Source: Alteromonadaceae bacterium (GTDB lineage: Bacteria > Pseudomonadota > Gammaproteobacteria > Enterobacterales > Alteromonadaceae). Taken from it: 64,000 nucleotides of DNA. Below, piece after piece: positions 1 to 64,000 of the stretch (positions are counted from its first letter, which is position 1; each line of letters starts with the position of its first letter). Where the stretch lies: positions 1 to 64,000 of the forward strand of contig WKFJ01000054.1 in assembly GCA_014872785.1 (NCBI GenBank), read 5' to 3'. The translations under genes were made by a program, and so were the position numbers. The notes under the pieces were generated by a model that did not search any database, was not told where the DNA came from, and worked only from the letters and a program-made list of their open reading frames with translations.

Positions 1-340
1 AAACGACTTCAAAATATGCGAGGGGATTTATCTGTGCTTTTCAAAGAAAAACGCCCTAGGCCATCACGACCCAGGGCAGTTAAGATCTCAAAAACCCGAG
101 ATCCGGTCAATCGCAATGCTGCTCCACTTAAGTGAACTGCATTGCGCTTATTGCGGGCTTTTTTGTGTATATTCAGCGTGTTGTCAGATTTATTGTCGTA
201 GTATTGCTACACAATGTGACAAGCCTCTTGTGCGATCAAGGTCTCAGACGTATTATCGCTGCCAGTAATGTAATGGCCTGTTAAACGGCCTCGAAAAGGA
301 CTCTCTGTTTGCTATACCTGCAATGGTGCCAAAATAATCA
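1..340. other. Non-coding structured region upstream of lolC
   Basis: No convincing gene is seen here. Three inverted repeats follow one another: gccct/agggc (53-57 with 73-77), gatctc/gagatc (84-89 with 98-103) and cgcaatgc/gcattgcg (112-119 with 139-146). The third encloses a 10-base perfect palindrome, CACTTAAGTG, at 125-134. A T-run follows at 159-164, somewhat far from the last stem. The array could be the end of an upstream transcript, a small RNA, or the edge of an old mobile element. Nothing in the sequence decides between these. The part from about 165 to 340 presumably holds the lolC promoter, but no clear -35/-10 pair stands out. Confidence 0.4.
112..164 (+). terminator. Possible intrinsic terminator before lolC
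   Basis: An 8-bp stem (112-119 with 139-146) encloses the palindrome at 125-134. It is followed 12 bases later by a run of six T. The gap between stem and T-run is longer than in a typical intrinsic terminator, so the assignment is tentative. Confidence 0.35.
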
Positions 341-1537
341 ATGACTTTACCCGCCTCCTTGCTCATAGGCTTACGCTACAGTAAAAGCCGAAAAGCCAAT
401 CAGTTTATTGCGTTTATCAATATGTTTTCGATAGCGGGCATTGCGCTGGGTCTGATGGCTTTGATTATTACCACTTCTGTTATGAATGGCTTTGAATCTC
501 AACTAAAACAGAGAATTTTAGGACTAACGCCACACTTTGTAGTTGATACCGAGCAGTTGCCCAAATCTTTGAATCTCTCAGAATTTATCAACAAGTCTAG
601 TGCCTTTGTGGAAGCAGAGGCCGTATTACAGTCGGCTAACGGTCTCAAACCACTCTATTTACAGGGTATAGATGCAAACGACGATGCCCACGCATTGATT
701 TCTCAAAACATGCGTGTTGGTGAGCTTTCATCATTGCAACCCAAAGGCTACAACATCGTGATTGGTAGAGCGTTGGCAGTAAACCTTGATGTGACTTTGG
801 GGGATAAGGTACGCGTTATTCTAGCAGGCACATCGGTCTATACCCCTATGGGGCGTATGCCGGCACAGCGCAAATTCACTGTTGTTGGCATTTATGATTT
901 GGCGTCAGAGCTAGATGACAAAGTCGCTCTGGTTAATATTAATGATCTGGCTCGGCTTCAGCGCAAAAAAACGAACGAGATACGACAAACGCGATTATTC
1001 CTCAACGATCCATTTCAATTTCCGCAAGTACGAGCCAGTTTAGAGCAAGCCAAACTTGAATATTACGATTGGCGTGAACGCCAGGGCGCATTATTTGATG
1101 CGGTAAAAATGGAAAAAAACATGATGGTGGTCATGCTGTTATTAATTATTGCGGTCGCAGCGTTTAACATCGTTTCGGCACTTGTGATGGTGGTAAACGA
1201 GAAACAAGGTGACATTGCGATTTTACGAACGCAAGGCATGGCACAGCGCAACATTATGTTTGTATTTATGATTAATGGTTTACTAAACGGTGTTAAAGGC
1301 GCTGTTATTGGCGTTGCCTTGGGCTTACTTGTCACGAGCCAAATTAATCCAGTGATGAAATTTTTGAATTTGCCCATAGTGCAGTTCTTACCAGATGGGT
1401 CACTACCTATAGTGATCGATGCTTGGCAGATATCTTCAATTGTAATGCTGACGTTGCTGTTGAGTTTTATTGCGTCGCTATACCCGGCGTGGCGAGCACT
1501 TAAAATAGAGCCCGCGAACGCGCTGCGTTATGAATAA
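341..1537 (+). CDS. lolC: Lipoprotein-releasing ABC transporter permease LolC
   Basis: Inner-membrane permease of the LolCDE complex, which extracts mature lipoproteins from the inner membrane and hands them to the chaperone LolA. The 398-aa protein has the MacB/FtsX layout: one N-terminal membrane segment (about 22-46), a large periplasmic domain, then three membrane segments near 260-284, 305-334 and 366-388, ending in a conserved YPAWRALKIEPANAL region. The N-terminus (LLIGLRY..., then SVMNGFE) is typical of LolC/LolE. It is called LolC by position before lolD and because the next permease fits LolE better. No strong ribosome-binding site precedes the ATG. The gene contains two intact A7 runs (965-971 and 1113-1119). 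Confidence 0.9.
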   Translation: MTLPASLLIGLRYSKSRKANQFIAFINMFSIAGIALGLMALIITTSVMNGFESQLKQRILGLTPHFVVDTEQLPKSLNLSEFINKSSAFVEAEAVLQSANGLKPLYLQGIDANDDAHALISQNMRVGELSSLQPKGYNIVIGRALAVNLDVTLGDKVRVILAGTSVYTPMGRMPAQRKFTVVGIYDLASELDDKVALVNINDLARLQRKKTNEIRQTRLFLNDPFQFPQVRASLEQAKLEYYDWRERQGALFDAVKMEKNMMVVMLLLIIAVAAFNIVSALVMVVNEKQGDIAILRTQGMAQRNIMFVFMINGLLNGVKGAVIGVALGLLVTSQINPVMKFLNLPIVQFLPDGSLPIVIDAWQISSIVMLTLLLSFIASLYPAWRALKIEPANALRYE

Positions 1538-1617
1538 TAATCGCTGTTATGGACACTGTATAAAGCAATGAACATCTTAGTCCCCCATATATTTGATAAA
1601 AACGCGGAGCAGTAATA

Positions 1618-2295
1618 ATGGCGTTAATGATCTGTCAAAACATCTGCAAAACCTATAACGAGGGTGCAGGGGAGCTCAATGTATTAAACGATGTGAGCTT
1701 TTCTGTTAACGCAGGTGAAAAAGTCGCAATTGTTGGTAGTTCTGGTTCAGGTAAAAGTACACTTTTGCATTTGCTAGGCGCACTAGACAAACCTACGTCT
1801 GGCAAAGTGCTCTTTGAGGGTGATGATATCTACGCGTTCAATGAAAAACAGCAGGCTAAGTTTCGCAACCAACATCTGGGCTTCGTTTACCAACAACATC
1901 ACTTGTTACCTGAATTCAATGCATTGGAAAATGTGGCTATGCCTTTGTTTATTGCCAAAACCAATAAGAAGCAAGCATTGCAAAAGGCCGAAGGATTACT
2001 GCAAATGGTAGGGCTTGAACAGCGAGCTGCGCATTTACCGAATGAACTTTCCGGTGGTGAGCGCCAGCGTGTGGCGATTGCTCGTGCACTGGTGAATGAC
2101 CCTACGCTTGTATTGGCTGATGAACCAACCGGTAATTTGGACGATGCAGCCGGAGAAGATATTTATCAGTTGCTATTGTCTTTGCAGTTGAAATTAAAAA
2201 CCAGTTTTGTGGTGGTGACTCACGATACGCGTCTTGCTGCACGTTTAGACAGAACCCTTGTACTCAAGCAAGGCAAACTACACAGCGAGGCATAA
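1618..2295 (+). CDS. lolD: Lipoprotein-releasing ABC transporter ATPase LolD
   Basis: Cytoplasmic ATPase subunit that powers lipoprotein release by LolC and LolE. The 225-aa length is normal for the family. Visible motifs are the Walker A loop GSSGSGKST at residues 40-48, a Q-loop region ([10 protein letters not shown]), the ABC signature LSGGE, Walker B LVLADEPT with the catalytic Glu, and a switch His in VVTHD. The gene follows lolC by 80 bases. Its TAA stop overlaps the lolE start codon (TAATG), so lolD and lolE are probably translationally coupled. A GGAG-like ribosome-binding site lies just upstream of the ATG. Confidence 0.95.
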
Positions 2296-3527
2296 TGCTT
2301 AGTTTAACGCTTGCAAAACGCTTTAGACGCAGCAAAAAACAAAGCGGGTTTACCTCCTTTATTTCGTCTTCCTCAACCATTGGCATAGGTCTCGGCTGTG
2401 CGGTACTGATAATCATGTTGTCGGTTATGAACGGGTTTGAACGAGAACTCAAAGACCGCTTATTGTCGGTTATTCCTCATGGTGAACTAACTGCGGTTGC
2501 CAGTACCGGTTTAAACGATTGGGAAGCGATTGTTGAGAGTTTTGAGCAAGAGTTCTTTGTGAAAAATGTTCAACCATTTATAAAAGCGACCGGCTTATTG
2601 CAAAAAGGCAAGCAAAGCAAGGCCGTTGAAATAAATGCGATACAAGCCTCTACCAGTGCGAATATGCATTGGGTATCCATGATAGAACCTGAAGTATGGC
2701 AGCGCTTTATTGAAAGCTCTGACGGACTTATTTTGGGAGACTCTATCGTAGATAAGCTTGAGGCCAAGGTGGGCGATAAAATTCAAGTTCTGTTGCCACA
2801 ACCAAGTGATAGTGGAAAACTGGCCGCGCCGGAAACACTGTGGTTAACGCTCTCTGGTAGTATGAACCTCGGTGGTGAAGTGGATAATTTTGTTGGTTTT
2901 ATGCATTTATCATTGGCAGCACAGACGCTCAAGGTGACAACTGGCGCGCAGGGTATCCAAATTAATTATCACGATCCTTATGCAGCAAGCCTGCATACGC
3001 GCGATTTAGGGTATCGCTTGCAACAATATGCCTACATGAGCGACTGGACACGTACGCAAGGGCACTTGTACCAGGATATTCAACTTGTAAGGCTTGTCGT
3101 GTACATTGCGCTGACGCTAGTAATTGCAGTAGCGTGTTTCAATATTGTGTCCTCGTTAGTGATGGCGGTAAACGAACGCAAACCCGAAATTGCCATGCTG
3201 AAAACCATGGGGGCACATTCTGGGCTAATCGTGAGTACGTTTGTGATGCAAGGTATTTTAAACGGGGTTATCGGCGTGACGGTGGGCAGCGTAGCGGGAG
3301 TGTTACTGGCACTTAATCTGACTGAGATTACCTTGTTTGTTGAATCGTTATTAGGCGTTTCTCTGTTGTCTGGCGATATTTATTTTATCGACTTTTTACC
3401 CACACAGTTGGTATGGCGTGATGTGGCGGCAACGGTAATTATTGCCTTTGTGTTATCGTTACTGGCTACACTATACCCAGCTTTTAAAGCGGCACGTATC
3501 GAGCCTGCCAAGGTTTTAGGCCACTAA
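2295..3527 (+). CDS. lolE: Lipoprotein-releasing ABC transporter permease LolE
   Basis: Second permease of LolCDE, the subunit that binds lipoprotein substrates in E. coli. The 410-aa protein has one N-terminal membrane helix (about 29-50), a periplasmic domain and three C-terminal helices, the standard FtsX-type layout. LolE-like stretches include VIPHGELTAV and NDWEAI after helix 1, and SGDIYFIDFLPTQLVW before the last helix. These match the E. coli LolE pattern rather than LolC. It starts inside the lolD stop codon. With lolC and lolD it forms a complete lolCDE operon. Confidence 0.92.
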   Translation: MLSLTLAKRFRRSKKQSGFTSFISSSSTIGIGLGCAVLIIMLSVMNGFERELKDRLLSVIPHGELTAVASTGLNDWEAIVESFEQEFFVKNVQPFIKATGLLQKGKQSKAVEINAIQASTSANMHWVSMIEPEVWQRFIESSDGLILGDSIVDKLEAKVGDKIQVLLPQPSDSGKLAAPETLWLTLSGSMNLGGEVDNFVGFMHLSLAAQTLKVTTGAQGIQINYHDPYAASLHTRDLGYRLQQYAYMSDWTRTQGHLYQDIQLVRLVVYIALTLVIAVACFNIVSSLVMAVNERKPEIAMLKTMGAHSGLIVSTFVMQGILNGVIGVTVGSVAGVLLALNLTEITLFVESLLGVSLLSGDIYFIDFLPTQLVWRDVAATVIIAFVLSLLATLYPAFKAARIEPAKVLGH

Positions 3528-3548
3528 GTGTTTAAATAGGGAACTGAC

Positions 3549-4070
3549 ATGCCTTTTCATATTCATATCGCAACCACCGACGAAGAATTAGATGCCTGTT
3601 ACCCAGTTATGCAGGAGCTGCGGTCGCAGTACTCCTTGGATGCCTTCAAAAAACAGGTGAAGCTACAACAGCAAGCAGGCTACCAATTGGCCTATGCGCT
3701 TTATGAAGCACCTGCTAAAGACCGTGTCGATATTGATGTGAACATAGGTGCGCAAACCGACAACTCAAGCAATTCGCAAGGCAGCTCGCAAACCGCGGTT
3801 GTTGCAGTTGCCGGTTTTATCATTGGGCACAAATTAGCCTGGGGTAAACATCTATATGTAGATGATCTTGTCACCGACGCCAATAGTCGCTCAACGGGCG
3901 CAGGGCAAGCGCTTATCAACTGGCTAACCGATCACGCTGTTGCTAATGAGTGCGAACAGTTTCATTTGGACTCTGGCGTACAGCGATTCGCTGCCCACAA
4001 GTTTTACTTAAGAGAAGGCTTTCATATTGCCAGTCATCATTTTCAGCGTCAGCTAAATACCAACCACTAA
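3549..4070 (+). CDS. GNAT-family N-acetyltransferase
   Basis: Predicted acetyl-CoA-dependent N-acetyltransferase of 173 aa; the substrate is unknown. The acetyl-CoA pyrophosphate-binding motif is visible at residues 114-119 (RSTGAG), after a YVDDLVTD strand. The C-terminal FYLREGF matches the usual end of the GNAT fold. An unusual polar Asn/Ser/Gln-rich insert (about residues 60-80, DNSSNSQGSSQT) separates two core strands. It looks like a flexible loop. The gene begins 21 bases after lolE with an AGGGAA-type ribosome-binding site, so it may be co-transcribed with lolCDE. Confidence 0.82.
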   Translation: MPFHIHIATTDEELDACYPVMQELRSQYSLDAFKKQVKLQQQAGYQLAYALYEAPAKDRVDIDVNIGAQTDNSSNSQGSSQTAVVAVAGFIIGHKLAWGKHLYVDDLVTDANSRSTGAGQALINWLTDHAVANECEQFHLDSGVQRFAAHKFYLREGFHIASHHFQRQLNTNH

Positions 4071-4090
4071 TTCGCAAGATTCAATAAGTA

Positions 4091-4630
4091 ATGTCCATGC
4101 CCGAGCCAACGCCTAAAGCAGCTAACACCCAACGCAAAAGTCCTCAAGAAACTGCCAAGAAAGCTAAGCGGCACGAGGAGCTATTGCCACTGCATCGTTA
4201 TGACGACGAGGGCAGGGTAAAGCCACCTGTAATCTACTACTGGGTAATCGCCTATTTGATGCGCGGAGTCATAATTGTTTTAGGTGCCAGCGGTATGGGC
4301 GTTGACACCAAAGCGGTGTTGGGCGCATTTTACTCTAGCCACACTCAGCTTTATGCACACCTATTCATTGGCATTCCCGCCATCTATAGTTTTTTTATCC
4401 TCAGCTACCGTAAACAATTCTACGATAATGAAAAAATATTTTGGCTAAGGACAGTAAAACCAACCCTAATCCTCGGTATTGTACTGGACTTCACGCTAGC
4501 AATTTTTTTAGCGATTGAATCACTTTGGTCGTTTAGTATTTTGCTCGGAGCAACATTTTTTCTCAACTCCACGTTCATATTTATTCTTACAAAATCTGAA
4601 TGGATTTCTAGGAACGAACAAACCATCTAA
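4091..4630 (+). CDS. DUF2919 family membrane protein
   Basis: Predicted inner-membrane protein of 179 aa and unknown function. After a basic, soluble N-terminal tail of about 35 residues comes LPLHRYDDEGRVKPP, the hallmark opening of the DUF2919 (YfeZ-like) family. Four hydrophobic segments follow, near 45-67, 88-104, 124-143 and 147-165. It lies 20 bases after the acetyltransferase and is probably the last gene of the same transcript. Family assignment is from recalled sequence pattern, not a search. The second in-frame ATG (4097) is an equally possible start. Confidence 0.65.
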   Translation: MSMPEPTPKAANTQRKSPQETAKKAKRHEELLPLHRYDDEGRVKPPVIYYWVIAYLMRGVIIVLGASGMGVDTKAVLGAFYSSHTQLYAHLFIGIPAIYSFFILSYRKQFYDNEKIFWLRTVKPTLILGIVLDFTLAIFLAIESLWSFSILLGATFFLNSTFIFILTKSEWISRNEQTI

Positions 4631-4976
4631 ATTGTGCTTTTAAGTACCATCAGTGAAGTTGCTTGTGCTTTTTATCGGGCAGACAACATGGACTATTTTT
4701 GCTGCACCTCAGGGTTTTCAGCTTCTCGTCTACTTTTGGACTCCACTTCGACTATTGAATAGCCTGATTGTTTTTTATCCATAAAAAGTCACGTTATTCA
4801 TCCAAACGTGATTGGTTATTTGCTTTGGCTTCATACTGCTGTAGGACATAGGATAAATGTATTTACTAGTCAGCTACTTGATATCGTCTTAAATTGTGTA
4901 TCATGGAATCAAACTATTTGAAGTATATTAAAATTTTATATATAAAATTAAATTGAAAATAAGCTAAGGGAATTAA
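4631..4976. other. AT-rich intergenic region, left edge of accessory island
   Basis: 346 bases without a gene. Base composition shifts to strongly AT-rich from about 4850 onward. One short hairpin is present (TCACGTT 4789-4795 with AACGTGA 4805-4811). The right part holds the candidate promoter of the TIR gene. No integrase, tRNA or obvious direct repeat marks an attachment site. Confidence 0.6.
4918..4946 (+). promoter_or_regulatory. Candidate sigma-70 promoter of the TIR-STAND gene
   Basis: A -35-like TTGAAG (4918-4923) and a -10-like TATAAA (4941-4946) are separated by 17 bases. They lie just upstream of an AAGGGA ribosome-binding site (around 4967) and the ATG at 4977. AT-rich DNA yields chance matches easily, so this is a candidate only. 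Confidence 0.45.
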
Positions 4977-5789
4977 ATGGTAAAGATATTTATAAGCTAC
5001 GCAAGGGAAGATGAAACAAATAAAAATAGTTTGATAGAGCACCTTTCTTCGCTAAAGAACAGTGGAGTAGTAAACCATTGGCATGATAGGGAGATAAACG
5101 GAGGGAGTTTGTGGGATCAAAAAATAGAAAGTGAGTTACGATCATCAAACATTGCGATTTTGCTGATAAGTTCTTCGTTCATAAGCTCTGATTATATCAA
5201 AGCTAAAGAACTCGAGATTTCCTATGAAATGGAGAAACTTGGACAACTGGTAATCATTCCAGTGATTTTGAGAGCTTGTGATTGGAAAAATTGTGAATTT
5301 TCGAGGTTCCAGGCCTACCCATCTGATGCAAAACCTGTCAAGTCTTGGGACGACACAGATGAAGCGTTCATGGATATTGTCAAAGGAATTAGAAAAGTAA
5401 TCGAAGAAGATGTCAAACACCTTAATCCTATCCAACAACATTTTAAGCTAGATCATGTTGAAATTTCAGAAAACACTAAAGATTGGCTCGAAAATACAGG
5501 GGTTAAACTGACAAATAGACGAGTTGATAAAATAAATTTAAGTGATATTTATATACCAGTAGACTTAGATTTTTCAGAAGAAGAAGATGATATTTATAGT
5601 ATCTATTGTTCAAGTAAAATAATAGATATGAACAAGAACTGTATACTTTTTGGCGAAGAGCAGCAAGGGAAAACAACTCTTCTGAAAAATATTTATAAGG
5701 AAAGTCTAAAGAAATCAACTCTTCCGATTTATGTTAATTTTTCTGGGCTAACATCATCAAATTTATCTGATTTAATTAAAAAAATATAA
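4977..5789 (+). CDS. TIR-domain STAND NTPase, N-terminal fragment (frame-disrupted)
   Basis: First part of a probable anti-phage TIR-STAND protein. Residues 1 to about 140 form a bacterial TIR domain: KIFISYAREDE at the start, a WHDREI..G..W segment, the IAILLISSSFISSDY strand, then KELE with a candidate catalytic Glu, and the CDW...KPVKSWDDTDEAF end typical of TIR-NACHT proteins. A Walker A motif GEEQQGKT lies at 226-233. The frame stops at 5787-5789 right after an A7 run (5778-5784). Adding one A there joins this frame to the next, which carries the Walker B motif. Bacterial TIR domains usually degrade NAD+ or make signalling nucleotides; that role is inferred here. The gene is much more AT-rich than its neighbours. 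Confidence 0.8.
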   Translation: MVKIFISYAREDETNKNSLIEHLSSLKNSGVVNHWHDREINGGSLWDQKIESELRSSNIAILLISSSFISSDYIKAKELEISYEMEKLGQLVIIPVILRACDWKNCEFSRFQAYPSDAKPVKSWDDTDEAFMDIVKGIRKVIEEDVKHLNPIQQHFKLDHVEISENTKDWLENTGVKLTNRRVDKINLSDIYIPVDLDFSEEEDDIYSIYCSSKIIDMNKNCILFGEEQQGKTTLLKNIYKESLKKSTLPIYVNFSGLTSSNLSDLIKKI

Positions 5790-6541
5790 GTGAACAATAT
5801 AATAATTCCGAAATTTTAATTGATAACCTTCCTGAGAAATCAATCATTCTCATCGATAATTTAGATCAGTCAAAACTTAATTCTAAACACCTTTGCCTGT
5901 TGCTAAGAAGGATAAATGATAGTTTTGAACGAGTTATAATAACATGCCACAACAACTACCATTGTTATTCTTTTGAGCTAGAAGAGCTGAGCAGTTATTC
6001 AGTAGCTAAATTTTATAACTTGGGTAATTACAAGAGAGAAGAGTTAATTAAAAAGTGGGTCTCAATTGGTGTTGAAGAAACAATATGTGACGAGGAACTT
6101 TACACTCAGTGTGATTCATTAAAACAACATTTAGATACTGTTATTAAAAAGAATATAGTCCCGTCCAGACCGATTTATGTATTGATGATTTTACAAATGT
6201 TTGAGGCGACCGCAAAACAAAATATTGAGTTAACTTCATATGGTCATTGCTATCAAAGCTTTATTTATAAGTCATTCGAAGATAATGATATTAGTTTTTC
6301 ATCATATGAAGAGTTGTTGAATGTACTGACAGAACTATCTTGGGCAATGCACAAAAATAAAGGTGTACTCAATTATCATATGCTTGACTTGTTTTGTGAG
6401 TCGTATGAAGAAGAGTACATAATAAGTGACCTACGAAAAAGTATTGACATACTGTGCAACTGTTCATTGATAGAAAAAAACAAGAAGTCTATCGGTTTAA
6501 ATACCCATATATTTATTACTTCTTCGTTGCTAAGAAATTAG
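5786..6541 (+). pseudogene. TIR-STAND NTPase, middle fragment (second frame)
   Basis: Continuation of the TIR-STAND protein in the -1 frame. Read from the crossover, it gives a stretch ending SIILIDNLDQS, a textbook Walker B strand of a STAND/NACHT ATPase, followed by LLRRINDSFERVIITCHN, the usual sensor-1 region. The rest is the helical part of the NTPase module. This order (Walker A before the break, Walker B after it) is the best evidence that the pieces are one gene. There is a TTG at 5900 but no ribosome-binding site before it, so independent translation is unlikely. The true junction with the third frame is at the A7 run 6474-6480. Sequence beyond it in this frame is out of frame. Confidence 0.72.
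6475..6481 (+). promoter_or_regulatory. In-phase A_AAA_AAC heptamer at second frame junction
   Basis: The heptamer is A-AAA-AAC with AAA (6476-6478) and AAC (6479-6481) as codons of the incoming frame. This is the canonical X_XXY_YYZ phase for -1 ribosomal slippage, and slippage there would enter the downstream frame exactly. A weak inverted repeat (AAGAAGT 6482-6488 with ACTTCTT 6518-6524) follows immediately, closer than the usual 5-9 base spacer. The same heptamer is in phase in intact lolC (1114-1120), so its presence alone does not prove slippage. Confidence 0.3.
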
Positions 6542-7593
6542 CCGAGAAATATAGTTCAGTGGAAGATGTGAGGATTGAGTTTGAAAAGCTGGTTGAGAAC
6601 TTACACAGAGAAGATTACGCAAACATATTAATATTCATAACTCACCATACTAAAGAAGTTTGGGTAATGGAAAACATTACTCAAGTCCTCAATACCTTGT
6701 TCGACAATAATGACGAAGCAAAGCTACATAAATCCGACTTTAAAAACTTAGAAGATCTTATGTTAAAGCTGTCGGATGTAGTAATTGAACAAAGAGTCAT
6801 CAAAGACGAACGTGCAAAGAAAAATAAAAAGCTTGATGAAATTGACCGAAGAGCAGAACGAGCAAGAATAGTAGAGTTAGAATCTTCTCACAATCAAAAA
6901 GAGTTTAACGAACTTGAAAGAGCTAGTGATGTGGCTGAAGAAGAAATTGACGAAGACCTAATAGAATCTCTGTCGAAGGTAAATAAGACTTTTAAGTCTA
7001 TCGAAATTGCAGGGCAGATTATTAGAAATCGACACAGTACATTGCACAAGTCCACCCTACAAAATTTGGCAAGGTGTGGTATAGATTCTGGTTTACGTTT
7101 CTTAGACTTCTTTATGAACCTAGTCGACGAAAGCAGAGAGTCGATGATTAATCTATTTGAAGAATCAGGTATTGATAATGGAGAGGACGAAAATTCAGCG
7201 CGAGAAAAAGCGAATAAGTTTTATGTACAAATGGTATTTAACATTGTCGGTGGAATTGTATTAAAAGTCGGTAATGCGATCGGTTCAAAAGAAGCATCAG
7301 TTATTTATGAAATGATTGAGAGAGAAGATAAACATGAGTCGGCTGCTATATCACTTATTCGTCTCAATATTGAGTTGCAATATAAAAGAAGCCTCAATAT
7401 TGATGAAATAAATAAGATAGTTAAAAAATATCGAGATAATATTTTTGTGGTTAGATTAATAAAAGAATTGGTAGTTCAACATATCTACATGTTTCCGGTC
7501 AAATACCAAGATAAACAAAAACTCTCTGAGATTTTAAACCTTTCGGTTAAAGGACAAAGAAGACTTGACCAAATAAAAAGAGCGAAGCAATAG
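6475..7593 (+). pseudogene. TIR-STAND NTPase, C-terminal fragment (third frame)
   Basis: C-terminal part of the TIR-STAND protein after a second -1 change at A7 run 6474-6480. The join gives EVYRFKYPYIYYFFVAKKLAE, the winged-helix-like end of many STAND NTPases. A charged coiled coil follows (KNKKLDEIDRRAERARIVELE region). The rest is an all-helical domain including TFKSIEIAGQIIRNR and GIDSGLRFLDFF, patterns seen in helical sensor regions of bacterial STAND proteins. With one A added at both runs the whole reading frame would be 872 aa (4977-7593). A GTG at 6454 opens this frame but has no ribosome-binding site. Confidence 0.7.
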
Positions 7594-7601
7594 GTTTTTT
7601 T

Positions 7602-8210
7602 ATGATTTTAGAATCCCTCAATTTGCACTACAACGAATCATTTAATAATCATCAAAAGACAATTAACAAACGCGACAAATCGTTACTAATTACTATGATT
7701 ATGACATTGTTCATAATTGTTGAGATATTTGATAGTGATTTCTTTGCTTTACTGTCGAAGGCGTATATTGAAGATAAAGCTGGATTGAAAATTAATGATT
7801 ACCTCGAAATATTTCCCCTGTTAGTTTGGTTGATTTTCACAGTATCGATTATTAAATATTGTCAACTTGTTTTACAGTGTGATGATCAAATAACGTATTT
7901 GAAATTAAAAGAAAAGCAGCTTAATGACTTATGTATGGTAAACAGTGATAACTCAACAATTACACCTGAATTATTCTCTCGTGAAAGTGGACATTATAAA
8001 TCAACTAGTAAGTTATTTAAAAGATACTTGCGAGTGTTGTTTAGGGTGATAGTACCTATTTCTTGGATGTTAACAATAATATATTATTTATATATTAATT
8101 GGAGAGTTCTTACATTAACTTTGGATATCGAAAACATAGCGATACTGGTTTTTACGTTTCTGGCGTTAATAACAATAGTTGCTTACTGTTTAGAAATGAT
8201 AACTGATTAA
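7602..8210 (+). CDS. Small multi-pass membrane protein, partner of the TIR-STAND gene
   Basis: Unrecognised 202-aa protein, as AT-rich as the TIR-STAND gene and only 8 bases after its stop, so probably co-transcribed. It has two pairs of hydrophobic segments: about 28-48 and 62-85, then about 140-162 and 172-196. A hydrophilic, Lys- and Asp-rich stretch lies between the pairs. N-terminal residues are soluble. Small membrane proteins beside NTPase sensors in defence loci sometimes act as pore-forming effectors or anchors; this is only a contextual inference. No family was recognised. No strong ribosome-binding site is seen before the ATG, which fits translational coupling. Confidence 0.68.
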   Translation: MILESLNLHYNESFNNHQKTINKRDKSLLITMIMTLFIIVEIFDSDFFALLSKAYIEDKAGLKINDYLEIFPLLVWLIFTVSIIKYCQLVLQCDDQITYLKLKEKQLNDLCMVNSDNSTITPELFSRESGHYKSTSKLFKRYLRVLFRVIVPISWMLTIIYYLYINWRVLTLTLDIENIAILVFTFLALITIVAYCLEMITD

Positions 8211-8409
8211 GTCAATGTAAAGGTTTTTGCAGCGGAATTTGGGCTGGCACCGAAAGAGTATGTAGAACAGAAAATGCAGGAAAAGAGTTAGAAAATGAAC
8301 AAGGCTATGGAATAGATATAGATGGCCTGCGCTTTGCAAAAATACACGAAATCTATCGCCTGTTTGCCGCAATTCTAGTGTTAACCCAAACGGTTAGCTG
8401 TTTGGGTTA
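8207..8409 (+). pseudogene. Possible coding remnant at right edge of island
   Basis: Base composition returns to that of the chromosome here. One frame is open from 8207 to a stop at 8410-8412 and reads protein-like (CSGIWAGTER, then GYGIDIDGLRFAKIHEIYRL), but it has no start codon or ribosome-binding site. A second frame reads FAAEFGLAPKEYVEQKMQEKS and stops at 8289. Neither was recognised. Either could be the stump of a gene cut by the arrival of the island. This is a weak call. Confidence 0.25.
8383..8408 (-). terminator. Hairpin at 3' end of the minus-strand gene
   Basis: A perfect 9-bp stem (AACCCAAAC 8383-8391 with GTTTGGGTT 8400-8408) with an 8-base loop overlaps the stop codon of the minus-strand gene. 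No T-run follows on either strand, so it is a weak terminator or a transcript-end hairpin. Confidence 0.45.
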
Positions 8410-9024
8410 TTGCTGACTGTAATACTCATACACCATTCGTAATTGTTCTTTCCAGAACTCGGTTTGCTGCTCGCGGTCGCCAATTTCACACATGAGTGTT
8501 AACTTAACGGCGTGCTCGAAAAAGTTTTGCGTAGGGATGTGCTCATTACGGCTTACCACAACGGCACTCACCATTATGCCATTGCCGCTATCAATGGTTT
8601 CGTCGAAGCTCTCATTGGCAAGTTCCATAAGCACGCGACTGCAAAATAGCCGGTCGGGTGGTGAGTCCCAGCGCATGCCGGCATCGGCGATTAAATCCGT
8701 ATAAGTCGTTAGACGCTGTTCTTTGGCAGCCTCTAATACTTTGCTGCGCAAAATTTCGCGACGTTTCGTTTTTAATATCAGCAGTCGCTTAACACCGCCA
8801 GCTTCAACACCCAAAAACGTTTTGCGTTCAGGCGTTTTTAAAAACAGGGTTTTTTCCTGCAGTTCACCATCCTCAATGCGCTTGCGAATAGTAGGCATCG
8901 TGGTTTCTAGTAGACTAATAACCCCTTGCATCGGGATAAATTCACTGGAGTCTTCTGATACTTCGTCAGACATCAAATACACGCGTAAATCTTTTGTGCG
9001 ATGGGCTTTTTCGAGTTTTGTCAT
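8407..9024 (-). CDS. Conserved-looking hypothetical protein
   Basis: Unrecognised soluble protein of 205 aa. The N-terminal half has a helix-rich stretch (IPMQGVISLLETTMPTIRKRI) that could be a small DNA-binding or excisionase-like fold. The C-terminal half (TYTDLIADAG...PDRLF, then MVSAVVVSRNEHIPTQNFFEHAV) resembles a small domain seen in many accessory-region proteins, which pairs an sAvVV strand with a P..gFF motif. That resemblance is from memory and is tentative. An internal Met at codon 18 (8973) is an alternative start; neither start has a good ribosome-binding site. It abuts the TIR-STAND island. Confidence 0.6.
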   Translation of the reverse strand: MTKLEKAHRTKDLRVYLMSDEVSEDSSEFIPMQGVISLLETTMPTIRKRIEDGELQEKTLFLKTPERKTFLGVEAGGVKRLLILKTKRREILRSKVLEAAKEQRLTTYTDLIADAGMRWDSPPDRLFCSRVLMELANESFDETIDSGNGIMVSAVVVSRNEHIPTQNFFEHAVKLTLMCEIGDREQQTEFWKEQLRMVYEYYSQQ

Positions 9025-9102
9025 AAACCACGCTTAATCTTAGAAGGAGTGTATAAGCATAACCGTGTTTTGTACTTAAAGTAAATTCAAATAAACCAAA
9101 TA

Positions 9103-9148
9103 GCAATAAAGTAAAATGCAATAAAATAAAAAGCAGTAAAGTAAAAAA
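9103..9148 (+). repeat. Three 15-base imperfect tandem repeats
   Basis: Units are GCAATAAAGTAAAAT (9103-9117), GCAATAAAATAAAAA (9118-9132) and GCAGTAAAGTAAAAAA (9133-9148). They lie between the divergent starts of the minus-strand hypothetical gene and the SPFH lipoprotein. They could be repeated operator sites or simply AT-rich expansion. Confidence 0.7.
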
Positions 9149-9238
9149 CGTTTACTGATATTGACTTTATTGTTTGTTGTTGTCACTATCTGTGCGAGTC
9201 AAAAGGAAAATGTTGTTCAACATCACAGGAGACGACGT

Positions 9239-10150
9239 ATGAAAACTAACCTACTTAGGATGACTAAATTAGCGATTGTTTTATTGGCCGTGGCGACCTT
9301 GGCGGGTTGCTCACTATTTGGTGAAAAAGTCACTATTCCCCCAGCAAACGTGGGTAAAGTGCTAACTAAAGATGGATTTAAAACCGATACCTATGGGCCA
9401 AGTCGCTTTCGACTAGACCCTTGCATGTTTTATTGTGATCGCTTGATCACCCTTGAAACTTCGGATCAACCGAAGGTGGAAAAGTTTGCGCTGTTTATGC
9501 CAAGAGACCAGTTAAATATGGGCTTTGATTTGCGTATGACGGTAAGCATTGATGAACGTAAAGTAGACGATATCTATAATAAAGTGCCATCTGAGCGCAG
9601 TAAAATTAGCTTCGAGCGCGTTTACATGACCTATGGCCAACCTATTATTCGCGATGTTGCACGTCAAATAATGGCTGAATACAGCATCAATGAAGTGGCC
9701 AGTTCTCGTGAGCGTTTAAGTGCCCAGTTGCAAAATGAGATAGCGAAAGCACTTGTCGATACTCCTTTGAAGTTGAAGAGGTTAGGCCTAGCTGATGTGC
9801 AGTTCCCAGAAATCATTACTAAGGCAAAAGAGCAAGCCGCCGAACGTCGTGAGCAAATAGAACGCGAAAAAGCACAGTTTGAGATCCAAAAAATTCAGCA
9901 AGAACGCGAATTGGCACAAGCCAAAATGCAACGAGCTATCGATCGTGAAAAGGCGGAAGCGACAAAAGAGGTTAACGAAATCCTGTCGAAATCGGTTACC
10001 GATAAGTACTTATCGTACCGTTCACTGGAAGTACTTGAAAAGATGGCCGCGTCTGGCAATAAGGTATTCGTCCCTGTTGAGGCACTAGGTACATTGGGTC
10101 TGCAGCAAGCCGTATTCTCAGAGCAGTTAAAGAAAACTGCTGGTAAGTAG
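9239..10150 (+). CDS. SPFH/band 7 domain lipoprotein
   Basis: Predicted SPFH (stomatin/prohibitin/flotillin/HflK) family protein of 303 aa. The start is placed at the ATG at 9239, which has an AGGAG site just upstream; the in-frame extension to 9161 has none. The N-terminus is a lipoprotein signal ending in the lipobox LAGC, with Cys24 followed by Ser. The SPFH domain (about 30-190) contains VPSERSKISFERVYMTYGQ. A long charged coiled coil follows (about 195-245, Glu/Lys/Arg-rich), then a KVFVPVEALGTLG end. Most SPFH proteins are anchored by a transmembrane helix, so lipid anchoring is unusual. A small membrane protein follows 12 bases later and is probably its partner. Confidence 0.8.
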   Translation: MKTNLLRMTKLAIVLLAVATLAGCSLFGEKVTIPPANVGKVLTKDGFKTDTYGPSRFRLDPCMFYCDRLITLETSDQPKVEKFALFMPRDQLNMGFDLRMTVSIDERKVDDIYNKVPSERSKISFERVYMTYGQPIIRDVARQIMAEYSINEVASSRERLSAQLQNEIAKALVDTPLKLKRLGLADVQFPEIITKAKEQAAERREQIEREKAQFEIQKIQQERELAQAKMQRAIDREKAEATKEVNEILSKSVTDKYLSYRSLEVLEKMAASGNKVFVPVEALGTLGLQQAVFSEQLKKTAGK

Positions 10151-10162
10151 GAGGTTGAAACG

Positions 10163-10513
10163 ATGAACTATATTATTGAAGCGGCACCCGAGCTCTTAAT
10201 ATCTATTGTATTTGTAACGCTTTTGTATTTGTTAACCAAAGAAAAGCTTTCTAAAACAGCGAGGCATCGTATTTTATACGCTTATGTTGGAGGTTTAGCA
10301 GTAGCGCTGGTATTACTTTATCAGAGCGACACCAAACCAGTTAATACCTTAGACATTCAGGAAACTTTTGCGTCTACTGAAACAACGCTACCTGAGGTTA
10401 AAGACCTATCGCCGGAGACACGTTCAAGTGAGGAATCAAGTGAGCGTTTAGATAAGTTAATTGAGGAGCAAAAAGACTCGGTGTCGGTAGAAAAAGACGA
10501 TACGGGTAATTAA
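10163..10513 (+). CDS. Small membrane protein downstream of SPFH lipoprotein
   Basis: Unrecognised 116-aa protein with two membrane segments (about 8-22 and 38-52). A hydrophilic, Glu- and Ser-rich tail of about 60 residues follows. A strong GGAGG ribosome-binding site precedes the ATG, 12 bases after the SPFH gene, and a good terminator follows, so the two form a two-gene operon. The arrangement suggests that the small protein assists or anchors SPFH assemblies; this is inference from neighbourhood only. Confidence 0.7.
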   Translation: MNYIIEAAPELLISIVFVTLLYLLTKEKLSKTARHRILYAYVGGLAVALVLLYQSDTKPVNTLDIQETFASTETTLPEVKDLSPETRSSEESSERLDKLIEEQKDSVSVEKDDTGN

Positions 10514-10533
10514 AAATTAATTATACAATGCTG

Positions 10534-10582
10534 GCAGGCACTGTTTTATGCAAATTCCGCGTAATACAGTGCCTGCTTTTTT
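10534..10582 (+). terminator. Intrinsic terminator after the SPFH operon
   Basis: An 11-bp perfect stem (10534-10544 with 10566-10576, GCAGGCACTGT/ACAGTGCCTGC) is followed at once by six T. This is a clear intrinsic terminator. Confidence 0.9.
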
Positions 10583-10631
10583 CTGTTAGGTAGATATAAC
10601 GTGGGAAATCAACGCAAATAATAAATGCAAT

Positions 10632-12062
10632 CTACGCATCATCATCTACACGGGTTCCCCATAAATCATATTCATCCGAATGTTCAATTAATACCGATAC
10701 AAAGTCGCCCGGTTCCACTTCGTGATCGCCATTTAAGTAAACAACACCATCAATTTCCGGCGCATCTGCGTATGTACGGCCAATCGCGCCTTCTTCGTCT
10801 ACCTCATCAATAATCACCTGCATTATCATACCCACTCGTCTGGCGAGACGTTCGGTGCTGATTTTTTGTTGGGTTAACATAAAGCGTTCGTAACGGTCTT
10901 GTTTAACCTCTTCCGAGATTTGATCTGGCAAATCGTTCGCTTTGGCGCCTTCGACTTCGGAATACTTAAAACAACCAACGCGATCCAATTGGGCTTCTTC
11001 TAAGAAATCTAATAGCTCTTGGAATTCTTCTTCCGTTTCGCCCGGGAAGCCAACAATAAAGGTTGAACGAATTACCAACTCAGGGCATATCTCGCGCCAC
11101 TTTTTAATGCGCTCAAGAGTGCGTTCAGCCGCTGCCGGGCGTTTCATGAGTTTTAGTATGCGCGGGCTTGCATGTTGAAAAGGGATATCTAAATAGGGCA
11201 GTACTTTGCCTTGCGCCATTAGCGGAATCACTTTATCAACAGAAGGATAGGGGTAAACGTAATGCAAGCGTACCCACATACCCATGTGACCAAGCTGCTC
11301 GCTCAGTTCAGTCATCCCCGTTTTAAGTGGCATGCCATCCCAAAAGTCGGTTTTATGTTTCACATCAACACCATAAGCACTGGTATCTTGTGAAATAACC
11401 AACAGCTCTTTAACCCCTGCTTTTTGCAGGCGTTCGGCTTCGCTCAGTACTTCACCAATTGGACGGCTAACCAAATCGCCGCGCATCGACGGAATGATGC
11501 AGAAGGTACAGCGGTGGTTACAGCCTTCCGATATTTTTAAGTAGGCATAATGACGCGGAGTAAGCTTAACACCTTGCTCAGGAACCAAATGCTGAAACGG
11601 ATTGTGCTGCGGCTGTGGCAAGTTGTCGTGCACTTGCTCAACAACTGTTTCGTAGGCGTGAGGTCCGGTGATGGCTAATACATTGGGATGCACTTCGCGA
11701 ATTTCGTCTTCTTTTACACCCAAACAACCGGTCACAATTGCCTTGCCATTTTCTTTTAGGGCTTCACCAATCGTATCTAATGACTCTTGCACGGCCGAAT
11801 CAATAAAACCACAGGTGTTTACAATGACCAAGTCAGCATCATTGTAGCTGGGCACTACATCGTAACCCTCTGTTCGCAGCTGGGTTAATATACGCTCTGA
11901 ATCAACAAGGTTTTTCGGGCAGCCTAAACTCACAAAACCAATGCGTGGATCATCTGGTTGATGCGCCGGATCAGCTTCGGCTTGTTGATGTAGCTCTTCT
12001 ATGGCTTTTTCAGGTTTTTTAAGGGTAGTGGTTTGCTTCGGGTCAAACTGTTGAACGGTCAT
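10632..12062 (-). CDS. rimO: Ribosomal protein S12 methylthiotransferase RimO
   Basis: Radical-SAM enzyme that adds a methylthio group to the conserved Asp of ribosomal protein S12. The start is placed at the ATG at 12062 (476 aa). The frame is open to 12131, but the extra residues do not look conserved. The order is: N-terminal methylthiotransferase domain with [17 protein letters not shown] (Cys48), radical-SAM cluster CNHRCTFC (Cys181, Cys185, Cys188), and a C-terminal TRAM domain. An extra N-terminal tail of about 38 polar residues precedes the first domain, making the protein slightly longer than E. coli RimO. It is the last gene of this minus-strand stretch. Confidence 0.93.
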
Positions 12063-12134
12063 CTGGTCACTCAAAATTTCTAACTGAATGCATTGTACCG
12101 CAAACCCAGAAAAAGCCCCATAGTTTGGCAAATG

Positions 12135-12169
12135 AAAAAGGCGTTGCCTTTACTGGGCAACGCCTTTTT
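12135..12169 (-). terminator. Intrinsic terminator of prs
   Basis: A perfect 14-bp stem (12135-12148 with 12156-12169) with a 7-base loop ends in T's on the minus strand and A's before it. It lies between prs and rimO. The symmetric A/T flanks mean it could act in both directions. Confidence 0.9.
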
Positions 12170-12218
12170 ATATTTTTTGCACAAGCGTGTGTATCACTTG
12201 TGTGAGTCTAAAACAGGA

Positions 12219-13166
12219 TTAGTTGTCGAACATCGCGGAAATAGATTCTTCATTGCTCAAACGACGAATCGCTTCAGCCAACATTTTCGACAAACCTAAC
12301 TGTTTGACTTTAGAGATTTTCTGCATGTCTTCACACAAGGGGATACTGTCTGTGACAATGATTTCATCGATTACAGAGTTTTTCAGATTACTTGGCGCAT
12401 TACCCGAGAAGATTGCGTGTGTGGCATAAGCATAAACGCGTTTTGCACCATGTTGTTTGAGGGCATCTGCCGCTTTAGCTAAGGTGCCGCCAGTATCAAT
12501 CATGTCATCTACAATAATACAGTCACGACCTTCAACATCACCAATAATATGCATCACTTGGGCAACGTTCGCTTTAGGGCGACGTTTATCGATGATGGCT
12601 AGATCCGAATCGTTAAGCAGTTTGGCCACAGCGCGAGCACGCACAACACCACCGATATCAGGTGATACGACAACTGGGTTATCGAATTTGCGCTTGCGCA
12701 TGTCTTCCATCAATATCGGCGTACCAAAAGCGTTGTCTACCGGCACGTCGAAGAAACCTTGAATCTGCTCTGCGTGCAAGTCAATGGTCAATACGCGGTC
12801 AACACCTACGTTGGACAAAAAGTCGGCTACCACTTTCGCTGTGATTGGAACACGCGCTGAGCGCACACGGCGATCTTGACGAGCATAACCAAAATAAGGA
12901 ATGACGGCGGTAATACGACCCGATGATGCACGACGTAACGCATCTATCATTACGATGAGTTCCATCAAGTTGTCGTTACACGGATTACATGTGGATTGAA
13001 TAATAAATACATCAGCTCCACGAACGTTGTCATGGATTTCAACACTGATTTCACCATCGCTGAAGCGACCTACGCTTGCATGGCCTAATTTAGTGTAAAG
13101 TCTGTCGGCTACTTTTTGAGCGAGTTCTGGTGTTGCATTACCAGCAAAAAGCTTCATATCCGGCAC
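12219..13166 (-). CDS. prs: Ribose-phosphate pyrophosphokinase (PRPP synthetase)
   Basis: Makes PRPP from ribose 5-phosphate and ATP for purine, pyrimidine, NAD, His and Trp synthesis. The 315-aa protein matches E. coli Prs almost throughout: [10 protein letters not shown] start, [16 protein letters not shown] catalytic loop, and the PRPP-binding [11 protein letters not shown]. The start is the GTG at 13166, preceded by a GAGGA site; the E. coli gene also starts with GTG and the same four residues. A 217-base leader without a gene separates it from ispE. No tRNA gene was found in that gap. Confidence 0.97.
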
Positions 13167-13383
13167 GTTTTGTTCCTCGGGATAACAGTAGAAGCGGCTG
13201 GGGAGGGGGCAACAAGGCTGACAGCGACGTGCAGACCTTTTGAAAGAACCCTACCGTTAACCAATCGCCTCTAGCGGTTTAAAGTTAATCGGTCGGGCGT
13301 AAGTAATTTTTTGCCAGATATACATGGAAAAAACCTTTGGCCGACGCGGCGTATTTATTACTAATGAACCAATTTTAGTTCAA

Positions 13384-14238
13384 TTACTTAGAATCTTCTG
13401 CAATTCTTTCAAAAAGGAGTGAACGATTTACTCCTTTTGCTACAAATCCATCGCAGCCTAATGGCAATTTTTGCAAAAGCTTTCTTGCTTCTATTTCATT
13501 GTCGAAAACAGCAAACAAGCATGCGCCTGTACCTGTCATTCTGGACGGCGCATATTCTAACAACCACTGTAATGTTTTTGCAATATCCCCGTGTTGTTGA
13601 CAAACCAGTTCTTGGCAATCATTTTGGGTATCTTCAAAGCAATAGTTATCCCATTGAATTTCTTGTGTATTTCTGGGTAGGTCTGGGTCGGTGAACACTT
13701 CTGCAGTGGATACGTGTACATTGGGGTGTACTACTAAAAAGTATTTTTCTGGTAGGTTTATTGAAGTAAGTTGCTCTCCAACACCTGATGCGAAAGCACT
13801 ATTGCCGCGAACGAACACTGGAACATCAGCGCCGAGTTTAAGGCCTAAATCTGCAAGTTCATCTACGGATAAATTGGTTTGCCACAAATGATTAAGCGCG
13901 ACCAAAGTAGTCGCCGCATTCGATGAACCGCCGCCGATACCGCCACCCATCGGCAACACTTTTTCTATCGAAATTTCACAACCTAGTGTTGTCTTAGATT
14001 TTTGTTTGAGAAGGGTTGCGGCTTTGTAGATGAGGTTGTCCGTTTCAACTACGCCTTCTATGGTTGTGGCTAGTTTAATGGTGCCCGACGCATTGATGTT
14101 AAAATGCAGCGTGTCACCGTAATCTAAAAGTTGAAAACAGGTTTGTAATTGATGATAGCCATTCGCTAGACGGCCATTTATGTGCAGAAAAAGGTTAATT
14201 TTCGCAGGACTTGGCCAGTTCTTTGATTCAAATATCAT
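13384..14238 (-). CDS. ispE: 4-diphosphocytidyl-2-C-methyl-D-erythritol kinase IspE
   Basis: Phosphorylates CDP-methylerythritol in the MEP pathway of isoprenoid synthesis. It has the GHMP-kinase fold: WPSPAKINLFL near the N-terminus (Lys13), the ATP-binding glycine loop PMGGGIGGGSSNA (96-108), LGADVPVF with the likely catalytic Asp138, and a C-terminal MTGTGACLFA loop. The start is placed at the ATG at 14238, giving 284 aa. An in-frame GTG at 14253 would add five residues not needed by the family. The gene overlaps the end of lolB by 11 bases, so the two are probably translationally coupled, as in other gammaproteobacteria. Confidence 0.95.
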   Translation of the reverse strand: MIFESKNWPSPAKINLFLHINGRLANGYHQLQTCFQLLDYGDTLHFNINASGTIKLATTIEGVVETDNLIYKAATLLKQKSKTTLGCEISIEKVLPMGGGIGGGSSNAATTLVALNHLWQTNLSVDELADLGLKLGADVPVFVRGNSAFASGVGEQLTSINLPEKYFLVVHPNVHVSTAEVFTDPDLPRNTQEIQWDNYCFEDTQNDCQELVCQQHGDIAKTLQWLLEYAPSRMTGTGACLFAVFDNEIEARKLLQKLPLGCDGFVAKGVNRSLLFERIAEDSK

Positions 14239-14803
14239 GCAGTTGCCATTCACTAATACGAAGTTTTATTTTGATGTTGTCTTTTTTAATTTGTAGGCTT
14301 TTAGGCAGTTCGATGCCGCGAACTTGTTGGTAGTTTTGGTAGCTGACAAGCCAACCTTGCTCCGTTGTGAAGCGCTTAATTTGTCCGTCCTGAGACTCGA
14401 CTGAACCAGGCTGTAGCTGTTTTTCGTTAGGCTTTGCTAGTAACCAATTTGGAAAGCTGGCGACAGGAATATCCCAACCAAAGACTCGCTGTATAAGCAG
14501 TTCTGCATCAATATCTCTGTAGTGTTTGTCATCGACCTCCATGCGCACAATAAGGGGCTCTTGTACCAAGTGCAAAAGAGTACCGCCAATAAGTTTCGAC
14601 AATCGCGCATCGTATTGCTGCTGATCTTGTTTCCATGTTACTGTAGCACTGAATTTCTCATTGCCATCATCAAACGCGATACGTCCTTTGGCGGTCCATT
14701 TGACAAGTGGCTGGTTAGTATCCCATGAAGTAGTTGTGGTAGGAGCAACGGCACAGCCAGTTACCCATATGCAAATAAATAAAACGGCGATGTGCCTAAT
14801 CAT
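14228..14803 (-). CDS. lolB: Outer-membrane lipoprotein receptor LolB
   Basis: Receives lipoproteins from LolA and inserts them in the outer membrane, the final step of the route that starts with LolCDE at the left of the window. The 191-aa precursor has a lipoprotein signal with lipobox VTGC (Cys17, followed by Ala). The mature part has the LolB features WTAKGRIAF, LIGGTLLHLVQEP, VFGWDIPV and a WLVSYQNY stretch. The lolB-ispE-prs order is conserved in gammaproteobacteria. It follows the rhodanese gene on the same strand. Confidence 0.92.
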   Translation of the reverse strand: MIRHIAVLFICIWVTGCAVAPTTTTSWDTNQPLVKWTAKGRIAFDDGNEKFSATVTWKQDQQQYDARLSKLIGGTLLHLVQEPLIVRMEVDDKHYRDIDAELLIQRVFGWDIPVASFPNWLLAKPNEKQLQPGSVESQDGQIKRFTTEQGWLVSYQNYQQVRGIELPKSLQIKKDNIKIKLRISEWQLHDI

Positions 14804-14862
14804 TCGTTATCTTCCTGCAACGATGAGAAAAGCAGGGAATGCTTATCCCAGCATAAAGTCGC

Positions 14863-15246
14863 CTAGTTTACCTTATCTAGCGGGAGTTCCAACTTTTCCC
14901 AACCTTTAAAATCACCTTCTAAATGAGCAACATTGTTAATAGCGTTACTTTGCAGCACTGATTCTGCAATTCCGGCTCGATAACCACTTTTACAGTGCAC
15001 AACAATGGTTTTGTTTTCCCACCCTTTGATTTTGGCAAGATTTTCTTTTACTTGAGTGTGCGGAATGTTTATGGCACCAGGTATGTGACCCGCTGCATAT
15101 TCTTTTTCTGAGCGCACATCCAATACGATGTATTGGTCTCGGTTTTTATTGACCTCTTCAGCGCTCACTAAAGGAATATCACTTAAATTAGCAATAGCGG
15201 TATTTAGTGAAAAAATAGATAAAATAAACGTGAGTAATCGTTTCAT
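14863..15246 (-). CDS. Periplasmic rhodanese-like protein
   Basis: Single-domain rhodanese of 127 aa with a cleavable signal peptide (about 1-19, ending AIA), so it is probably periplasmic like E. coli PspE. The active-site loop is CKSGYRA with Cys85, and the upstream VLDVRSEKEYAAGHIPGA segment is diagnostic. The probable reaction is sulfur transfer from thiosulfate to a thiol acceptor; the physiological partner is unknown. It lies between lolB and the divergent hemA gene. Confidence 0.87.
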   Translation of the reverse strand: MKRLLTFILSIFSLNTAIANLSDIPLVSAEEVNKNRDQYIVLDVRSEKEYAAGHIPGAINIPHTQVKENLAKIKGWENKTIVVHCKSGYRAGIAESVLQSNAINNVAHLEGDFKGWEKLELPLDKVN

Positions 15247-15419
15247 TATTAAACAACTTACATAGTTAGAACCAAACGTATTCTATTGTACACGCAATGA
15301 GGCGCAATAGATCGCTAAAATAAACCCAGCTATTTCTTTAATTGACGGCCATATTTTCGTAAAATGCCGCGCTTTTATATCTGAATAACCACCCATCACC
15401 CAGGAACAAAAATAATAAT

Positions 15420-16679
15420 ATGTCGTTTATTGCCTTTGGAATTAACCACACCACCGCTTCAGTTGAAGTGCGTGAACAAGTGGCTTTTTCTCCAGATAAT
15501 ATATTCGATGCATTGCAGTCTTTGTTGTCTCTCCCTGAGGTAAATGAAGGGGTGATTTTATCCACGTGTAATCGCACTGAGTTATACGTGGACTCTGAGA
15601 GCTCTGAAGCGCTGCATCTGATCCGCTGGTTAGCCAAGTTTCACGGTGTCAGTGAAAATGCGATTGAGCCGGTAACATATTGTTATAGCCACGATAAGGC
15701 CGTTCAACATGTCATGGAAGTGGCAAGCGGTTTAGATTCGTTGATTTTGGGCGAGCCTCAGATTTTGGGGCAATTGAAACAGGCTTACACAGAAGCAAAA
15801 CACTGCGGTGCTGTATCAGGCAATCTAGAGAGACTGTTTCAAAATACATTTAATGCGGCTAAGCGCATTAGAACAGAAACTGAAATAGGTGCCAATGCTG
15901 TGTCTGTTGCTTTTGCGGCGGTTCAGCTTGCTCGTCACATTTTTAGCGATATTGGTAAAAGCGAGATCTTATTAATTGGTGCCGGGGAAACCATTGAACT
16001 GGTGGCCGACCATTTGAAACAGCAAGGCGCTCAGAAAATAACGGTTGCTAACCGCACTATCGCGCGCGGAGAAGAACTGGCCAATAAGCTCGGTGCGAAC
16101 GTGATTACGTTGTCTCAATTGCATTATCACTTGGCTGACGCAGATATTGTTATTAGCTCAACCGCAAGTCAGTTGCCTTTGGTGGGTAAAGGCATGGTTG
16201 AAACTGCGCTAAAAGCGAGAAAGCGAAAACCTATGCTGCTAATAGACTTGGCGGTCCCACGAGATATTGAACAAGAAGTAAATTTGCTCGAAGGAGCCTA
16301 TTTATATACGGTGGATAACCTTCAGGCAATTATTAAGGAAAACCTCAAGTCGCGAGAAGAAGCCGCGCAGCAAGCTAAGTTACTTATTGCAGAACATGTA
16401 GATGCATATTTAACGTGGCAACAAAGACAGCAAAATATTGATTTAGTGAAACAATTAAGACAGCAAAGTGCTGAAGAAAAAGAGCGCTTAATGTTGCGCG
16501 CGTTAAATCAAATAAAAGACGGTCAAAGTCCTGAAGAGGTTGTGCAGGAGTTGGCAAACAAGTTAACTAACAGTTTGTTGCATGCGCCAACCGCAGGCTT
16601 GAAACAGGCTGCAGAGCAAAATGACAAATCGACAATGAACCTTTTAGCGTCATTGTACGGTTTAAATGTACCTGAATAA
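15420..16679 (+). CDS. hemA: Glutamyl-tRNA reductase HemA
   Basis: First committed step of C5 haem synthesis: reduces glutamyl-tRNA(Glu) to glutamate 1-semialdehyde with NADPH. The 419-aa protein has catalytic Cys50 in STCNRTELY, substrate-binding SGLDSLILGEPQILGQ, the NADPH-binding LLIGAGETIELVA, and a C-terminal dimerisation helix region. It heads the hemA-prfA-prmC-sirB2-sirB1-kdsA cluster. A short AGGA site precedes the ATG. Confidence 0.97.
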   Translation: MSFIAFGINHTTASVEVREQVAFSPDNIFDALQSLLSLPEVNEGVILSTCNRTELYVDSESSEALHLIRWLAKFHGVSENAIEPVTYCYSHDKAVQHVMEVASGLDSLILGEPQILGQLKQAYTEAKHCGAVSGNLERLFQNTFNAAKRIRTETEIGANAVSVAFAAVQLARHIFSDIGKSEILLIGAGETIELVADHLKQQGAQKITVANRTIARGEELANKLGANVITLSQLHYHLADADIVISSTASQLPLVGKGMVETALKARKRKPMLLIDLAVPRDIEQEVNLLEGAYLYTVDNLQAIIKENLKSREEAAQQAKLLIAEHVDAYLTWQQRQQNIDLVKQLRQQSAEEKERLMLRALNQIKDGQSPEEVVQELANKLTNSLLHAPTAGLKQAAEQNDKSTMNLLASLYGLNVPE

Positions 16680-16688
16680 GTGAAATAG

Positions 16689-17783
16689 ATGAAAGAATCA
16701 GTTGTTAGAAAATTAGAAACCCTTAACGAGCGATATGAAGAAATTCAGGTAATGCTATCTGCACCTGAGATTATTGCTGACCAAGACAAATTTCGCGGTC
16801 TATCGAAAGAGTATTCGCAGCTGGAAGAGGTCGTAAAGTGTTTTTCCGCCTATCAACAAGCTGAAGAAGATATTGTTGCTGCCCAAGAAATGATGCAGGA
16901 AGACGATGCTGAAATGAAGGCGATGGCGCAAGATGAATTCAAAGTCGCGAAGCAAACAGTAGAAGATTTAGAACAAGAACTGCAAATCTTATTGTTACCA
17001 AAAGATCCGAACGATGACATGAGTTGTTTCTTGGAGATTCGTGCAGGAGCGGGTGGTGATGAAGCCGCGATATTCGCAGGCGATTTATTCAGAATGTACA
17101 GTCGTTATGCCGAAAAGAATAAGTGGCGAGTAGAGATCGTAAGTGCCAATGAAGGTGAACATGGTGGTTACAAAGAGGTTATCGCGAATGTCGTAGGCGA
17201 TGCAGCGTATGGTACATTGAAGTTTGAGTCAGGTGGTCACCGCGTGCAGCGCGTACCTGAAACTGAGTCGCAAGGGCGAGTACATACGTCAGCTTGTACG
17301 GTTGCTGTATTACCTGAGATTCCTGAGTCTGAAGCGATTGAAATTAACGCTGGCGATTTGCGTGTTGATACATTTAGAGCAAGTGGAGCCGGTGGTCAGC
17401 ACGTTAACAAAACAGATTCTGCTATCCGTTTAACGCACTTACCAACAGGTATCGTGGTTGAGTGTCAAGATGAGCGCTCTCAGCACAAAAACCGAGCTAA
17501 GGCTATGTCGGTATTACAGGCTCGCTTAAACCAAATCGAAGAAGAAAAGCGCGCAGCGGAAGAAGCTAGCACCAGGCGCAGTTTAGTGGGGTCAGGTGAC
17601 CGTTCCGAGCGTATTCGTACGTACAACTTTCCACAAGGCAGACTAACCGATCACCGTATTAACCTTACTATCTATCGATTAGAGGAAGTTATTGAAGGAG
17701 ACTTGGATGCGGTTTTAGAACCTATTAAGCAAGAGCACCAAGCTGACTTGTTAGCGTCACTTTCGGACGAGTCAGAACTGTAA
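16689..17783 (+). CDS. prfA: Peptide chain release factor 1
   Basis: Recognises UAA and UAG stop codons and triggers peptide release. The 364-aa protein has the GGQ motif at 235-237, whose Gln is the methylation target of PrmC encoded next, and the stop-codon reading PxT motif as PET in RVPETESQG. It follows hemA by 9 bases and precedes prmC by 2 bases. Confidence 0.97.
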
Positions 17784-17785
17784 AG

Positions 17786-18625
17786 ATGCAAATTAGCGAG
17801 GCTCTTATTTGGGGCGCTCAGGCGCTTGAGGGTGGTGAGTCCCCCAAGTTAGACTGCAAGGTCTTGCTGTGTCATATTCTGGATGTTTCCACTACTTATT
17901 TGCACACCTGGCCAGATAAAGAAATAACTGCCAAACAGTTGGCGCAATTTGAACACTGCGTGGCTCGTCGTAAGTCGGGTGAACCAATCGCTTATATCAC
18001 AGGTGAACGAGACTTCTGGTCGCTTACATTAAAGACTAATCCTTCTACCTTAATTCCACGTCCAGAAACCGAATTATTAGTCGAGCAAGCGATTGCATTG
18101 CCAATCGAAAACGCGCGTTGTTTAGATTTAGGAACGGGTACCGGTGCTATTGCTTTAGCAATCGCTTCAGAAAAACCTTCTTGGCGACTTGTCGCAGTAG
18201 ACAGAGTCGCCGAAGCGGTAAGTTTGGCGAAACAAAATGCGGCTCTTAATAATATAAAAAATATCGAGCTATTGGTGAGCAATTGGTTTGAAGTAATTCC
18301 AGTTCAAAAGTTCGACATTATCGTTAGTAATCCTCCGTATGTTGAAAGTAACAGCCCTTATTTAAAAAAGGGTGATTTGCGCTTTGAGCCTATATCAGCT
18401 CTGGCAAGTGGTGCCGACGGTTTAGAAGATATTGAGAAGATCATCGATGACAGCGTTAGCTATTTAAATACTGACGGATGGTTAATGTTAGAACACGGGT
18501 GGCAACAAGCCGAAGCGATACAGCAATATTTACGCGAACAAAAATTTACCAATGTATCCACAGTTAAAGATCTAAATGAATTGGATCGTATTACAGTTGC
18601 CCAATTGTCAGTTGCATATCCTTAA
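17786..18625 (+). CDS. prmC: Release factor glutamine methyltransferase PrmC
   Basis: Methylates the Gln of the GGQ motif in release factors. The 279-aa protein has an N-terminal helical substrate-binding domain, the SAM-binding motif LDLGTGTGAIALA, and the catalytic NPPY at about 182-185. IPRPETELLVE lies before the SAM domain, as in E. coli PrmC. It is adjacent to prfA, its substrate gene. Confidence 0.96.
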   Translation: MQISEALIWGAQALEGGESPKLDCKVLLCHILDVSTTYLHTWPDKEITAKQLAQFEHCVARRKSGEPIAYITGERDFWSLTLKTNPSTLIPRPETELLVEQAIALPIENARCLDLGTGTGAIALAIASEKPSWRLVAVDRVAEAVSLAKQNAALNNIKNIELLVSNWFEVIPVQKFDIIVSNPPYVESNSPYLKKGDLRFEPISALASGADGLEDIEKIIDDSVSYLNTDGWLMLEHGWQQAEAIQQYLREQKFTNVSTVKDLNELDRITVAQLSVAYP

Positions 18626-18739
18626 TTTTCCCGCTAACTTGATATTACGTCATAGTAAATTTTTGATTTAGGTATGTTTTTATGAGTGCAAGGTAGCGCT
18701 CAGGTTTACAAACATTACCTTGCCATTACAGGATGCAAT

Positions 18740-20305
18740 ATGTCCGACGATTTTTTATTCGCAGACGATTCAGAAGAAGAGATTGTTGAAGAGCGAAATT
18801 CTTGGAAAATCTTGGTTGTAGATGATGAACCAGAGGTTCATGCAGTTACCAAGTTAGCGTTAAGTGACTTCGTCTTTCAAGACAAAAACCTAGAGTTTTT
18901 GAGCGCGCACAGTGGTGCGGAAGCGAAGAAATTGTTTATGGAGCATGATGATATCGCGGTGGTTTTACTCGATGTTGTCATGGAAACGGACGATGCTGGT
19001 TTGAAGGTCGCAGAGTTTATTCGCAACGAAGCTCATAACCATTTTACCCGCATTATATTACGCACAGGCCAACCTGGCCAAGCTCCTGAAAAAGACGTCA
19101 TCGTTAACTACGACATCAACGATTACAAATCTAAGACAGAGTTAACTGCACAGAAGCTATTCACGGTTGTCATTGCCACACTGCGTTCCTATAGAGACAT
19201 CATTTCAATTGAAGAAAGCCGACAGGGGCTAGAAAAAATAATATCGGCCTCCGCAGACCTGTTTAGTATTCACTCGCTGGAAAGCTTTATCGACGGTATT
19301 ATCCAACAGCTAAGCTCATTGTTGGGCGGCACTACTGATGCTGCGTATATCACAAGTGCGTTAGCCGCAGCGGAAGGTAAAAGTAAAAATGACATTAGTG
19401 AGTTTGTCGTTTTTACAGGAAAAGGCGAACAGGCTGATAAACGCGTGAGACCACTTGAAGAAGTAGTCGAGGGCGAAGTGCTTGAGTCATGTAAGAAGGC
19501 GTTACGAAGCAGAGAGGTAGTGTATTCTGATGACTATGTCGTAGCCTATTGTGAAAGTAATACTGAACCAGGTTCTCTTTTGTATTTGTCTGGTATTCCG
19601 CGCAAGTTGAATCAAAATGATAAGCACCTCATTGAAATCTTTGCCAATCACGTACAAATTGCTTTTGAAAATGTTCTTCTAACAAAAGACATCGAAGATA
19701 CGCAAAAAGAAATTTTGGAGCGTATTGGTCAAGCGATGGAGTGTCAGCTAAGTGGTGGCCGTCATATTCAAAGAATGACAGTATTGTGCGAGCTACTGGC
19801 TCGAGAATATGGCTTGGCTAAAGAAGAGGTCGATGTGCTGAAATTAGCTGTACCACTTCATGACATCGGCAAGCTAAGAGTACCTGTTGAAATTCTAACC
19901 AAACCTTCAGCGCTTACTCAAGAAGAAATCGAAATCGTGCGCGAGCATGCCGATTCCGGTTACGACATGCTTAAAGATAGCCAAAAGCCAATTATAAGAA
20001 CCGCAGCCTTATTAGCGCGTGAACATCACGAACACTGGGACGGTAATGGTTATCCAAGAGGTCTGAAAGGTAAAGAAATCAATATATATTCGCGTATAGC
20101 ATCAGTTGCGGATGTTTATGATGCGTTGCGTGGTACGCGCTGCTACAAAGAACCTTGGACCGTCGAAAAAGTTATTGAAAAGTTTCAAAGTGAAAAAGGT
20201 AAGCAGTTCGATCCAGACTTGGTGGATGTGCTAATTCAAAACATTAACAAATTTGAAGCCATTATATTCGCCTATCCTGATTCAGTGACAGGTGGAACTG
20301 AGTAA
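18740..20305 (+). CDS. Response regulator with DUF3369 and HD-GYP domains
   Basis: Probable c-di-GMP phosphodiesterase controlled by phosphorylation. The start is placed at the ATG at 18740, with AGGA just upstream; the frame extends to 18686 without support. The 521-aa protein has a receiver domain (about 22-150, phosphoacceptor Asp78), a DUF3369 sensor domain (about 170-335, including the LRTGQPGQAPE region before it), and a C-terminal HD-GYP domain. HD residues are His374 and Asp375, and HHEHWDGNGYP starts at 429, so the metal-binding set looks complete. No histidine kinase gene is adjacent. It interrupts the usual prmC-sirB2 junction. Confidence 0.9.
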   Translation: MSDDFLFADDSEEEIVEERNSWKILVVDDEPEVHAVTKLALSDFVFQDKNLEFLSAHSGAEAKKLFMEHDDIAVVLLDVVMETDDAGLKVAEFIRNEAHNHFTRIILRTGQPGQAPEKDVIVNYDINDYKSKTELTAQKLFTVVIATLRSYRDIISIEESRQGLEKIISASADLFSIHSLESFIDGIIQQLSSLLGGTTDAAYITSALAAAEGKSKNDISEFVVFTGKGEQADKRVRPLEEVVEGEVLESCKKALRSREVVYSDDYVVAYCESNTEPGSLLYLSGIPRKLNQNDKHLIEIFANHVQIAFENVLLTKDIEDTQKEILERIGQAMECQLSGGRHIQRMTVLCELLAREYGLAKEEVDVLKLAVPLHDIGKLRVPVEILTKPSALTQEEIEIVREHADSGYDMLKDSQKPIIRTAALLAREHHEHWDGNGYPRGLKGKEINIYSRIASVADVYDALRGTRCYKEPWTVEKVIEKFQSEKGKQFDPDLVDVLIQNINKFEAIIFAYPDSVTGGTE

Positions 20306-20315
20306 GTCCTCAAGC

Positions 20316-20337
20316 AGGTGCTCAGATGTGGGCACCT
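20316..20337 (+). terminator. Hairpin after the HD-GYP regulator gene
   Basis: An 8-bp stem with one G-T pair (AGGTGCTC 20316-20323 with GGGCACCT 20330-20337) lies shortly after the stop codon. The following DNA is AT-rich but has no clean T-run, so termination would be partial. Confidence 0.45.
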
Positions 20338-20465
20338 TAATAATTTGTAATAAAAAAATTTATTGTTTAGTCAACAAGTTATCAAATGTGACCGTTTGGT
20401 CACTCGCTTTTAAATTCAATGACACGTAAAGTGCGCTGCAAATAACAAAAAAAGCAGGCTGCATC

Positions 20466-20846
20466 GTGTATACCGCAATTAAACACATTCATTTACTCGC
20501 TATTGTATTAAGCATTTCGCTTCTTATTTTTAGATTTGTGCTGACACTGAAAGGCAGTGAATTGCTGCAAAAGAAATGGCTAAAGATCACTCCTCACGTT
20601 GTTGACACTGTATTGCTTTTAAGTGCGGCAACACTATGCGTCGTGATTGCCCAATACCCCTTTGTTCACGCATGGCTGACCGAAAAACTAATTGCTGTTA
20701 TCGCTTATATATTCTTAGGGTTAGTGGCACTCAAATTGGCAAAGAATAACCTTCAACGTAGTTTGGCATTTGTCGGTGCTTTAGCTATGTTGGCCATGAT
20801 TGGCAAGCTAGCAGTACTGAAACAACCATTTATACTCAGTATTTAA
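20466..20846 (+). CDS. sirB2: SirB2 family membrane protein
   Basis: Predicted inner-membrane protein of 126 aa with four hydrophobic segments. It fits the SirB family by sequence (IKHIHLLAIVLS, then HVVDTVLLLSA) and by position before sirB1 and kdsA. The molecular function is unknown; the family was named for an effect on invasion gene expression in Salmonella. It starts with GTG at 20466. The stop is 1 base before the sirB1 ATG. Confidence 0.82.
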   Translation: MYTAIKHIHLLAIVLSISLLIFRFVLTLKGSELLQKKWLKITPHVVDTVLLLSAATLCVVIAQYPFVHAWLTEKLIAVIAYIFLGLVALKLAKNNLQRSLAFVGALAMLAMIGKLAVLKQPFILSI

Positions 20847-20847
20847 A

Positions 20848-21735
20848 ATGACACTTAAAGCTTTGCCGAGATTTTCCGATATTAAAACCAGATTTGGATT
20901 TTTATTGATCGGGGAAACTGCGTTGCAGGAATTAAAACACGCTATGAGTCACAATAACCTGTTGATGTCGGGATTGATTGTGGCGAAACACTTCCAAGCC
21001 GATATGAATGTGGCTAGCTCAATTGCGCAAATTGAAGACTTCATCATTCGCAGTGGAAAGCATATAGCGTCTGCATCTACACCTCAGGAAAAGCTCAATC
21101 AATTTGTCGACTTTTTCTACAAAGACCTTGCCTTCAGTGGCGATGAAAGAGATTTCTTCGCCTCTAAATACAATTTGATCAATCAGGTTATTGCCTTTCG
21201 CACCGGCATCCCAGTGTCTATGGCAATGATTTTTTGTCAGGTTGGCAATGCCATAGGGTTAAAGTTAAGCGGTGTTAATTTTCCCGGTCATTTTTTAGTG
21301 CGTTGTGAACTGGATGAAGACAAAACAGTGTTTATCGACCCGTTGAACGGTACCCGTTTAAATTGGCAACAGTTACAGCAGTTATATTCGAGTATTTTAG
21401 GTGAATCCGCGGAAGAGAGTATGCCTGTGGAAACACTAGATGCTGTTGGCGTAGAAGAAACGGTAATCAGGCTTTTACACAATTTGAAGTCTGCCTATAT
21501 CAACGAAGAAAATTACCAAGATGCACTAGCGACGGTAGACCTACTAGTACAGCTATGCCCTGACGACCCATACGAAAGGCGCGATAGGGGCTTTTTACTG
21601 CATCAGCTAGAATGTCCAACCGTAGCATTGGCTGATTATGAATACTTCATAAAACACTGCCCGAAAGACCCTTCAACGCCTCTGTTGAAAATACAGTTGA
21701 AACAACTTCAACAACAGTCCGTCATTCTTCATTAA
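20848..21735 (+). CDS. sirB1: SirB1 family transglutaminase-like/TPR protein
   Basis: The 295-aa protein has an N-terminal transglutaminase-like domain, including GIPVSMAMIFCQVGNAIGL and NFPGHFLVRCE, followed by C-terminal TPR-like repeats (NLKSAYINEENYQDALATV...). This is the usual SirB1 layout. The biochemical role is not established. It is coupled to sirB2 and lies directly upstream of kdsA, as in E. coli. Confidence 0.88.
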   Translation: MTLKALPRFSDIKTRFGFLLIGETALQELKHAMSHNNLLMSGLIVAKHFQADMNVASSIAQIEDFIIRSGKHIASASTPQEKLNQFVDFFYKDLAFSGDERDFFASKYNLINQVIAFRTGIPVSMAMIFCQVGNAIGLKLSGVNFPGHFLVRCELDEDKTVFIDPLNGTRLNWQQLQQLYSSILGESAEESMPVETLDAVGVEETVIRLLHNLKSAYINEENYQDALATVDLLVQLCPDDPYERRDRGFLLHQLECPTVALADYEYFIKHCPKDPSTPLLKIQLKQLQQQSVILH

Positions 21736-21820
21736 ATTTCGGTTACTACGATTTTTACCGTGTTTAACGCTGCGTGTTTTGCTATTGTTGCGGCAACGAT
21801 CTTTAGCATTTGTTTACTAA

Positions 21821-22675
<855 letters not shown>

Positions 22676-22692
22676 TGGTTCGGACGTCATGT

Positions 22693-22712
22693 GCTCCCGT
22701 TTAAACGGGAGC
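22693..22712. repeat. 20-base perfect palindrome after kdsA
   Basis: GCTCCCGTTTAAACGGGAGC reads the same on both strands and lies 17 bases after kdsA. As RNA it would form a GC-rich hairpin, but no T-run follows on the plus strand, so it is a weak terminator or a 3'-end stabilising hairpin. Confidence 0.7.
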
Positions 22713-22777
22713 AATGAGTGTCAACAATATGCTTTAGGCAATGTGCGCGTTAGCGTAACTTACATGCCAGAGTTTGA

Positions 22778-23059
22778 TTATTCACTTACTAGTTGCGGTT
22801 TGATAGTCATTGTCTCATCGTTGTATTTAGCAATGAGTAAAAACTTGCTGACATTTTGAGTAAAGTTCATTTGGTCAGCGTGTAACTTGGCCAACTTTTG
22901 TGGTTCTGGTTGTTTAATTGTCGAAATTGCGATTTCTATGCTGTTTGCAATTTCAGATTGAATTTCTTGTTTAGTAATAGTGTTATTGTCAGCAAAAACA
23001 GATGTGCTGATGAAGCTGGTAGCGATACCTGCGAGTATGATTTTCGATACGTTTTTCAT
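22778..23059 (-). CDS. Small exported protein of unknown function
   Basis: A 93-aa precursor with a clear signal peptide (Lys-containing start, hydrophobic core, cleavage likely after SVFA at residue 23). The mature part is about 70 residues, polar, helical-looking and without Cys. No family was recognised. An AGGTAA site lies before the ATG on the minus strand. It stands alone between kdsA and the gcvA operon, converging with kdsA. Confidence 0.65.
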   Translation of the reverse strand: MKNVSKIILAGIATSFISTSVFADNNTITKQEIQSEIANSIEIAISTIKQPEPQKLAKLHADQMNFTQNVSKFLLIAKYNDETMTIKPQLVSE

Positions 23060-23278
23060 TTTGATTACCTAAAGTTAAATTAATGTTAAAAATGACACAA
23101 AAGTCGCTAAAAATTTACTTGATGTTCACAAGACCTTTGCTTTTAAAGGCTTTTGCGGCGACAGTGATAATATAAAGTGTTGTGTGGTTAAGTGAAAACG
23201 AGAAAAAGTATGGTTCATGCATTAGAAAAGCTAATGTATAATTGATTGTGAATCAGACCTGAACAAAATGCCTTAAAT

Positions 23279-24166
23279 ATGAATATTCGACTTCCACCTT
23301 TGAACGCCTTAAAGGCTTTTGAAGCAGCCGCAAGGCACTTGAGCTTCACTCGAGCCGCAGAAGAACTTTTTGTGACACAAGCGGCTGTTAGTCATCAAAT
23401 AAAGGGATTAGAAGATTTTCTGGGAATGAAACTTTTTCTCAGAAAAAATAGGACGTTATTGTTAACTGAGGAAGGCCAAAGTTATTACCTCGACATAAAA
23501 GAAATTTTTGAGAATTTACATGAAGCCACAAAACGGTTGCATGCTATGGGGGCAAAAGGTTCCATCACCGTGGCGCTACCTCCTAGTTTTGCCGTACAGT
23601 GGTTGGTTCCCAAGCTTTCCGATTTCGCAGCTAAACAACCTGATATAGACGTTAGGATCAAAGCCGTTGACTTTGACGACGGTTTTCTCACAGATGACGT
23701 TGACCTAGCTATCTATTATGGAAAAGGACGCTGGAGTGGTTTGTTAGCTGATAAACTCTATTCTGAGTACCTCACCCCCGTATGTTCTCCCATGTTACTG
23801 CAAAGTGATAAACCGTTGGAGGAATTAGACGATTTGAAGTATCACCAATTGCTACACGATACTTCAAGAGAGGCATGGAAGCAGTGGATACGCCACTTCA
23901 ATATTTTGGGGATGAACGTTAATCAAGGACCCATTTTTAGTCACAGTATTCTCGTACTACAAGCCGCTGCGTTGGGGCAGGGAATTGCGTTAGTTGATAG
24001 TGCTCTCGCACGGCCTGAAATTGCCATGGGGCGTTTAATATGTCCCTTTGAAGGGCGCATTGTGACGCAGAAGTCTTATTTTCTCGTGTGTCGGGAGTCG
24101 CATGCCGAGCTGGGTAAGATTCAAGCGTTTAAAGATTGGCTATTAGAGCAGGTTTCGGACGACTAA
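23279..24166 (+). CDS. gcvA: Glycine cleavage system transcriptional regulator GcvA
   Basis: LysR-type regulator of 295 aa. The DNA-binding winged helix (about 1-65) reads RLPPLNALKAFEAAARHLSFTRAAEELFVTQAAVSHQI with little change from E. coli GcvA, and the ligand-binding domain keeps VDVAIYYG-like and QGPIFSHS segments. E. coli GcvA switches the gcvTHP operon on or off with glycine and purines; that operon is not in this window. gcvA is followed by DUF423 and rlmM, as in E. coli, with a hydrolase gene inserted between. Confidence 0.92.
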   Translation: MNIRLPPLNALKAFEAAARHLSFTRAAEELFVTQAAVSHQIKGLEDFLGMKLFLRKNRTLLLTEEGQSYYLDIKEIFENLHEATKRLHAMGAKGSITVALPPSFAVQWLVPKLSDFAAKQPDIDVRIKAVDFDDGFLTDDVDLAIYYGKGRWSGLLADKLYSEYLTPVCSPMLLQSDKPLEELDDLKYHQLLHDTSREAWKQWIRHFNILGMNVNQGPIFSHSILVLQAAALGQGIALVDSALARPEIAMGRLICPFEGRIVTQKSYFLVCRESHAELGKIQAFKDWLLEQVSDD

Positions 24167-24766
24167 ATGATAGCAACATTACTTTTTGCCCATGGTGCTG
24201 GTGCTGATAAGTCCAGTGAATTTATGCAACTAACTGCAGGCTTGTTTAGAGAGCATCAAGTTGACTGTCGATTATTCAATTTTGATTATATGGATAAAGC
24301 TGCAGAACTCGGCACCCGTCGCCCCCCAGATCGAATGCCGAAATTGACTGAGCGCTTTGTCAATGAAATAGCTCATATTGACTCTACAATACCTTTATTC
24401 ATAGGTGGGAAATCTATGGGAGGAAGAGTAGCAAGCATGCTTGTAGAAGAAACGGACGCACTAGGAGGAGTCTGTTTTGGTTATCCTTTTCACCCGCCAG
24501 GTAAGCCTGATAAATTGCGCACAGAGCACCTAGAAAGTCTAGGTAAACCCTTATTTATCGCGCAAGGAGACAGAGATCCATTTGGTAAGCGCGAAGAAGT
24601 TGAGAGTTACTGCTTGTCCTCTTTAGTGAACGTCTGTTTTATTGAAAACGGTGAACACAGTTTTAAGACTCGAAAATCAGACCAAAACACGACTGAGCAG
24701 AACATGCAAGCAGCGGTAAAGTCTAGCGTGGAATTTATAAAAATGGTGGTGAATAGTAAATTATGA
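24167..24766 (+). CDS. Alpha/beta hydrolase (KANL3/Tex30 type)
   Basis: Predicted alpha/beta-fold hydrolase of 199 aa, substrate unknown. It opens with LLFAHGAGADKSS, the oxyanion-hole segment of this family. The nucleophile elbow is GGKSMGG with Ser83, the acid is likely in QGDRDPFG, and the His is in GEHSF. Its ATG directly follows the gcvA stop (TAAATG), and it overlaps the next gene by four bases (ATGA), so it belongs to the gcvA operon. Confidence 0.85.
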   Translation: MIATLLFAHGAGADKSSEFMQLTAGLFREHQVDCRLFNFDYMDKAAELGTRRPPDRMPKLTERFVNEIAHIDSTIPLFIGGKSMGGRVASMLVEETDALGGVCFGYPFHPPGKPDKLRTEHLESLGKPLFIAQGDRDPFGKREEVESYCLSSLVNVCFIENGEHSFKTRKSDQNTTEQNMQAAVKSSVEFIKMVVNSKL

Positions 24767-25137
24767 AATTGTTTTTGGTCAGTGCCGGTGTATTAGCTGG
24801 CTTATCAGTAGTGCTAGGAGCTTTTGCCGCTCACGGTTTAAAAAACAAAATACCAGAGAACCTGCTTAACGCCTTTCAAACCGGCGTTGATTATCAGCTT
24901 TTTCACAGTCTGGCGATTATATTAATTGTTATCTTGGCAAAACAGTACCCCAATAATATGTGGGCTAGCAGCGCCGGTGCACTGTTAGCTGGTATTGTGC
25001 TATTCAGTGGCAGTCTTTACGGTTTAGCATTGACCTCCTGGAAATGGCTTGGCCCTATTACGCCAATTGGTGGTGTGGCCTTTATTGTTGGTTGGATTTT
25101 ATTCGTACTTGCTGCATATAAGAGTGTAGAAATTTAA
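24763..25137 (+). CDS. DUF423 family membrane protein (YgdD-like)
   Basis: A 124-aa inner-membrane protein with four hydrophobic segments. It has the DUF423 hallmark GAFAAHGLK near residue 20, and FQTGVDYQLFHSLA following. Function unknown. In E. coli the homologue YgdD lies between gcvA and rlmM, matching this order. It overlaps the upstream hydrolase (ATGA) and the downstream rlmM (TAATG), so three genes are translationally linked. Confidence 0.9.
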   Translation: MKLFLVSAGVLAGLSVVLGAFAAHGLKNKIPENLLNAFQTGVDYQLFHSLAIILIVILAKQYPNNMWASSAGALLAGIVLFSGSLYGLALTSWKWLGPITPIGGVAFIVGWILFVLAAYKSVEI

Positions 25138-26213
25138 TGAGCTGTATCCTGTGTTATTGTCGCCCTGGATTTGAAAACGACGCTGGACTAGAAATTCAAA
25201 CGTTAGCCGCTGACTTCAATTGTTACGGTTATTTCAAAGGCAAACCTAATACAGGGTGGATTGAATTTTATGGGCAAGATACTGTAAGTCTTGCGACCGT
25301 GATCAACAAGTTACCCTTCGGAAAATTTATATTTATCAGGCAATGGTTTTTAAGCCTGGCTCATTTTGAAGAGCTAGATCCCAGTGACCGCATCAACAGT
25401 TTGAAGGAGGTCACTGACGCATTACCTTTGGGTACTGAGTTGAGAGTAGAGGCTCCAGATTCTGAAGAGGGCAAAGCGCTTTCTAAGCTCTGTCGAAAAT
25501 TTACCGTCCCCTTGAGACAATATTTAAAAAAGGTGCAGCGCTACGATGAAAAGTCAAAAGCGAGTGTAAGCTTGTTCTTGTTTTTCACAAGTAGCACATC
25601 TTGTTTCTTTGGCTATGCCCCAAGTGAAAATTGCTCATCACTTGCCAATGGCATATTGCGCTTAAAACACCCTAATCAGGCACCTAGCCGCTCCACTTTA
25701 AAACTAGACGAAGCGTTTCAACTGTTTATACCTGAGCAAGAAAGAGAACAGAGGCTAGCACCTGGCCTTCACGCTGTCGATTTAGGAGCTTGCCCTGGAG
25801 GGTGGACATATCAGTTGGTTAGGCGAGGTATGTTTGTGCAGGCAGTTGATAATGGTGCGATGTCTGAAGTGGTAATGGAAACAGGACAAGTAAAACACTA
25901 TCAAGAAGACGGTTTTAGTTATGAGCCGAAAAAGAAAAACGTTTATTGGTTGGTTTGTGACATGATTGAAAAACCCGATAGGGTTGCAAAGCTCATGTGC
26001 GACTGGTTGATTAAAGGTTGGTGTAAAGAAGCGATGTTCAACCTTAAATTGCCCATGAAAAAACGTTATGAATCAGTGCAAGAGTGCTTAGACATCATAA
26101 GAGAGAGTTTGCATGCGGCAAACATTAAAAAGTTTCAGTTGCGTGTAAAACAACTCTATCACGATAGAGATGAGGTTACAGTGCTACTGAGAAAGCGACC
26201 AGAACACAATTAA
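25137..26213 (+). CDS. rlmM: 23S rRNA 2'-O-ribose C2498 methyltransferase RlmM
   Basis: Methylates the ribose of C2498 in 23S rRNA. The 358-aa protein has an N-terminal THUMP-like RNA-binding part and a C-terminal FtsJ-type methyltransferase. The SAM motif is HAVDLGACPGGWTYQLV, and DMIEKP plus the catalytic Lys region LKLPMKKRYE follow. Length and order agree with E. coli RlmM. It shares one base with the DUF423 gene. Confidence 0.95.
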   Translation: MSCILCYCRPGFENDAGLEIQTLAADFNCYGYFKGKPNTGWIEFYGQDTVSLATVINKLPFGKFIFIRQWFLSLAHFEELDPSDRINSLKEVTDALPLGTELRVEAPDSEEGKALSKLCRKFTVPLRQYLKKVQRYDEKSKASVSLFLFFTSSTSCFFGYAPSENCSSLANGILRLKHPNQAPSRSTLKLDEAFQLFIPEQEREQRLAPGLHAVDLGACPGGWTYQLVRRGMFVQAVDNGAMSEVVMETGQVKHYQEDGFSYEPKKKNVYWLVCDMIEKPDRVAKLMCDWLIKGWCKEAMFNLKLPMKKRYESVQECLDIIRESLHAANIKKFQLRVKQLYHDRDEVTVLLRKRPEHN

Positions 26214-26269
26214 ATATAGAGCATACATAGTTATTGTTTTTGTTTTTGGTAAAAAACAGTGGAGTAAAA

Positions 26270-26935
26270 ATGGACGTCACTAAATATAAAGCCATTCTTT
26301 TCGATCATGACGGCACTATTGTCGATTCGGAGCAGGTACATTATGAATTGTGGTTGAGCCTAATTGGAACATTCGCAAATCAATTTACGGAAGAAATGTA
26401 TGCAAATAACTGTGTTGGTGTTCCGACTGAATCTAATATTGAATATTTGTTTTCCTGTTTTGCTTTACAAGAGTCTCCTGAGTCACTTTTAGATAGAAAA
26501 CGACAGGCGACAAAACGCTTTCTAGAGACCTCATATTTCCCTCTTTTGGAGGGTGTTAAAGACTTTATGCAGTTTCTACATATCAAAAATCGCAGAATGG
26601 CAGTGGTCTCTGGTTCTGAAAGATTCGCTGTTTTGCGCTCGGTATCCGGTAATAAGCTTGAACATTTCATTGAGCTTGTGGCGACAGGTGACCAGGTTGA
26701 GAATAATAAGCCAGAGCCAGATGTCTACAATAAGGCACTTTTCGATATGCAACTAGATAAATCGGAATGCTTAGCGATTGAAGACACTTTCAGTGGAGTC
26801 AGCGCCGCTCGAGCTGCGGGTATTGACTGTATCGCTATTCCAAATCCACATACCTTATCTCATGATTTTTCGGCAGCTACGTTGAAGTTGAATAATATTG
26901 TCCAGCTACATGAATTGTTTGAGCGAGCGCTTTAA
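26270..26935 (+). CDS. HAD-superfamily phosphatase (beta-phosphoglucomutase-like)
   Basis: Predicted HAD hydrolase of 221 aa. The start is the ATG at 26270 with GGAG just upstream; the frame is open back to 26234 without support. The nucleophile motif is FDHDGT (Asp12, Asp14), motif II is the Ser in VVSGS, and the last motif is AIEDTFSGVSAARAAG, as in sugar-phosphate phosphatases and phosphoglucomutases. A substrate cannot be assigned. The second residue after the nucleophile is His rather than the commoner Met or Leu. Confidence 0.85.
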   Translation: MDVTKYKAILFDHDGTIVDSEQVHYELWLSLIGTFANQFTEEMYANNCVGVPTESNIEYLFSCFALQESPESLLDRKRQATKRFLETSYFPLLEGVKDFMQFLHIKNRRMAVVSGSERFAVLRSVSGNKLEHFIELVATGDQVENNKPEPDVYNKALFDMQLDKSECLAIEDTFSGVSAARAAGIDCIAIPNPHTLSHDFSAATLKLNNIVQLHELFERAL

Positions 26936-26952
26936 TAACAAGCAATGGTAAA

Positions 26953-28944
26953 CTATAGCGACTTTTTGAAAGCCTTTAGGGTTTGTCGCATTGCTTTTAT
27001 GCGTTCCCGTGAAGGTGTTTGCACCTGGTATGTAACTTGGTTAAATTGCTCGGTAAGCGTTAGAAAAAGCTCACGTTGCTGAACCGAAAGCTGCTGAGCG
27101 ATCCGGGTGTAAAATGCCATTGGGGTTTCTTGTCTGGCTCTTACAATATTTTGTTTCGCTAAGTATTTTAGCGACTTCAAATAAAAGTGGAGCGGGTAGT
27201 TATTAATCTTAGGAAACCAAACGCGGTAATTAAATAAAAGAAGGAAAAGGCTGATCACAAATAAAATCGCTAAGAGCAGAAGGGCAATTCTTATCGGTTT
27301 GATTTCCCCAACTAATAGCCTAAAAAGATTTAACTGGCGTTCTTGGTCAAAGCCTAGAACCCATTTACTCCAGAAAAAATCGATATCCGCCAAAACCAAT
27401 CTAATTTCGTTCAAAACCGCCGTATTTCGCCACTTCATTAGGGAAAAAGGTGAGTCTTCTAAAAATGACTCTTCATAAGCTAAGGCGCGTTCCAAGCCGT
27501 AACTGATTCGATCGGGTGCGACAAACCCTGTGGGATCTTTTCGTATCCAACCGATGCCGGGCTGCCATATCTCTACCCAGGCATGGGCGTCATATTGATA
27601 GATGCTCATATATTGCTCTTTACGCATTTCACCGCCTTGGTAACCACCAACGACTCTCGCTGGAATACCTGCAAGTCGCATAATATATGCGTAGGCACTA
27701 GAAAAATGTGCACAAAACCCTGCTTGCTTGTCGAATAAGAAAGTGTCAACAGGATCGAAAGGCATCAAATCAGGCCTTAATGTGTAACTGAAAGGTTCAG
27801 TAAAAAAGAAAGTTTCCACAGCCAAAATAAATGCTTCATTCGATCTGTGTTGCTGTCGCAGTTCGCGAACCCATGCTTTTGTTTTTGGGTTTCCTGTTTC
27901 AGGCACTTGCAAGTTCATATTGACATCAAAATAATCGGAAGCGCCCTTCAGTGGCGTATTTGGGTAAGACTGCACGCTATATTTGAACTTGGTTACTAAA
28001 GGTATTGTGCTTTGGATCTGAAAATCAGGCGACAACCATGTCCGTCTCGTTGTTGTCAGGGGAGCATCTAAAGCAAATAGAAATTGTTGATTCGTCGGCT
28101 CAATAATAACGTCGTATTTGAATTCTTTGCTGTAGTCATAGGCTGGAGACGTTTTGCGCCCCAAACGATAGTTGATTCGTTTCATTTTTTTTCTAGCTTC
28201 ACTGATTCGCCAGGTTTTACCGTCAAAATCCTCAAATACTAATCCGCGCCAATAACGTTGATGGGGGGCAGGGATATTGCCAGAAAATTGCGCGCGAAAC
28301 GCTAAATCACCAGATTGGCTCAGATTGGCAATATCTCCCGGCGTGATTTCCTCTGTTAAGCCAGTTTGTTTGCTTTGTGACGAAGGCATTTTCCAAAGTG
28401 GACTGAGTTGCGGTAAAACTAAAAACAGCAGCACACATATGGGCATCGCCTGTAGCGAAATCTTAATAGAAAGCCAAATTTGCTTTTGTAATGGACGGCT
28501 TGGTGAGATGTGGAATGCGACCGATGACAGTTGCAAAGTAGCAACGAAAGCAAGAAATCCGGCGTAAAAAATAGATTGTTCGAATATGAGTCCGCAGCCA
28601 ATTAGAAAAAACTGTACACAAACTACGATGAAATAGTCTCGGGTGGTATGCATTTGCAGAATTTTTAATGCACATGCCATTACTAATAAATTGACCATGG
28701 CAATCATCAAGCCCGCTTGCCATGTTGTGTACGCCAAGGCAAGTGCACACAAAATAGCGAACAAGTTTATGGTGCGAACGCTCGGGTGATGGATATCAAC
28801 CTTAAAAAACGGAAGTGCTTGTAGAGCCACTGAAATAACGACTAACACAAGTACCCATGTCATTACCGTCGTTAACATAGAAAACGCGAGTAACAAGAAA
28901 CTGATTCCAATTAAAAGCTGAGCCTTCGCATTAGTTGCTTTCAT
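26953..28944 (-). CDS. TgpA-like transglutaminase membrane protein
   Basis: Large membrane-anchored transglutaminase-like protein, 663 aa from the ATG at 28944. That start has AGGAG upstream and overlaps the DUF58 stop (ATGA). An earlier start at 28992 is unnecessary. About six N-terminal membrane segments (DUF3488 region, residues 1-190) precede a periplasmic domain. The transglutaminase core shows the catalytic Cys in AGFCAHFSSAYAY, the His in YDAHAWVEIW and the Asp in KDPTG. One membrane segment and a cytoplasmic tail end the protein. Homologues (TgpA of Pseudomonas) are essential in some species; substrate unknown. Last gene of the moxR operon. Confidence 0.87.
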   Translation of the reverse strand: MKATNAKAQLLIGISFLLLAFSMLTTVMTWVLVLVVISVALQALPFFKVDIHHPSVRTINLFAILCALALAYTTWQAGLMIAMVNLLVMACALKILQMHTTRDYFIVVCVQFFLIGCGLIFEQSIFYAGFLAFVATLQLSSVAFHISPSRPLQKQIWLSIKISLQAMPICVLLFLVLPQLSPLWKMPSSQSKQTGLTEEITPGDIANLSQSGDLAFRAQFSGNIPAPHQRYWRGLVFEDFDGKTWRISEARKKMKRINYRLGRKTSPAYDYSKEFKYDVIIEPTNQQFLFALDAPLTTTRRTWLSPDFQIQSTIPLVTKFKYSVQSYPNTPLKGASDYFDVNMNLQVPETGNPKTKAWVRELRQQHRSNEAFILAVETFFFTEPFSYTLRPDLMPFDPVDTFLFDKQAGFCAHFSSAYAYIMRLAGIPARVVGGYQGGEMRKEQYMSIYQYDAHAWVEIWQPGIGWIRKDPTGFVAPDRISYGLERALAYEESFLEDSPFSLMKWRNTAVLNEIRLVLADIDFFWSKWVLGFDQERQLNLFRLLVGEIKPIRIALLLLAILFVISLFLLLFNYRVWFPKINNYPLHFYLKSLKYLAKQNIVRARQETPMAFYTRIAQQLSVQQRELFLTLTEQFNQVTYQVQTPSRERIKAMRQTLKAFKKSL

Positions 28945-29948
28945 TTTTGCTCTCCTGAATGTTTCGGGAGCAGTGCGAGTTGTGTAAGGCACAGATTCAT
29001 ATGTTCGTCGCCACTGCCGGGAACGATAGTGTGAGTCGGCAATGCTAAACCATATTCGACTTTTTGATGTGCTAGTTGCAGCACTAAATAGGTAAGTTGG
29101 CTTATTGCTGTTTCGTAATCAACGTCTGAAAACTGTTGGATGTCTAGCCAAACAGTGCTGCCCTTATCTTCTACATATGTTTTGCTAAGCCAGTCTCCGC
29201 CTTTGGCGACTTGTTTCCATGCAACATGCTGCATGGGCTCACCCTTTTGGTAGCTTTTTAAGCTATCAAAATCATCGCTTCCTGCAATAAGGCTGGGCAC
29301 GGACTCGCTATTTTCTTCCCCTTGCAGATTTTTAGGACGCAGTGCAGTAGACACCGGGGTTGGGTAAACGATAATTTTGCTTTCAAAGTTAAGGTGTGTC
29401 CAACATCGATATAAGCCAAGCGGATAGAAATTTTCAAAAGTTAAACGAGGAAGTTCTATTTCACCACGTTCCTTGGTTGCCAGCGATATCCCGACTGGAT
29501 TGGTAAAGTCATTAGGGTCCAAGGTTATTGAGGTGTCTTGTTGCCACCAACTCACATGAATATTGCCTTCTACTTGGTTGGGAATGAAATCTTGGTTATC
29601 GTTGTCGCCAATCCAAATGGGAATATTTAACTCTTCTCCTGCAAAAACTGATTTGGTTTTACCAATGTGAATTTGTAATTTGGCGAAATTAGCAAAGCTA
29701 CTGAGCAGTGTTACCAGAAATATGGAGACGAGAAAAAATGACAACAACAACATCATGTTGTTTCGGTAATTAGTACCTAGAATAAAGAGAAGCCCCGACA
29801 TCATTAAAAACCACCTGCCAAAGCGAGATGGGAATATAAATATGTTCGACATATCTAATTGATAGGCTCTTTGCTTAGGAATGCGCCCAGTTAACCAACG
29901 CTCCATCCTGTTAGCCCACCAATTCCTAATTGGAGCGGTAATACTCAT
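28941..29948 (-). CDS. DUF58 domain protein
   Basis: A 335-aa protein with two N-terminal membrane segments (about 45-85), a beta-rich middle part and a C-terminal DUF58 region containing the characteristic GSDDFDSLKSYQKGEPMQHVAWKQ-type stretch. DUF58 proteins accompany MoxR ATPases and are thought to bind or present their clients. The gene lies 2 bases after moxR and overlaps the transglutaminase gene. No von Willebrand factor A genes are present, so this is a minimal three-gene version of the MoxR locus. Confidence 0.88.
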   Translation of the reverse strand: MSITAPIRNWWANRMERWLTGRIPKQRAYQLDMSNIFIFPSRFGRWFLMMSGLLFILGTNYRNNMMLLLSFFLVSIFLVTLLSSFANFAKLQIHIGKTKSVFAGEELNIPIWIGDNDNQDFIPNQVEGNIHVSWWQQDTSITLDPNDFTNPVGISLATKERGEIELPRLTFENFYPLGLYRCWTHLNFESKIIVYPTPVSTALRPKNLQGEENSESVPSLIAGSDDFDSLKSYQKGEPMQHVAWKQVAKGGDWLSKTYVEDKGSTVWLDIQQFSDVDYETAISQLTYLVLQLAHQKVEYGLALPTHTIVPGSGDEHMNLCLTQLALLPKHSGEQK

Positions 29949-29950
29949 TA

Positions 29951-30868
29951 TTAGGCCGCTAAGGTGTCCACACGCGACAGTAACAAGTCGGAAAATACGT
30001 GAGAGGTTGCCGAATCAGAATAGGCACTGCGCAAACGGTGTTCTGCAACCGATGGCAATATTGCTTGTACATCCTCTGGTAATACGTAACTTCTACCTGC
30101 AAGTAATGCCCATGCTTTTGCTGCTAACAAAAGGCTTTTACTGGCTCTAGGGGATAATGGGTTAGGAAAGTCTTCTGATTCTCTGGTGTAAGTGACAAGC
30201 CGCAATATGTACTCAACAATGGCGCTAGAGGCGCTCACTTTTAGCACTTCTTGGTGTAGCCGGGTTTGAGCTTCCGATGATATCACGTTGTTAATAGAGT
30301 CTAAGGTGTGCTCTTCGAGTTCCATTAACATAGTTTTTTCCGATTGCCAGTCAGGGAACCCCAGTTGGATACGCATAAAAAAGCGATCTAACTGGGATTC
30401 TGGTAACGGATACGTGCCCGACTGGTGCGTTGGGTTTTGGGTTGCGATGACGAAAAACGGGTCGGGCAGGGAATAGGTCTCACCATCAATACTGACTTGT
30501 TTTTCTTCCATCGCTTCTAACAAAGCACTTTGCGTTTTTGGGCTGGCTCGATTAATTTCATCAGCCAATAAGATTTGGGAAAACACCGGACCTTGGTGAA
30601 ATACAAATCGTTTTGCCTCAGAGTCAAAAATATTCACGCCTAGAATGTCGGCAGGTAGTAAATCTGAAGTGAATTGTACTCGCGAAAGTTGTAAACCAAG
30701 AGTGCTAGCAATCGCATGAGCCAGGCTGGTTTTACCCATGCCAGGTAAGTCTTCAATTAGAAGGTGTCCTCTGCATAAGAGGCAAGTTAAGGCTAATTTG
30801 ACTTGGGTTTGCTTTCCCAGAACGACCTTTGATATTTCCCGTATCGCTAAATCTAAGCTTTGATCCAT
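29951..30868 (-). CDS. MoxR-family AAA ATPase
   Basis: AAA+ ATPase of the MoxR group, 305 aa, probably a chaperone for maturation of envelope or metal-containing complexes. Walker A is in DLPGMGKT (40-47), Walker B in ILLADEINRASPKTQSALLEAMEE, sensor 1 in VIATQNP, and the C-terminal lid contains PLSPRASKSLLLAAKAWA. It is the promoter-proximal gene of the moxR-DUF58-transglutaminase operon. Confidence 0.92.
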   Translation of the reverse strand: MDQSLDLAIREISKVVLGKQTQVKLALTCLLCRGHLLIEDLPGMGKTSLAHAIASTLGLQLSRVQFTSDLLPADILGVNIFDSEAKRFVFHQGPVFSQILLADEINRASPKTQSALLEAMEEKQVSIDGETYSLPDPFFVIATQNPTHQSGTYPLPESQLDRFFMRIQLGFPDWQSEKTMLMELEEHTLDSINNVISSEAQTRLHQEVLKVSASSAIVEYILRLVTYTRESEDFPNPLSPRASKSLLLAAKAWALLAGRSYVLPEDVQAILPSVAEHRLRSAYSDSATSHVFSDLLLSRVDTLAA

Positions 30869-31007
30869 AATTCACAGCGTACTCATTAATTATATGTATC
30901 AGCTTAGCGGACAGTTGCTTAATGCGTCTAGGTGAAGCAGAAAATTACTTAATGTGATTTGTGAAACATTTCACAGGAAAATAGAAAGCGCGTGTGTTTG
31001 TATTGTC

Positions 31008-31030
31008 AAAAAAGGGAAGTGAGACTTCCC
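31008..31030 (-). terminator. Intrinsic terminator of the H-NS-like gene
   Basis: A 7-bp stem (GGGAAGT 31014-31020 with ACTTCCC 31024-31030) with a 3-base loop is followed on the minus strand by six T. It lies just after the H-NS-like stop codon. Confidence 0.85.
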
Positions 31031-31046
31031 TCGAGGAATTATTTGA

Positions 31047-31445
31047 TTAGACGGAAAGGTCTTCCAGTGTTTTACCCGATGCAAGTGCTTCACTGAACAC
31101 CTTTGGCATTCTACCAATACCGGTCCAATTATGGGTTTCACCTTCTTCATCAGTGATGCTGTATTTAACCGGTCTTTTTTGCCCAGCTCTTTTTGATAAT
31201 GGAGGGACATTAGCTGCTGTTAAATCCTCATAGGATATACCTGCGTCTAGCAACTGTTTTTGTATTTCGGCAATCTTGGCAAGTTTTTCCGCTTCTTGTT
31301 TCTGTTTTTCTTCTTCTTTTAATTTTCTTGTTTCAATTATATTTCTTAATTTAACAAGTACTTCTTCCAATTCTTCTAGAGTGAGGTCTTTTACCGCGCC
31401 TTGTAAACGACGACCGTGTGTTAATGTCTTTAAAAACTCATTCAT
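31047..31445 (-). CDS. H-NS family nucleoid-associated protein
   Basis: Histone-like silencer of AT-rich DNA, 132 aa. The start is the ATG at 31445; an AGGGTG ribosome-binding site overlaps the in-frame GTG at 31454, so the longer form is unlikely. The N-terminal part is a helical oligomerisation region with a Lys/Glu-rich coiled coil (about 15-65). The C-terminal DNA-binding domain has HNWTGIGRMPKVF, matching the TWTGxGRxP loop of H-NS. It is a monocistronic gene with its own terminator. A plausible target is the AT-rich island at 4977-8210, by general knowledge of H-NS only. Confidence 0.9.
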   Translation of the reverse strand: MNEFLKTLTHGRRLQGAVKDLTLEELEEVLVKLRNIIETRKLKEEEKQKQEAEKLAKIAEIQKQLLDAGISYEDLTAANVPPLSKRAGQKRPVKYSITDEEGETHNWTGIGRMPKVFSEALASGKTLEDLSV

Positions 31446-31524
31446 TGGTGACACCCTGGCGTTATTTTTTGTATGTTTGGTATGAATTAACCAAATTTTT
31501 CAAATTAATATTCTGCTCATTATT

Positions 31525-31558
31525 AAAAATAAAAAATGCGGTAATTAACCGCATTTTT
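31525..31558 (-). terminator. Intrinsic terminator of the ETF-QO gene
   Basis: An 11-bp stem (31532-31542 with 31548-31558, AAAAATGCGGT/ACCGCATTTTT) with a 5-base loop precedes a T-rich stretch on the minus strand. It separates the ETF-QO gene from the H-NS-like gene. Confidence 0.87.
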
Positions 31559-31592
31559 AGAATATATGTTTAGAAATTTAAAAAATCAATAA

Positions 31593-33245
31593 TTACATAT
31601 TTGGATAATTAGGGCCGCCAGTACCTTCCGGTGTAACCCAACGGATATTTTGCGAAGGATCTTTGATGTCGCAGGTTTTACAATGTATACAGTTTTGGCC
31701 GTTAATTTGTAATGATTTTTCACCCGAGTCACTTTCTACAATCTCGTAAACGCCGGCAGGACAATATCTTTGAGCTGGCTCATCGAATTGTTTCAGATTC
31801 ACAGCAATCGGAACGTTAGTATCCTTGAGTTGTAGGTGACAAGGCTGATCCTCTTCATGGGTGGTATTCGACAAAAATACCGATGAAAGCCTATCAAAAC
31901 TTAATTTACCGTCAGGTTTAGTATATTGGATTTTCGGCGAACTCTCAGCGGTCGTAAGTTGCTCGTGATCAACTGCCATATCAGTTAATTTAAAAAGCGC
32001 TTTACCACCTAAAATGTTTTGTTCGAAGGTGTTATATGCGCCGCCCCAAAATGTACCAAATTTATGAATAGCGGCTCCAAAATTTTTAGAACTGTCTAAT
32101 TCTTCATACAACCAAGAGGCTTTAAACTTCTTATCTAATTGCTCAGCAACATCATTATGAGAAACATTTTCTTTACTGATATTTTCCATAATCGTTTCGG
32201 CAATTAACATCCCCGATTTCATTGCGGTGTGGTTACCTTTGATTTTGGCAAAATTTAACGTTCCAGCATTACATCCCGCTAAAAATCCACCCGGGAAAGC
32301 CATTTTAGCCATGGCATTTAATCCGCCCTTTGTCAGTGCTCGAGCACCGTAACAAACGCGCTTACCACCTTCTAAATATTGCTTGTATACAGGATGGTGT
32401 TTTAAACGTTGAAATTCTTCAAACGGGCTCAAATGTGGGTTGCTGTAATTTAAATCTACAATTAAGCCCACCAATATTTGGTTGTTTTCGGCATGATATA
32501 AATAAGCCCCACCACTGGCACCTGATAGTGGCCAGCCAGCTGAGTGTACAACTAACCCCTCTTGATGGTTCTCCGCCGGTACGTCCCAGATTTCTTTAAA
32601 ACCAATGGCGTAATGTTGTGGGGTACTGTTTTGGTCGAGGTTGAATTTTTCGATTAATTCTTTGCCTAGATGACCGCGAGAGCCTTCGGCAAAAACGGTG
32701 TATTTAGCCCGAAGTTCCATACCAGGCATGAATGAATCTTTCTGTTCACCATTGATGCCAATGCCCATATCACCAGTGATAACGCCCGCTACACTGCCAT
32801 CTTCATTATAAAGTACTTCCGACGCAGGAAAACCTGGAAAAATTTCAACACCCAGTTGCTCGGCTTGTTCCGCTAACCAACGACACACGTTACCCATACT
32901 GACGATGTAATTGCCTTCGTTATGCATAGTTTTTGGCGTCGTAAAACCCGGGAGCTTCACGCTTTTAGATTCATTAGTAAGGAGATATATGTCATCGCCT
33001 TTGACCGCCGTGTTCAGAGGCGCCCCTAAATCTTTGTAATTAGGGAACAACTCGGCCAGTGCTTTGGGTTCAAATACGGCTCCAGAGAGGATATGCGCAC
33101 CTACTTCTGAGCCTTTTTCAACGACACAGACCATCAGTTCGGTGTCGGCTTCCTGAGCAAGTTGCATCAATCTGCAGGCGGTCGCTAGACCAGAAGGACC
33201 TGCACCCACAATGACAACGTCAAATTCCATAGATTCGCGTTCCAA
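31593..33245 (-). CDS. Electron transfer flavoprotein-ubiquinone oxidoreductase
   Basis: Inner-membrane-associated flavoprotein that passes electrons from ETF to ubiquinone. The start is placed at a TTG at 33245: it lies 8 bases after a GAGGAG site and yields MERESMEFDVVIVGAGPSG, matching the usual N-terminus of bacterial ETF-QO. The upstream TTG at 33260 overlaps that site. The 550-aa protein has the FAD-binding GAGPSG, GAHILSGAVFEP, a GWPLSGASGGAYLYH region, and a C-terminal 4Fe-4S cluster domain (CPAGVYEIV..., CIHCKTCDIKDP) ending GGPNYPNM. It is divergent from etfBA, which encodes its electron donor. Confidence 0.95.
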   Translation of the reverse strand: MERESMEFDVVIVGAGPSGLATACRLMQLAQEADTELMVCVVEKGSEVGAHILSGAVFEPKALAELFPNYKDLGAPLNTAVKGDDIYLLTNESKSVKLPGFTTPKTMHNEGNYIVSMGNVCRWLAEQAEQLGVEIFPGFPASEVLYNEDGSVAGVITGDMGIGINGEQKDSFMPGMELRAKYTVFAEGSRGHLGKELIEKFNLDQNSTPQHYAIGFKEIWDVPAENHQEGLVVHSAGWPLSGASGGAYLYHAENNQILVGLIVDLNYSNPHLSPFEEFQRLKHHPVYKQYLEGGKRVCYGARALTKGGLNAMAKMAFPGGFLAGCNAGTLNFAKIKGNHTAMKSGMLIAETIMENISKENVSHNDVAEQLDKKFKASWLYEELDSSKNFGAAIHKFGTFWGGAYNTFEQNILGGKALFKLTDMAVDHEQLTTAESSPKIQYTKPDGKLSFDRLSSVFLSNTTHEEDQPCHLQLKDTNVPIAVNLKQFDEPAQRYCPAGVYEIVESDSGEKSLQINGQNCIHCKTCDIKDPSQNIRWVTPEGTGGPNYPNM

Positions 33246-33591
33246 TGTATTTCTCCTCAAAATTAGTTTTCGGGTAAAGAGGTAATAGTGCTCTTATTCT
33301 TATGTTTGTATTGTTGCGTTATTTTAGCGACTTAGTTTAAGTAATAACCATGACCAGTTACATCAAAGTTAAAAAAATATTTATGTAATAAAGTCATATG
33401 TTTGCACTTGAATTTCCACTATACGAATAAACAATTATCTTCACAGTATTAAAATATTGTAAATTAAATGTATTGGTTTTGTCTCTTCTTAGTTGACGTT
33501 TACGTTAACAGTAAGTACATTGCCGAGTCGAAAAAGTAATGTGCCCTACATACGGTGCGGCTATAAGCACCATGAATAATATGAGGTTGTA
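33246..33591. other. Divergent intergenic region between ETF-QO and etfBA
   Basis: 346 bases with no gene. It must hold the promoters of both the leftward ETF-QO gene and the rightward etfBA operon. The etfB-proximal part carries a good promoter match and an imperfect palindrome. Nothing clear stands out on the ETF-QO side. Confidence 0.6.
33493..33521 (+). promoter_or_regulatory. Candidate etfBA promoter with overlapping palindrome
   Basis: The -35 TTGACG (33493-33498) and -10 TACATT (33516-33521) are separated by 17 bases. The spacer contains GTTTACGTTAAC, which matches its own reverse complement at 10 of 12 positions. A palindrome here would suit a repressor or MerR-type activator. The ACGTTTACGT-like sequence resembles sites reported for LiuR, a regulator of branched-chain amino-acid and ETF genes, as recalled and not verified. 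Confidence 0.5.
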
Positions 33592-34341
33592 ATGAAAGTA
33601 CTCGTTCCCGTGAAACGTGTTATTGACTATAACGTGAAGGTAAGAGTAAACGCTGAAAACACAGCGGTTGACTTAACCAACACTAAAATGTCAATTAATC
33701 CTTTTTGTGAAATTGCCGTTGAAGAAGCTGTTCGTCTTAAAGAAAAAGGTACCGCAACGGAAGTTGTCGTCGTATCCATCGGTGATAAAAGTTGCCAAGA
33801 GCAAATTAGAACTGCATTAGCATTAGGCGCAGATCGAGGCATTCAAATAGATACAGATGTAAATCTGGACTCATTACAAGTCGCTAAGTTACTCGCGAAG
33901 GTTGTGGAAGAAGAAGAGCCGGGTCTGGTTATTCTAGGCAAGCAGTCTATTGATTCAGACAACAACCAAACCGGTCAGATGCTTGCAGCACTTTGCGGTT
34001 TACCACAAGGCACTTTCGCATCAGAGGTAGCCATCGAGGGTGACGCTGTAAGTGTAACCCGCGAAGTTGACGGTGGCTTGCAAACCGTGAAACTTGCGTT
34101 ACCCGCCATTGTAACGACTGACTTGCGTTTAAATGAACCGCGTTATGCGTCTTTACCTAACATTATGAAAGCCAAGCGCAAGCCTTTAGCTGTTAAGTCT
34201 GCTGCCGACTTTGGGGTGGCGTTAGAGTCAAAAGTTAAAGTGTTAAAAGTAACTCCGCCTGCAGAAAGACAAGGTGGCATCAAGGTCGCTGATGTGGCTG
34301 AGCTAGTAGACAAATTAAAAACAGAAGCGAAGGTGATCTAA
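33592..34341 (+). CDS. etfB: Electron transfer flavoprotein beta subunit
   Basis: AMP-binding small subunit of ETF, 249 aa. It takes electrons from acyl-CoA and other dehydrogenases together with EtfA. Family features are [19 protein letters not shown] at the start, [32 protein letters not shown], and the ETF-beta signature [45 protein letters not shown] (from about 160). Its stop overlaps the etfA start (TAATG). Confidence 0.97.
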
Positions 34342-35267
34342 TGGCGATTCTTGTATATGCAGAGCACGATAATGCTCATTTGAAATCTGAAACATCTAAG
34401 ATGATCAACGCAGCAGGCCAAATGGGTGGTGATATTCACGTTTTGGTCGCGGGTGAAAATTGCCAAGCTATTGCTGAAGACGCAGCAAAAATCGCTGGAG
34501 TACAAAAAGTAATAGTTGCTGATGCAGCTGCTTATAAAGATCAATTAGCGGAAAACATTGCTGACCTAGTTCTTGAAGTAGGTGAAGGCTATTCGCACAT
34601 TTTAGCTGCGGCAACCACTACGGGTAAAAACTTCATGCCACGTGTGGCGGCTTTACTCGATGTTGCTCAAATTTCTGACATAATTGCTGTTGAATCTGGC
34701 GATACCTTTGTTCGTCCAATATATGCAGGTAACGCGATTGCGACTGTGCAAAGTGAAGATAACGTAAAGGTTATTACAGTACGTGCGAGCGCTTTTGATG
34801 CATCAGCAGAGCAAGATGCGGCTCCGGTTGAAGCGTCTGGCAGCGTTATTGAGTCTGCGAAGTCTGAATTCGTATCACAAGAGCTCACAGAATCAGAGCG
34901 TCCTGAACTGACGGCGGCTGATGTGATTATCTCTGGTGGGCGTGGTATGCAAAATGGTGATAACTTTGCGTTGTTAAACGGTATTGCAGACAAATTAGGC
35001 GCCGCAATTGGTGCCTCTCGTGCAGCAGTAGACGCTGGTTTCGTACCAAATGACATGCAGGTTGGTCAAACCGGTAAGATAGTAGCTCCTCAGTTGTATA
35101 TTGCAGTCGGTATCTCCGGCGCAATACAGCATTTAGCCGGCATGAAGGACTCTAAAGTGATTGTCGCTATAAACAAAGACGAAGAAGCGCCTATCTTCCA
35201 AGTTGCCGATTATGGCTTGGTAGGTGATTTATTCGAGGTGCTTCCTGAGTTAGAATCTTCCTTATAA
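34341..35267 (+). CDS. etfA: Electron transfer flavoprotein alpha subunit
   Basis: FAD-binding large subunit of ETF, 308 aa. The C-terminal FAD domain shows [37 protein letters not shown], and [18 protein letters not shown], all standard ETF-alpha motifs. It overlaps etfB by one base and ends at a strong terminator. Together with the divergent ETF-QO gene it forms a complete route from ETF to quinone. Confidence 0.97.
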
Positions 35268-35283
35268 GAACGCCACACTAATG

Positions 35284-35312
35284 AAAAGGTGCCGTTTGGC
35301 ACCTTTTTTTTT
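35284..35312 (+). terminator. Intrinsic terminator of etfBA
   Basis: An 8-bp stem (AAGGTGCC 35286-35293 with GGCACCTT 35298-35305), GTTT loop and nine T (35304-35312). A textbook terminator. Confidence 0.95.
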
Positions 35313-35323
35313 GAGGAAAAATA

Positions 35324-35587
35324 ATGAAAAAAATGAAATTAATAACTATTGCCGCTATAGCAACTATGGTACTTAGTGGATGCAGCAAATTGACTCAAAA
35401 AAATTATGACTCGCTTGAAATGGGTATGACGCAAGAGCAGGTCGAGGAAATTATCGGCTCAGCAGACAACTGTTCTGAAACCCTAGGAACCCGTTCATGC
35501 CTATGGGGAAGTGAAGAGGGAACTTATGTAAAAGTTAGCTTTGTCGCTAAAAGAGCCGTCACTTTCAGCCACGAAGGCTTAAAATAA
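35324..35587 (+). CDS. Small DUF3862/BamE-like lipoprotein
   Basis: An 87-aa lipoprotein precursor with lipobox LSGC (Cys20, then Ser). The mature part (YDSLEMGMTQEQVEEIIG, paired Cys in CSETLGTRSC, then VKVSFVAKRAVTFSHEGL) follows the short SmpA/BamE-type fold annotated as DUF3862. The MTxEQV turn is the family hallmark. Function unknown; probably envelope-located. The two Cys may form a disulfide. It lies just after the etfBA terminator with a GAGGA site before the ATG. Confidence 0.75.
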   Translation: MKKMKLITIAAIATMVLSGCSKLTQKNYDSLEMGMTQEQVEEIIGSADNCSETLGTRSCLWGSEEGTYVKVSFVAKRAVTFSHEGLK

Positions 35588-35690
35588 ATCAGACTATTTG
35601 CAAACGAATGCATATGTTTTTTGTTTCCAATTAAATGGAAAAGGTTTAACTTATGCGGAAATTTCAAATGTGACAATTGGTAAGAGATTG

Positions 35691-36155
35691 ATGGCGAAAA
35701 CTAAAGAGCAACTATATGCAGAGTTAGCGCAAGAAGTAGAAGCAATTTTGGAAGGTGAAACTGACCTAATCGCTAACCTGGCCAACGTGAGTTCGTTGGT
35801 ATGGAATAAGTTACCCGACGTAAATTGGGCTGGTTTTTACTTGCTCAAAGGCGAACAGTTAGTGCTAGGCCCCTTTCAAGGCAAGCCTGCTTGTGTGCGC
35901 ATTCCAGTGGGCAGAGGTGTCTGTGGTGCTGCTGCCAAAACACTTGTTCCTCAAATCGTAGAAGACGTGCATCAGTTTGAAGGGCATATCGCATGTGATT
36001 ATGCGTCTAACTCTGAAGCTGTGCTACCAATCATCGTGAATGGTGAGTTGTTGGGCGTAATGGATTTAGATAGTCCCAAGCTGGCGAGATTCGATAAAGT
36101 CGACCAAGATGGTTTACAAAAAGTCGCTGACATTTTACAGAGCGCACTCGCGTGA
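35691..36155 (+). CDS. msrC: Free methionine-(R)-sulfoxide reductase (GAF domain)
   Basis: Single GAF-domain enzyme that reduces free Met-R-sulfoxide. The start is the ATG at 35691 (154 aa); the frame extends upstream to 35598 but that part does not match the family. Active-site cysteines are Cys68, Cys78 and Cys102 within CVRIPVGRGVCG and HIACDYASNSE, corresponding to the three conserved Cys of E. coli YebR/MsrC. It is followed, with a 4-base overlap, by a small acidic protein, then proQ and prc; a YebR-type gene also lies upstream of proQ-prc in E. coli. Confidence 0.9.
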   Translation: MAKTKEQLYAELAQEVEAILEGETDLIANLANVSSLVWNKLPDVNWAGFYLLKGEQLVLGPFQGKPACVRIPVGRGVCGAAAKTLVPQIVEDVHQFEGHIACDYASNSEAVLPIIVNGELLGVMDLDSPKLARFDKVDQDGLQKVADILQSALA

Positions 36156-36436
36156 AAGAATTCGTAGATATCCAGGTGGCACTTGCCACCTCGGATGATA
36201 TGGACATTTGGGAAGATGAAGAGGCTGAGCAAGCCGCAGAGGTACTCAATACCATCTTGCATATGCTTTATGATAGAGCAGACGTAGACATAGAAAGTGC
36301 AAAATTAGAACAGCTAATTCAACATGTTTGGGATACATGGCGAGAAGATGAGCAAATTTTGGCAATAGATGAACAAGATCTTAGTGATTGGGTTGACCAT
36401 TTGCTAGCAACTTGGGATGATGCGCACATCGAATAA
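36152..36436 (+). CDS. Small acidic protein of unknown function
   Basis: An unrecognised 94-aa protein, strongly acidic (many Asp and Glu) with several Trp, predicted helical. It starts with a GTG that overlaps the msrC stop codon (GTGA), implying translational coupling, and lies 26 bases before proQ. The position between msrC and proQ suggests co-expression, but there is no motif that indicates a job. Confidence 0.65.
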   Translation: MKEFVDIQVALATSDDMDIWEDEEAEQAAEVLNTILHMLYDRADVDIESAKLEQLIQHVWDTWREDEQILAIDEQDLSDWVDHLLATWDDAHIE

Positions 36437-36462
36437 TCTACATTACAAGTTAACTCCCCTTA

Positions 36463-37116
36463 ATGGAAAACACGGAAAAATTCTCCAATACCAAAGAGGT
36501 CATTGCGTTCCTCAGCGAAACATTTCCCAATTGCTTCACTTTAGAAGGTGACGCAAAACCGCTCAAAATTGGTATCTTTCAAGATTTATCAGAAGCGCTT
36601 AAAGACGAAGCGCGCATTAGCAAAACATTGTTGCGTTCCTCACTTCGTCACTACACCAACAGTTGGCGTTATCTTTATGCGGTAAAAGAAGGCGCCAATC
36701 GCGTCAATCTTACCGGTGAAACTGACGCTGCGGTTGAAAAAGAGCACGAAGAACACGCTCAAAAACAGCTAAAAGAAAGCAAACAAAAATTGGCAGATCG
36801 CAAAAAAGCGCAAGAACCGAAGCCGAAAGCCGATACTGAAAAGAAAAGTTTCAAAAATAAGACAAAAAAAGATAGCCAAACTAAACTCAATGGAACTAAT
36901 GTTAAGTACAAGCGATCCAATAAGCTTCCTAAACCAGAAAAATTATCTGATGAGCATCTGGTAGCGGGAACGTCAGTTACGGTTAAGGTTGGTAAAATCC
37001 CAATGCCGGCTACCATTACTGAAATCACCAAAGACGGCGTGCAAGTCGTATTGGAATCGGGTATGCAGATCAAAGTTCAAGAGAGTAACTTGAGGTTGGC
37101 CGTAAATAAAAGGTAA
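36463..37116 (+). CDS. proQ: RNA chaperone ProQ
   Basis: FinO/ProQ-type RNA-binding protein of 217 aa that stabilises small RNAs and mRNA 3' ends. The N-terminal FinO domain (about 5-115) includes EVIAFLSETFPNCFTLEGDAKPLKIGI and LRSSLRHYTNSWRYL. A Lys-rich flexible linker (about 90-155) connects to a C-terminal Tudor-like domain (TSVTVKVGKIPMPATITEI...). The domain order and linkage to prc match E. coli. No clear ribosome-binding site precedes the ATG. Confidence 0.93.
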   Translation: MENTEKFSNTKEVIAFLSETFPNCFTLEGDAKPLKIGIFQDLSEALKDEARISKTLLRSSLRHYTNSWRYLYAVKEGANRVNLTGETDAAVEKEHEEHAQKQLKESKQKLADRKKAQEPKPKADTEKKSFKNKTKKDSQTKLNGTNVKYKRSNKLPKPEKLSDEHLVAGTSVTVKVGKIPMPATITEITKDGVQVVLESGMQIKVQESNLRLAVNKR

Positions 37117-37122
37117 GGTTAT

Positions 37123-39147
37123 ATGAAATATCTAGTTCGAAGCGCTTTAAGTTTGGCGTTTGCAGTAAGTGCTGGTGTTAGTGCCATTGAGTCCACTGAG
37201 GAATTACCTGAGTTGAATCAAGAAAGACAGCACACCGTGGCTGCAAAGCGAATTTCAGACTTGTTTACCAGAGCGCATTACAAAGAAATCGAATTAGATG
37301 ACGCTGTTTCTGGCAAAGTATACGAACGCTTCTTGCGTTCGTTAGACCCGTCAAAAAACATCTTCCTTGCTGCTGACGTAGAAAAGCTCAATAAATATAA
37401 AAAAGACTTCGACAACGCATTGACGAAGGGCAATATGTCAATTGCGTATGAGATGTTTTCTCTGAATTTAGAAAAACGCTTAGAGCGTTTTCAATATGCA
37501 CTGTCCCTGCTACAAAGCGACTTTGACTTTGAGAAGGAAGGTGATAAGTATTATTTCGACCGTGAAGAGGCCGAGTGGGCAGCGACGGAAGCTGAGTTAA
37601 ATGAACTTTGGCGTCAACGCGTCAAATACGACGCTTTGAATCTAAAACTCGCGGGTAAAGACAAGGCGAAAGCAAAAGAGCTTTTAGAGAAACGTTACAA
37701 CCGCGCGATTAAACGCCTCTATCAAACCAAAAGCGAAGATGTGTTCCAAACTGTGATGAACGCCTTTGCGCGCAGCATTGAAGCTCATACCAGCTATCTC
37801 TCTCCAAGAAATGCAGAGCGTTTCCAAATGGAAATGAACTTGTCTTTTGAAGGTATTGGTGCGGTTTTACAATTAGAAGATGATTTCACCGTCATTCGCA
37901 GTATCGTCCCCGGGGGACCTGCTGATATGACGTCTAAGATTAAACCCCAAGACAAGATTATTGGTGTTGCTCAGGAAGACGAAGAATTCGTTGATGTCAT
38001 TGGCTGGCGACTGGACGAAGTCGTAGAGCTTATCAAAGGACCCAAAGGCACAGAAGTCCGATTACAGATCATAAAGGCCACGTCTGATAAAACCGACCCA
38101 ATGGTCGTGTCTATCGTGCGTGACAAAATTAAACTTGAAGATAGAGCTGCTCAGTCTGAAGTATATATTCCCGAGTCGGGTCCACACAAAGACAAGAAGC
38201 TAGGCGTAATCACTATTCCATCGTTTTACAACAACTTGCACCAAGACGTGAAAAAGGAACTTGCAGCACTGCAAGAGCAGAACGTCGAAGCTGTGATTGT
38301 CGATTTGCGTGGTAATGGTGGTGGTTCGCTTATGGAAGCGACCCTAGTGTCTGGGCTTTTCATAGATAAAGGTCCGATAGTTCAAGTGCGTTATAGCACC
38401 GGTAAAATCAGCGAAAACCGAGACAACGACGGAATTACTTATTACGACGGTCCACTGACCGTGTTAGTTGATAGATACAGTGCATCCGCTTCAGAGATAT
38501 TCGCTGCTGCGATGCAAGATTATGGGCGAGCGCTTATTGTTGGTGAACAAACGTTTGGTAAAGGCACAGTGCAACAGCATCGTGGGCTTGGTCGCATATA
38601 CGACTTCTACGACAATCCTCTTGGCTCTGTACAATTCACTATTGCGAAGTTTTACCGCATTAACGGCGGTAGTACGCAACACAAAGGTGTTATTCCAGAT
38701 ATCTTATTCCCTTCACCCATCGCAGCGGAAGAGTGGGGAGAGAGCCAAGAAGAAAATGCATTGCCATGGGACAGTATTAACCGGGCTAGCTACACTACAT
38801 TTGGTGAAACAGACATGGCGGCAAACGTCGTCAACAAGCGCTATCAAGAACGCATTTCGAAAGATCCAGAGTTTTCTTACATCTTTAGCGATATCGAAGA
38901 ATACAAAGAAAACAAAGATAGAAAATTTGTCAGCTTAGTGGAATCTGAGCGTAACGCAGAAAAGCAGGAACAGGATGAAAAGCGCTTGGCGAGAGTAAAC
39001 GAACGTCTGGTTCGTATGGGTAAGGAAAAAATTGCGGATTTAGAAGATATTCCTGAAGATATGGACGAAATAGACCCCTTCCTTGACGAAGCTGTGCAAA
39101 TCACATTAGACGTGGTGGACACAGGTAAGTACGCTATTATTCGATAG
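37123..39147 (+). CDS. prc: Tail-specific periplasmic protease Prc
   Basis: Periplasmic PDZ protease of 674 aa (signal peptide about 1-21) that degrades proteins with hydrophobic C-termini and trims envelope proteins such as PBP3. The PDZ domain (about 235-330) precedes the serine/lysine catalytic core. By alignment with the E. coli Ser452/Lys477 dyad, the catalytic residues here are Ser455 in SASASEIF and Lys480 in FGKGTVQ. It lies 6 bases after proQ, as in E. coli, and ends at a strong terminator. Confidence 0.95.
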   Translation: MKYLVRSALSLAFAVSAGVSAIESTEELPELNQERQHTVAAKRISDLFTRAHYKEIELDDAVSGKVYERFLRSLDPSKNIFLAADVEKLNKYKKDFDNALTKGNMSIAYEMFSLNLEKRLERFQYALSLLQSDFDFEKEGDKYYFDREEAEWAATEAELNELWRQRVKYDALNLKLAGKDKAKAKELLEKRYNRAIKRLYQTKSEDVFQTVMNAFARSIEAHTSYLSPRNAERFQMEMNLSFEGIGAVLQLEDDFTVIRSIVPGGPADMTSKIKPQDKIIGVAQEDEEFVDVIGWRLDEVVELIKGPKGTEVRLQIIKATSDKTDPMVVSIVRDKIKLEDRAAQSEVYIPESGPHKDKKLGVITIPSFYNNLHQDVKKELAALQEQNVEAVIVDLRGNGGGSLMEATLVSGLFIDKGPIVQVRYSTGKISENRDNDGITYYDGPLTVLVDRYSASASEIFAAAMQDYGRALIVGEQTFGKGTVQQHRGLGRIYDFYDNPLGSVQFTIAKFYRINGGSTQHKGVIPDILFPSPIAAEEWGESQEENALPWDSINRASYTTFGETDMAANVVNKRYQERISKDPEFSYIFSDIEEYKENKDRKFVSLVESERNAEKQEQDEKRLARVNERLVRMGKEKIADLEDIPEDMDEIDPFLDEAVQITLDVVDTGKYAIIR

Positions 39148-39151
39148 TAAT

Positions 39152-39177
39152 AAGGGCTCAGCGTGCTGAGCCCTTTT
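39152..39177 (+). terminator. Intrinsic terminator of prc
   Basis: An 11-bp perfect stem (AAGGGCTCAGC 39152-39162 with GCTGAGCCCTT 39165-39175) with a short loop, followed by T's. It closes the msrC-proQ-prc transcript. Confidence 0.87.
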
Positions 39178-39291
39178 CCTTATCAGCATTTGCCGTTACA
39201 CTCCTACGCGAATTTGCGATTGGACGACAACAAGTCTCGCGCTCGATAAACTAAAAACTAATAACAACAAAAATCATTAGGGCATACAACA

Positions 39292-40635
39292 ATGAACAAT
39301 AGAGGTGAATTTTCCTCAAGGATCGGCTTTATTCTAGCCGCGGCAGGCTCTGCGGTGGGACTAGGTAACATTTGGGGATTCCCGAAGGAAGTTGCGAGTA
39401 ATGGTGGTGCAGCTTTCGTTTTAGTCTACATTCTACTGGCTTTTGTGCTTGCTTATCCGGTATTGATGGCTGAATTGATTATTGGACGGGCGACTCGTTC
39501 CAACATGGTAGACGCGCTAGGAAAAATATCCGGAAATTCTGTTAAACGCGCTGGCAGACTTACTGGTATTTGGGGTTGTATTACCGTATCCCTAATATTG
39601 TCCTTTTATGCCATCGTAGCCGGATGGATGATAGCTTACTGTTTGCAATCCCTAGCTGGATTTGTGGGACTACAAGGTATTGCCGATTGGTTGGTTGCCT
39701 TTTCCGTACCTCGTAATTTATTGTTCTGTGGTATTTTCATCGCGTTAACCGCTGCAATTGTTGTGGGTGGTGTAAGTAACGGCATTGAAAAGTGGTCGGT
39801 ACGACTCATGCCAACTTTATTCGTAATCGTTTTGATGTTAATACTTTACGTCGCTACTTTGGATGGTGCATCAGAAGGTATGGCGGCTTATCTTGTGCCT
39901 GATTTTAGTGCGGTGTTAAACCCGGATTTATTAGTTAACGCAATGGGACAAGCTTTCTTTTCAATGTCTCTAGGTGTAGGTACGATGCTGGTTTATGGCT
40001 CATACATCAGTAACAAAGAAAACCTTCCTACGATTGGTGCTTCGGTTGCTTTGGTTGATATTGGTGTCGCAGTGCTAGCCGGTTTATTGATTATCCCAGC
40101 AATGTATGTAGCACTGCACAATGGTGTTACTATTTTTGATGAAAACGGTGCATTACTCGAAGGCGGTACACTCATCTTTACTGTGCTACCTGAATTATTT
40201 AATACCATGGGGGCAATTGGTGTTTATGTTTCCTTTGCCTTTTTTGCACTCATGGTAATAGCTGCGGTGACATCATCGATTTCTATGCTAGAAGTACCGG
40301 TTGCTTATATTGTAGAAAGTAAGAATATTGGGCGTAATAAATCGGTTATTATCGTTGCTAGTACCATTTTTGCTATTAGCGCAACTGTGATATTTAATTT
40401 TGACTTATTGTTCGATTTTGTTGTTAACCTCACTACTAAATATAGTCAGCCAATACTAGGTCTGTTCCTATGTATCTTTGCCGGATGGGTATGGAAGCGC
40501 AACGAAATATTGGTGGAATTGAAAAAAGGCAGTGAGCAAGTAGAACATTCACTTTTTTGGAAAATTTGGCCTTGGTATATTAAATTCGTTTGCCCGGTAA
40601 TTATCTTAATTATTGTTTATCGTTCGTTTAGTTAA
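39292..40635 (+). CDS. Sodium-dependent transporter, NSS (SNF) family
   Basis: Inner-membrane Na+-coupled symporter of 447 aa, probably for amino acids or related amines; substrate not assignable. The N-terminus has the NSS signature SRIGFILAAAGSAVGLGNIWGFP, which lies in helix 1 and contributes to Na+ and substrate sites. About eleven hydrophobic segments are visible. The next gene encodes an NhaC-type Na+/H+ antiporter 40 bases on, so the two may cooperate in Na+ cycling. Confidence 0.9.
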   Translation: MNNRGEFSSRIGFILAAAGSAVGLGNIWGFPKEVASNGGAAFVLVYILLAFVLAYPVLMAELIIGRATRSNMVDALGKISGNSVKRAGRLTGIWGCITVSLILSFYAIVAGWMIAYCLQSLAGFVGLQGIADWLVAFSVPRNLLFCGIFIALTAAIVVGGVSNGIEKWSVRLMPTLFVIVLMLILYVATLDGASEGMAAYLVPDFSAVLNPDLLVNAMGQAFFSMSLGVGTMLVYGSYISNKENLPTIGASVALVDIGVAVLAGLLIIPAMYVALHNGVTIFDENGALLEGGTLIFTVLPELFNTMGAIGVYVSFAFFALMVIAAVTSSISMLEVPVAYIVESKNIGRNKSVIIVASTIFAISATVIFNFDLLFDFVVNLTTKYSQPILGLFLCIFAGWVWKRNEILVELKKGSEQVEHSLFWKIWPWYIKFVCPVIILIIVYRSFS

Positions 40636-40675
40636 TGAGTCTACTCAGCAGGATCAAAAGGGAGAATAACAACTA

Positions 40676-42151
40676 ATGACCCAGCCTCAACACAAAGAAC
40701 CGTCACTCTTAGACTCGTTAATACCTATAGTGGTTTTGGTGGCCTTGTTATTTACCTCCGTAATGGTTTACGGAAGTGATTCATCATCTGGTCCTAACCA
40801 AATTGTTTTGTTACTAGGTATGGCGGTTTCCGCGATTATTGGCCTCAAGAACGGCTACACGTGGAAAGAGATAGAACAGGGCATGATAAATGGTATTTCC
40901 ATTTCACTTGGAGCATTGTTAATTCTTCTTGCTGTTGGCTCACTTATTGGTACTTGGTTATTAGCTGGTACGGTGCCAACACTTATTTACTACGGACTTG
41001 AAATTCTTAATCCCGCCATTTTCTACGCCGCTACTGTGGTTATATGTGCCATTGTTGCAATGAGCATTGGCAGTAGTTGGACAACCGCTGCAACGGTTGG
41101 TGTAGCGTTGATTGGCATTGCCAAAGGGATGGGGATGTCTGAGGCGGTTACTGCGGGTGCAATTATCTCTGGCGCTTATTTTGGCGACAAGGTATCGCCT
41201 TTATCAGAAACCACAAACTTAGCGCCAGCAGTGGCTGGCACTGATTTATTTGAACATATTAAATACATGCTATGGACTACTGTTCCTAGTATTTTCTTAG
41301 CCCTGATTATCTTTGGCTTCATTGGGTTTGGCTCTGCTGACCAAGTGTCTAATGAACAGATTGCTGCGATGCAGGGTTTACTCGCTGAAGAATTTAACTT
41401 AGGTCTTCACATGTTGGTGCCGTTGTTTGTATTACTTGCCATGGCTATCAAAAAGGTACCAGCCTTTCCATCCGTTGGTATAGGCGCTTTATTGGGCGGG
41501 GTATGGGCAATTATCTTTCAACCTGAAGTTGTATCGCGCGTGGCGGAAGTTGATCAAGCCAGCATTGGACAAGCACTTACCGTTGTCTGGGTAACTTTGT
41601 ATGACGGTGTCAGTTTTAATACAACCGATGCGAACTTAAACGACTTGTTGAGTGGCGGTGGTATGGCCAACATGTTAAACACTATCTGGTTAGTCATGTG
41701 TGCAATGTGTTTTGGTGCAGTATTAGAAAAAGTCGGTTTGCTCAAGCGCGCAGTAAGTGCCATCTTGAAAGGCGCCAAGTCGGCGGGTGATATGGTTACG
41801 CGGACTATTTTTACTTGCTTTGGCTCAAACTTAATTACGGCAGACCAATACATTTCCATTGTTATGCCTGGACGTATGTACAAAGAAGAATTTGAAAAAC
41901 GCGGTTTGCATCAGTTGAATTTGTCTCGAAGCCTTGAAGATGGCGGTACCATTACGTCGCCACTTATTCCATGGAATACCTGCGGCGCTTACATGGCTGG
42001 GGTTCTTAAGGTACCAACGCTGGAATATGCGTGGTTCGCCTTGTTTAATCTAATTAATCCAGTTTTAGCCATTATTTATGCATTCCTAGGTATCAAGATC
42101 TTAAAACTAGATCCTCCTAAAGCATATAAACCAGAAGCACAAGCACAGTAG
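40676..42151 (+). CDS. NhaC-family Na+/H+ antiporter
   Basis: Inner-membrane antiporter of 491 aa, about eleven to twelve hydrophobic segments. Family features include GSSWTTAATVGVALIGIAKGMG, SGAYFGDKVSPLSETTNLAPAV and, near the C-terminus, GGTITSPLIPWNTCGAYMAG. NhaC proteins exchange Na+ for H+; some carry organic anions such as malate with lactate, so the exact substrate is open. It follows the NSS transporter gene and precedes pepN by 15 bases. Confidence 0.9.
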   Translation: MTQPQHKEPSLLDSLIPIVVLVALLFTSVMVYGSDSSSGPNQIVLLLGMAVSAIIGLKNGYTWKEIEQGMINGISISLGALLILLAVGSLIGTWLLAGTVPTLIYYGLEILNPAIFYAATVVICAIVAMSIGSSWTTAATVGVALIGIAKGMGMSEAVTAGAIISGAYFGDKVSPLSETTNLAPAVAGTDLFEHIKYMLWTTVPSIFLALIIFGFIGFGSADQVSNEQIAAMQGLLAEEFNLGLHMLVPLFVLLAMAIKKVPAFPSVGIGALLGGVWAIIFQPEVVSRVAEVDQASIGQALTVVWVTLYDGVSFNTTDANLNDLLSGGGMANMLNTIWLVMCAMCFGAVLEKVGLLKRAVSAILKGAKSAGDMVTRTIFTCFGSNLITADQYISIVMPGRMYKEEFEKRGLHQLNLSRSLEDGGTITSPLIPWNTCGAYMAGVLKVPTLEYAWFALFNLINPVLAIIYAFLGIKILKLDPPKAYKPEAQAQ

Positions 42152-42166
42152 TTTGGAGAAGGCGTT

Positions 42167-44755
42167 ATGAGTTTGCCGGTAGCGAAAAGGTTGGCGGACT
42201 ATGCGCCGCCTCAATTTTGGATTTCTTCAGTTGAATTAACATTTGAGTTAAACCCGCAAAAGACGGTTGTAACCAGCCGCATGCAAATTGAACGCAATGG
42301 TGAGCACGAACACCCACTTGTGTTGGATGGTGAGGGGATCAGCTTAGGCTGGCTTAAGATTGATGGCGTAGCCCATGACCAGTATTTAACAGCTGAAACC
42401 TCGTTAACCATAAACAACGTACCTAACTCGTTTGAACTTAGCTTACAAAACCACTTTGACCCTTCTGCTAATACCAGTTTAGAAGGCTTGTATGTCTCTG
42501 GAGAGGCATTTTGCACGCAATGTGAGGCTGAAGGCTTTAGAAAAATCACTTATTTTCTAGATCGCCCCGATGTTATGGCTACATTCTCGGTCAGAATAGA
42601 AGCCCACAAAGCCAAATATCCCTATTTATTGAGTAATGGCAACAAAATTGCGTCCGGTGATTTGGCTAATGGTAGGCATTTTGCGCAGTGGCAAGACCCA
42701 TACAACAAGCCCGCTTATTTATTTGCCTTAGTAGCGGGGGATTTTGATGTAGTCAGCGACAGTTACGTAACCCAATCTGGACGTCACGTTGATTTACAAC
42801 TTTTTGTTGATAAAGGTAACGGTTATCGTGGGCAACATGCACTCGACAGTTTGAAAAAATCTATGCAATGGGATGAGCAGGTATTTGGGCTCGAATATGA
42901 CCTAGATATTTATATGATTGTTGCGGTGGATTTTTTCAATATGGGAGCGATGGAAAACAAAGGTCTGAACGTATTTAACAGTAAATTCGTCCTGGCCGAT
43001 CCAGCTTCGGCGACAGATGATGATTACTTTAATATCGAATCTATCATCGCTCATGAATACTTTCATAATTGGACCGGGAATCGAGTTACTTGTAGAGACT
43101 GGTTTCAATTAAGCCTTAAAGAAGGGTTAACCGTCTTTAGAGATCAGCAATTTAGTTCTGATATGTCCTCAGCCGTTGTAAATCGCATTGGTATGGTTAA
43201 AGTTATTCGCGGCCATCAATTCGCTGAAGATGCAAGTCCTATGGCGCATCCAATAAGACCTGAAGAAGTTATAGAAATGAATAATTTCTATACAGTGACG
43301 GTTTATGACAAAGGCGCAGAGGTCATAAGAATGATGCATACTCTGTTGGGGCAGGCAGGTTTTCGAAAAGGAATGGACTTATACTTCGAGCGCCATGATG
43401 GCCAAGCGGTTACGTGTGACGATTTCGTCACCGCTATGCAAGATGCCAATGACTTTGATATGTCATTGTTCAAGCGTTGGTATAGTCAATCCGGAACGCC
43501 AGAACTTATCGTCAAACAGAGCCACGACCTGAAATCGGGTGACTTTACTCTATCTCTTGAGCAGAACCACAAACCCACGGCGGATCAACAGAACAAACAA
43601 AACTTGCACATACCGGTTCGTTATGAAATTTTTCATATTGATACCAATGGTAATAAGCAAGTTGTGCAAGCTGGCGTCAAGGAACTCAAAACAGACACTG
43701 CGAGTATTCAACTGACGGGAGTAGATAAACCTGTTACAAGTGTGGTGTTAGGTGATTTTTCGGCACCTGTAAAACTGCATTTCGAGCGCTCAGATTTTGC
43801 GCTTATCGATACTATATGTCATGCTGATGATGGATTTGCTCGTTGGGATGCGTCGCAGACACTCTACGGTGATTTGGTTTGGCACTTGGCTGATAAGACT
43901 AAAACGGTGGATGAAGTTGGTGCGGTACTTAACACGATTGTTAGTTCGATTACCGAACAAAACCTCGATGATCACGCACTTACCGCAGAACTTATTACGC
44001 TACCAAGTTTTGATTCTTTGGCAGAACAACGTGATAGCTTAGATGTGGACAAATTACACTCGGCAAGATCACAAGTAGCAGTCGAATTGGCGAAGTCAAT
44101 GGAATCATTTGCCTATAGTCGTTATCAAGACATTCAACTAGGTGATTATCGTTTTGCAACGGAAGATGTAGCGAAAAGAAAGCTAAAGAATCGATTACTC
44201 GCGCATTTAGTGCTTACAGGTAAGCACGATGATTTGGCAGTAAGCGCATTTTCCAATGCCAACAACATGACCGATAAGCTTGGAGCATTAAAATCCCTGC
44301 AACAGCGCCCCAATAGCGTCTTCGATGATTTGATGATGCAGTTCGAAAGTGAATGGCACAATGATGTTCTAGTGTTAGATAAGTGGTTTAGTTTACATGC
44401 AGGAGCGGAGCGAGAAGATATTCTTTCGATGCTTGATCTTCTTACGGCGCATGCAAGTTACAGTTTTGAAAACCCCAATCGGGTAAGGGCCGTGGTGGGC
44501 AGTTTTGCTTTTACCAATGTGCAGGGGTTTCATGCAATTGACGGCAGCGGTTATCAATACGTAATGGATATCATCACTAAATTGAATGAGATTAATCCTC
44601 AAGTAGCCTCTCGATTACTCACTCCATTTTTGCAGTGGAAAAAGTTTGATGCTACACGCAAGGATTCTATGCAAGCGCAATTGGTGCGTTTGGCAGACAA
44701 CTCCAAACTCAGCGCTGATTTGTTTGAAAAGGTCACTAAATCTCTGTCTTCTTGA
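42167..44755 (+). CDS. pepN: Aminopeptidase N
   Basis: Zinc metalloaminopeptidase of the M1 family, 862 aa, close to the E. coli PepN length. It cleaves N-terminal residues from peptides in the cytoplasm. GAMEN at 260-264 binds the free N-terminus; the zinc ligands are in HEYFHNW (His296, His300) with the second Glu in LKEGLTVFRDQQF. The C-terminal helical domain is complete. A GGAG site lies upstream. It follows the NhaC gene and precedes DUF2835 by 9 bases. Confidence 0.96.
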   Translation: MSLPVAKRLADYAPPQFWISSVELTFELNPQKTVVTSRMQIERNGEHEHPLVLDGEGISLGWLKIDGVAHDQYLTAETSLTINNVPNSFELSLQNHFDPSANTSLEGLYVSGEAFCTQCEAEGFRKITYFLDRPDVMATFSVRIEAHKAKYPYLLSNGNKIASGDLANGRHFAQWQDPYNKPAYLFALVAGDFDVVSDSYVTQSGRHVDLQLFVDKGNGYRGQHALDSLKKSMQWDEQVFGLEYDLDIYMIVAVDFFNMGAMENKGLNVFNSKFVLADPASATDDDYFNIESIIAHEYFHNWTGNRVTCRDWFQLSLKEGLTVFRDQQFSSDMSSAVVNRIGMVKVIRGHQFAEDASPMAHPIRPEEVIEMNNFYTVTVYDKGAEVIRMMHTLLGQAGFRKGMDLYFERHDGQAVTCDDFVTAMQDANDFDMSLFKRWYSQSGTPELIVKQSHDLKSGDFTLSLEQNHKPTADQQNKQNLHIPVRYEIFHIDTNGNKQVVQAGVKELKTDTASIQLTGVDKPVTSVVLGDFSAPVKLHFERSDFALIDTICHADDGFARWDASQTLYGDLVWHLADKTKTVDEVGAVLNTIVSSITEQNLDDHALTAELITLPSFDSLAEQRDSLDVDKLHSARSQVAVELAKSMESFAYSRYQDIQLGDYRFATEDVAKRKLKNRLLAHLVLTGKHDDLAVSAFSNANNMTDKLGALKSLQQRPNSVFDDLMMQFESEWHNDVLVLDKWFSLHAGAEREDILSMLDLLTAHASYSFENPNRVRAVVGSFAFTNVQGFHAIDGSGYQYVMDIITKLNEINPQVASRLLTPFLQWKKFDATRKDSMQAQLVRLADNSKLSADLFEKVTKSLSS

Positions 44756-44764
44756 AGTTGAACT

Positions 44765-44989
44765 ATGCTTAATAGCTATTTTTTTCGATTAAATATTAGT
44801 TATTTAGAATGTGAAGCTCTATACCAACCTGGGCTCAATACGTGCTTGATCGTCTCCGAACAGGGGGCGAAAGTGCAAATACCTACCAAAAATTTACGAC
44901 CTTTTGTCACTAATCAGGGGATAAAAGGTCGCTTCAGATTATTAACTGACGCAAATAACAAGCTCAAATCCTTTGAAAAAGTGGCTTAG
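44765..44989 (+). CDS. DUF2835 family small protein
   Basis: A 74-aa soluble protein. The pattern YFFRLNISYLECEALYQPG, then GAKVQIPTKNLRPFVT and GIKGRFRLLTD, is typical of DUF2835 (recalled from family pattern). No function is known. It lies 9 bases after pepN and is probably co-transcribed with it. Confidence 0.8.
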   Translation: MLNSYFFRLNISYLECEALYQPGLNTCLIVSEQGAKVQIPTKNLRPFVTNQGIKGRFRLLTDANNKLKSFEKVA

Positions 44990-45029
44990 CTAGTCTATTA
45001 CTTCGATTAGAGAAATTTACACCGGTTGC

Positions 45030-45059
45030 CCGCTTGAGAAATACACACGGAACAAGCGG
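45030..45059 (+). terminator. Possible hairpin after DUF2835
   Basis: A 7-bp stem (CCGCTTG 45030-45036 with CAAGCGG 45053-45059) with a 16-base loop lies 40 bases after DUF2835. No good T-run follows. It is a weak candidate for the pepN transcript end. Confidence 0.35.
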
Positions 45060-45230
45060 CTTTGCGTAACACATTGTTGTGTCGGAATTTTGCTTGCTTT
45101 TCAACTGGTACGATTTGTTCTTGCTTCGGCTTTAAAATGATGTAATCATTTTGTTAATACTGAGTAGTAATACTCATTTACTTACGGCACACACGTAACC
45201 AGCCTGCATAGACAGGGGAGAATAAAAACT

Positions 45231-47336
45231 ATGATGAAAGGGCCTCGTATCTTCAAACAGTCGCCTTTAGCCATTGGAATGGTCGCTGCGTTTGCCGCGT
45301 CGGCACCAGTGCAAAGTGCAAATTGGTCATACGGTGATTTGAACATTACCTTCGATTCTAACTTTTCTTTGGGTACCAGTATCCGTACTGAAAACAGAGA
45401 TTGGGGTAAAATAGGCAAAAATAACCAACCCAACCTTGATTGGTCAGGTTATAACATGCTTGGCAATTCTGTGTATTCAGGCGCGGACATTTGGGCTATC
45501 AATGCAGACTCAGGGTCTGGATCTTACTCAGCGAATGGTGATTTAGGTAACCTGAATTTCGATAGTGGTGAAGCATTTTCAACCGTGTTTAAAGGTGTCC
45601 ATGAATTGGATCTAAACATGGGTGATTACGGTATTTTCATGCGCGGGATGTATTACTACGATTTCGAAGTAATGGATAACGAGCGTCCTTGGACAAATTA
45701 CCTGTCTTCTCAAATCGGCTTCGACCAGCCTAACGACTTGTGTGCTGACAAGCGCGCCAAAGAAAACCTCTGCGCTGACGCGAGAATGCTAGACGCATTT
45801 GTTTATGCAGATTTTTATGTGGGTGACACGCCTATTACCGTTCGCGTTGGTGACCAGGTAATTAGTTGGGGTGAAAGTACTTTCATTACTCACGGTATTA
45901 ACACTATCAACCCAGTTGACGTAGCACGCGCCAGAGCGCCAGGTGCGGAACTAAAAGAAGTGTTCATACCCGTTGGTACGGTTTTCGCCTCTGCAGGTTT
46001 GACAGATTCACTGAGCGTATCAGGTTATTATCAATATGAATGGGACAGAAGTATTCTTCCTGTTTCTGGTAGTTACTTTGCAACCAACGATTTCGCAGGT
46101 GATGGCGGTCATTTAAACAACATTCAGTTGGGCTTTACCAGTAATCCAGATATTGACCTTAACTTCATTTTGAACCAATTAAATTCAATTGGTGATGCGA
46201 CGCGAGCGGGAGCTGACTCAGCAGCTATGCTTGGTGCGCTGATTTCGGCGACAACTAAGGCGGCAGTTCGCCCAGCAGGAGACGATTTTTATTACGACGC
46301 GTCTGACAGCGGTCAGTATGGTTTAAAGGCGAGTTACATAGCTGAAAGCTTGAATGATACTGAAATCAGTCTTTATCACATCAACTACCACAGCAAGCGT
46401 CCACTACTTGCAGGTATTTCGGCAAACTATACAACAACGTCTTTGATTGACGATTTAACGTTTATAGCGAGTAATCAGATTACTCAAGACAACATCACTA
46501 TGATTGACGCATTACCAGCGGCAATCGCTACGTTCCCTGAAGACATCAAACTATATGGTATGAGCTTCAACACTAACGTTGGTGAAACTTCCTTAGCGGG
46601 TGAATTTTCATTCCGTCAAGATGAGCCACTGCAGATTGATGACGTAACGCTACTTTATGCTGCGTTCCCTGAGCAATTAGCGGTTGCAGGACTGCGCCCA
46701 GATTTGGCCGGTATTTCTCAATACGACGCATACATTGGTCGCGCACCTCTAGCGGGCGAGTACATCGATGGTGTCATCGAATTAGACACCATGCAGTTCC
46801 AGGCAACAGCGTCACACATATTTGGCCCTGCGCTTGGCACTGATAACCTCATCCTTCTTGGTGAAGCGGGTTTTGTACAAATCTCAGACATGCCAGACCC
46901 AAGTGTGCTTGCACTTGAAGCACCTGGTACTCATCGTTCTGTTGCATTACCACCACTTACGGACGGAAATGGTAACGTTATTTCAACTCGTGAAGGTTTG
47001 CACACTGGTTTGTCTAACGGTCAAGAAGTTGATTCACAATTCGCTACAGACAACGCATGGGGTTACCGTCTACTTGCAATCGCGGACTTCAACAACGTAT
47101 ACAGCGGTGTGAATCTGCGCGTGAGAAGTACTTTTGCTCACGACGTTGAAGGTACAACACCTAACCCAATGTTCTTGTTCATCGAAGATCGTAAATCTGC
47201 AAGCATGTCATTTACCTTCGATTACTTGAGCAAGATGTCGGCAACTGCCTCATACAACGCCTTCTGGGGCGGCGGTGCAGGCAATGGCTTGTCAGACAGA
47301 GACTTTTTCTCGATTAACTTCAAATATTCAATCTAG
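45231..47336 (+). CDS. DUF1302 outer-membrane beta-barrel protein
   Basis: A 701-aa precursor with a signal peptide (about 1-29, ending APVQSA) and a long beta-strand-rich body that ends in the hydrophobic FSINFKYSI, as expected for an outer-membrane barrel. DUF1302 family features include the NWSYGDLNITFDSNFSLGTSIRTE start and RVGDQVISWGESTFI. It heads a four-gene cassette with DUF1329, a Ycf48-like protein and an RND transporter. A GGGGAG site precedes two tandem ATG codons, and either could be used. The role is inferred as a channel for a hydrophobic substrate. Confidence 0.88.
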   Translation: MMKGPRIFKQSPLAIGMVAAFAASAPVQSANWSYGDLNITFDSNFSLGTSIRTENRDWGKIGKNNQPNLDWSGYNMLGNSVYSGADIWAINADSGSGSYSANGDLGNLNFDSGEAFSTVFKGVHELDLNMGDYGIFMRGMYYYDFEVMDNERPWTNYLSSQIGFDQPNDLCADKRAKENLCADARMLDAFVYADFYVGDTPITVRVGDQVISWGESTFITHGINTINPVDVARARAPGAELKEVFIPVGTVFASAGLTDSLSVSGYYQYEWDRSILPVSGSYFATNDFAGDGGHLNNIQLGFTSNPDIDLNFILNQLNSIGDATRAGADSAAMLGALISATTKAAVRPAGDDFYYDASDSGQYGLKASYIAESLNDTEISLYHINYHSKRPLLAGISANYTTTSLIDDLTFIASNQITQDNITMIDALPAAIATFPEDIKLYGMSFNTNVGETSLAGEFSFRQDEPLQIDDVTLLYAAFPEQLAVAGLRPDLAGISQYDAYIGRAPLAGEYIDGVIELDTMQFQATASHIFGPALGTDNLILLGEAGFVQISDMPDPSVLALEAPGTHRSVALPPLTDGNGNVISTREGLHTGLSNGQEVDSQFATDNAWGYRLLAIADFNNVYSGVNLRVRSTFAHDVEGTTPNPMFLFIEDRKSASMSFTFDYLSKMSATASYNAFWGGGAGNGLSDRDFFSINFKYSI

Positions 47337-47348
47337 GGGAAAACTAGT

Positions 47349-48710
47349 ATGAAAAAATTGGCCCTAGTCGCATCAGCGATAACACTGGCTTTCGGAATAA
47401 ACGTCGCTCACGCAAAAGTGTCAGATGCCGAAGCTGCTAAGTTAGGCACCGAGCTTACGCCCCTAGGTGGCGAGAAAGCGGGTAATACAGATGGCTCAAT
47501 TCCAGCTTGGGATGGCGGTATTACTGCTCCTCCTGCTGGTTACACGCCTGGTGACCACCATCCAGACCCGTTCACTGGTGAGAAACCATTATTTGAAATT
47601 ACCAAAGCAAATTACAAAGAGTATGCGTCTTTCTTGTCTCCAGGTCAGCAGGCCTTATTCGAGAACTACGATACGTACCGTATGCCCGTATACCAAACTC
47701 ACCGTACTGCTTCTAACCCAAACTGGATTTATGAAGCAGCTAAGAAAAACGCGGTTAGAGCTGAGCTGGTTGAAGGTGGTAATGGTATCAAGAACGCCGC
47801 TCAGGCAATTCCATTTCCTATCCCACAAAATGGGTTAGAAGCGATATGGAACCACTTGTTACGTTATCGCGGTCAGGGTGTTCGTCGTTTCGGTGGTCAA
47901 GCCGCTCCAACGGCAAGCGGTGATTTTACTATCATTGGTTTCGACGAAGTACTTATGATTAAGTACTCACAGTCGGACGCGACGCCAGAGTCGTTGTTCG
48001 AAGAAAACATGCTGTTTAAGTTCAAGCAAAAAGTAACTGTTCCGGCTCGACTAGCGGGTACAGCGTTGTTAGTACACGAAACCATGGATCAGGTTAAGTC
48101 GCCTCGTCAGGCGTGGACTTACAACACCGGTCAACGTCGTGTACGTCGTGCACCAAACGTGGCGTATGACGCACCAGGAACGGCAGCTGACGGCTTGAGA
48201 ACCAGTGATGACCTGGATATGTTTAACGGTGCTCCAAACCGTTATAACTGGGAGCTTAAAGGCAAGCAAGAGATGTACGTGGCATACAACAACTATGCGC
48301 TTCACAGCGACCAAGTTAAATATGCAGATATCCTTCAGCCAGGGCACATCAATCCAGACTTAACACGTTTTGAAAAACACCGTGTATGGGTTGTTGAGGC
48401 GACACTGAAAGATGGTCTGCGTCACGTGTATTCTAAGCGTGTATTCTTCTTAGACGAGGATAGCTGGCAGGTACAAGTTGCAGATATGTATGACAACCGT
48501 GGTGAACTTTATCGAGTTAATATCGCTCATGGCGTAAATTATTATGAAGTTCCGGCACACTGGTCTACTCTTGATGTTAACCATGATCTAAATTCACGTC
48601 GCTATCTAGCAGTTGGTTTAGATAATGAAGAGACTATGTATGACTTCTCAGTAGAGTTGCAGGATCGTGATTTCACACCTCAGGCACTAAGAAGGGAAGG
48701 TCGCCGATAA
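47349..48710 (+). CDS. DUF1329 family periplasmic protein
   Basis: A 453-aa precursor with a signal peptide (about 1-22, ending AHA). DUF1329 features: KVSDAEAAKLGTELTPLGGEKAGN, GSIPAWDGGI, and a C-terminal YFPVNVAH-like segment followed by a LDVNHDLNSRRYLAVGL end. The fold is reported to be LolB-like, which would suit binding of a lipid or other hydrophobic molecule between membranes. It is 12 bases after the DUF1302 gene. Confidence 0.88.
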   Translation: MKKLALVASAITLAFGINVAHAKVSDAEAAKLGTELTPLGGEKAGNTDGSIPAWDGGITAPPAGYTPGDHHPDPFTGEKPLFEITKANYKEYASFLSPGQQALFENYDTYRMPVYQTHRTASNPNWIYEAAKKNAVRAELVEGGNGIKNAAQAIPFPIPQNGLEAIWNHLLRYRGQGVRRFGGQAAPTASGDFTIIGFDEVLMIKYSQSDATPESLFEENMLFKFKQKVTVPARLAGTALLVHETMDQVKSPRQAWTYNTGQRRVRRAPNVAYDAPGTAADGLRTSDDLDMFNGAPNRYNWELKGKQEMYVAYNNYALHSDQVKYADILQPGHINPDLTRFEKHRVWVVEATLKDGLRHVYSKRVFFLDEDSWQVQVADMYDNRGELYRVNIAHGVNYYEVPAHWSTLDVNHDLNSRRYLAVGLDNEETMYDFSVELQDRDFTPQALRREGRR

Positions 48711-48721
48711 ACAATAAAACG

Positions 48722-48745
48722 GACGGTCGGCACTAGCCGGCCGTC
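48722..48745 (+). other. Stable intra-operon hairpin
   Basis: A 10-bp GC-rich stem with one wobble pair (GACGGTCGGC 48722-48731 with GCCGGCCGTC 48736-48745) and a 4-base loop lies between the DUF1329 and Ycf48-like genes. No T-run follows, so it more likely protects the upstream mRNA from decay than stops transcription. Confidence 0.65.
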
Positions 48746-48765
48746 ATTAACCAAGAATTTGGGTT

Positions 48766-49764
48766 ATGATGTTAAAAAAATCACTCGCCAGTTTGGCAAT
48801 TCTTTCGTTAGTATCTTCACCAGTTTTTTCAGAATCATCCTCTTTCCTAGCGCCTCTTGCTAAAAAATCGCTTTTGCTAGATATCGCTAAATCAGACTCA
48901 CAAATGATGGCCGTGGGAGAAAGAGGACACGTTTTATTGTCAGATGATCAAGGACAGAGCTGGGAACAGGTTTCGGTTCCTACAACCTCCACTTTGACAG
49001 CAGTAACTAGTGTTGGCGACAGCATCTGGGCAGTGGGTCATGACAGCATTATTATTGCCTCGAAAGACGCAGGCAAAACATGGCAAACACAACAGTTTTT
49101 ACCTGAGTTGGAACGACCACTGATGGACGTTGCGTTCTTCGATTCAAATCACGGTATAGCAATAGGTTCCTACGGAGTATTTTTCCGCACCACAGATGGT
49201 GGCGAAAATTGGACCCGCGAATACCACACCAGCTTCTTACACCCTGATGATCAGGATTACCTAGAAGAACTTAAACAAGAAGATGAAGCTTTTTATCTCG
49301 AAGAGATGGCATCAATTTTACCCCACCTAAATCGTGTTAACTTAGACGGAGACGCGTTGCTCATTGCGGGTGAAACTGGATTGCTGGCAAAAAGCAGCGA
49401 TCAAGGTAAATCCTGGGAGCGTCTAGAGTCAGGCTATATGGGCTCATTCTTTGACGTCACCCAAACGTCCAAAGGAGAAGTTCTTGCGGCGGGTTTGCGG
49501 GGTAATATCTATCGCTCAAATATCTCGCTGGATGATTGGCAAAGAGTGGATTCAGACACGACCGCCACATTCAATTCCATCGTTAAGTTAAGCGGCACAG
49601 ACGAATTTCTGTTCGTCGGTAACAACGGGACGCTGCTGTGGTATTCACCGGACGGTAAGCAATTGAATCAAACGGAAGACGGCAAGAGTGTACTCAATGC
49701 GGTGATGAACAATGGTCAAATCACGGCCGTTTCTGCCGTTGGTATTAAACCGCTAAGTCGTTAA
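48766..49764 (+). CDS. Ycf48-like beta-propeller protein
   Basis: A 332-aa exported protein (signal peptide about 1-22). It has repeated BNR-type turns (SDDQGQSWE, SKDAGKTWQ, TTDGGENWT, SSDQGKSWE), giving a beta-propeller like the photosystem II assembly factor Ycf48. In non-photosynthetic bacteria such proteins are often linked to RND transporters with DUF1302 and DUF1329, as here. Its likely role is a periplasmic adaptor or assembly factor. The gene is spaced 55 bases from DUF1329 and 35 from the RND gene. Confidence 0.87.
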   Translation: MMLKKSLASLAILSLVSSPVFSESSSFLAPLAKKSLLLDIAKSDSQMMAVGERGHVLLSDDQGQSWEQVSVPTTSTLTAVTSVGDSIWAVGHDSIIIASKDAGKTWQTQQFLPELERPLMDVAFFDSNHGIAIGSYGVFFRTTDGGENWTREYHTSFLHPDDQDYLEELKQEDEAFYLEEMASILPHLNRVNLDGDALLIAGETGLLAKSSDQGKSWERLESGYMGSFFDVTQTSKGEVLAAGLRGNIYRSNISLDDWQRVDSDTTATFNSIVKLSGTDEFLFVGNNGTLLWYSPDGKQLNQTEDGKSVLNAVMNNGQITAVSAVGIKPLSR

Positions 49765-49799
49765 TTGAATCGAGCTAGAACTGAGAGCCTGGAATTAAA

Positions 49800-52115
49800 A
49801 TGAATAAAATTATTGATTTGCTAGAAGTCATCGTTTTTAGACAACGGATGTTGGTTATCTTGCTTTTTGGCATCGCGACTGGCTATTTGTTTATGCAAGC
49901 AACGCAGTTAAAACTGGATGCAGCATTTACTAAGAATATTCCGCTAAACCATGAATATATGGTCAATTACATGAAGCACCGCAAAGACTTTGGCGGGGCT
50001 AACAATGTCTTAGTTGCGGTTTGCGATGAGTCGGGAAATATTTATAACGAGAAGTTCTTTGTTGCGCTTAAGAACATACACGACCAGTTGTTTTTTATTC
50101 CAGGTGTTGACCGTTCCCAAGTTAAATCACTGTTTTCTCCTTCTACTCGATTTACAGAAATTGTTGAAGGTGGATTTGCAGGGGGGCCTGTAATACCTGC
50201 TGACTTCCAAGCGTCTAACCCCGCGGCTTTAAAAACAGTATCGGAAAACATTGTTAAGGCCGGCATCGTTGGTCGACAAGTGTCCGAGGACTTTTCATGT
50301 GCCATGGTTACCGCACAGTTATTAGAACTCGACCCTACGACGGGGGAAAAGCTTAATACGCTTGCTTTTGCAGGACAATTAGAAGAAGAGTTACGCGGTC
50401 AATACGAAAAAGATGGTATCACTTTGCACATTATCGGCTTTGCCAAAATGATTGGTGATGTTGCCAACGGTGCTAAAGACGTTGTGCTTTTCTTTACCAT
50501 TGCCATTGCAATAACTGCATTCATGGTGTTCTTCTTTTCTAAATCTTTAATGCTGACTCTGCTACCACTACTTTGCTCCATTATTGCAGTGGTTTGGCAA
50601 ATGGGCCTTTTAACCGTTATTGGTTTTGGATTGGATCCCATGTCCATATTGGTGCCGTTTTTGGTATTTGCGATAGGGGTAAGTCATGGCGTACAAATGA
50701 TTAACGCTGTGGGTAAGGAAGTGGCGACTGGTGTGACGGCTAAGGTGGCTTCTCAGTCAGCGTTTAGAAAGTTATTAATACCGGGCGGGGTGGCACTTCT
50801 TTCCGACACCATTGGTTTTATGACCTTACTGGTAATAGACATCGGTATTATCAGAGAGCTTGCTATTACCGCTAGTATGGGTGTAGCAGTTATCATTTTG
50901 ACTAACTTGATTCTCTTGCCTGTGATGATGTCTTATCTGAAATTCAGCGATAAGTATGTAGAAAAGGCAAAAAGCGGTAATAGCAGCGCGGATAAATATT
51001 GGAATGCAATTGCGAAGTGCTCCACCATGGGAACGGCTAAGTACATTATTGGTGCTACCGCTATCTTATTTGTGCTTGGTTGGTTCCAAGCGAAACAAAT
51101 GAAAATTGGTGATCTTCATGCGGGTGCGCCGGCGCTCCATGAGACGTCGCGATACAACCAAGATACCTTCCTAATTACTGATAAATTCGAAATCACCGTT
51201 GATTACATGTCAGTGCTCATAGAAGCTGCTCCAGAGTCTTGTACTTCCTACGAAGTGATGGAAGCGATTGACAATTTCCAATGGAAAATGGCCAATGTTG
51301 ATGGCGTTCAATCAGCGATAAGTCTTGCATCGGTATCTAAGGTGGTGAACGCCGGTTACAATGAGGGTAATCCGAAGTGGCAAATTATCCCTCGTAACAC
51401 ACAAACGTTGGTACAGGCTATTTCTCGCGTACCAACAACATCTGGATTACTAAACAGCAACTGTTCAGTGATGCCTATCATCCTTTTTATGGAAGATCAC
51501 AAAGCCGAGACTATTACTCGTGTTGTTGCAGCGGTTAAAGAATATCGTGATGAGTATCAAACTGAATCTTTAACCTTTAACTTGGCTTCTGGACCCGTTG
51601 GTGTAATGGCGGCGCAAAACGAAGCCGTGGAGGCCGCTCAAGATCCAATGATGATTTACGTGTTTGGGGCGGTCATTATTCTGTGTTTGCTGAGCTTTAA
51701 ATCACTGCGAGCCACCATGTCAGTGGTGATACCGCTTTATGTGGTGTCTGTCTTAGCGCAAGCGTTAATGACGTTCCTCGAGATTGGTTTAACTGTATCG
51801 ACCTTGCCGGTTATTGCGCTAGGGGTAGGCATTGGTGTTGACTATGGCATATACATATTGTCTACCATGAGCCAAAAACTTAAAGACGGTGTAGCTTGTC
51901 GCGACGCGTATTTTGAAGCGCTCAAAGAACGTGGAAGTGCAGTACTGTTTACCGGGATAACACTCGCTATCGGTGTCAGTACCTGGGTATTCTCTACACT
52001 TAAATTCCAAATGGACATGGGTATCTTGCTTACGTTTATGTTTATCGTAAATATGCTGGGTGCAATTTTGGTTCTGCCAGCTATTGCGGCGTTTTTCTGG
52101 CACAAGCAGAAGTGA
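49800..52115 (+). CDS. RND/MMPL-family transporter
   Basis: A 771-aa inner-membrane RND protein with the MMPL layout: helix 1, a periplasmic loop, a five-helix block, then a second loop and block, twelve helices in all. A conserved motif lies in helix 4 to 5 (GLDPMSILVPFLVFAIGVSHGVQM), and its counterpart in the second half is ALGVGIGVDYGIYILS. The proton-relay Asp of the second half appears to be retained. In the cassette with DUF1302, DUF1329 and Ycf48-like protein it would supply the energy for moving a hydrophobic substrate; direction unknown. Confidence 0.9.
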   Translation: MNKIIDLLEVIVFRQRMLVILLFGIATGYLFMQATQLKLDAAFTKNIPLNHEYMVNYMKHRKDFGGANNVLVAVCDESGNIYNEKFFVALKNIHDQLFFIPGVDRSQVKSLFSPSTRFTEIVEGGFAGGPVIPADFQASNPAALKTVSENIVKAGIVGRQVSEDFSCAMVTAQLLELDPTTGEKLNTLAFAGQLEEELRGQYEKDGITLHIIGFAKMIGDVANGAKDVVLFFTIAIAITAFMVFFFSKSLMLTLLPLLCSIIAVVWQMGLLTVIGFGLDPMSILVPFLVFAIGVSHGVQMINAVGKEVATGVTAKVASQSAFRKLLIPGGVALLSDTIGFMTLLVIDIGIIRELAITASMGVAVIILTNLILLPVMMSYLKFSDKYVEKAKSGNSSADKYWNAIAKCSTMGTAKYIIGATAILFVLGWFQAKQMKIGDLHAGAPALHETSRYNQDTFLITDKFEITVDYMSVLIEAAPESCTSYEVMEAIDNFQWKMANVDGVQSAISLASVSKVVNAGYNEGNPKWQIIPRNTQTLVQAISRVPTTSGLLNSNCSVMPIILFMEDHKAETITRVVAAVKEYRDEYQTESLTFNLASGPVGVMAAQNEAVEAAQDPMMIYVFGAVIILCLLSFKSLRATMSVVIPLYVVSVLAQALMTFLEIGLTVSTLPVIALGVGIGVDYGIYILSTMSQKLKDGVACRDAYFEALKERGSAVLFTGITLAIGVSTWVFSTLKFQMDMGILLTFMFIVNMLGAILVLPAIAAFFWHKQK

Positions 52116-52170
52116 GATGTTAAAGAAAAGTGAAAAAATATTTATTCACTTATCACGATAGATAATGAAA

Positions 52171-52196
52171 AAAATGGCCTTTATGGCCATTTTTTA
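52171..52196 (+). terminator. Intrinsic terminator of the RND cassette
   Basis: A stem of ATGGCC/GGCCAT (52174-52179 with 52185-52190), extended by A-T pairs, and a run of T to 52195. It closes the DUF1302-RND cassette. Confidence 0.87.
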
Positions 52197-52363
52197 TTTG
52201 TGCTGTACGAATAAGTATCCATGGCACTTATGCAATTTAAGAAAATATGTTTGAATTTTGGTTATATTAAGAGAAAATATCGGGAAAAATTATAATAATC
52301 TCAATGAATTGACTACGCTTTAGTTGATTCAATCCTAAGTATCCTACTTTACAAGGCGATAAA

Positions 52364-55300
52364 ATGACGGTTAACAAGACCCCAAATTCCGTTCTTTTAG
52401 ATAACGTTTATCAATTGATTAAGTCGAAAGTTGATAAACAAAACAGTGAGCTCGTCGAACAATTTGCAAGAATATTGTTCCAGAACATTCCCAAAGAAGA
52501 CCTAGAAAACAGAAATGACAGCGACCTTTATGGTGCTGCACTGAGTCTTTGGAACGAATTCTTCGTATTTGATAGCGGTAAAGCATTTATTCGTGCATTT
52601 AACCCAGAGGTATCGAAGCACGGTTGGCAGTCCACTCACACCATTGTGGAAATTATTGTAAAAGATATGCCATTCCTTGTTGATTCAGTGCGTATGGCAC
52701 TCAATCGACTCGGTATTACAGCCCATCTATTGTTACATGCCCCTGTATCTGTCGCTCGTGACAAAGATCACAAAGTGACTGAGTTAATGGAACCTGGCAG
52801 TTGCGCACAAAACGCTAGCAAAAATACAATTTTCCTTATTGAGGTAGATAGACAAACTAGTAAAGCTAGTCTCGATGCACTTGCCCAAGAAGTACAATCG
52901 GTAGTGGATGAAGTTTCACTTGCAGTACTTGATTGGCAAGCCATGCGCGCTCGCTTGAAAGAGGTTATTGAAAACTTTAAAAAAGCGAAGGTGCCTTGCC
53001 CTAAAGAAGAAAAAGCGCAAGCAGAGAAGTTTCTAAACTGGGTTGAAGACCACAATTTCACGTTAATGGGCTACCGCCACTATGAAGCTAAGGCTATCGA
53101 AGGTGATCACCGCTGGGTTGCGGACAATGATTCAAGCTTAGGTTTGATGAAAAAGTCGATAAGCAAAAGAGATCGTTTGTTATCCGCCTTACCTTCATCT
53201 GCGCGAGAGGAAACGTTAAGCCAAAACCCTCTTATTTTAACCAAAACCAATTCTAAATCGCGCGTACACCGCCCGGCATACATGGATTATGTGGGTATTA
53301 AAACCTTTGATAAAAATGGCAATGTAATCGCCGAAGACAGATTTATTGGGTTGTATTCAGCGTCTTTTTACAACAGTAGCGTAACTCAAGTACCGGTATT
53401 ACAGGACAAGATTGAAAGGATCTGTAAAAACTCAGGGTTTGAAAAAGGTTCACATGCCTATAAGGCCATGATAAACATTTTGGAAACCTATCCTCGCGAT
53501 GAGGTTTTGCAGACCTCTGAAGATGAAATGCTCAATATTGTGCTGGGTATTTTTCAAATGCAGGAAAGGGGCATTTCTAGATTGTTCGTCAGAAGAGATG
53601 TGTTTGGCCGGTTCTACTCATGCATGGTTTTTGTTCCAAGAGAGCGTTACAACACACAGTTGAGAAAAGACACCCAAGCACTTTTGAAAAAGTCTTTTGG
53701 GAGTGAAAAGAATGTTGAGTTTACGACTTACTTTTCAGAGTCTGTGTACGCCAGAACACATTACATCGCCAGAGTGACAGACAACAACGCGGAAATAGAT
53801 GTGAAGGAAATAGAAAATAATATCGTTGAGCTATCTAAAAGCTGGAACGACCGTCTTGCAACAGCAATTCGCACAAGTCATGGTGAAGCTGGCGGTAAAG
53901 CGCTTGAGCACAAATATGACAGTGCATTTCCTCGTAGTTATAAAGAGGATAATTTGCCAAGTGTGGCCGTTGTTGATATCGAAAAGTTAGAACAGCTTGG
54001 CGACGATCACACATTAGATATGTTGTTCTATCGTCCGCAGGAAGAAGCTAAAGACAGTGAAGCGGTTAGGTTAAAACTGTTTCATCAAAAAGAGCCAATA
54101 CACTTGTCGGCTGTATTGCCGATGTTGGAAAACTTCGGCCTTCGCGTCATTGATGAAAGTCCTTATGAAGTTAAAGCTTCTGATGGCAGCATTAATTGGA
54201 TAATGGACTTTTCAATGTTGCATAAAACCATTAAGGATATGCAATTAGAAAAGGCACAAGAGCTGTTCCAAGATGCATTTTCAAAAGTGTGGTATCAAGA
54301 CTTAGAAGACGATGCATTTAATCGTTTAGTACTAGGTGCTGGGCTTACAGGTCGCAAGGTCACTATCTTGCGTGCTTACGCAAAATACATGCGTCAAACA
54401 GGTAGTTCATTCAGTAATACCTATATTGCACGCACGTTAGACAGATACCCCGATATTGCTAAGCTCATCATTGAACTGTTTGAATCTCGTTTTAATCCAG
54501 ATGTGAAACAGGATAAACGCGTTCAAAACAAGATCGAACGCCAGATAAAAGACAAGTTAGACATGGTTGCGAATCTAGATGACGACAGAATTATTCGTCG
54601 TTATATGGATATGATTCTTGCGACATTGAGAACTAACTTCTATCAAACCGCAGAAAACGGCAGTCCTAAGCCTTACGTGTCATTTAAGTTCTTGCCTGAG
54701 CTTATTCCTGATATGCCATTACCACTACCTAAGTTTGAAATTTTTGTATATTCACCACAGGTTGAAGGCGTGCACCTTCGCGGCGGTAAAGTCGCGCGAG
54801 GCGGTTTACGTTGGTCTGATAGACAGGAAGATTTTAGAACGGAAGTACTTGGTCTTGTAAAAGCACAGCAGGTTAAAAATACAGTAATTGTACCCGTGGG
54901 TGCGAAAGGTGGTTTTGTCTGTAAAAAACTACCTATGGATCAAGGTCGTGACGCGGTATTTAAGGCCGGACAAGAGTGTTATAAGATCTTTATTCGCAGT
55001 TTGTTAGACGTAACAGACAACATTGTGGATGGCAGCATCGTGCACCCAGAGCGCGTTGTGCGTCATGATGAAGACGACCCTTATTTAGTTGTTGCGGCTG
55101 ACAAAGGCACAGCAACCTTCTCCGATATCGCCAATGGCATTTCTGATGAGTACAACTTCTGGCTGGGCGATGCATTTGCCTCGGGCGGTAGTGTTGGTTA
55201 CGACCATAAAGGCATGGGAATTACAGCTCGCGGTGCATGGGAGTCGGTCAAGCGCCATTTCCGCGAAATGGGCGTAGATTGCCAAACTACGCCATTTACG

Positions 55301-57199
55301 TGTGTCGCTGTGGGTGACATGGCGGGTGATGTGTTTGGTAATGGTATGTTGTTATCTCGCTTTACTAGGCTTGTGTTTGCCTTTAACCATTTGCATATTT
55401 TCTTCGACCCGAGTCCTGACACCGAAAAGTCTTATGTAGAAAGAGAACGTTTGTTTGAGAATCCAAAACTCACTTGGGACGATTACAACAAGAAAATTAT
55501 TTCTAAAGGCGGCGGCGTTTTCTCTCGCTCGGCTAAATCCATTACCTTATCTGAAGAGATGAAAGAGTGGTTGGGTACCGAATTAGATAGCATGACACCT
55601 AATGAATTGATTCACGCGGCACTTAAGATGCCAGTGGATCTAATCTGGAATGGTGGTATTGGTACTTACATCAAAGCGACTAAAGAAAGCCATGCTGACT
55701 GTGGCGATAGAGCTAATGACGATGTACGGGTCAACGGTAACGAAGTGCGTGCTAAAATTGTGGGCGAGGGTGGCAACCTTGGCGCTACACAGCTTGGCCG
55801 TATCGAATTCGCGGCGAATGGTGGTCGTGTTAACACCGACTTTATCGATAATGTTGGTGGAGTAGACTGTTCAGATAACGAAGTTAATATCAAGATCCTA
55901 TTAAACTCACTCGTAAATAGCGGTGACCTTACGGTCAAACAGCGCAACAAGCTGCTTTACGATATGACAGATGATGTTGCAGAGTTAGTACTTCAGGATT
56001 GCTATCGTCAAACCTTGTCTATTTCTATCACTGAACAAAGTGGTGCGGGTTCGCTCAAAGAGCAAACACGCTTTATTCACGGTCTTGAAAGAGACGGTAC
56101 ACTTAACAGAGAACTGGAATTCATTCCGTCAGACGATGAAATCTCTGATCGTCAGGCAATGGGCAAAGGCTTCACGCGCCCAGAGCTATCAGTACTGATT
56201 TCATACAGTAAAATGGTATTGAAAGAACAGCTTAATATCCCAGAAATTACCAATAACCCGTATCACAGCAAACTGCTGATAAATGCGTTCCCTAAGGTGT
56301 TGCAAGAGAGGTTTGCAGCGAAAATGGAAGAGCACCCACTTCGCTCTGAAATCATCGCTACCAAACTAACCAACAACATGATTAACGACATGGGGCTTAA
56401 CTTCTTGTGGCGTATGCAAGAAGAAACTGGCGCTACCGTGACGGAAATATCCAATGCATACGCGGTAATAAGAGGTGTTTTTAATATTGAATCCACGTGG
56501 ACTGAAGTCGAAGCACTTGATAACAAGGTTGCTGCTGATGTTCAGTTGGACATGCTTGATGCCATGCGTCGCACTATGCGCCGTGGTGTTCGTTGGTATT
56601 TGCGCCATGGTAAGAAAGGACAGGCTCTACAAACTTGCATTGACAGTTACGTGCCGGCATTTAAAGACTTGTCGAAAAACTTGTCTAGTTACCTAGTACC
56701 TGACGAGTATGCAATGTTGGAAAAAGCGATTCACAAATTAACCGACAAAGGTGTGCCAAAGGATATTGCCACTAAAGTAGGTTCGTTAAGTAACTTGTTC
56801 CCATGTTTAGATCTTGCCCAAATGGTGGTTGAAGATGCAAGAGACATTCAGTTGATAGCGGGTTTGTACTTTGTACTGGGATCCAAGCTCGAATTGCATT
56901 GGTTCTTAGATCAAATTACCAAACAGTCGGTATCGAATCACTGGCAAGCTTTGGCGCGTTCTTCTTATCGTGAAGAATTGGATTGGCAACAACGCGTGCT
57001 GACAAATGTGATCTTAGACCACGATAAAGAGGGGACTGATGCTGAAGCCATACTCGATAAATGGATTGAGGAACACCAGTTCTTATTGGAACGTTGGTAC
57101 CATATGATGGCAGAGTTCAAGACCAGTACTACGCATGAATTTGCCAAGTTCTCAGTGGCACTTCGCGAATTAATGTTGTTGAGTCTTAACTGTAGCTGA
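52364..57199 (+). CDS. gdhB: NAD-specific glutamate dehydrogenase, large (180-kDa) type
   Basis: Catabolic NAD-dependent glutamate dehydrogenase, 1611 aa. It deaminates glutamate to 2-oxoglutarate. A long N-terminal regulatory part (about 1-700) with ACT-like segments precedes the catalytic core. Core motifs are GGKVARGGLRWSDR (about 807-820), the VPVGAKGGFVCKKLP active-site Lys region, VVAVGDMAGDVFGNG-type nucleotide binding, and EGGNLGATQLGRIEFA. A C-terminal helical region follows. It has its own promoter region and terminator. The symbol is applied by analogy with Pseudomonas; some annotations use gdh2. Confidence 0.95.
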   Translation: MTVNKTPNSVLLDNVYQLIKSKVDKQNSELVEQFARILFQNIPKEDLENRNDSDLYGAALSLWNEFFVFDSGKAFIRAFNPEVSKHGWQSTHTIVEIIVKDMPFLVDSVRMALNRLGITAHLLLHAPVSVARDKDHKVTELMEPGSCAQNASKNTIFLIEVDRQTSKASLDALAQEVQSVVDEVSLAVLDWQAMRARLKEVIENFKKAKVPCPKEEKAQAEKFLNWVEDHNFTLMGYRHYEAKAIEGDHRWVADNDSSLGLMKKSISKRDRLLSALPSSAREETLSQNPLILTKTNSKSRVHRPAYMDYVGIKTFDKNGNVIAEDRFIGLYSASFYNSSVTQVPVLQDKIERICKNSGFEKGSHAYKAMINILETYPRDEVLQTSEDEMLNIVLGIFQMQERGISRLFVRRDVFGRFYSCMVFVPRERYNTQLRKDTQALLKKSFGSEKNVEFTTYFSESVYARTHYIARVTDNNAEIDVKEIENNIVELSKSWNDRLATAIRTSHGEAGGKALEHKYDSAFPRSYKEDNLPSVAVVDIEKLEQLGDDHTLDMLFYRPQEEAKDSEAVRLKLFHQKEPIHLSAVLPMLENFGLRVIDESPYEVKASDGSINWIMDFSMLHKTIKDMQLEKAQELFQDAFSKVWYQDLEDDAFNRLVLGAGLTGRKVTILRAYAKYMRQTGSSFSNTYIARTLDRYPDIAKLIIELFESRFNPDVKQDKRVQNKIERQIKDKLDMVANLDDDRIIRRYMDMILATLRTNFYQTAENGSPKPYVSFKFLPELIPDMPLPLPKFEIFVYSPQVEGVHLRGGKVARGGLRWSDRQEDFRTEVLGLVKAQQVKNTVIVPVGAKGGFVCKKLPMDQGRDAVFKAGQECYKIFIRSLLDVTDNIVDGSIVHPERVVRHDEDDPYLVVAADKGTATFSDIANGISDEYNFWLGDAFASGGSVGYDHKGMGITARGAWESVKRHFREMGVDCQTTPFTCVAVGDMAGDVFGNGMLLSRFTRLVFAFNHLHIFFDPSPDTEKSYVERERLFENPKLTWDDYNKKIISKGGGVFSRSAKSITLSEEMKEWLGTELDSMTPNELIHAALKMPVDLIWNGGIGTYIKATKESHADCGDRANDDVRVNGNEVRAKIVGEGGNLGATQLGRIEFAANGGRVNTDFIDNVGGVDCSDNEVNIKILLNSLVNSGDLTVKQRNKLLYDMTDDVAELVLQDCYRQTLSISITEQSGAGSLKEQTRFIHGLERDGTLNRELEFIPSDDEISDRQAMGKGFTRPELSVLISYSKMVLKEQLNIPEITNNPYHSKLLINAFPKVLQERFAAKMEEHPLRSEIIATKLTNNMINDMGLNFLWRMQEETGATVTEISNAYAVIRGVFNIESTWTEVEALDNKVAADVQLDMLDAMRRTMRRGVRWYLRHGKKGQALQTCIDSYVPAFKDLSKNLSSYLVPDEYAMLEKAIHKLTDKGVPKDIATKVGSLSNLFPCLDLAQMVVEDARDIQLIAGLYFVLGSKLELHWFLDQITKQSVSNHWQALARSSYREELDWQQRVLTNVILDHDKEGTDAEAILDKWIEEHQFLLERWYHMMAEFKTSTTHEFAKFSVALRELMLLSLNCS

Positions 57200-57218
57200 T
57201 AACATTCGCACATTCTGT

Positions 57219-57249
57219 AGCCCGGCCTATGGTCGGGCTTTGTTTTTTT
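57219..57249 (+). terminator. Intrinsic terminator of NAD-GDH
   Basis: A 9-bp stem with one wobble pair (57219-57227 with 57231-57239) and a TAT loop, then a T-rich tail. It lies directly before pyrD. Confidence 0.9.
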
Positions 57250-57271
57250 AGGGTCTAAATTAGGTATTTTA

Positions 57272-58282
57272 ATGTATTGGTTAGCGCAAAAGCTTTTGAT
57301 GTCACTCGACGCAGAAACCAGCCATGATTTCACAATCAACTTCTTAAAACGTTCTCAGCGAACACCTGCAAAAATGTTGTATACCCAGTGGGTGCCAGAC
57401 AAACCGACGACTTTTGCTGGTTTACAACTAAAGAATCCTGTTGGGCTAGCGGCGGGTTTAGATAAAAATGGTGAGTGCATAGACGCGTTTGATGCCATGG
57501 GATTTGGTTTTATTGAAGTCGGCACGGTGACACCTAAACCGCAGCCTGGTAACGATAAACCTCGATTGTTCAGACTCAAAGACGCTCAAGCAATTATTAA
57601 TCGCATGGGCTTTAATAATAAGGGCGTCGACTATCTCGTAGAGCAAGTTAAACAAGCTAACTACAAAGGGGTTTTGGGCATCAATATTGGCAAGAATAAA
57701 GTCACCCCAGAAGATAAAGCGCTAGATGATTATCTAATTTGTATGCGCAAGGTATATGAACACGCCAGTTATATTACGATTAATATTTCTTCACCTAACA
57801 CGCCGGGTCTTCGCAACTTACAATCAGAAGAAGCCTTAATGCCGTTGCTTACTGGCTTAAAGGCGGAACAAGAGGTATTGCGGGATAAATTTGGGAAGCA
57901 GGTTCCTCTGTTTGTAAAAATTGCGCCTGACCTAACGGATGAAGATATTGCTTCAATGGCAGCGTGTATTCGCAAAGCAGAAATGGAAGGCGTGATTGCC
58001 ACTAACACGACTATCGGGCGTGAAGGTGTCGAGGGATTGCTGCACGGTAAAGAGATGGGAGGCTTAAGTGGCAGCCCGTTGACCACTAAGAGTCAGTCGG
58101 TAACCGAAAAATTGGCTGCTGCACTAGCAGGTGAAGTACCCATTATGGGTGTTGGTGGTATAGACAGTGCTCACGCCGCGAAAGATAGAGTTTCTGCGGG
58201 TGCGGAAGTACTTCAAATATATTCTTCGTTTATCTATCAAGGGCCTCCTTTGATTAAAGAAATTGTAAAAGGATTATTGTAA
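57272..58282 (+). CDS. pyrD: Dihydroorotate dehydrogenase, class 2
   Basis: Quinone-linked membrane-associated enzyme of pyrimidine synthesis, 336 aa (same length as E. coli PyrD). The N-terminal helix pair binds the membrane. FMN and substrate motifs visible are [42 protein letters not shown] with the catalytic Ser, KIAPDL, and the C-terminal PIMGVGGI followed by [16 protein letters not shown]. It is followed 7 bases later by zapC, as in E. coli. Confidence 0.97.
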
Positions 58283-58289
58283 AACTAAT

Positions 58290-58802
58290 ATGACCGACCG
58301 CCTTATTCCCGATGTAGATCCCAATTGGTTTTGGTATGTCGATAATGATAAAGCCTCCTTGTATGTAAATCTGGGACAGCTCGGGAAAGTGCAAACGTCG
58401 GTCACTACTAAGTTGTTGTGCGATAAGGCGTTTGAATCGAGGAATTTTTCTGTCGAAGATACTCGGCTTTATAACTTGTTTCTGGAAAAATTAGAGCGTA
58501 GCGAGTTGTGGGCAGAGCAAAACTTTGTGTTTGCTTTAATCTTTAATGCCATCGCGTGCTCGCAGTTCCACAAAGAGATAAAATCAAAAAACTGGTATTA
58601 CCTTGATAATCCGTTGCCTCAGAATACTGAGTTGTTGATGCGTATAAAGAGCAAATATGCGGAAACTCAAGTGATGATACTAGCTCAAGAGAAGGCCTAC
58701 GTGACGGTGGTTTTACTTAGTTCCCTCTTATTAGATGAGACTAAGACACTACCGCAATTTAGTTTGCAAAAGCTCAGTGTCGAAAAGCTTTTTGCTTTTT
58801 GA
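58290..58802 (+). CDS. zapC: Cell-division protein ZapC
   Basis: FtsZ-associated protein that stabilises Z-rings. The 170-aa protein fits ZapC by the DPNWFWYVDNDKASLYVNLGQL start, similar length and the position right after pyrD. Sequence is less conserved than for its neighbours, so the call rests partly on gene order. It ends just before a small membrane-protein gene. Confidence 0.82.
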   Translation: MTDRLIPDVDPNWFWYVDNDKASLYVNLGQLGKVQTSVTTKLLCDKAFESRNFSVEDTRLYNLFLEKLERSELWAEQNFVFALIFNAIACSQFHKEIKSKNWYYLDNPLPQNTELLMRIKSKYAETQVMILAQEKAYVTVVLLSSLLLDETKTLPQFSLQKLSVEKLFAF

Positions 58803-58819
58803 TAAATATCGGTGTCGCA

Positions 58820-59098
58820 ATGCGCAGATCCATTGAGTTTGTTTTCGGGTTTATTCTGATTTTTTTAGGACTACAGTTTTTGTGGGCGCAGGTTTTTTCG
58901 ATGCAATGGAAGGTGTCACAATACCCAATATTGCAAGTGTTCAAGTTGGGTAGCGACATTTTCTATTACTTCGTTTCTGCCGCAGTATTTTGGAAAATTA
59001 GAAAGACTGTACCAAGTTGGATGCAGCCAACAGTGCTAGTTACTTTAATGATTTTTGTCGGTCTTAGTCTGTTGTCCTTGTATCGAATATTTGCATAA
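58820..59098 (+). CDS. Small membrane protein of unknown function
   Basis: Unrecognised 92-aa protein from the ATG at 58820 with three hydrophobic segments (about 6-23, 36-54 and 65-88). The frame is open back to 58799, overlapping the end of zapC, so a longer form is possible. It is followed by another small membrane protein. Both are probably real because each has membrane-protein composition and lies on the pyrD strand, but neither has a known role. Confidence 0.55.
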   Translation: MRRSIEFVFGFILIFLGLQFLWAQVFSMQWKVSQYPILQVFKLGSDIFYYFVSAAVFWKIRKTVPSWMQPTVLVTLMIFVGLSLLSLYRIFA

Positions 59099-59148
59099 AC
59101 AAAGCATTGTGGCATGAACTAAAGGTAACCGATAGGGAGAAAAAAATA

Positions 59149-59358
59149 ATGAAAGTACCAATCCAAATTAGGGTTTTAATCGCCATTGTTGCTAGCCCAA
59201 CGCTCATGGTGCTCGGCTTTCTGTTCTACAATTTAGTGACGTTTAATTTCGCCGATATTGCTATCAGTACAGGGATCTTCTCGTTACTCGGATGTTTCGC
59301 TTATTACATTGTCATCACAGGTAATTTGCCTTTTAAATCTTCGTCTCCTTTAGACTAG
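59149..59358 (+). CDS. Small two-helix membrane protein
   Basis: Unrecognised 69-aa protein with two membrane segments (about 8-30 and 36-57) and a short polar tail. The start is the ATG at 59149 because a GGGAG site lies about 8 bases upstream; a longer frame from 59107 begins with TTG. It converges with the DUF4174 gene, whose stop codon overlaps its last bases. Confidence 0.6.
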   Translation: MKVPIQIRVLIAIVASPTLMVLGFLFYNLVTFNFADIAISTGIFSLLGCFAYYIVITGNLPFKSSSPLD

Positions 59359-59771
59359 TTACCCCAAATTTCGGCCTTTCGCATAGGCATACCGTCGATA
59401 ACATCAAATAAACGCTGATGACTAAACGTCGTCCGTGAATAGGTCTTTTTGACACCACCATCTAAACCGATAAGAATAAAATTAGCTTGTTGCGCTTCAA
59501 CCAGTTGAGCCAACCAAGGCTTAGATATTTGATGGGGAAATTCAGAATACGTTGAATTCGCGAAAATCAACATTAGTTTTCTATCTAGATACTCGTCTAT
59601 TACTTCACGTACTTCTCTCATGAAGCGTTGTTCATCTTCGATTGTTTTCAAGTCAATTACTAGGATCCTCTTTTTCCATTGATAGGATCTCAATTCATTC
59701 GATTCAACATCAAGGCTTATCAATATCAAGCTAAGCATTAGCAAGGTACAAGTAATAGGGTTAATTGACAT
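59355..59771 (-). CDS. DUF4174 exported protein
   Basis: A 138-aa protein, start placed at the ATG at 59771, with a hydrophobic signal segment (about 6-20). The mature part begins LRSYQWKKRILVIDLKT and ends with LIGLDGGVKKTYSRTTFSHQRLFDVIDGMPMRKAEI, both hallmarks of DUF4174, a thioredoxin-like family without a CxxC. An upstream GTG at 59834 gives a longer frame, which is less likely. It is divergent from the DsbD-like gene, and a shared envelope redox role is possible but not shown. Confidence 0.8.
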   Translation of the reverse strand: MSINPITCTLLMLSLILISLDVESNELRSYQWKKRILVIDLKTIEDEQRFMREVREVIDEYLDRKLMLIFANSTYSEFPHQISKPWLAQLVEAQQANFILIGLDGGVKKTYSRTTFSHQRLFDVIDGMPMRKAEIWGN

Positions 59772-59931
59772 GTTTATGGGCAAAAGTTTAGGTTGGTTAT
59801 GATTACGGTTTGAGTAAATATTTAGACCAGACACGCCAATGGATAAAAAACTGATCTGCTTGCAAGTATTTGACGTTGTAACCTTTCATATAACCATTGG
59901 TGTTCTTAAACCACTGTTTGAAAAGAGCTTT

Positions 59932-62010
59932 ATGAAACGCTTTTTACTTTACATACAACTCGCTTTCACTGTCTTGAGCCTGGCCAGTACATCCGTCAGT
60001 GCTCAGGCTGCGTTGTCTGATTCAGCTACTGGACCGCATATTGAAGTTCGACTCATCGCCGACAAAGACGGTCTGGTACCTGGCGAAGCAGTGGAAATTG
60101 GGGTGCATCTCATTCCAGAAGATGGTTGGCACACCTATTGGAAAAACCCCGGTGATTCAGGAGAGGCTCCAACCATTAATTGGACGTTTGATGCTGATTT
60201 TGAGGTTGGTGATTTAATCTGGCCGATACCACGAAAGATTCCTGTTGCGCATTTGGTTAACTATGGTTACGAATTGCCCACTGTTCTTCACACTGGTTTC
60301 ATTGTACCGAAGGCACTCGAACCAGGGCGTAACATCACAATTACCGCAGATTTGTCTTGGCTTGTATGTAAAGAGGATTGCATACCAGGTTGGGCAACAT
60401 TGGCCATAACACTACCTGTAGTTGAACAGGCAAGAAACACAGATAATGCCGATCTGTTTTTCAAAAATGTTCCTTTTTACGGGCAGTCCAAAGTGAGCTT
60501 TGAGATTCAAGTGGGATCAATTCTCTTTGATATCCCATTTGAAGAACTGTTCCGAAACCGAGAGCGCCCAGATCCTGAAAGAACATGGTATGTATTCCCA
60601 TTTCGTGGTGATATCACTAATCATGCTGCAGAACAAAATACGGTAATAACCGACTCCTCTTTATTACACACCATTGAAACCTCCGAGTATCTCCCCGCCA
60701 AAGTTGAAGAAATAGAAATCTTAGTAAGCGACGGTGAAATTGGTGCGTATTACACCGCCAAACTCAATGTGGTTGATGCACCTACGGAACCTGAATATTC
60801 ACTTTTGGTTTTGATTGCTATGGCGTTCTTAGGTGGATTAATACTGAATGTGATGCCTTGCGTACTGCCTATTTTGTCTATGAAAGCCCTCACGATAAAG
60901 AATGAAGCTGCCCCGTTGAATGTACAACTGGGTTATTTTGTCGGTGTGCTAACCAGTTTTATTGCCTTTGCGCTAATCATTATCGCGTTCAAACAAGCAG
61001 GGGCTAATTTAGGCTGGGGTTTTCATATGCAATCACCTGCTATGATCGCTTTTTTAGCTTTTCTGTTTGTTTACATTGCATTAGCTCTTTTAGACGCAGC
61101 CCCGGGCGGCAATCGACTAATGGGGATTGGAGCAAACCAAGCGGGGGGCAAAGGCTTCTCGAGTCAGTTTTTAACTGGGGTGTTGGCGGTTGTCGTTGCA
61201 TCGCCTTGTACCGCGCCTTTTATGGCTACCGCAATGGGGGTGGCGCTAGTCAGTAATACGAGCACTATTTTACTGCTGTTCGGCTCCCTGGGGCTTGGTT
61301 TCGCATTACCGCTCACCTTAATTAATTTTTTACCTTTTGTAGCTCGTATCATACCAAAACCGGGCAATTGGATGATTACCTTCAGGCAGTTTTTAGTCTT
61401 TCCTATGCTGGCTACAACCGTTTGGTTGCTTTGGGTATTTGATAGCCAAAGCCATGGGGAACTTTTGATTTGGCTAATGGTAGGACTATTGGTTTTTGCG
61501 TTTTTCCTTTGGCTTGCTAGTAAGTGTCAAGGATGGACAAGGGTGATCTTCATATTGCCTAGTCTGCTGTTAATGGCTTGGACAATACATGAATTAGCCA
61601 ACTATTCTTCATTGGATTATTCGCAAGCGGAGCAAAAAGAATCCAAACCCAATGTGACACCGTACTCACCAAGTAAATTGGCATCCCTCAAGGGCAGCGA
61701 CCAGATCGTTTTAGTTAACATGACTGCCGACTGGTGTATTACCTGTAAAGTGAACGAATACGTAGCTTTTGAGCAAGCTAAAGTGCAGCAATTGTTCGCC
61801 AGTGAAAATATACACTACGTAGAAGGCGACTGGACTAACAAGAATCAGGAAATTCTGGATTACCTGCAGTCTTATGGTCGCTCTGGGGTGCCGTTATATG
61901 TTTTATATGTAGGCGACAAACGGGTTGAGGTCCTACCTCAGTTGTTGACTGCCGAATCACTTGTTAACGCAATAACACAAGCTCAAGAGGAAATAGCGAA
62001 TGAAAGTTAA
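59932..62010 (+). CDS. DsbD/ScsB-like thiol:disulfide interchange protein
   Basis: Membrane reductant shuttle carrying electrons from cytoplasmic thioredoxin to the periplasm. The start is the ATG at 59932 (692 aa), which gives a clean signal peptide; the frame is open back to 59839. Order: signal peptide (about 1-26), a periplasmic N-terminal domain with CKEDC, a membrane core of about eight helices with NVMPCVLPI and SPCTAPFM (the two conserved core Cys), and a C-terminal thioredoxin domain with DWCITCK (Cys602, Cys605). The N-terminal domain is longer than in E. coli DsbD and resembles ScsB. A redoxin gene follows with an 11-base overlap. Confidence 0.9.
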   Translation: MKRFLLYIQLAFTVLSLASTSVSAQAALSDSATGPHIEVRLIADKDGLVPGEAVEIGVHLIPEDGWHTYWKNPGDSGEAPTINWTFDADFEVGDLIWPIPRKIPVAHLVNYGYELPTVLHTGFIVPKALEPGRNITITADLSWLVCKEDCIPGWATLAITLPVVEQARNTDNADLFFKNVPFYGQSKVSFEIQVGSILFDIPFEELFRNRERPDPERTWYVFPFRGDITNHAAEQNTVITDSSLLHTIETSEYLPAKVEEIEILVSDGEIGAYYTAKLNVVDAPTEPEYSLLVLIAMAFLGGLILNVMPCVLPILSMKALTIKNEAAPLNVQLGYFVGVLTSFIAFALIIIAFKQAGANLGWGFHMQSPAMIAFLAFLFVYIALALLDAAPGGNRLMGIGANQAGGKGFSSQFLTGVLAVVVASPCTAPFMATAMGVALVSNTSTILLLFGSLGLGFALPLTLINFLPFVARIIPKPGNWMITFRQFLVFPMLATTVWLLWVFDSQSHGELLIWLMVGLLVFAFFLWLASKCQGWTRVIFILPSLLLMAWTIHELANYSSLDYSQAEQKESKPNVTPYSPSKLASLKGSDQIVLVNMTADWCITCKVNEYVAFEQAKVQQLFASENIHYVEGDWTNKNQEILDYLQSYGRSGVPLYVLYVGDKRVEVLPQLLTAESLVNAITQAQEEIANES

Positions 62011-62605
62011 AATGATAATGGCCAGCGCGCTACTTACGTTAACCGCATGGGCGAATGCCAATGTCAATGTCGACCAGCCGGCACCGGATTTTAAGTTAGT
62101 TAACTCTAATGGCGAATCCGTGAACTTATCTGATTATCAAGGTAAGTACGTCGTACTTGAGTGGACTAATCATTTGTGCCCGTATGTAAAAAAACACTAC
62201 GGCAGTGACAATATGCAGTCTCTTCAGCGCAAATACAATGACAAAGAAGTTGTGTGGTTGTCGATTATATCCTCCGCACCTGGTAAGCAGGGCTATGTAG
62301 AAGCGGATGAGGCAAACCAGCTAACCGCGTCTAGAAACGCGGCTCCTGCGCATGTACTGTTTGATCCCGAAGGGGATGTAGGTAAGCTCTATGGCGCTAA
62401 AACAACACCCCATATGTACATTATTGATCCAGCCGGCGAGCTTAAATACAAAGGCGCAATTGATAGCATCAAATCGGCCAATCCGGCAGATATTCCAAAG
62501 GCAACCAATTATCTCGATGAAGGCATGAAAGCGTTGTTAGCGGGTGGGGAAGTAGAAGATAAATCTACAGTGCCATATGGGTGTTCGGTGAAATACAAGA
62601 GCTAA
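62000..62605 (+). CDS. Periplasmic redoxin-family protein
   Basis: A 201-aa exported thioredoxin-fold protein (signal peptide about 1-20). The active-site region is WTNHLCPYVKKHY with Cys60; there is no CxxC. The only other Cys is Cys195 near the C-terminus, so a Cys60-Cys195 disulfide or a one-Cys mechanism is possible. GKYVVLEWTN and TTPHMYIIDPAG are typical of the AhpC/TSA-like group. It overlaps the DsbD/ScsB-like gene by 11 bases, so it is the likely client of that reductase and may remove peroxides or repair thiols. Confidence 0.87.
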   Translation: MKVKMIMASALLTLTAWANANVNVDQPAPDFKLVNSNGESVNLSDYQGKYVVLEWTNHLCPYVKKHYGSDNMQSLQRKYNDKEVVWLSIISSAPGKQGYVEADEANQLTASRNAAPAHVLFDPEGDVGKLYGAKTTPHMYIIDPAGELKYKGAIDSIKSANPADIPKATNYLDEGMKALLAGGEVEDKSTVPYGCSVKYKS

Positions 62606-62668
62606 CATTGCCAGTAAAAATAAACACGGGCGCCTAGTGCCTGTTTTACAAGACTTTATGGTATGATG

Positions 62669-62696
62669 CGCCGGTTAATTTTAATCGGCGTTTTTT
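62669..62696 (+). terminator. Intrinsic terminator before rlmKL
   Basis: A stem of CGCCG(GTTAA)/(TTAAT)CGGCG (62669-62678 with 62681-62690) followed by six T. It ends the DsbD-redoxin transcript. A -10-like TATGAT (62662-62667) overlaps its left edge and could serve rlmKL. Confidence 0.8.
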
Positions 62697-62736
62697 GTTT
62701 TTATCCATTCATATCCGCTCAGGAATATAGTTGTCT

Positions 62737-64000
62737 ATGCTGCACATTTTAGTGACCACCGCGTTTGGTCTTGAAGAGCTACTTGTCAAAGAGCTAACCT
62801 CAATTATCCCGGGTTGCGAAACCCAACAAAAACCAGGGCAAGTGCGCGTTGCATGTAGTTTAAAAGACGCCTACAAAATTTGTCTTTGGTCTCGCCTAGG
62901 TAATAGAGTTTTATTGCAACTTGCTCAAGGTAAGATGGCAGATGTGCAAGGCTTGTATGACATTGCCAACGAAGTAGATTGGTCCTCACATTTTCGAGTG
63001 CAAAATACCTTTGCAGTCGACTTTTTTGGTACCAATCGACAAATTAAAAACACCCAATTTGGTGCCGTAAAGGTCAAAGACGCTATTGTTGATCAGTTCT
63101 CTAAAAAGTCTGGCTTTCGCCCGAACGTTGACAAGAAAACGCCGCATGTGCGCATTCAGGCACGACTTAACCGCGATATCGTCGCTATCTATCTTGATTT
63201 ATCGGGTGCGAGTTTGCATCAGCGTCATTACCGGACAGAACGCGGTGTTGCGCCTATCAGAGAAAATCTAGCTTTTGCTATGTTGATGCGCAGTGGTTGG
63301 GTCGATAACAATACTTTGCCGATTGTTGATCCTATGTGCGGCTCAGGGACTATCGCAATTGAAGCAGCATTGTACAGTCGTAATATTGCGCCAGGGCAAT
63401 CAAGGAATGCTTGGGGTTTCCACAATTGGTTGGGGCACCAATCAGATGTATGGGAAGACCTGGTGTCCGAAGCGCACGCTGAACAAAAGACCGAAAACGC
63501 GCCCATTTTCGCAAGTGATGTTGACAAAAGTATGGTGCAATTGGCGAAGCAAAATGCCAAAAGGGCAGGTGTCGATAATGCCATTGTTTTCGAAAACTGC
63601 GATGCGCTGGAGTATTCGGTTGATGTCGACAAGCCTGGATTTATGGTCTCCAATACCCCCTACGGTGAAAGGCTAAGCCAGCTAACAAGTTTGATACCAT
63701 TATTCCAAAAGTGGGGGCTGCAACTGAAGCAGCATTTTGCTAATTGGCAATTGGCGCTTCTAACGTCAAACAGAGACCTATTTCGGCAGTTACGTCTAGT
63801 ATCTAAAAAGGCGTATAAGCTCAAAAACGCCAACTTGGATTGTGAATTGGTACTTTTTGATATGGACGCGCGTAATTGCGAAGTGCTCGAATCAGAACAA
63901 GGCCAGCACAACGATTTTGCCAATCGACTTAAAAAGAATAAGCAAAAATCTGATAAGTGGCTGAAAAAGCAGGATATCAACTGTTACCGAATTTATGATG
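62737..64000 (+). CDS. rlmL: 23S rRNA methyltransferase RlmKL, 5' part (runs off the window)
   Basis: Bifunctional enzyme that in E. coli makes m2G2445 (RlmL part) and m7G2069 (RlmK part) of 23S rRNA. From the ATG at 62737 the frame is open to the window end, giving 421 codons. It starts HILVTTAFGLEELLVKEL, has a THUMP region, then the RlmL methyltransferase with VDPMCGSGTIAIEAAL and a catalytic motif that reads SNTPYGERL instead of SNPPYGERL. The last residues (NDFANRLKKNKQKSDKWLKKQ...CYRIYD) begin the RlmK half, so the fused form is present. The pyrD-zapC-to-rlmL neighbourhood agrees with E. coli. Confidence 0.93.
   Translation, partial: MLHILVTTAFGLEELLVKELTSIIPGCETQQKPGQVRVACSLKDAYKICLWSRLGNRVLLQLAQGKMADVQGLYDIANEVDWSSHFRVQNTFAVDFFGTNRQIKNTQFGAVKVKDAIVDQFSKKSGFRPNVDKKTPHVRIQARLNRDIVAIYLDLSGASLHQRHYRTERGVAPIRENLAFAMLMRSGWVDNNTLPIVDPMCGSGTIAIEAALYSRNIAPGQSRNAWGFHNWLGHQSDVWEDLVSEAHAEQKTENAPIFASDVDKSMVQLAKQNAKRAGVDNAIVFENCDALEYSVDVDKPGFMVSNTPYGERLSQLTSLIPLFQKWGLQLKQHFANWQLALLTSNRDLFRQLRLVSKKAYKLKNANLDCELVLFDMDARNCEVLESEQGQHNDFANRLKKNKQKSDKWLKKQDINCYRIYD

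Follow-up and report, generated by a model that had tools for sequence, protein, structure and literature searches.

SPFH domes occur in all kingdoms, and the role of most of the bacterial ones is unclear. The NfeD proteins that accompany some SPFH proteins have a soluble OB-fold domain. HflK and HflC are periplasmic; 24 of their subunits build a dome at the inner membrane which modulates FtsH, and the dome of flotillin owes part of its membrane attachment to lipid modification (PMC12624060). A phage supplied the phenotype for which HflK/C have long been known, through the CII protein of lambda (PMC12005517). A survey of prokaryotic SPFH proteins reports predicted transmembrane regions in all but two subfamilies, which were taken as soluble, and places YbbK/QmcA on the cytoplasmic side; the words "phage" and "lipoprotein" are absent from its main text (PMC2636767).

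SPFH genes of phages have been noted since at least 2006, when they were described for 44RR, Aeh1 and RB43 (PMC1524935). Since then, the gene of Alteromonas phage V22 has been recorded as a stomatin-like auxiliary gene (PMC7289586), and other phage genes have been tied to the control of lysogeny through HflK/C (PMC4936722, PMC8540360) or listed as host-metabolism genes (PMC13384950). An SPFH lipoprotein was reported in phage GIB1, the reason for its presence being called unclear by the authors in 2026 (PMC13239085). We found no description of the gene pair presented here in open-licence PMC papers.

Results

The SPFH protein and its anchor

The window, a stretch of 64,000 nucleotides from an Alteromonadaceae bacterium (contig WKFJ01000054.1), contains on its plus strand the gene for an SPFH lipoprotein of 303 amino acids plus stop (positions 9239 to 10150; coding part without the stop codon 9239 to 10147), which we call S, followed by a small gene called P. 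The first-pass annotation had chosen the start of S at 9239 for its superior ribosome-binding site, and this choice holds: the motif AGGAGA, read from the sequence at 9227 to 9232 (plus strand), lies 6 nt ahead of the ATG, nothing comparable precedes the alternative in-frame TTG at 9161, and homologues align from about the start at 9239. The N-terminus of the product reads MKTNLLRMTKLAIVLLAVATLAGCSLFGEK and is predicted to be a lipoprotein signal peptide ending in the lipobox LAG-Cys24 (9239 to 9310, plus strand), with a serine directly after the cysteine. Hydropathy averaged over 19 residues peaks at 2.03 within the signal and reaches at most 1.21 past residue 28, in agreement with the earlier claim that S has no further membrane segment. 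The protein belongs to Band_7 of Pfam (39.7 bits vs. a cut-off of 23.6) and matches the "lipoprotein" profile PHROG_200 over residues 2 to 290 (4.2e-47), whereas its score of 18.7 bits with Pfam FliL stays under the cut-off of that family. With the motif LAGC and its cysteine, kept in nearly all members, behind a short hydrophobic signal, the assignment of S as an SPFH protein with a predicted lipid anchor that faces the periplasm is supported.

A total of 86 loci yielded 58 non-redundant members of the S family at 90% identity, with the loci L023, L032 and L033 represented by one row; L005 to L009 and L076 to L105, except L092, L094 and L097, were dropped as ordinary SPFH proteins. Cys24, already recognised as part of a lipobox in the first-pass annotation, is invariant in the 12 homologues of the alignment (12/12) and is kept in 56 of the 57 non-redundant members with a readable N-terminus, the contig-end truncated L074 being left out of the count. 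The family alignment has the SPFH domain starting almost immediately after this cysteine. The exception is the lineage of Comamonas denitrificans (L023, L032 and L033), in which about 18 hydrophobic residues continue without a cysteine and the partner gene is still found downstream in all three loci; among the loci read, such a helix without Cys is limited to these three. Relatives carrying a transmembrane helix instead of the lipobox had been named in advance as evidence against the lipid anchor, and they do exist, in this one derived lineage.

The residue following the lipobox cysteine (position +2) is Gly in 43, Ser in 8, Phe in 2 and Arg, His or Ala in one each of the 56 lipobox-bearing members, and Asp in none of them (0/56). 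According to the sorting rule of E. coli, a residue other than Asp at +2 directs a lipoprotein to the outer membrane. The outer-membrane location previously suggested from the serine after the cysteine is consistent with the missing Asp but appears doubtful, both because of the Comamonas helix and because the partner resembles an inner-membrane protein. The hydrophobic anchor speaks against the outer membrane for the Comamonas lineage at least, and the stretch could in principle be cleaved by signal peptidase I. On the basis of this lineage, we favour the inner membrane over the outer membrane for S without regarding the matter as settled.

Besides the lipobox cysteine, most members contain just two cysteines, which are Cys62 and Cys66 in the window (Cys62-x3-Cys66; 9422 to 9436, plus strand). 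Both are present in 45 of the 58 rows and neither in 12 (one of these being the truncated L074), and the spacing of the two is shifted in one row. This all-or-none pattern fits a probable disulfide in the oxidising periplasm, and with it a periplasmic location of S.

Two further loci showed peculiarities of their own. At about position 6039 of L035 (Comamonas aquatica), the N-terminal part of S is apparently out of frame with the remainder, which seems to be due to a sequencing error or to decay. Locus L104 codes at about 1402 to 2271 for a chromosomal SPFH protein outside the S family with an apparent lipobox, LSAC, shortly before the SPFH domain; lipid anchors on SPFH proteins may have arisen more than once.

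Predicted fold of S

The AF2 model of S (48 rows) has a mean pLDDT of 87 and a pTM of 0.65 and consists of an N-terminal helix, the SPFH1 and SPFH2 domains, a long helix of residues 191 to 252 (9809 to 9994, plus strand) and a weakly predicted C-terminus. Its top structural match is human prohibitin (9o9z; Z 17.1, rmsd 3.9 over 207 residues), followed by Erlin, flotillin and HflK/C among the leading matches, the last with values of Z 13.7 and rmsd 2.5 over 208 residues (9paw) and Z 13.6 and rmsd 2.9 over 230 residues (7wi3). FliL, which partly shares the fold, gives a Z of 11.2. S is thus predicted to have a full SPFH fold similar to those of prohibitin and HflK/HflC. Because the SPFH domain follows almost directly on the cysteine, and because the N-terminal helix of the model aligns to the start of the HflK/C chains, the lipid of S seems to stand in place of their transmembrane helix.

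The membrane partner P

The first-pass annotation had described the next gene as coding for a two-helix protein with an acidic tail, and this description stands. P (10163 to 10513, plus strand; 116 amino acids plus stop, coding part without the stop codon 10163 to 10510) begins twelve bases after the stop codon of S and is assigned as a two-helix membrane partner by family alignments, predicted topology and the AF2 model. The latter contains helices at residues 3–26, 31–54, 62–70 and 89–113, with a mean pLDDT of 80.6 and a pTM of 0.36. In the tail, the motif EVKDLSPE (10394 to 10417, plus strand) takes the place of IEDRxxKP, the majority form in the family, and its Asp81 is shared by 42 of 49 downstream-type partners and invariant in the 12 sequences of a smaller alignment. 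P was also considered as a partner of the NfeD type and rejected as such, as it had no NfeD match at E ≤1 and its model is made up of helices without any strand.

A two-helix-plus-tail gene is located within a few hundred bases of S in 55 of the 58 members. The rule behind this count, drawn up after examples had been seen, asks for two hydrophobic helices, a tail of at least 35 residues and either a start at most 420 bases after S or an end beside the start of S; the partner starts were picked by script and are approximate. As a control, other genes of at least 200 aa on the same strand of the same loci were tested by this rule plus at least two basic loop residues, a feature of all 55 partners, and none of the 70 had such a neighbour. 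With 55/58 against 0/70, chance is excluded as the cause of the pairing. By the rule, L022, L041 and L110 (3/58) are without a partner; L110 lies at a contig edge, and L022 has no long open frame in the three plus frames up to about 470 bases downstream, its helix region being shorter than in the others. One small gene separates S from its partner in L118, and gaps of 139 to 267 bases occur in L051, L052, L059, L062 and L094.

The loop between the two helices carries at least two basic residues in 55/55 partners, and in 53 of them it exceeds the N-terminus in positive charge; the loop of L011 has no net charge, and that of L046 is net negative. No basic residue stands ahead of the first helix in 52 of the 55. 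According to the positive-inside rule, such a basic loop predicts that both ends of P face the periplasm, including the tail, which is 51 to 88 residues long among the partners found by the rule. The periplasmic SPFH lipoprotein proposed in the first-pass annotation is therefore favoured by the cysteine pair, the family-wide lipobox and the tail topology, but a periplasmic SPFH dome as such is not new because HflK/HflC are periplasmic as well (PMC12624060).

In six phages, pf16, Psa21, KPP10, RisingSun, Miami and HPP-Temi (loci L111 to L115 and L119), the two-helix gene lies immediately upstream of S. Profile searches between upstream-type and downstream-type partners gave best HMM E values of 8.5e-4 in one direction and 4.5e-3 in the reverse (Z 10,000), and hhalign aligned only 13 columns with a probability of 42. 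We do not claim common descent of the two types, which are alike in architecture and weak in homology. A tblastn search of P against the phage partners returned no match at E ≤0.1; P is too short and too diverged for this method, so the pairing is shown by position, architecture and alignment. P had no match at E ≤1 among the immunity-named families of Pfam, PHROGs and NCBIfam, in a search by which short membrane proteins are easily missed. The record of the KVP40 partner (L015, 3874 to 4233) notes a match to PF04186, a domain that is not matched by P of the window; we take PF04186 to be the FxsA family, linked to phage exclusion.

Distribution and history

The S family belongs mainly to large phages and is found in few bacterial genomes. 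By tblastn, S matched 140 of 50,697 phage records, a number that includes some duplicates between GenBank and RefSeq; in 136 of the 140, a single match spans 80% or more of the query. Among the 40 + 60 matches listed, the alignments start at residue 23 beside the lipobox cysteine (one at residue 28), and all records are at least 83 kb long; the names include phages of Vibrio, Pseudomonas, Aeromonas, Alteromonas, Acidovorax, Xanthomonas, Erwinia and Klebsiella. Several phage records of the family are already named "lipoprotein", and its members include the V22 gene and RisingSun gp131. None of 72,556 plasmid records contained S, which leaves a plasmid origin of the pair unsupported. Scans for short conserved peptides, whose counts are lower bounds, retrieved at least 39 loci of the family from IMG/VR and at least 19 from genome_contigs, the latter from Planctobacterium, Alteromonas sediminis, two Neiella, one Shewanella, a Thiopseudomonas MAG and thirteen Comamonadaceae (Comamonas, Lampropedia and Acidovorax).

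As a counting model for whole genomes, PHROG_200 proved too broad, with matches in 358 of 369 genomes and in 13 of 14 controls that were mostly due to ordinary SPFH proteins, and a narrower profile was used for counting. The best 30 PHROG_200 matches were made into loci, of which the narrower model assigned L092 (the window's own), L094 and L097 to the S family. Profile A2 matched 3 of 394 genomes from the order and 3 of 398 from the phylum, both counts including the genome of the window itself; among the three matches from the phylum, that in G873 is fragmentary, being situated at the edge of a contig and containing an internal stop. In a separate search of 40 genomes, four, the window's own included, carry S (E <1e-150), and five more matches of 3e-6 to 1.4e-4 are short or remote. 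A search for the pair across marine bacteria, as recommended in the first-pass annotation, would miss the main home of the family, which is large phages.

A tree was calculated from 58 rows, for which L074 and the contig-edge locus L110 had been removed from the 58 members and L029 and L030 added, and was rooted at its midpoint. It requires five changes between the labels phage and chromosome vs. a mean of 13.5 in shuffles. The window falls into a clade with Planctobacterium, A. sediminis, Neiella and Shewanella (support 100/96), and a Comamonadaceae clade, which includes one IMG/VR contig, is nested in phages (support 96/97). Bacteria probably captured the pair from phages; we infer this direction from the abundance of the family in phages, the root being only a midpoint.

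Because dS was saturated in 19 of 21 gene pairs, dN/dS is given for the other two only. S is strongly conserved in chromosomes, with a dN/dS of 0.016 between Neiella litorisoli and N. marina. Between G002 and P. marinum K7, two species of Planctobacterium, its dN is 0.045 although synonymous sites are saturated. For P, the comparison of G002 with K7 gave a dN of 0.452, tenfold that of S, and the dN/dS between A. sediminis and P. marinum K7 is 0.288. In the other five pairs, the dN of P exceeded that of S by a factor of 2.5 to 3.3.

Surroundings of the pair

The intrinsic terminator common to S and P that had been claimed before is supported at 10533 to 10582 (plus strand), where a strong hairpin (10533 to 10577; −29.8 kcal/mol, z = −5.84 vs. 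shuffles) is followed by TTTTTT. A consensus terminator scan, which permits loops of 3 to 8 nt only, reported none at 10533 to 10577.

Upstream of the pair, the window carries a TIR-STAND defence-type gene split into three ORFs (4977 to 7593), as judged from a PADLOC ThsB TIR match (1.1e-41) and pieces of PDC-S60. The GC content of this stretch is 30–35% vs. 41–48% on each side, and the gene ends about 1.6 kb before the pair. Between the two lies a gene for a 202-aa protein with hydrophobic stretches (7602 to 8207), and the divergent neighbour of the pair codes for a 205-aa protein (8407 to 9024, minus strand), both without a convincing family match. The 205-aa protein occurs with 77% identity at the same position in A. 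sediminis and in 3 of the 40 genomes searched, the own one included; perhaps this gene has moved together with S and P as a three-gene block. Further neighbours in the window genome are presumably the housekeeping genes rimO, prs, ispE, lolB and hemA, and the neighbours of the pair vary even within the genus. The genome contains four other SPFH genes, two of which are adjacent on contig 44 and fit hflK-hflC.

Of 227 neighbouring ORFs in the phage loci, 167 were selected, and 121 of these were scanned for function. Among the 25 most frequent of 135 PHROG and the 25 most frequent of 43 Pfam neighbour families, the commonest were T4-type baseplate proteins, RNA ligase and phosphoesterase with three occurrences each (four for Metallophos), followed by ribonucleotide reductase, PRPP synthase and nicotinamide phosphoribosyltransferase with two each. 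A cell-wall hydrolase (PF07486, one case) and the gp5 tail lysozyme of the KVP40 group were also seen, and in this group the pair lies amid baseplate genes on the other strand. Judged by these families, the role of the pair leans towards takeover and replication rather than lysis.

Discussion

We propose that S and P constitute a module captured from phages which creates a private membrane microdomain from an HflK/C-like dome of S with P docked to it, and assign this reading a probability of about 0.45. The model is taken from the HflK/C dome of 24 subunits that modulates FtsH, in analogy to which S would form the dome and P its membrane partner. S would be exported and lipidated at Cys24 and, in the manner of HflK/HflC and prohibitin, would assemble into a ring or dome that faces the periplasm, most likely at the inner membrane. 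P would reside in the inner membrane with its two termini on the periplasmic side, and the conserved tail could dock to the dome of S in a way similar to that in which FtsH contacts HflK/C through its periplasmic part. The resulting microdomain may protect or hold membrane proteins during infection by large phages and would probably divert or mimic the HflK/C-FtsH quality control of the host, a link to FtsH that is drawn by analogy alone. Bacteria might have kept their copies for the same membrane-scaffolding use. We counted in favour of the module the full SPFH model with its matches to prohibitin and HflK/C, the conserved lipobox, the pairing, which is kept when the order of S and P flips, the basic loop of P, the Comamonas lineage with a helix for the lipobox, phage neighbours such as RNA ligase, ribonucleotide reductase, PRPP synthase and nicotinamide phosphoribosyltransferase, and the strong conservation of chromosomal S. 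We counted against it that four further SPFH genes are present in the host, that P changes faster than S, which is odd for a tightly bound partner, that Asp never occurs at +2, that the KVP40 pair lies amid baseplate genes and that 3/58 members are without a partner. More doubtful, and offered only tentatively, is the fuller picture of a phage-made machine in which the tail of a two-helix adaptor is plugged into a lipid-anchored SPFH dome, and which would pass from phage to phage as a unit, have been captured by chromosomes at least twice and either take over HflK/C-FtsH or shield the inner membrane.

The strongest rival is superinfection exclusion, which we consider rather unlikely. S and P would seal or occupy the envelope against the entry of DNA from a second phage, and bacteria would keep the pair as protection. 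The exclusion proteins of the Cor type are not known to be SPFH proteins, and S and P match no PADLOC model at E ≤0.01. Such Cor-type phage lipoproteins do exclude phages (PMC4936722), which together with the occurrence of the S family mainly in large phages and patchily in chromosomes argues for this explanation. The TIR-STAND gene close upstream points the same way, but its position beside the pair is possibly due to chance, the defence scan having covered the window only.

It is improbable to a similar degree, or slightly more so, that S sits in the outer membrane with its dome directed towards the inner membrane, where it would grip the tail of P and tie both membranes together. The residues found at +2 in 56/56 lipobox-bearing members (G, S, F, R, H or A, never D) are those expected for this location, and a tail of 51 to 88 residues would be enough to cross much of the periplasm; against such a bridge, the Comamonas lineage with a hydrophobic helix for the lipobox would sit in the inner membrane, and the Pfam matches of S and P include no peptidoglycan-binding family. 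A regulator of lysis or lysis delay acting on holin or spanins, which the periplasmic position and the phage home of the pair would suit, is very improbable, given that neither holin nor spanin was among the 25 most frequent of 135 PHROG or of 43 Pfam families of the 121 neighbour proteins. Hardly to be expected is a virion or adsorption component that aids phage binding or DNA injection: RisingSun gp131 was detected in particles by mass spectrometry with one 95%-confident peptide (PMC6034870), and adsorption or entry was proposed in 2026 by the authors reporting a phage SPFH lipoprotein (PMC13239085), but one peptide is weak, the signal peptide exports S from the cytoplasm, where virions assemble, and the chromosomal copies are strongly conserved.

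Many large phages encode a lipid-anchored SPFH protein of their own, accompanied in nearly all cases by a small partner, which the annotations read do not link to it. The pair offers a compact two-gene system for asking what an SPFH dome does and may represent a phage route to controlling the membrane quality control of the host or excluding rivals, and the swap of lipid for helix provides a natural test of the purpose of the anchor.

The "lipoprotein" family PHROG_200 of phages is the S family (4.2e-47), but exists as an annotation only; for its pairing with P, its anchor swap and its chromosomal capture, open-licence PMC papers yielded no description. The SPFH lipoprotein of the Kuttervirus group (Salmonella phage PhiSH19) likewise has a lipobox directly ahead of the SPFH domain, yet represents a different subfamily (L121, 1141 to 1932, minus strand; 177 matching phage records): the 140 phage records matched by S include none of Salmonella, and neither of the two neighbours translated is a two-helix protein. 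The "superinfection exclusion" neighbour in PhiSH19 was dropped as a lead, since its product contains no hydrophobic helix on reading and gives no support.

QmcA-YbbJ, an SPFH-NfeD pair whose complex is available as 8z5g, resembles S-P in having an SPFH gene beside a gene for a membrane protein, but QmcA faces the cytoplasm and the NfeD partner has an OB-fold domain, whereas P has no NfeD match and a tail predicted to be periplasmic. Flotillin carries palmitoyl and myristoyl groups on the cytoplasmic side, whereas S is an exported N-terminal lipoprotein. HflK/HflC (SPFH3) share with S the periplasmic succession of SPFH1, SPFH2 and coiled coil behind an N-terminal anchor, but have a transmembrane helix, two SPFH paralogues next to each other and FtsH binding, whereas S has a lipobox, is a single SPFH gene and adjoins a two-helix, non-SPFH protein. 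SPFH scaffolds themselves are known; what is new here is a phage-borne, lipid-anchored one with a two-helix partner of its own.
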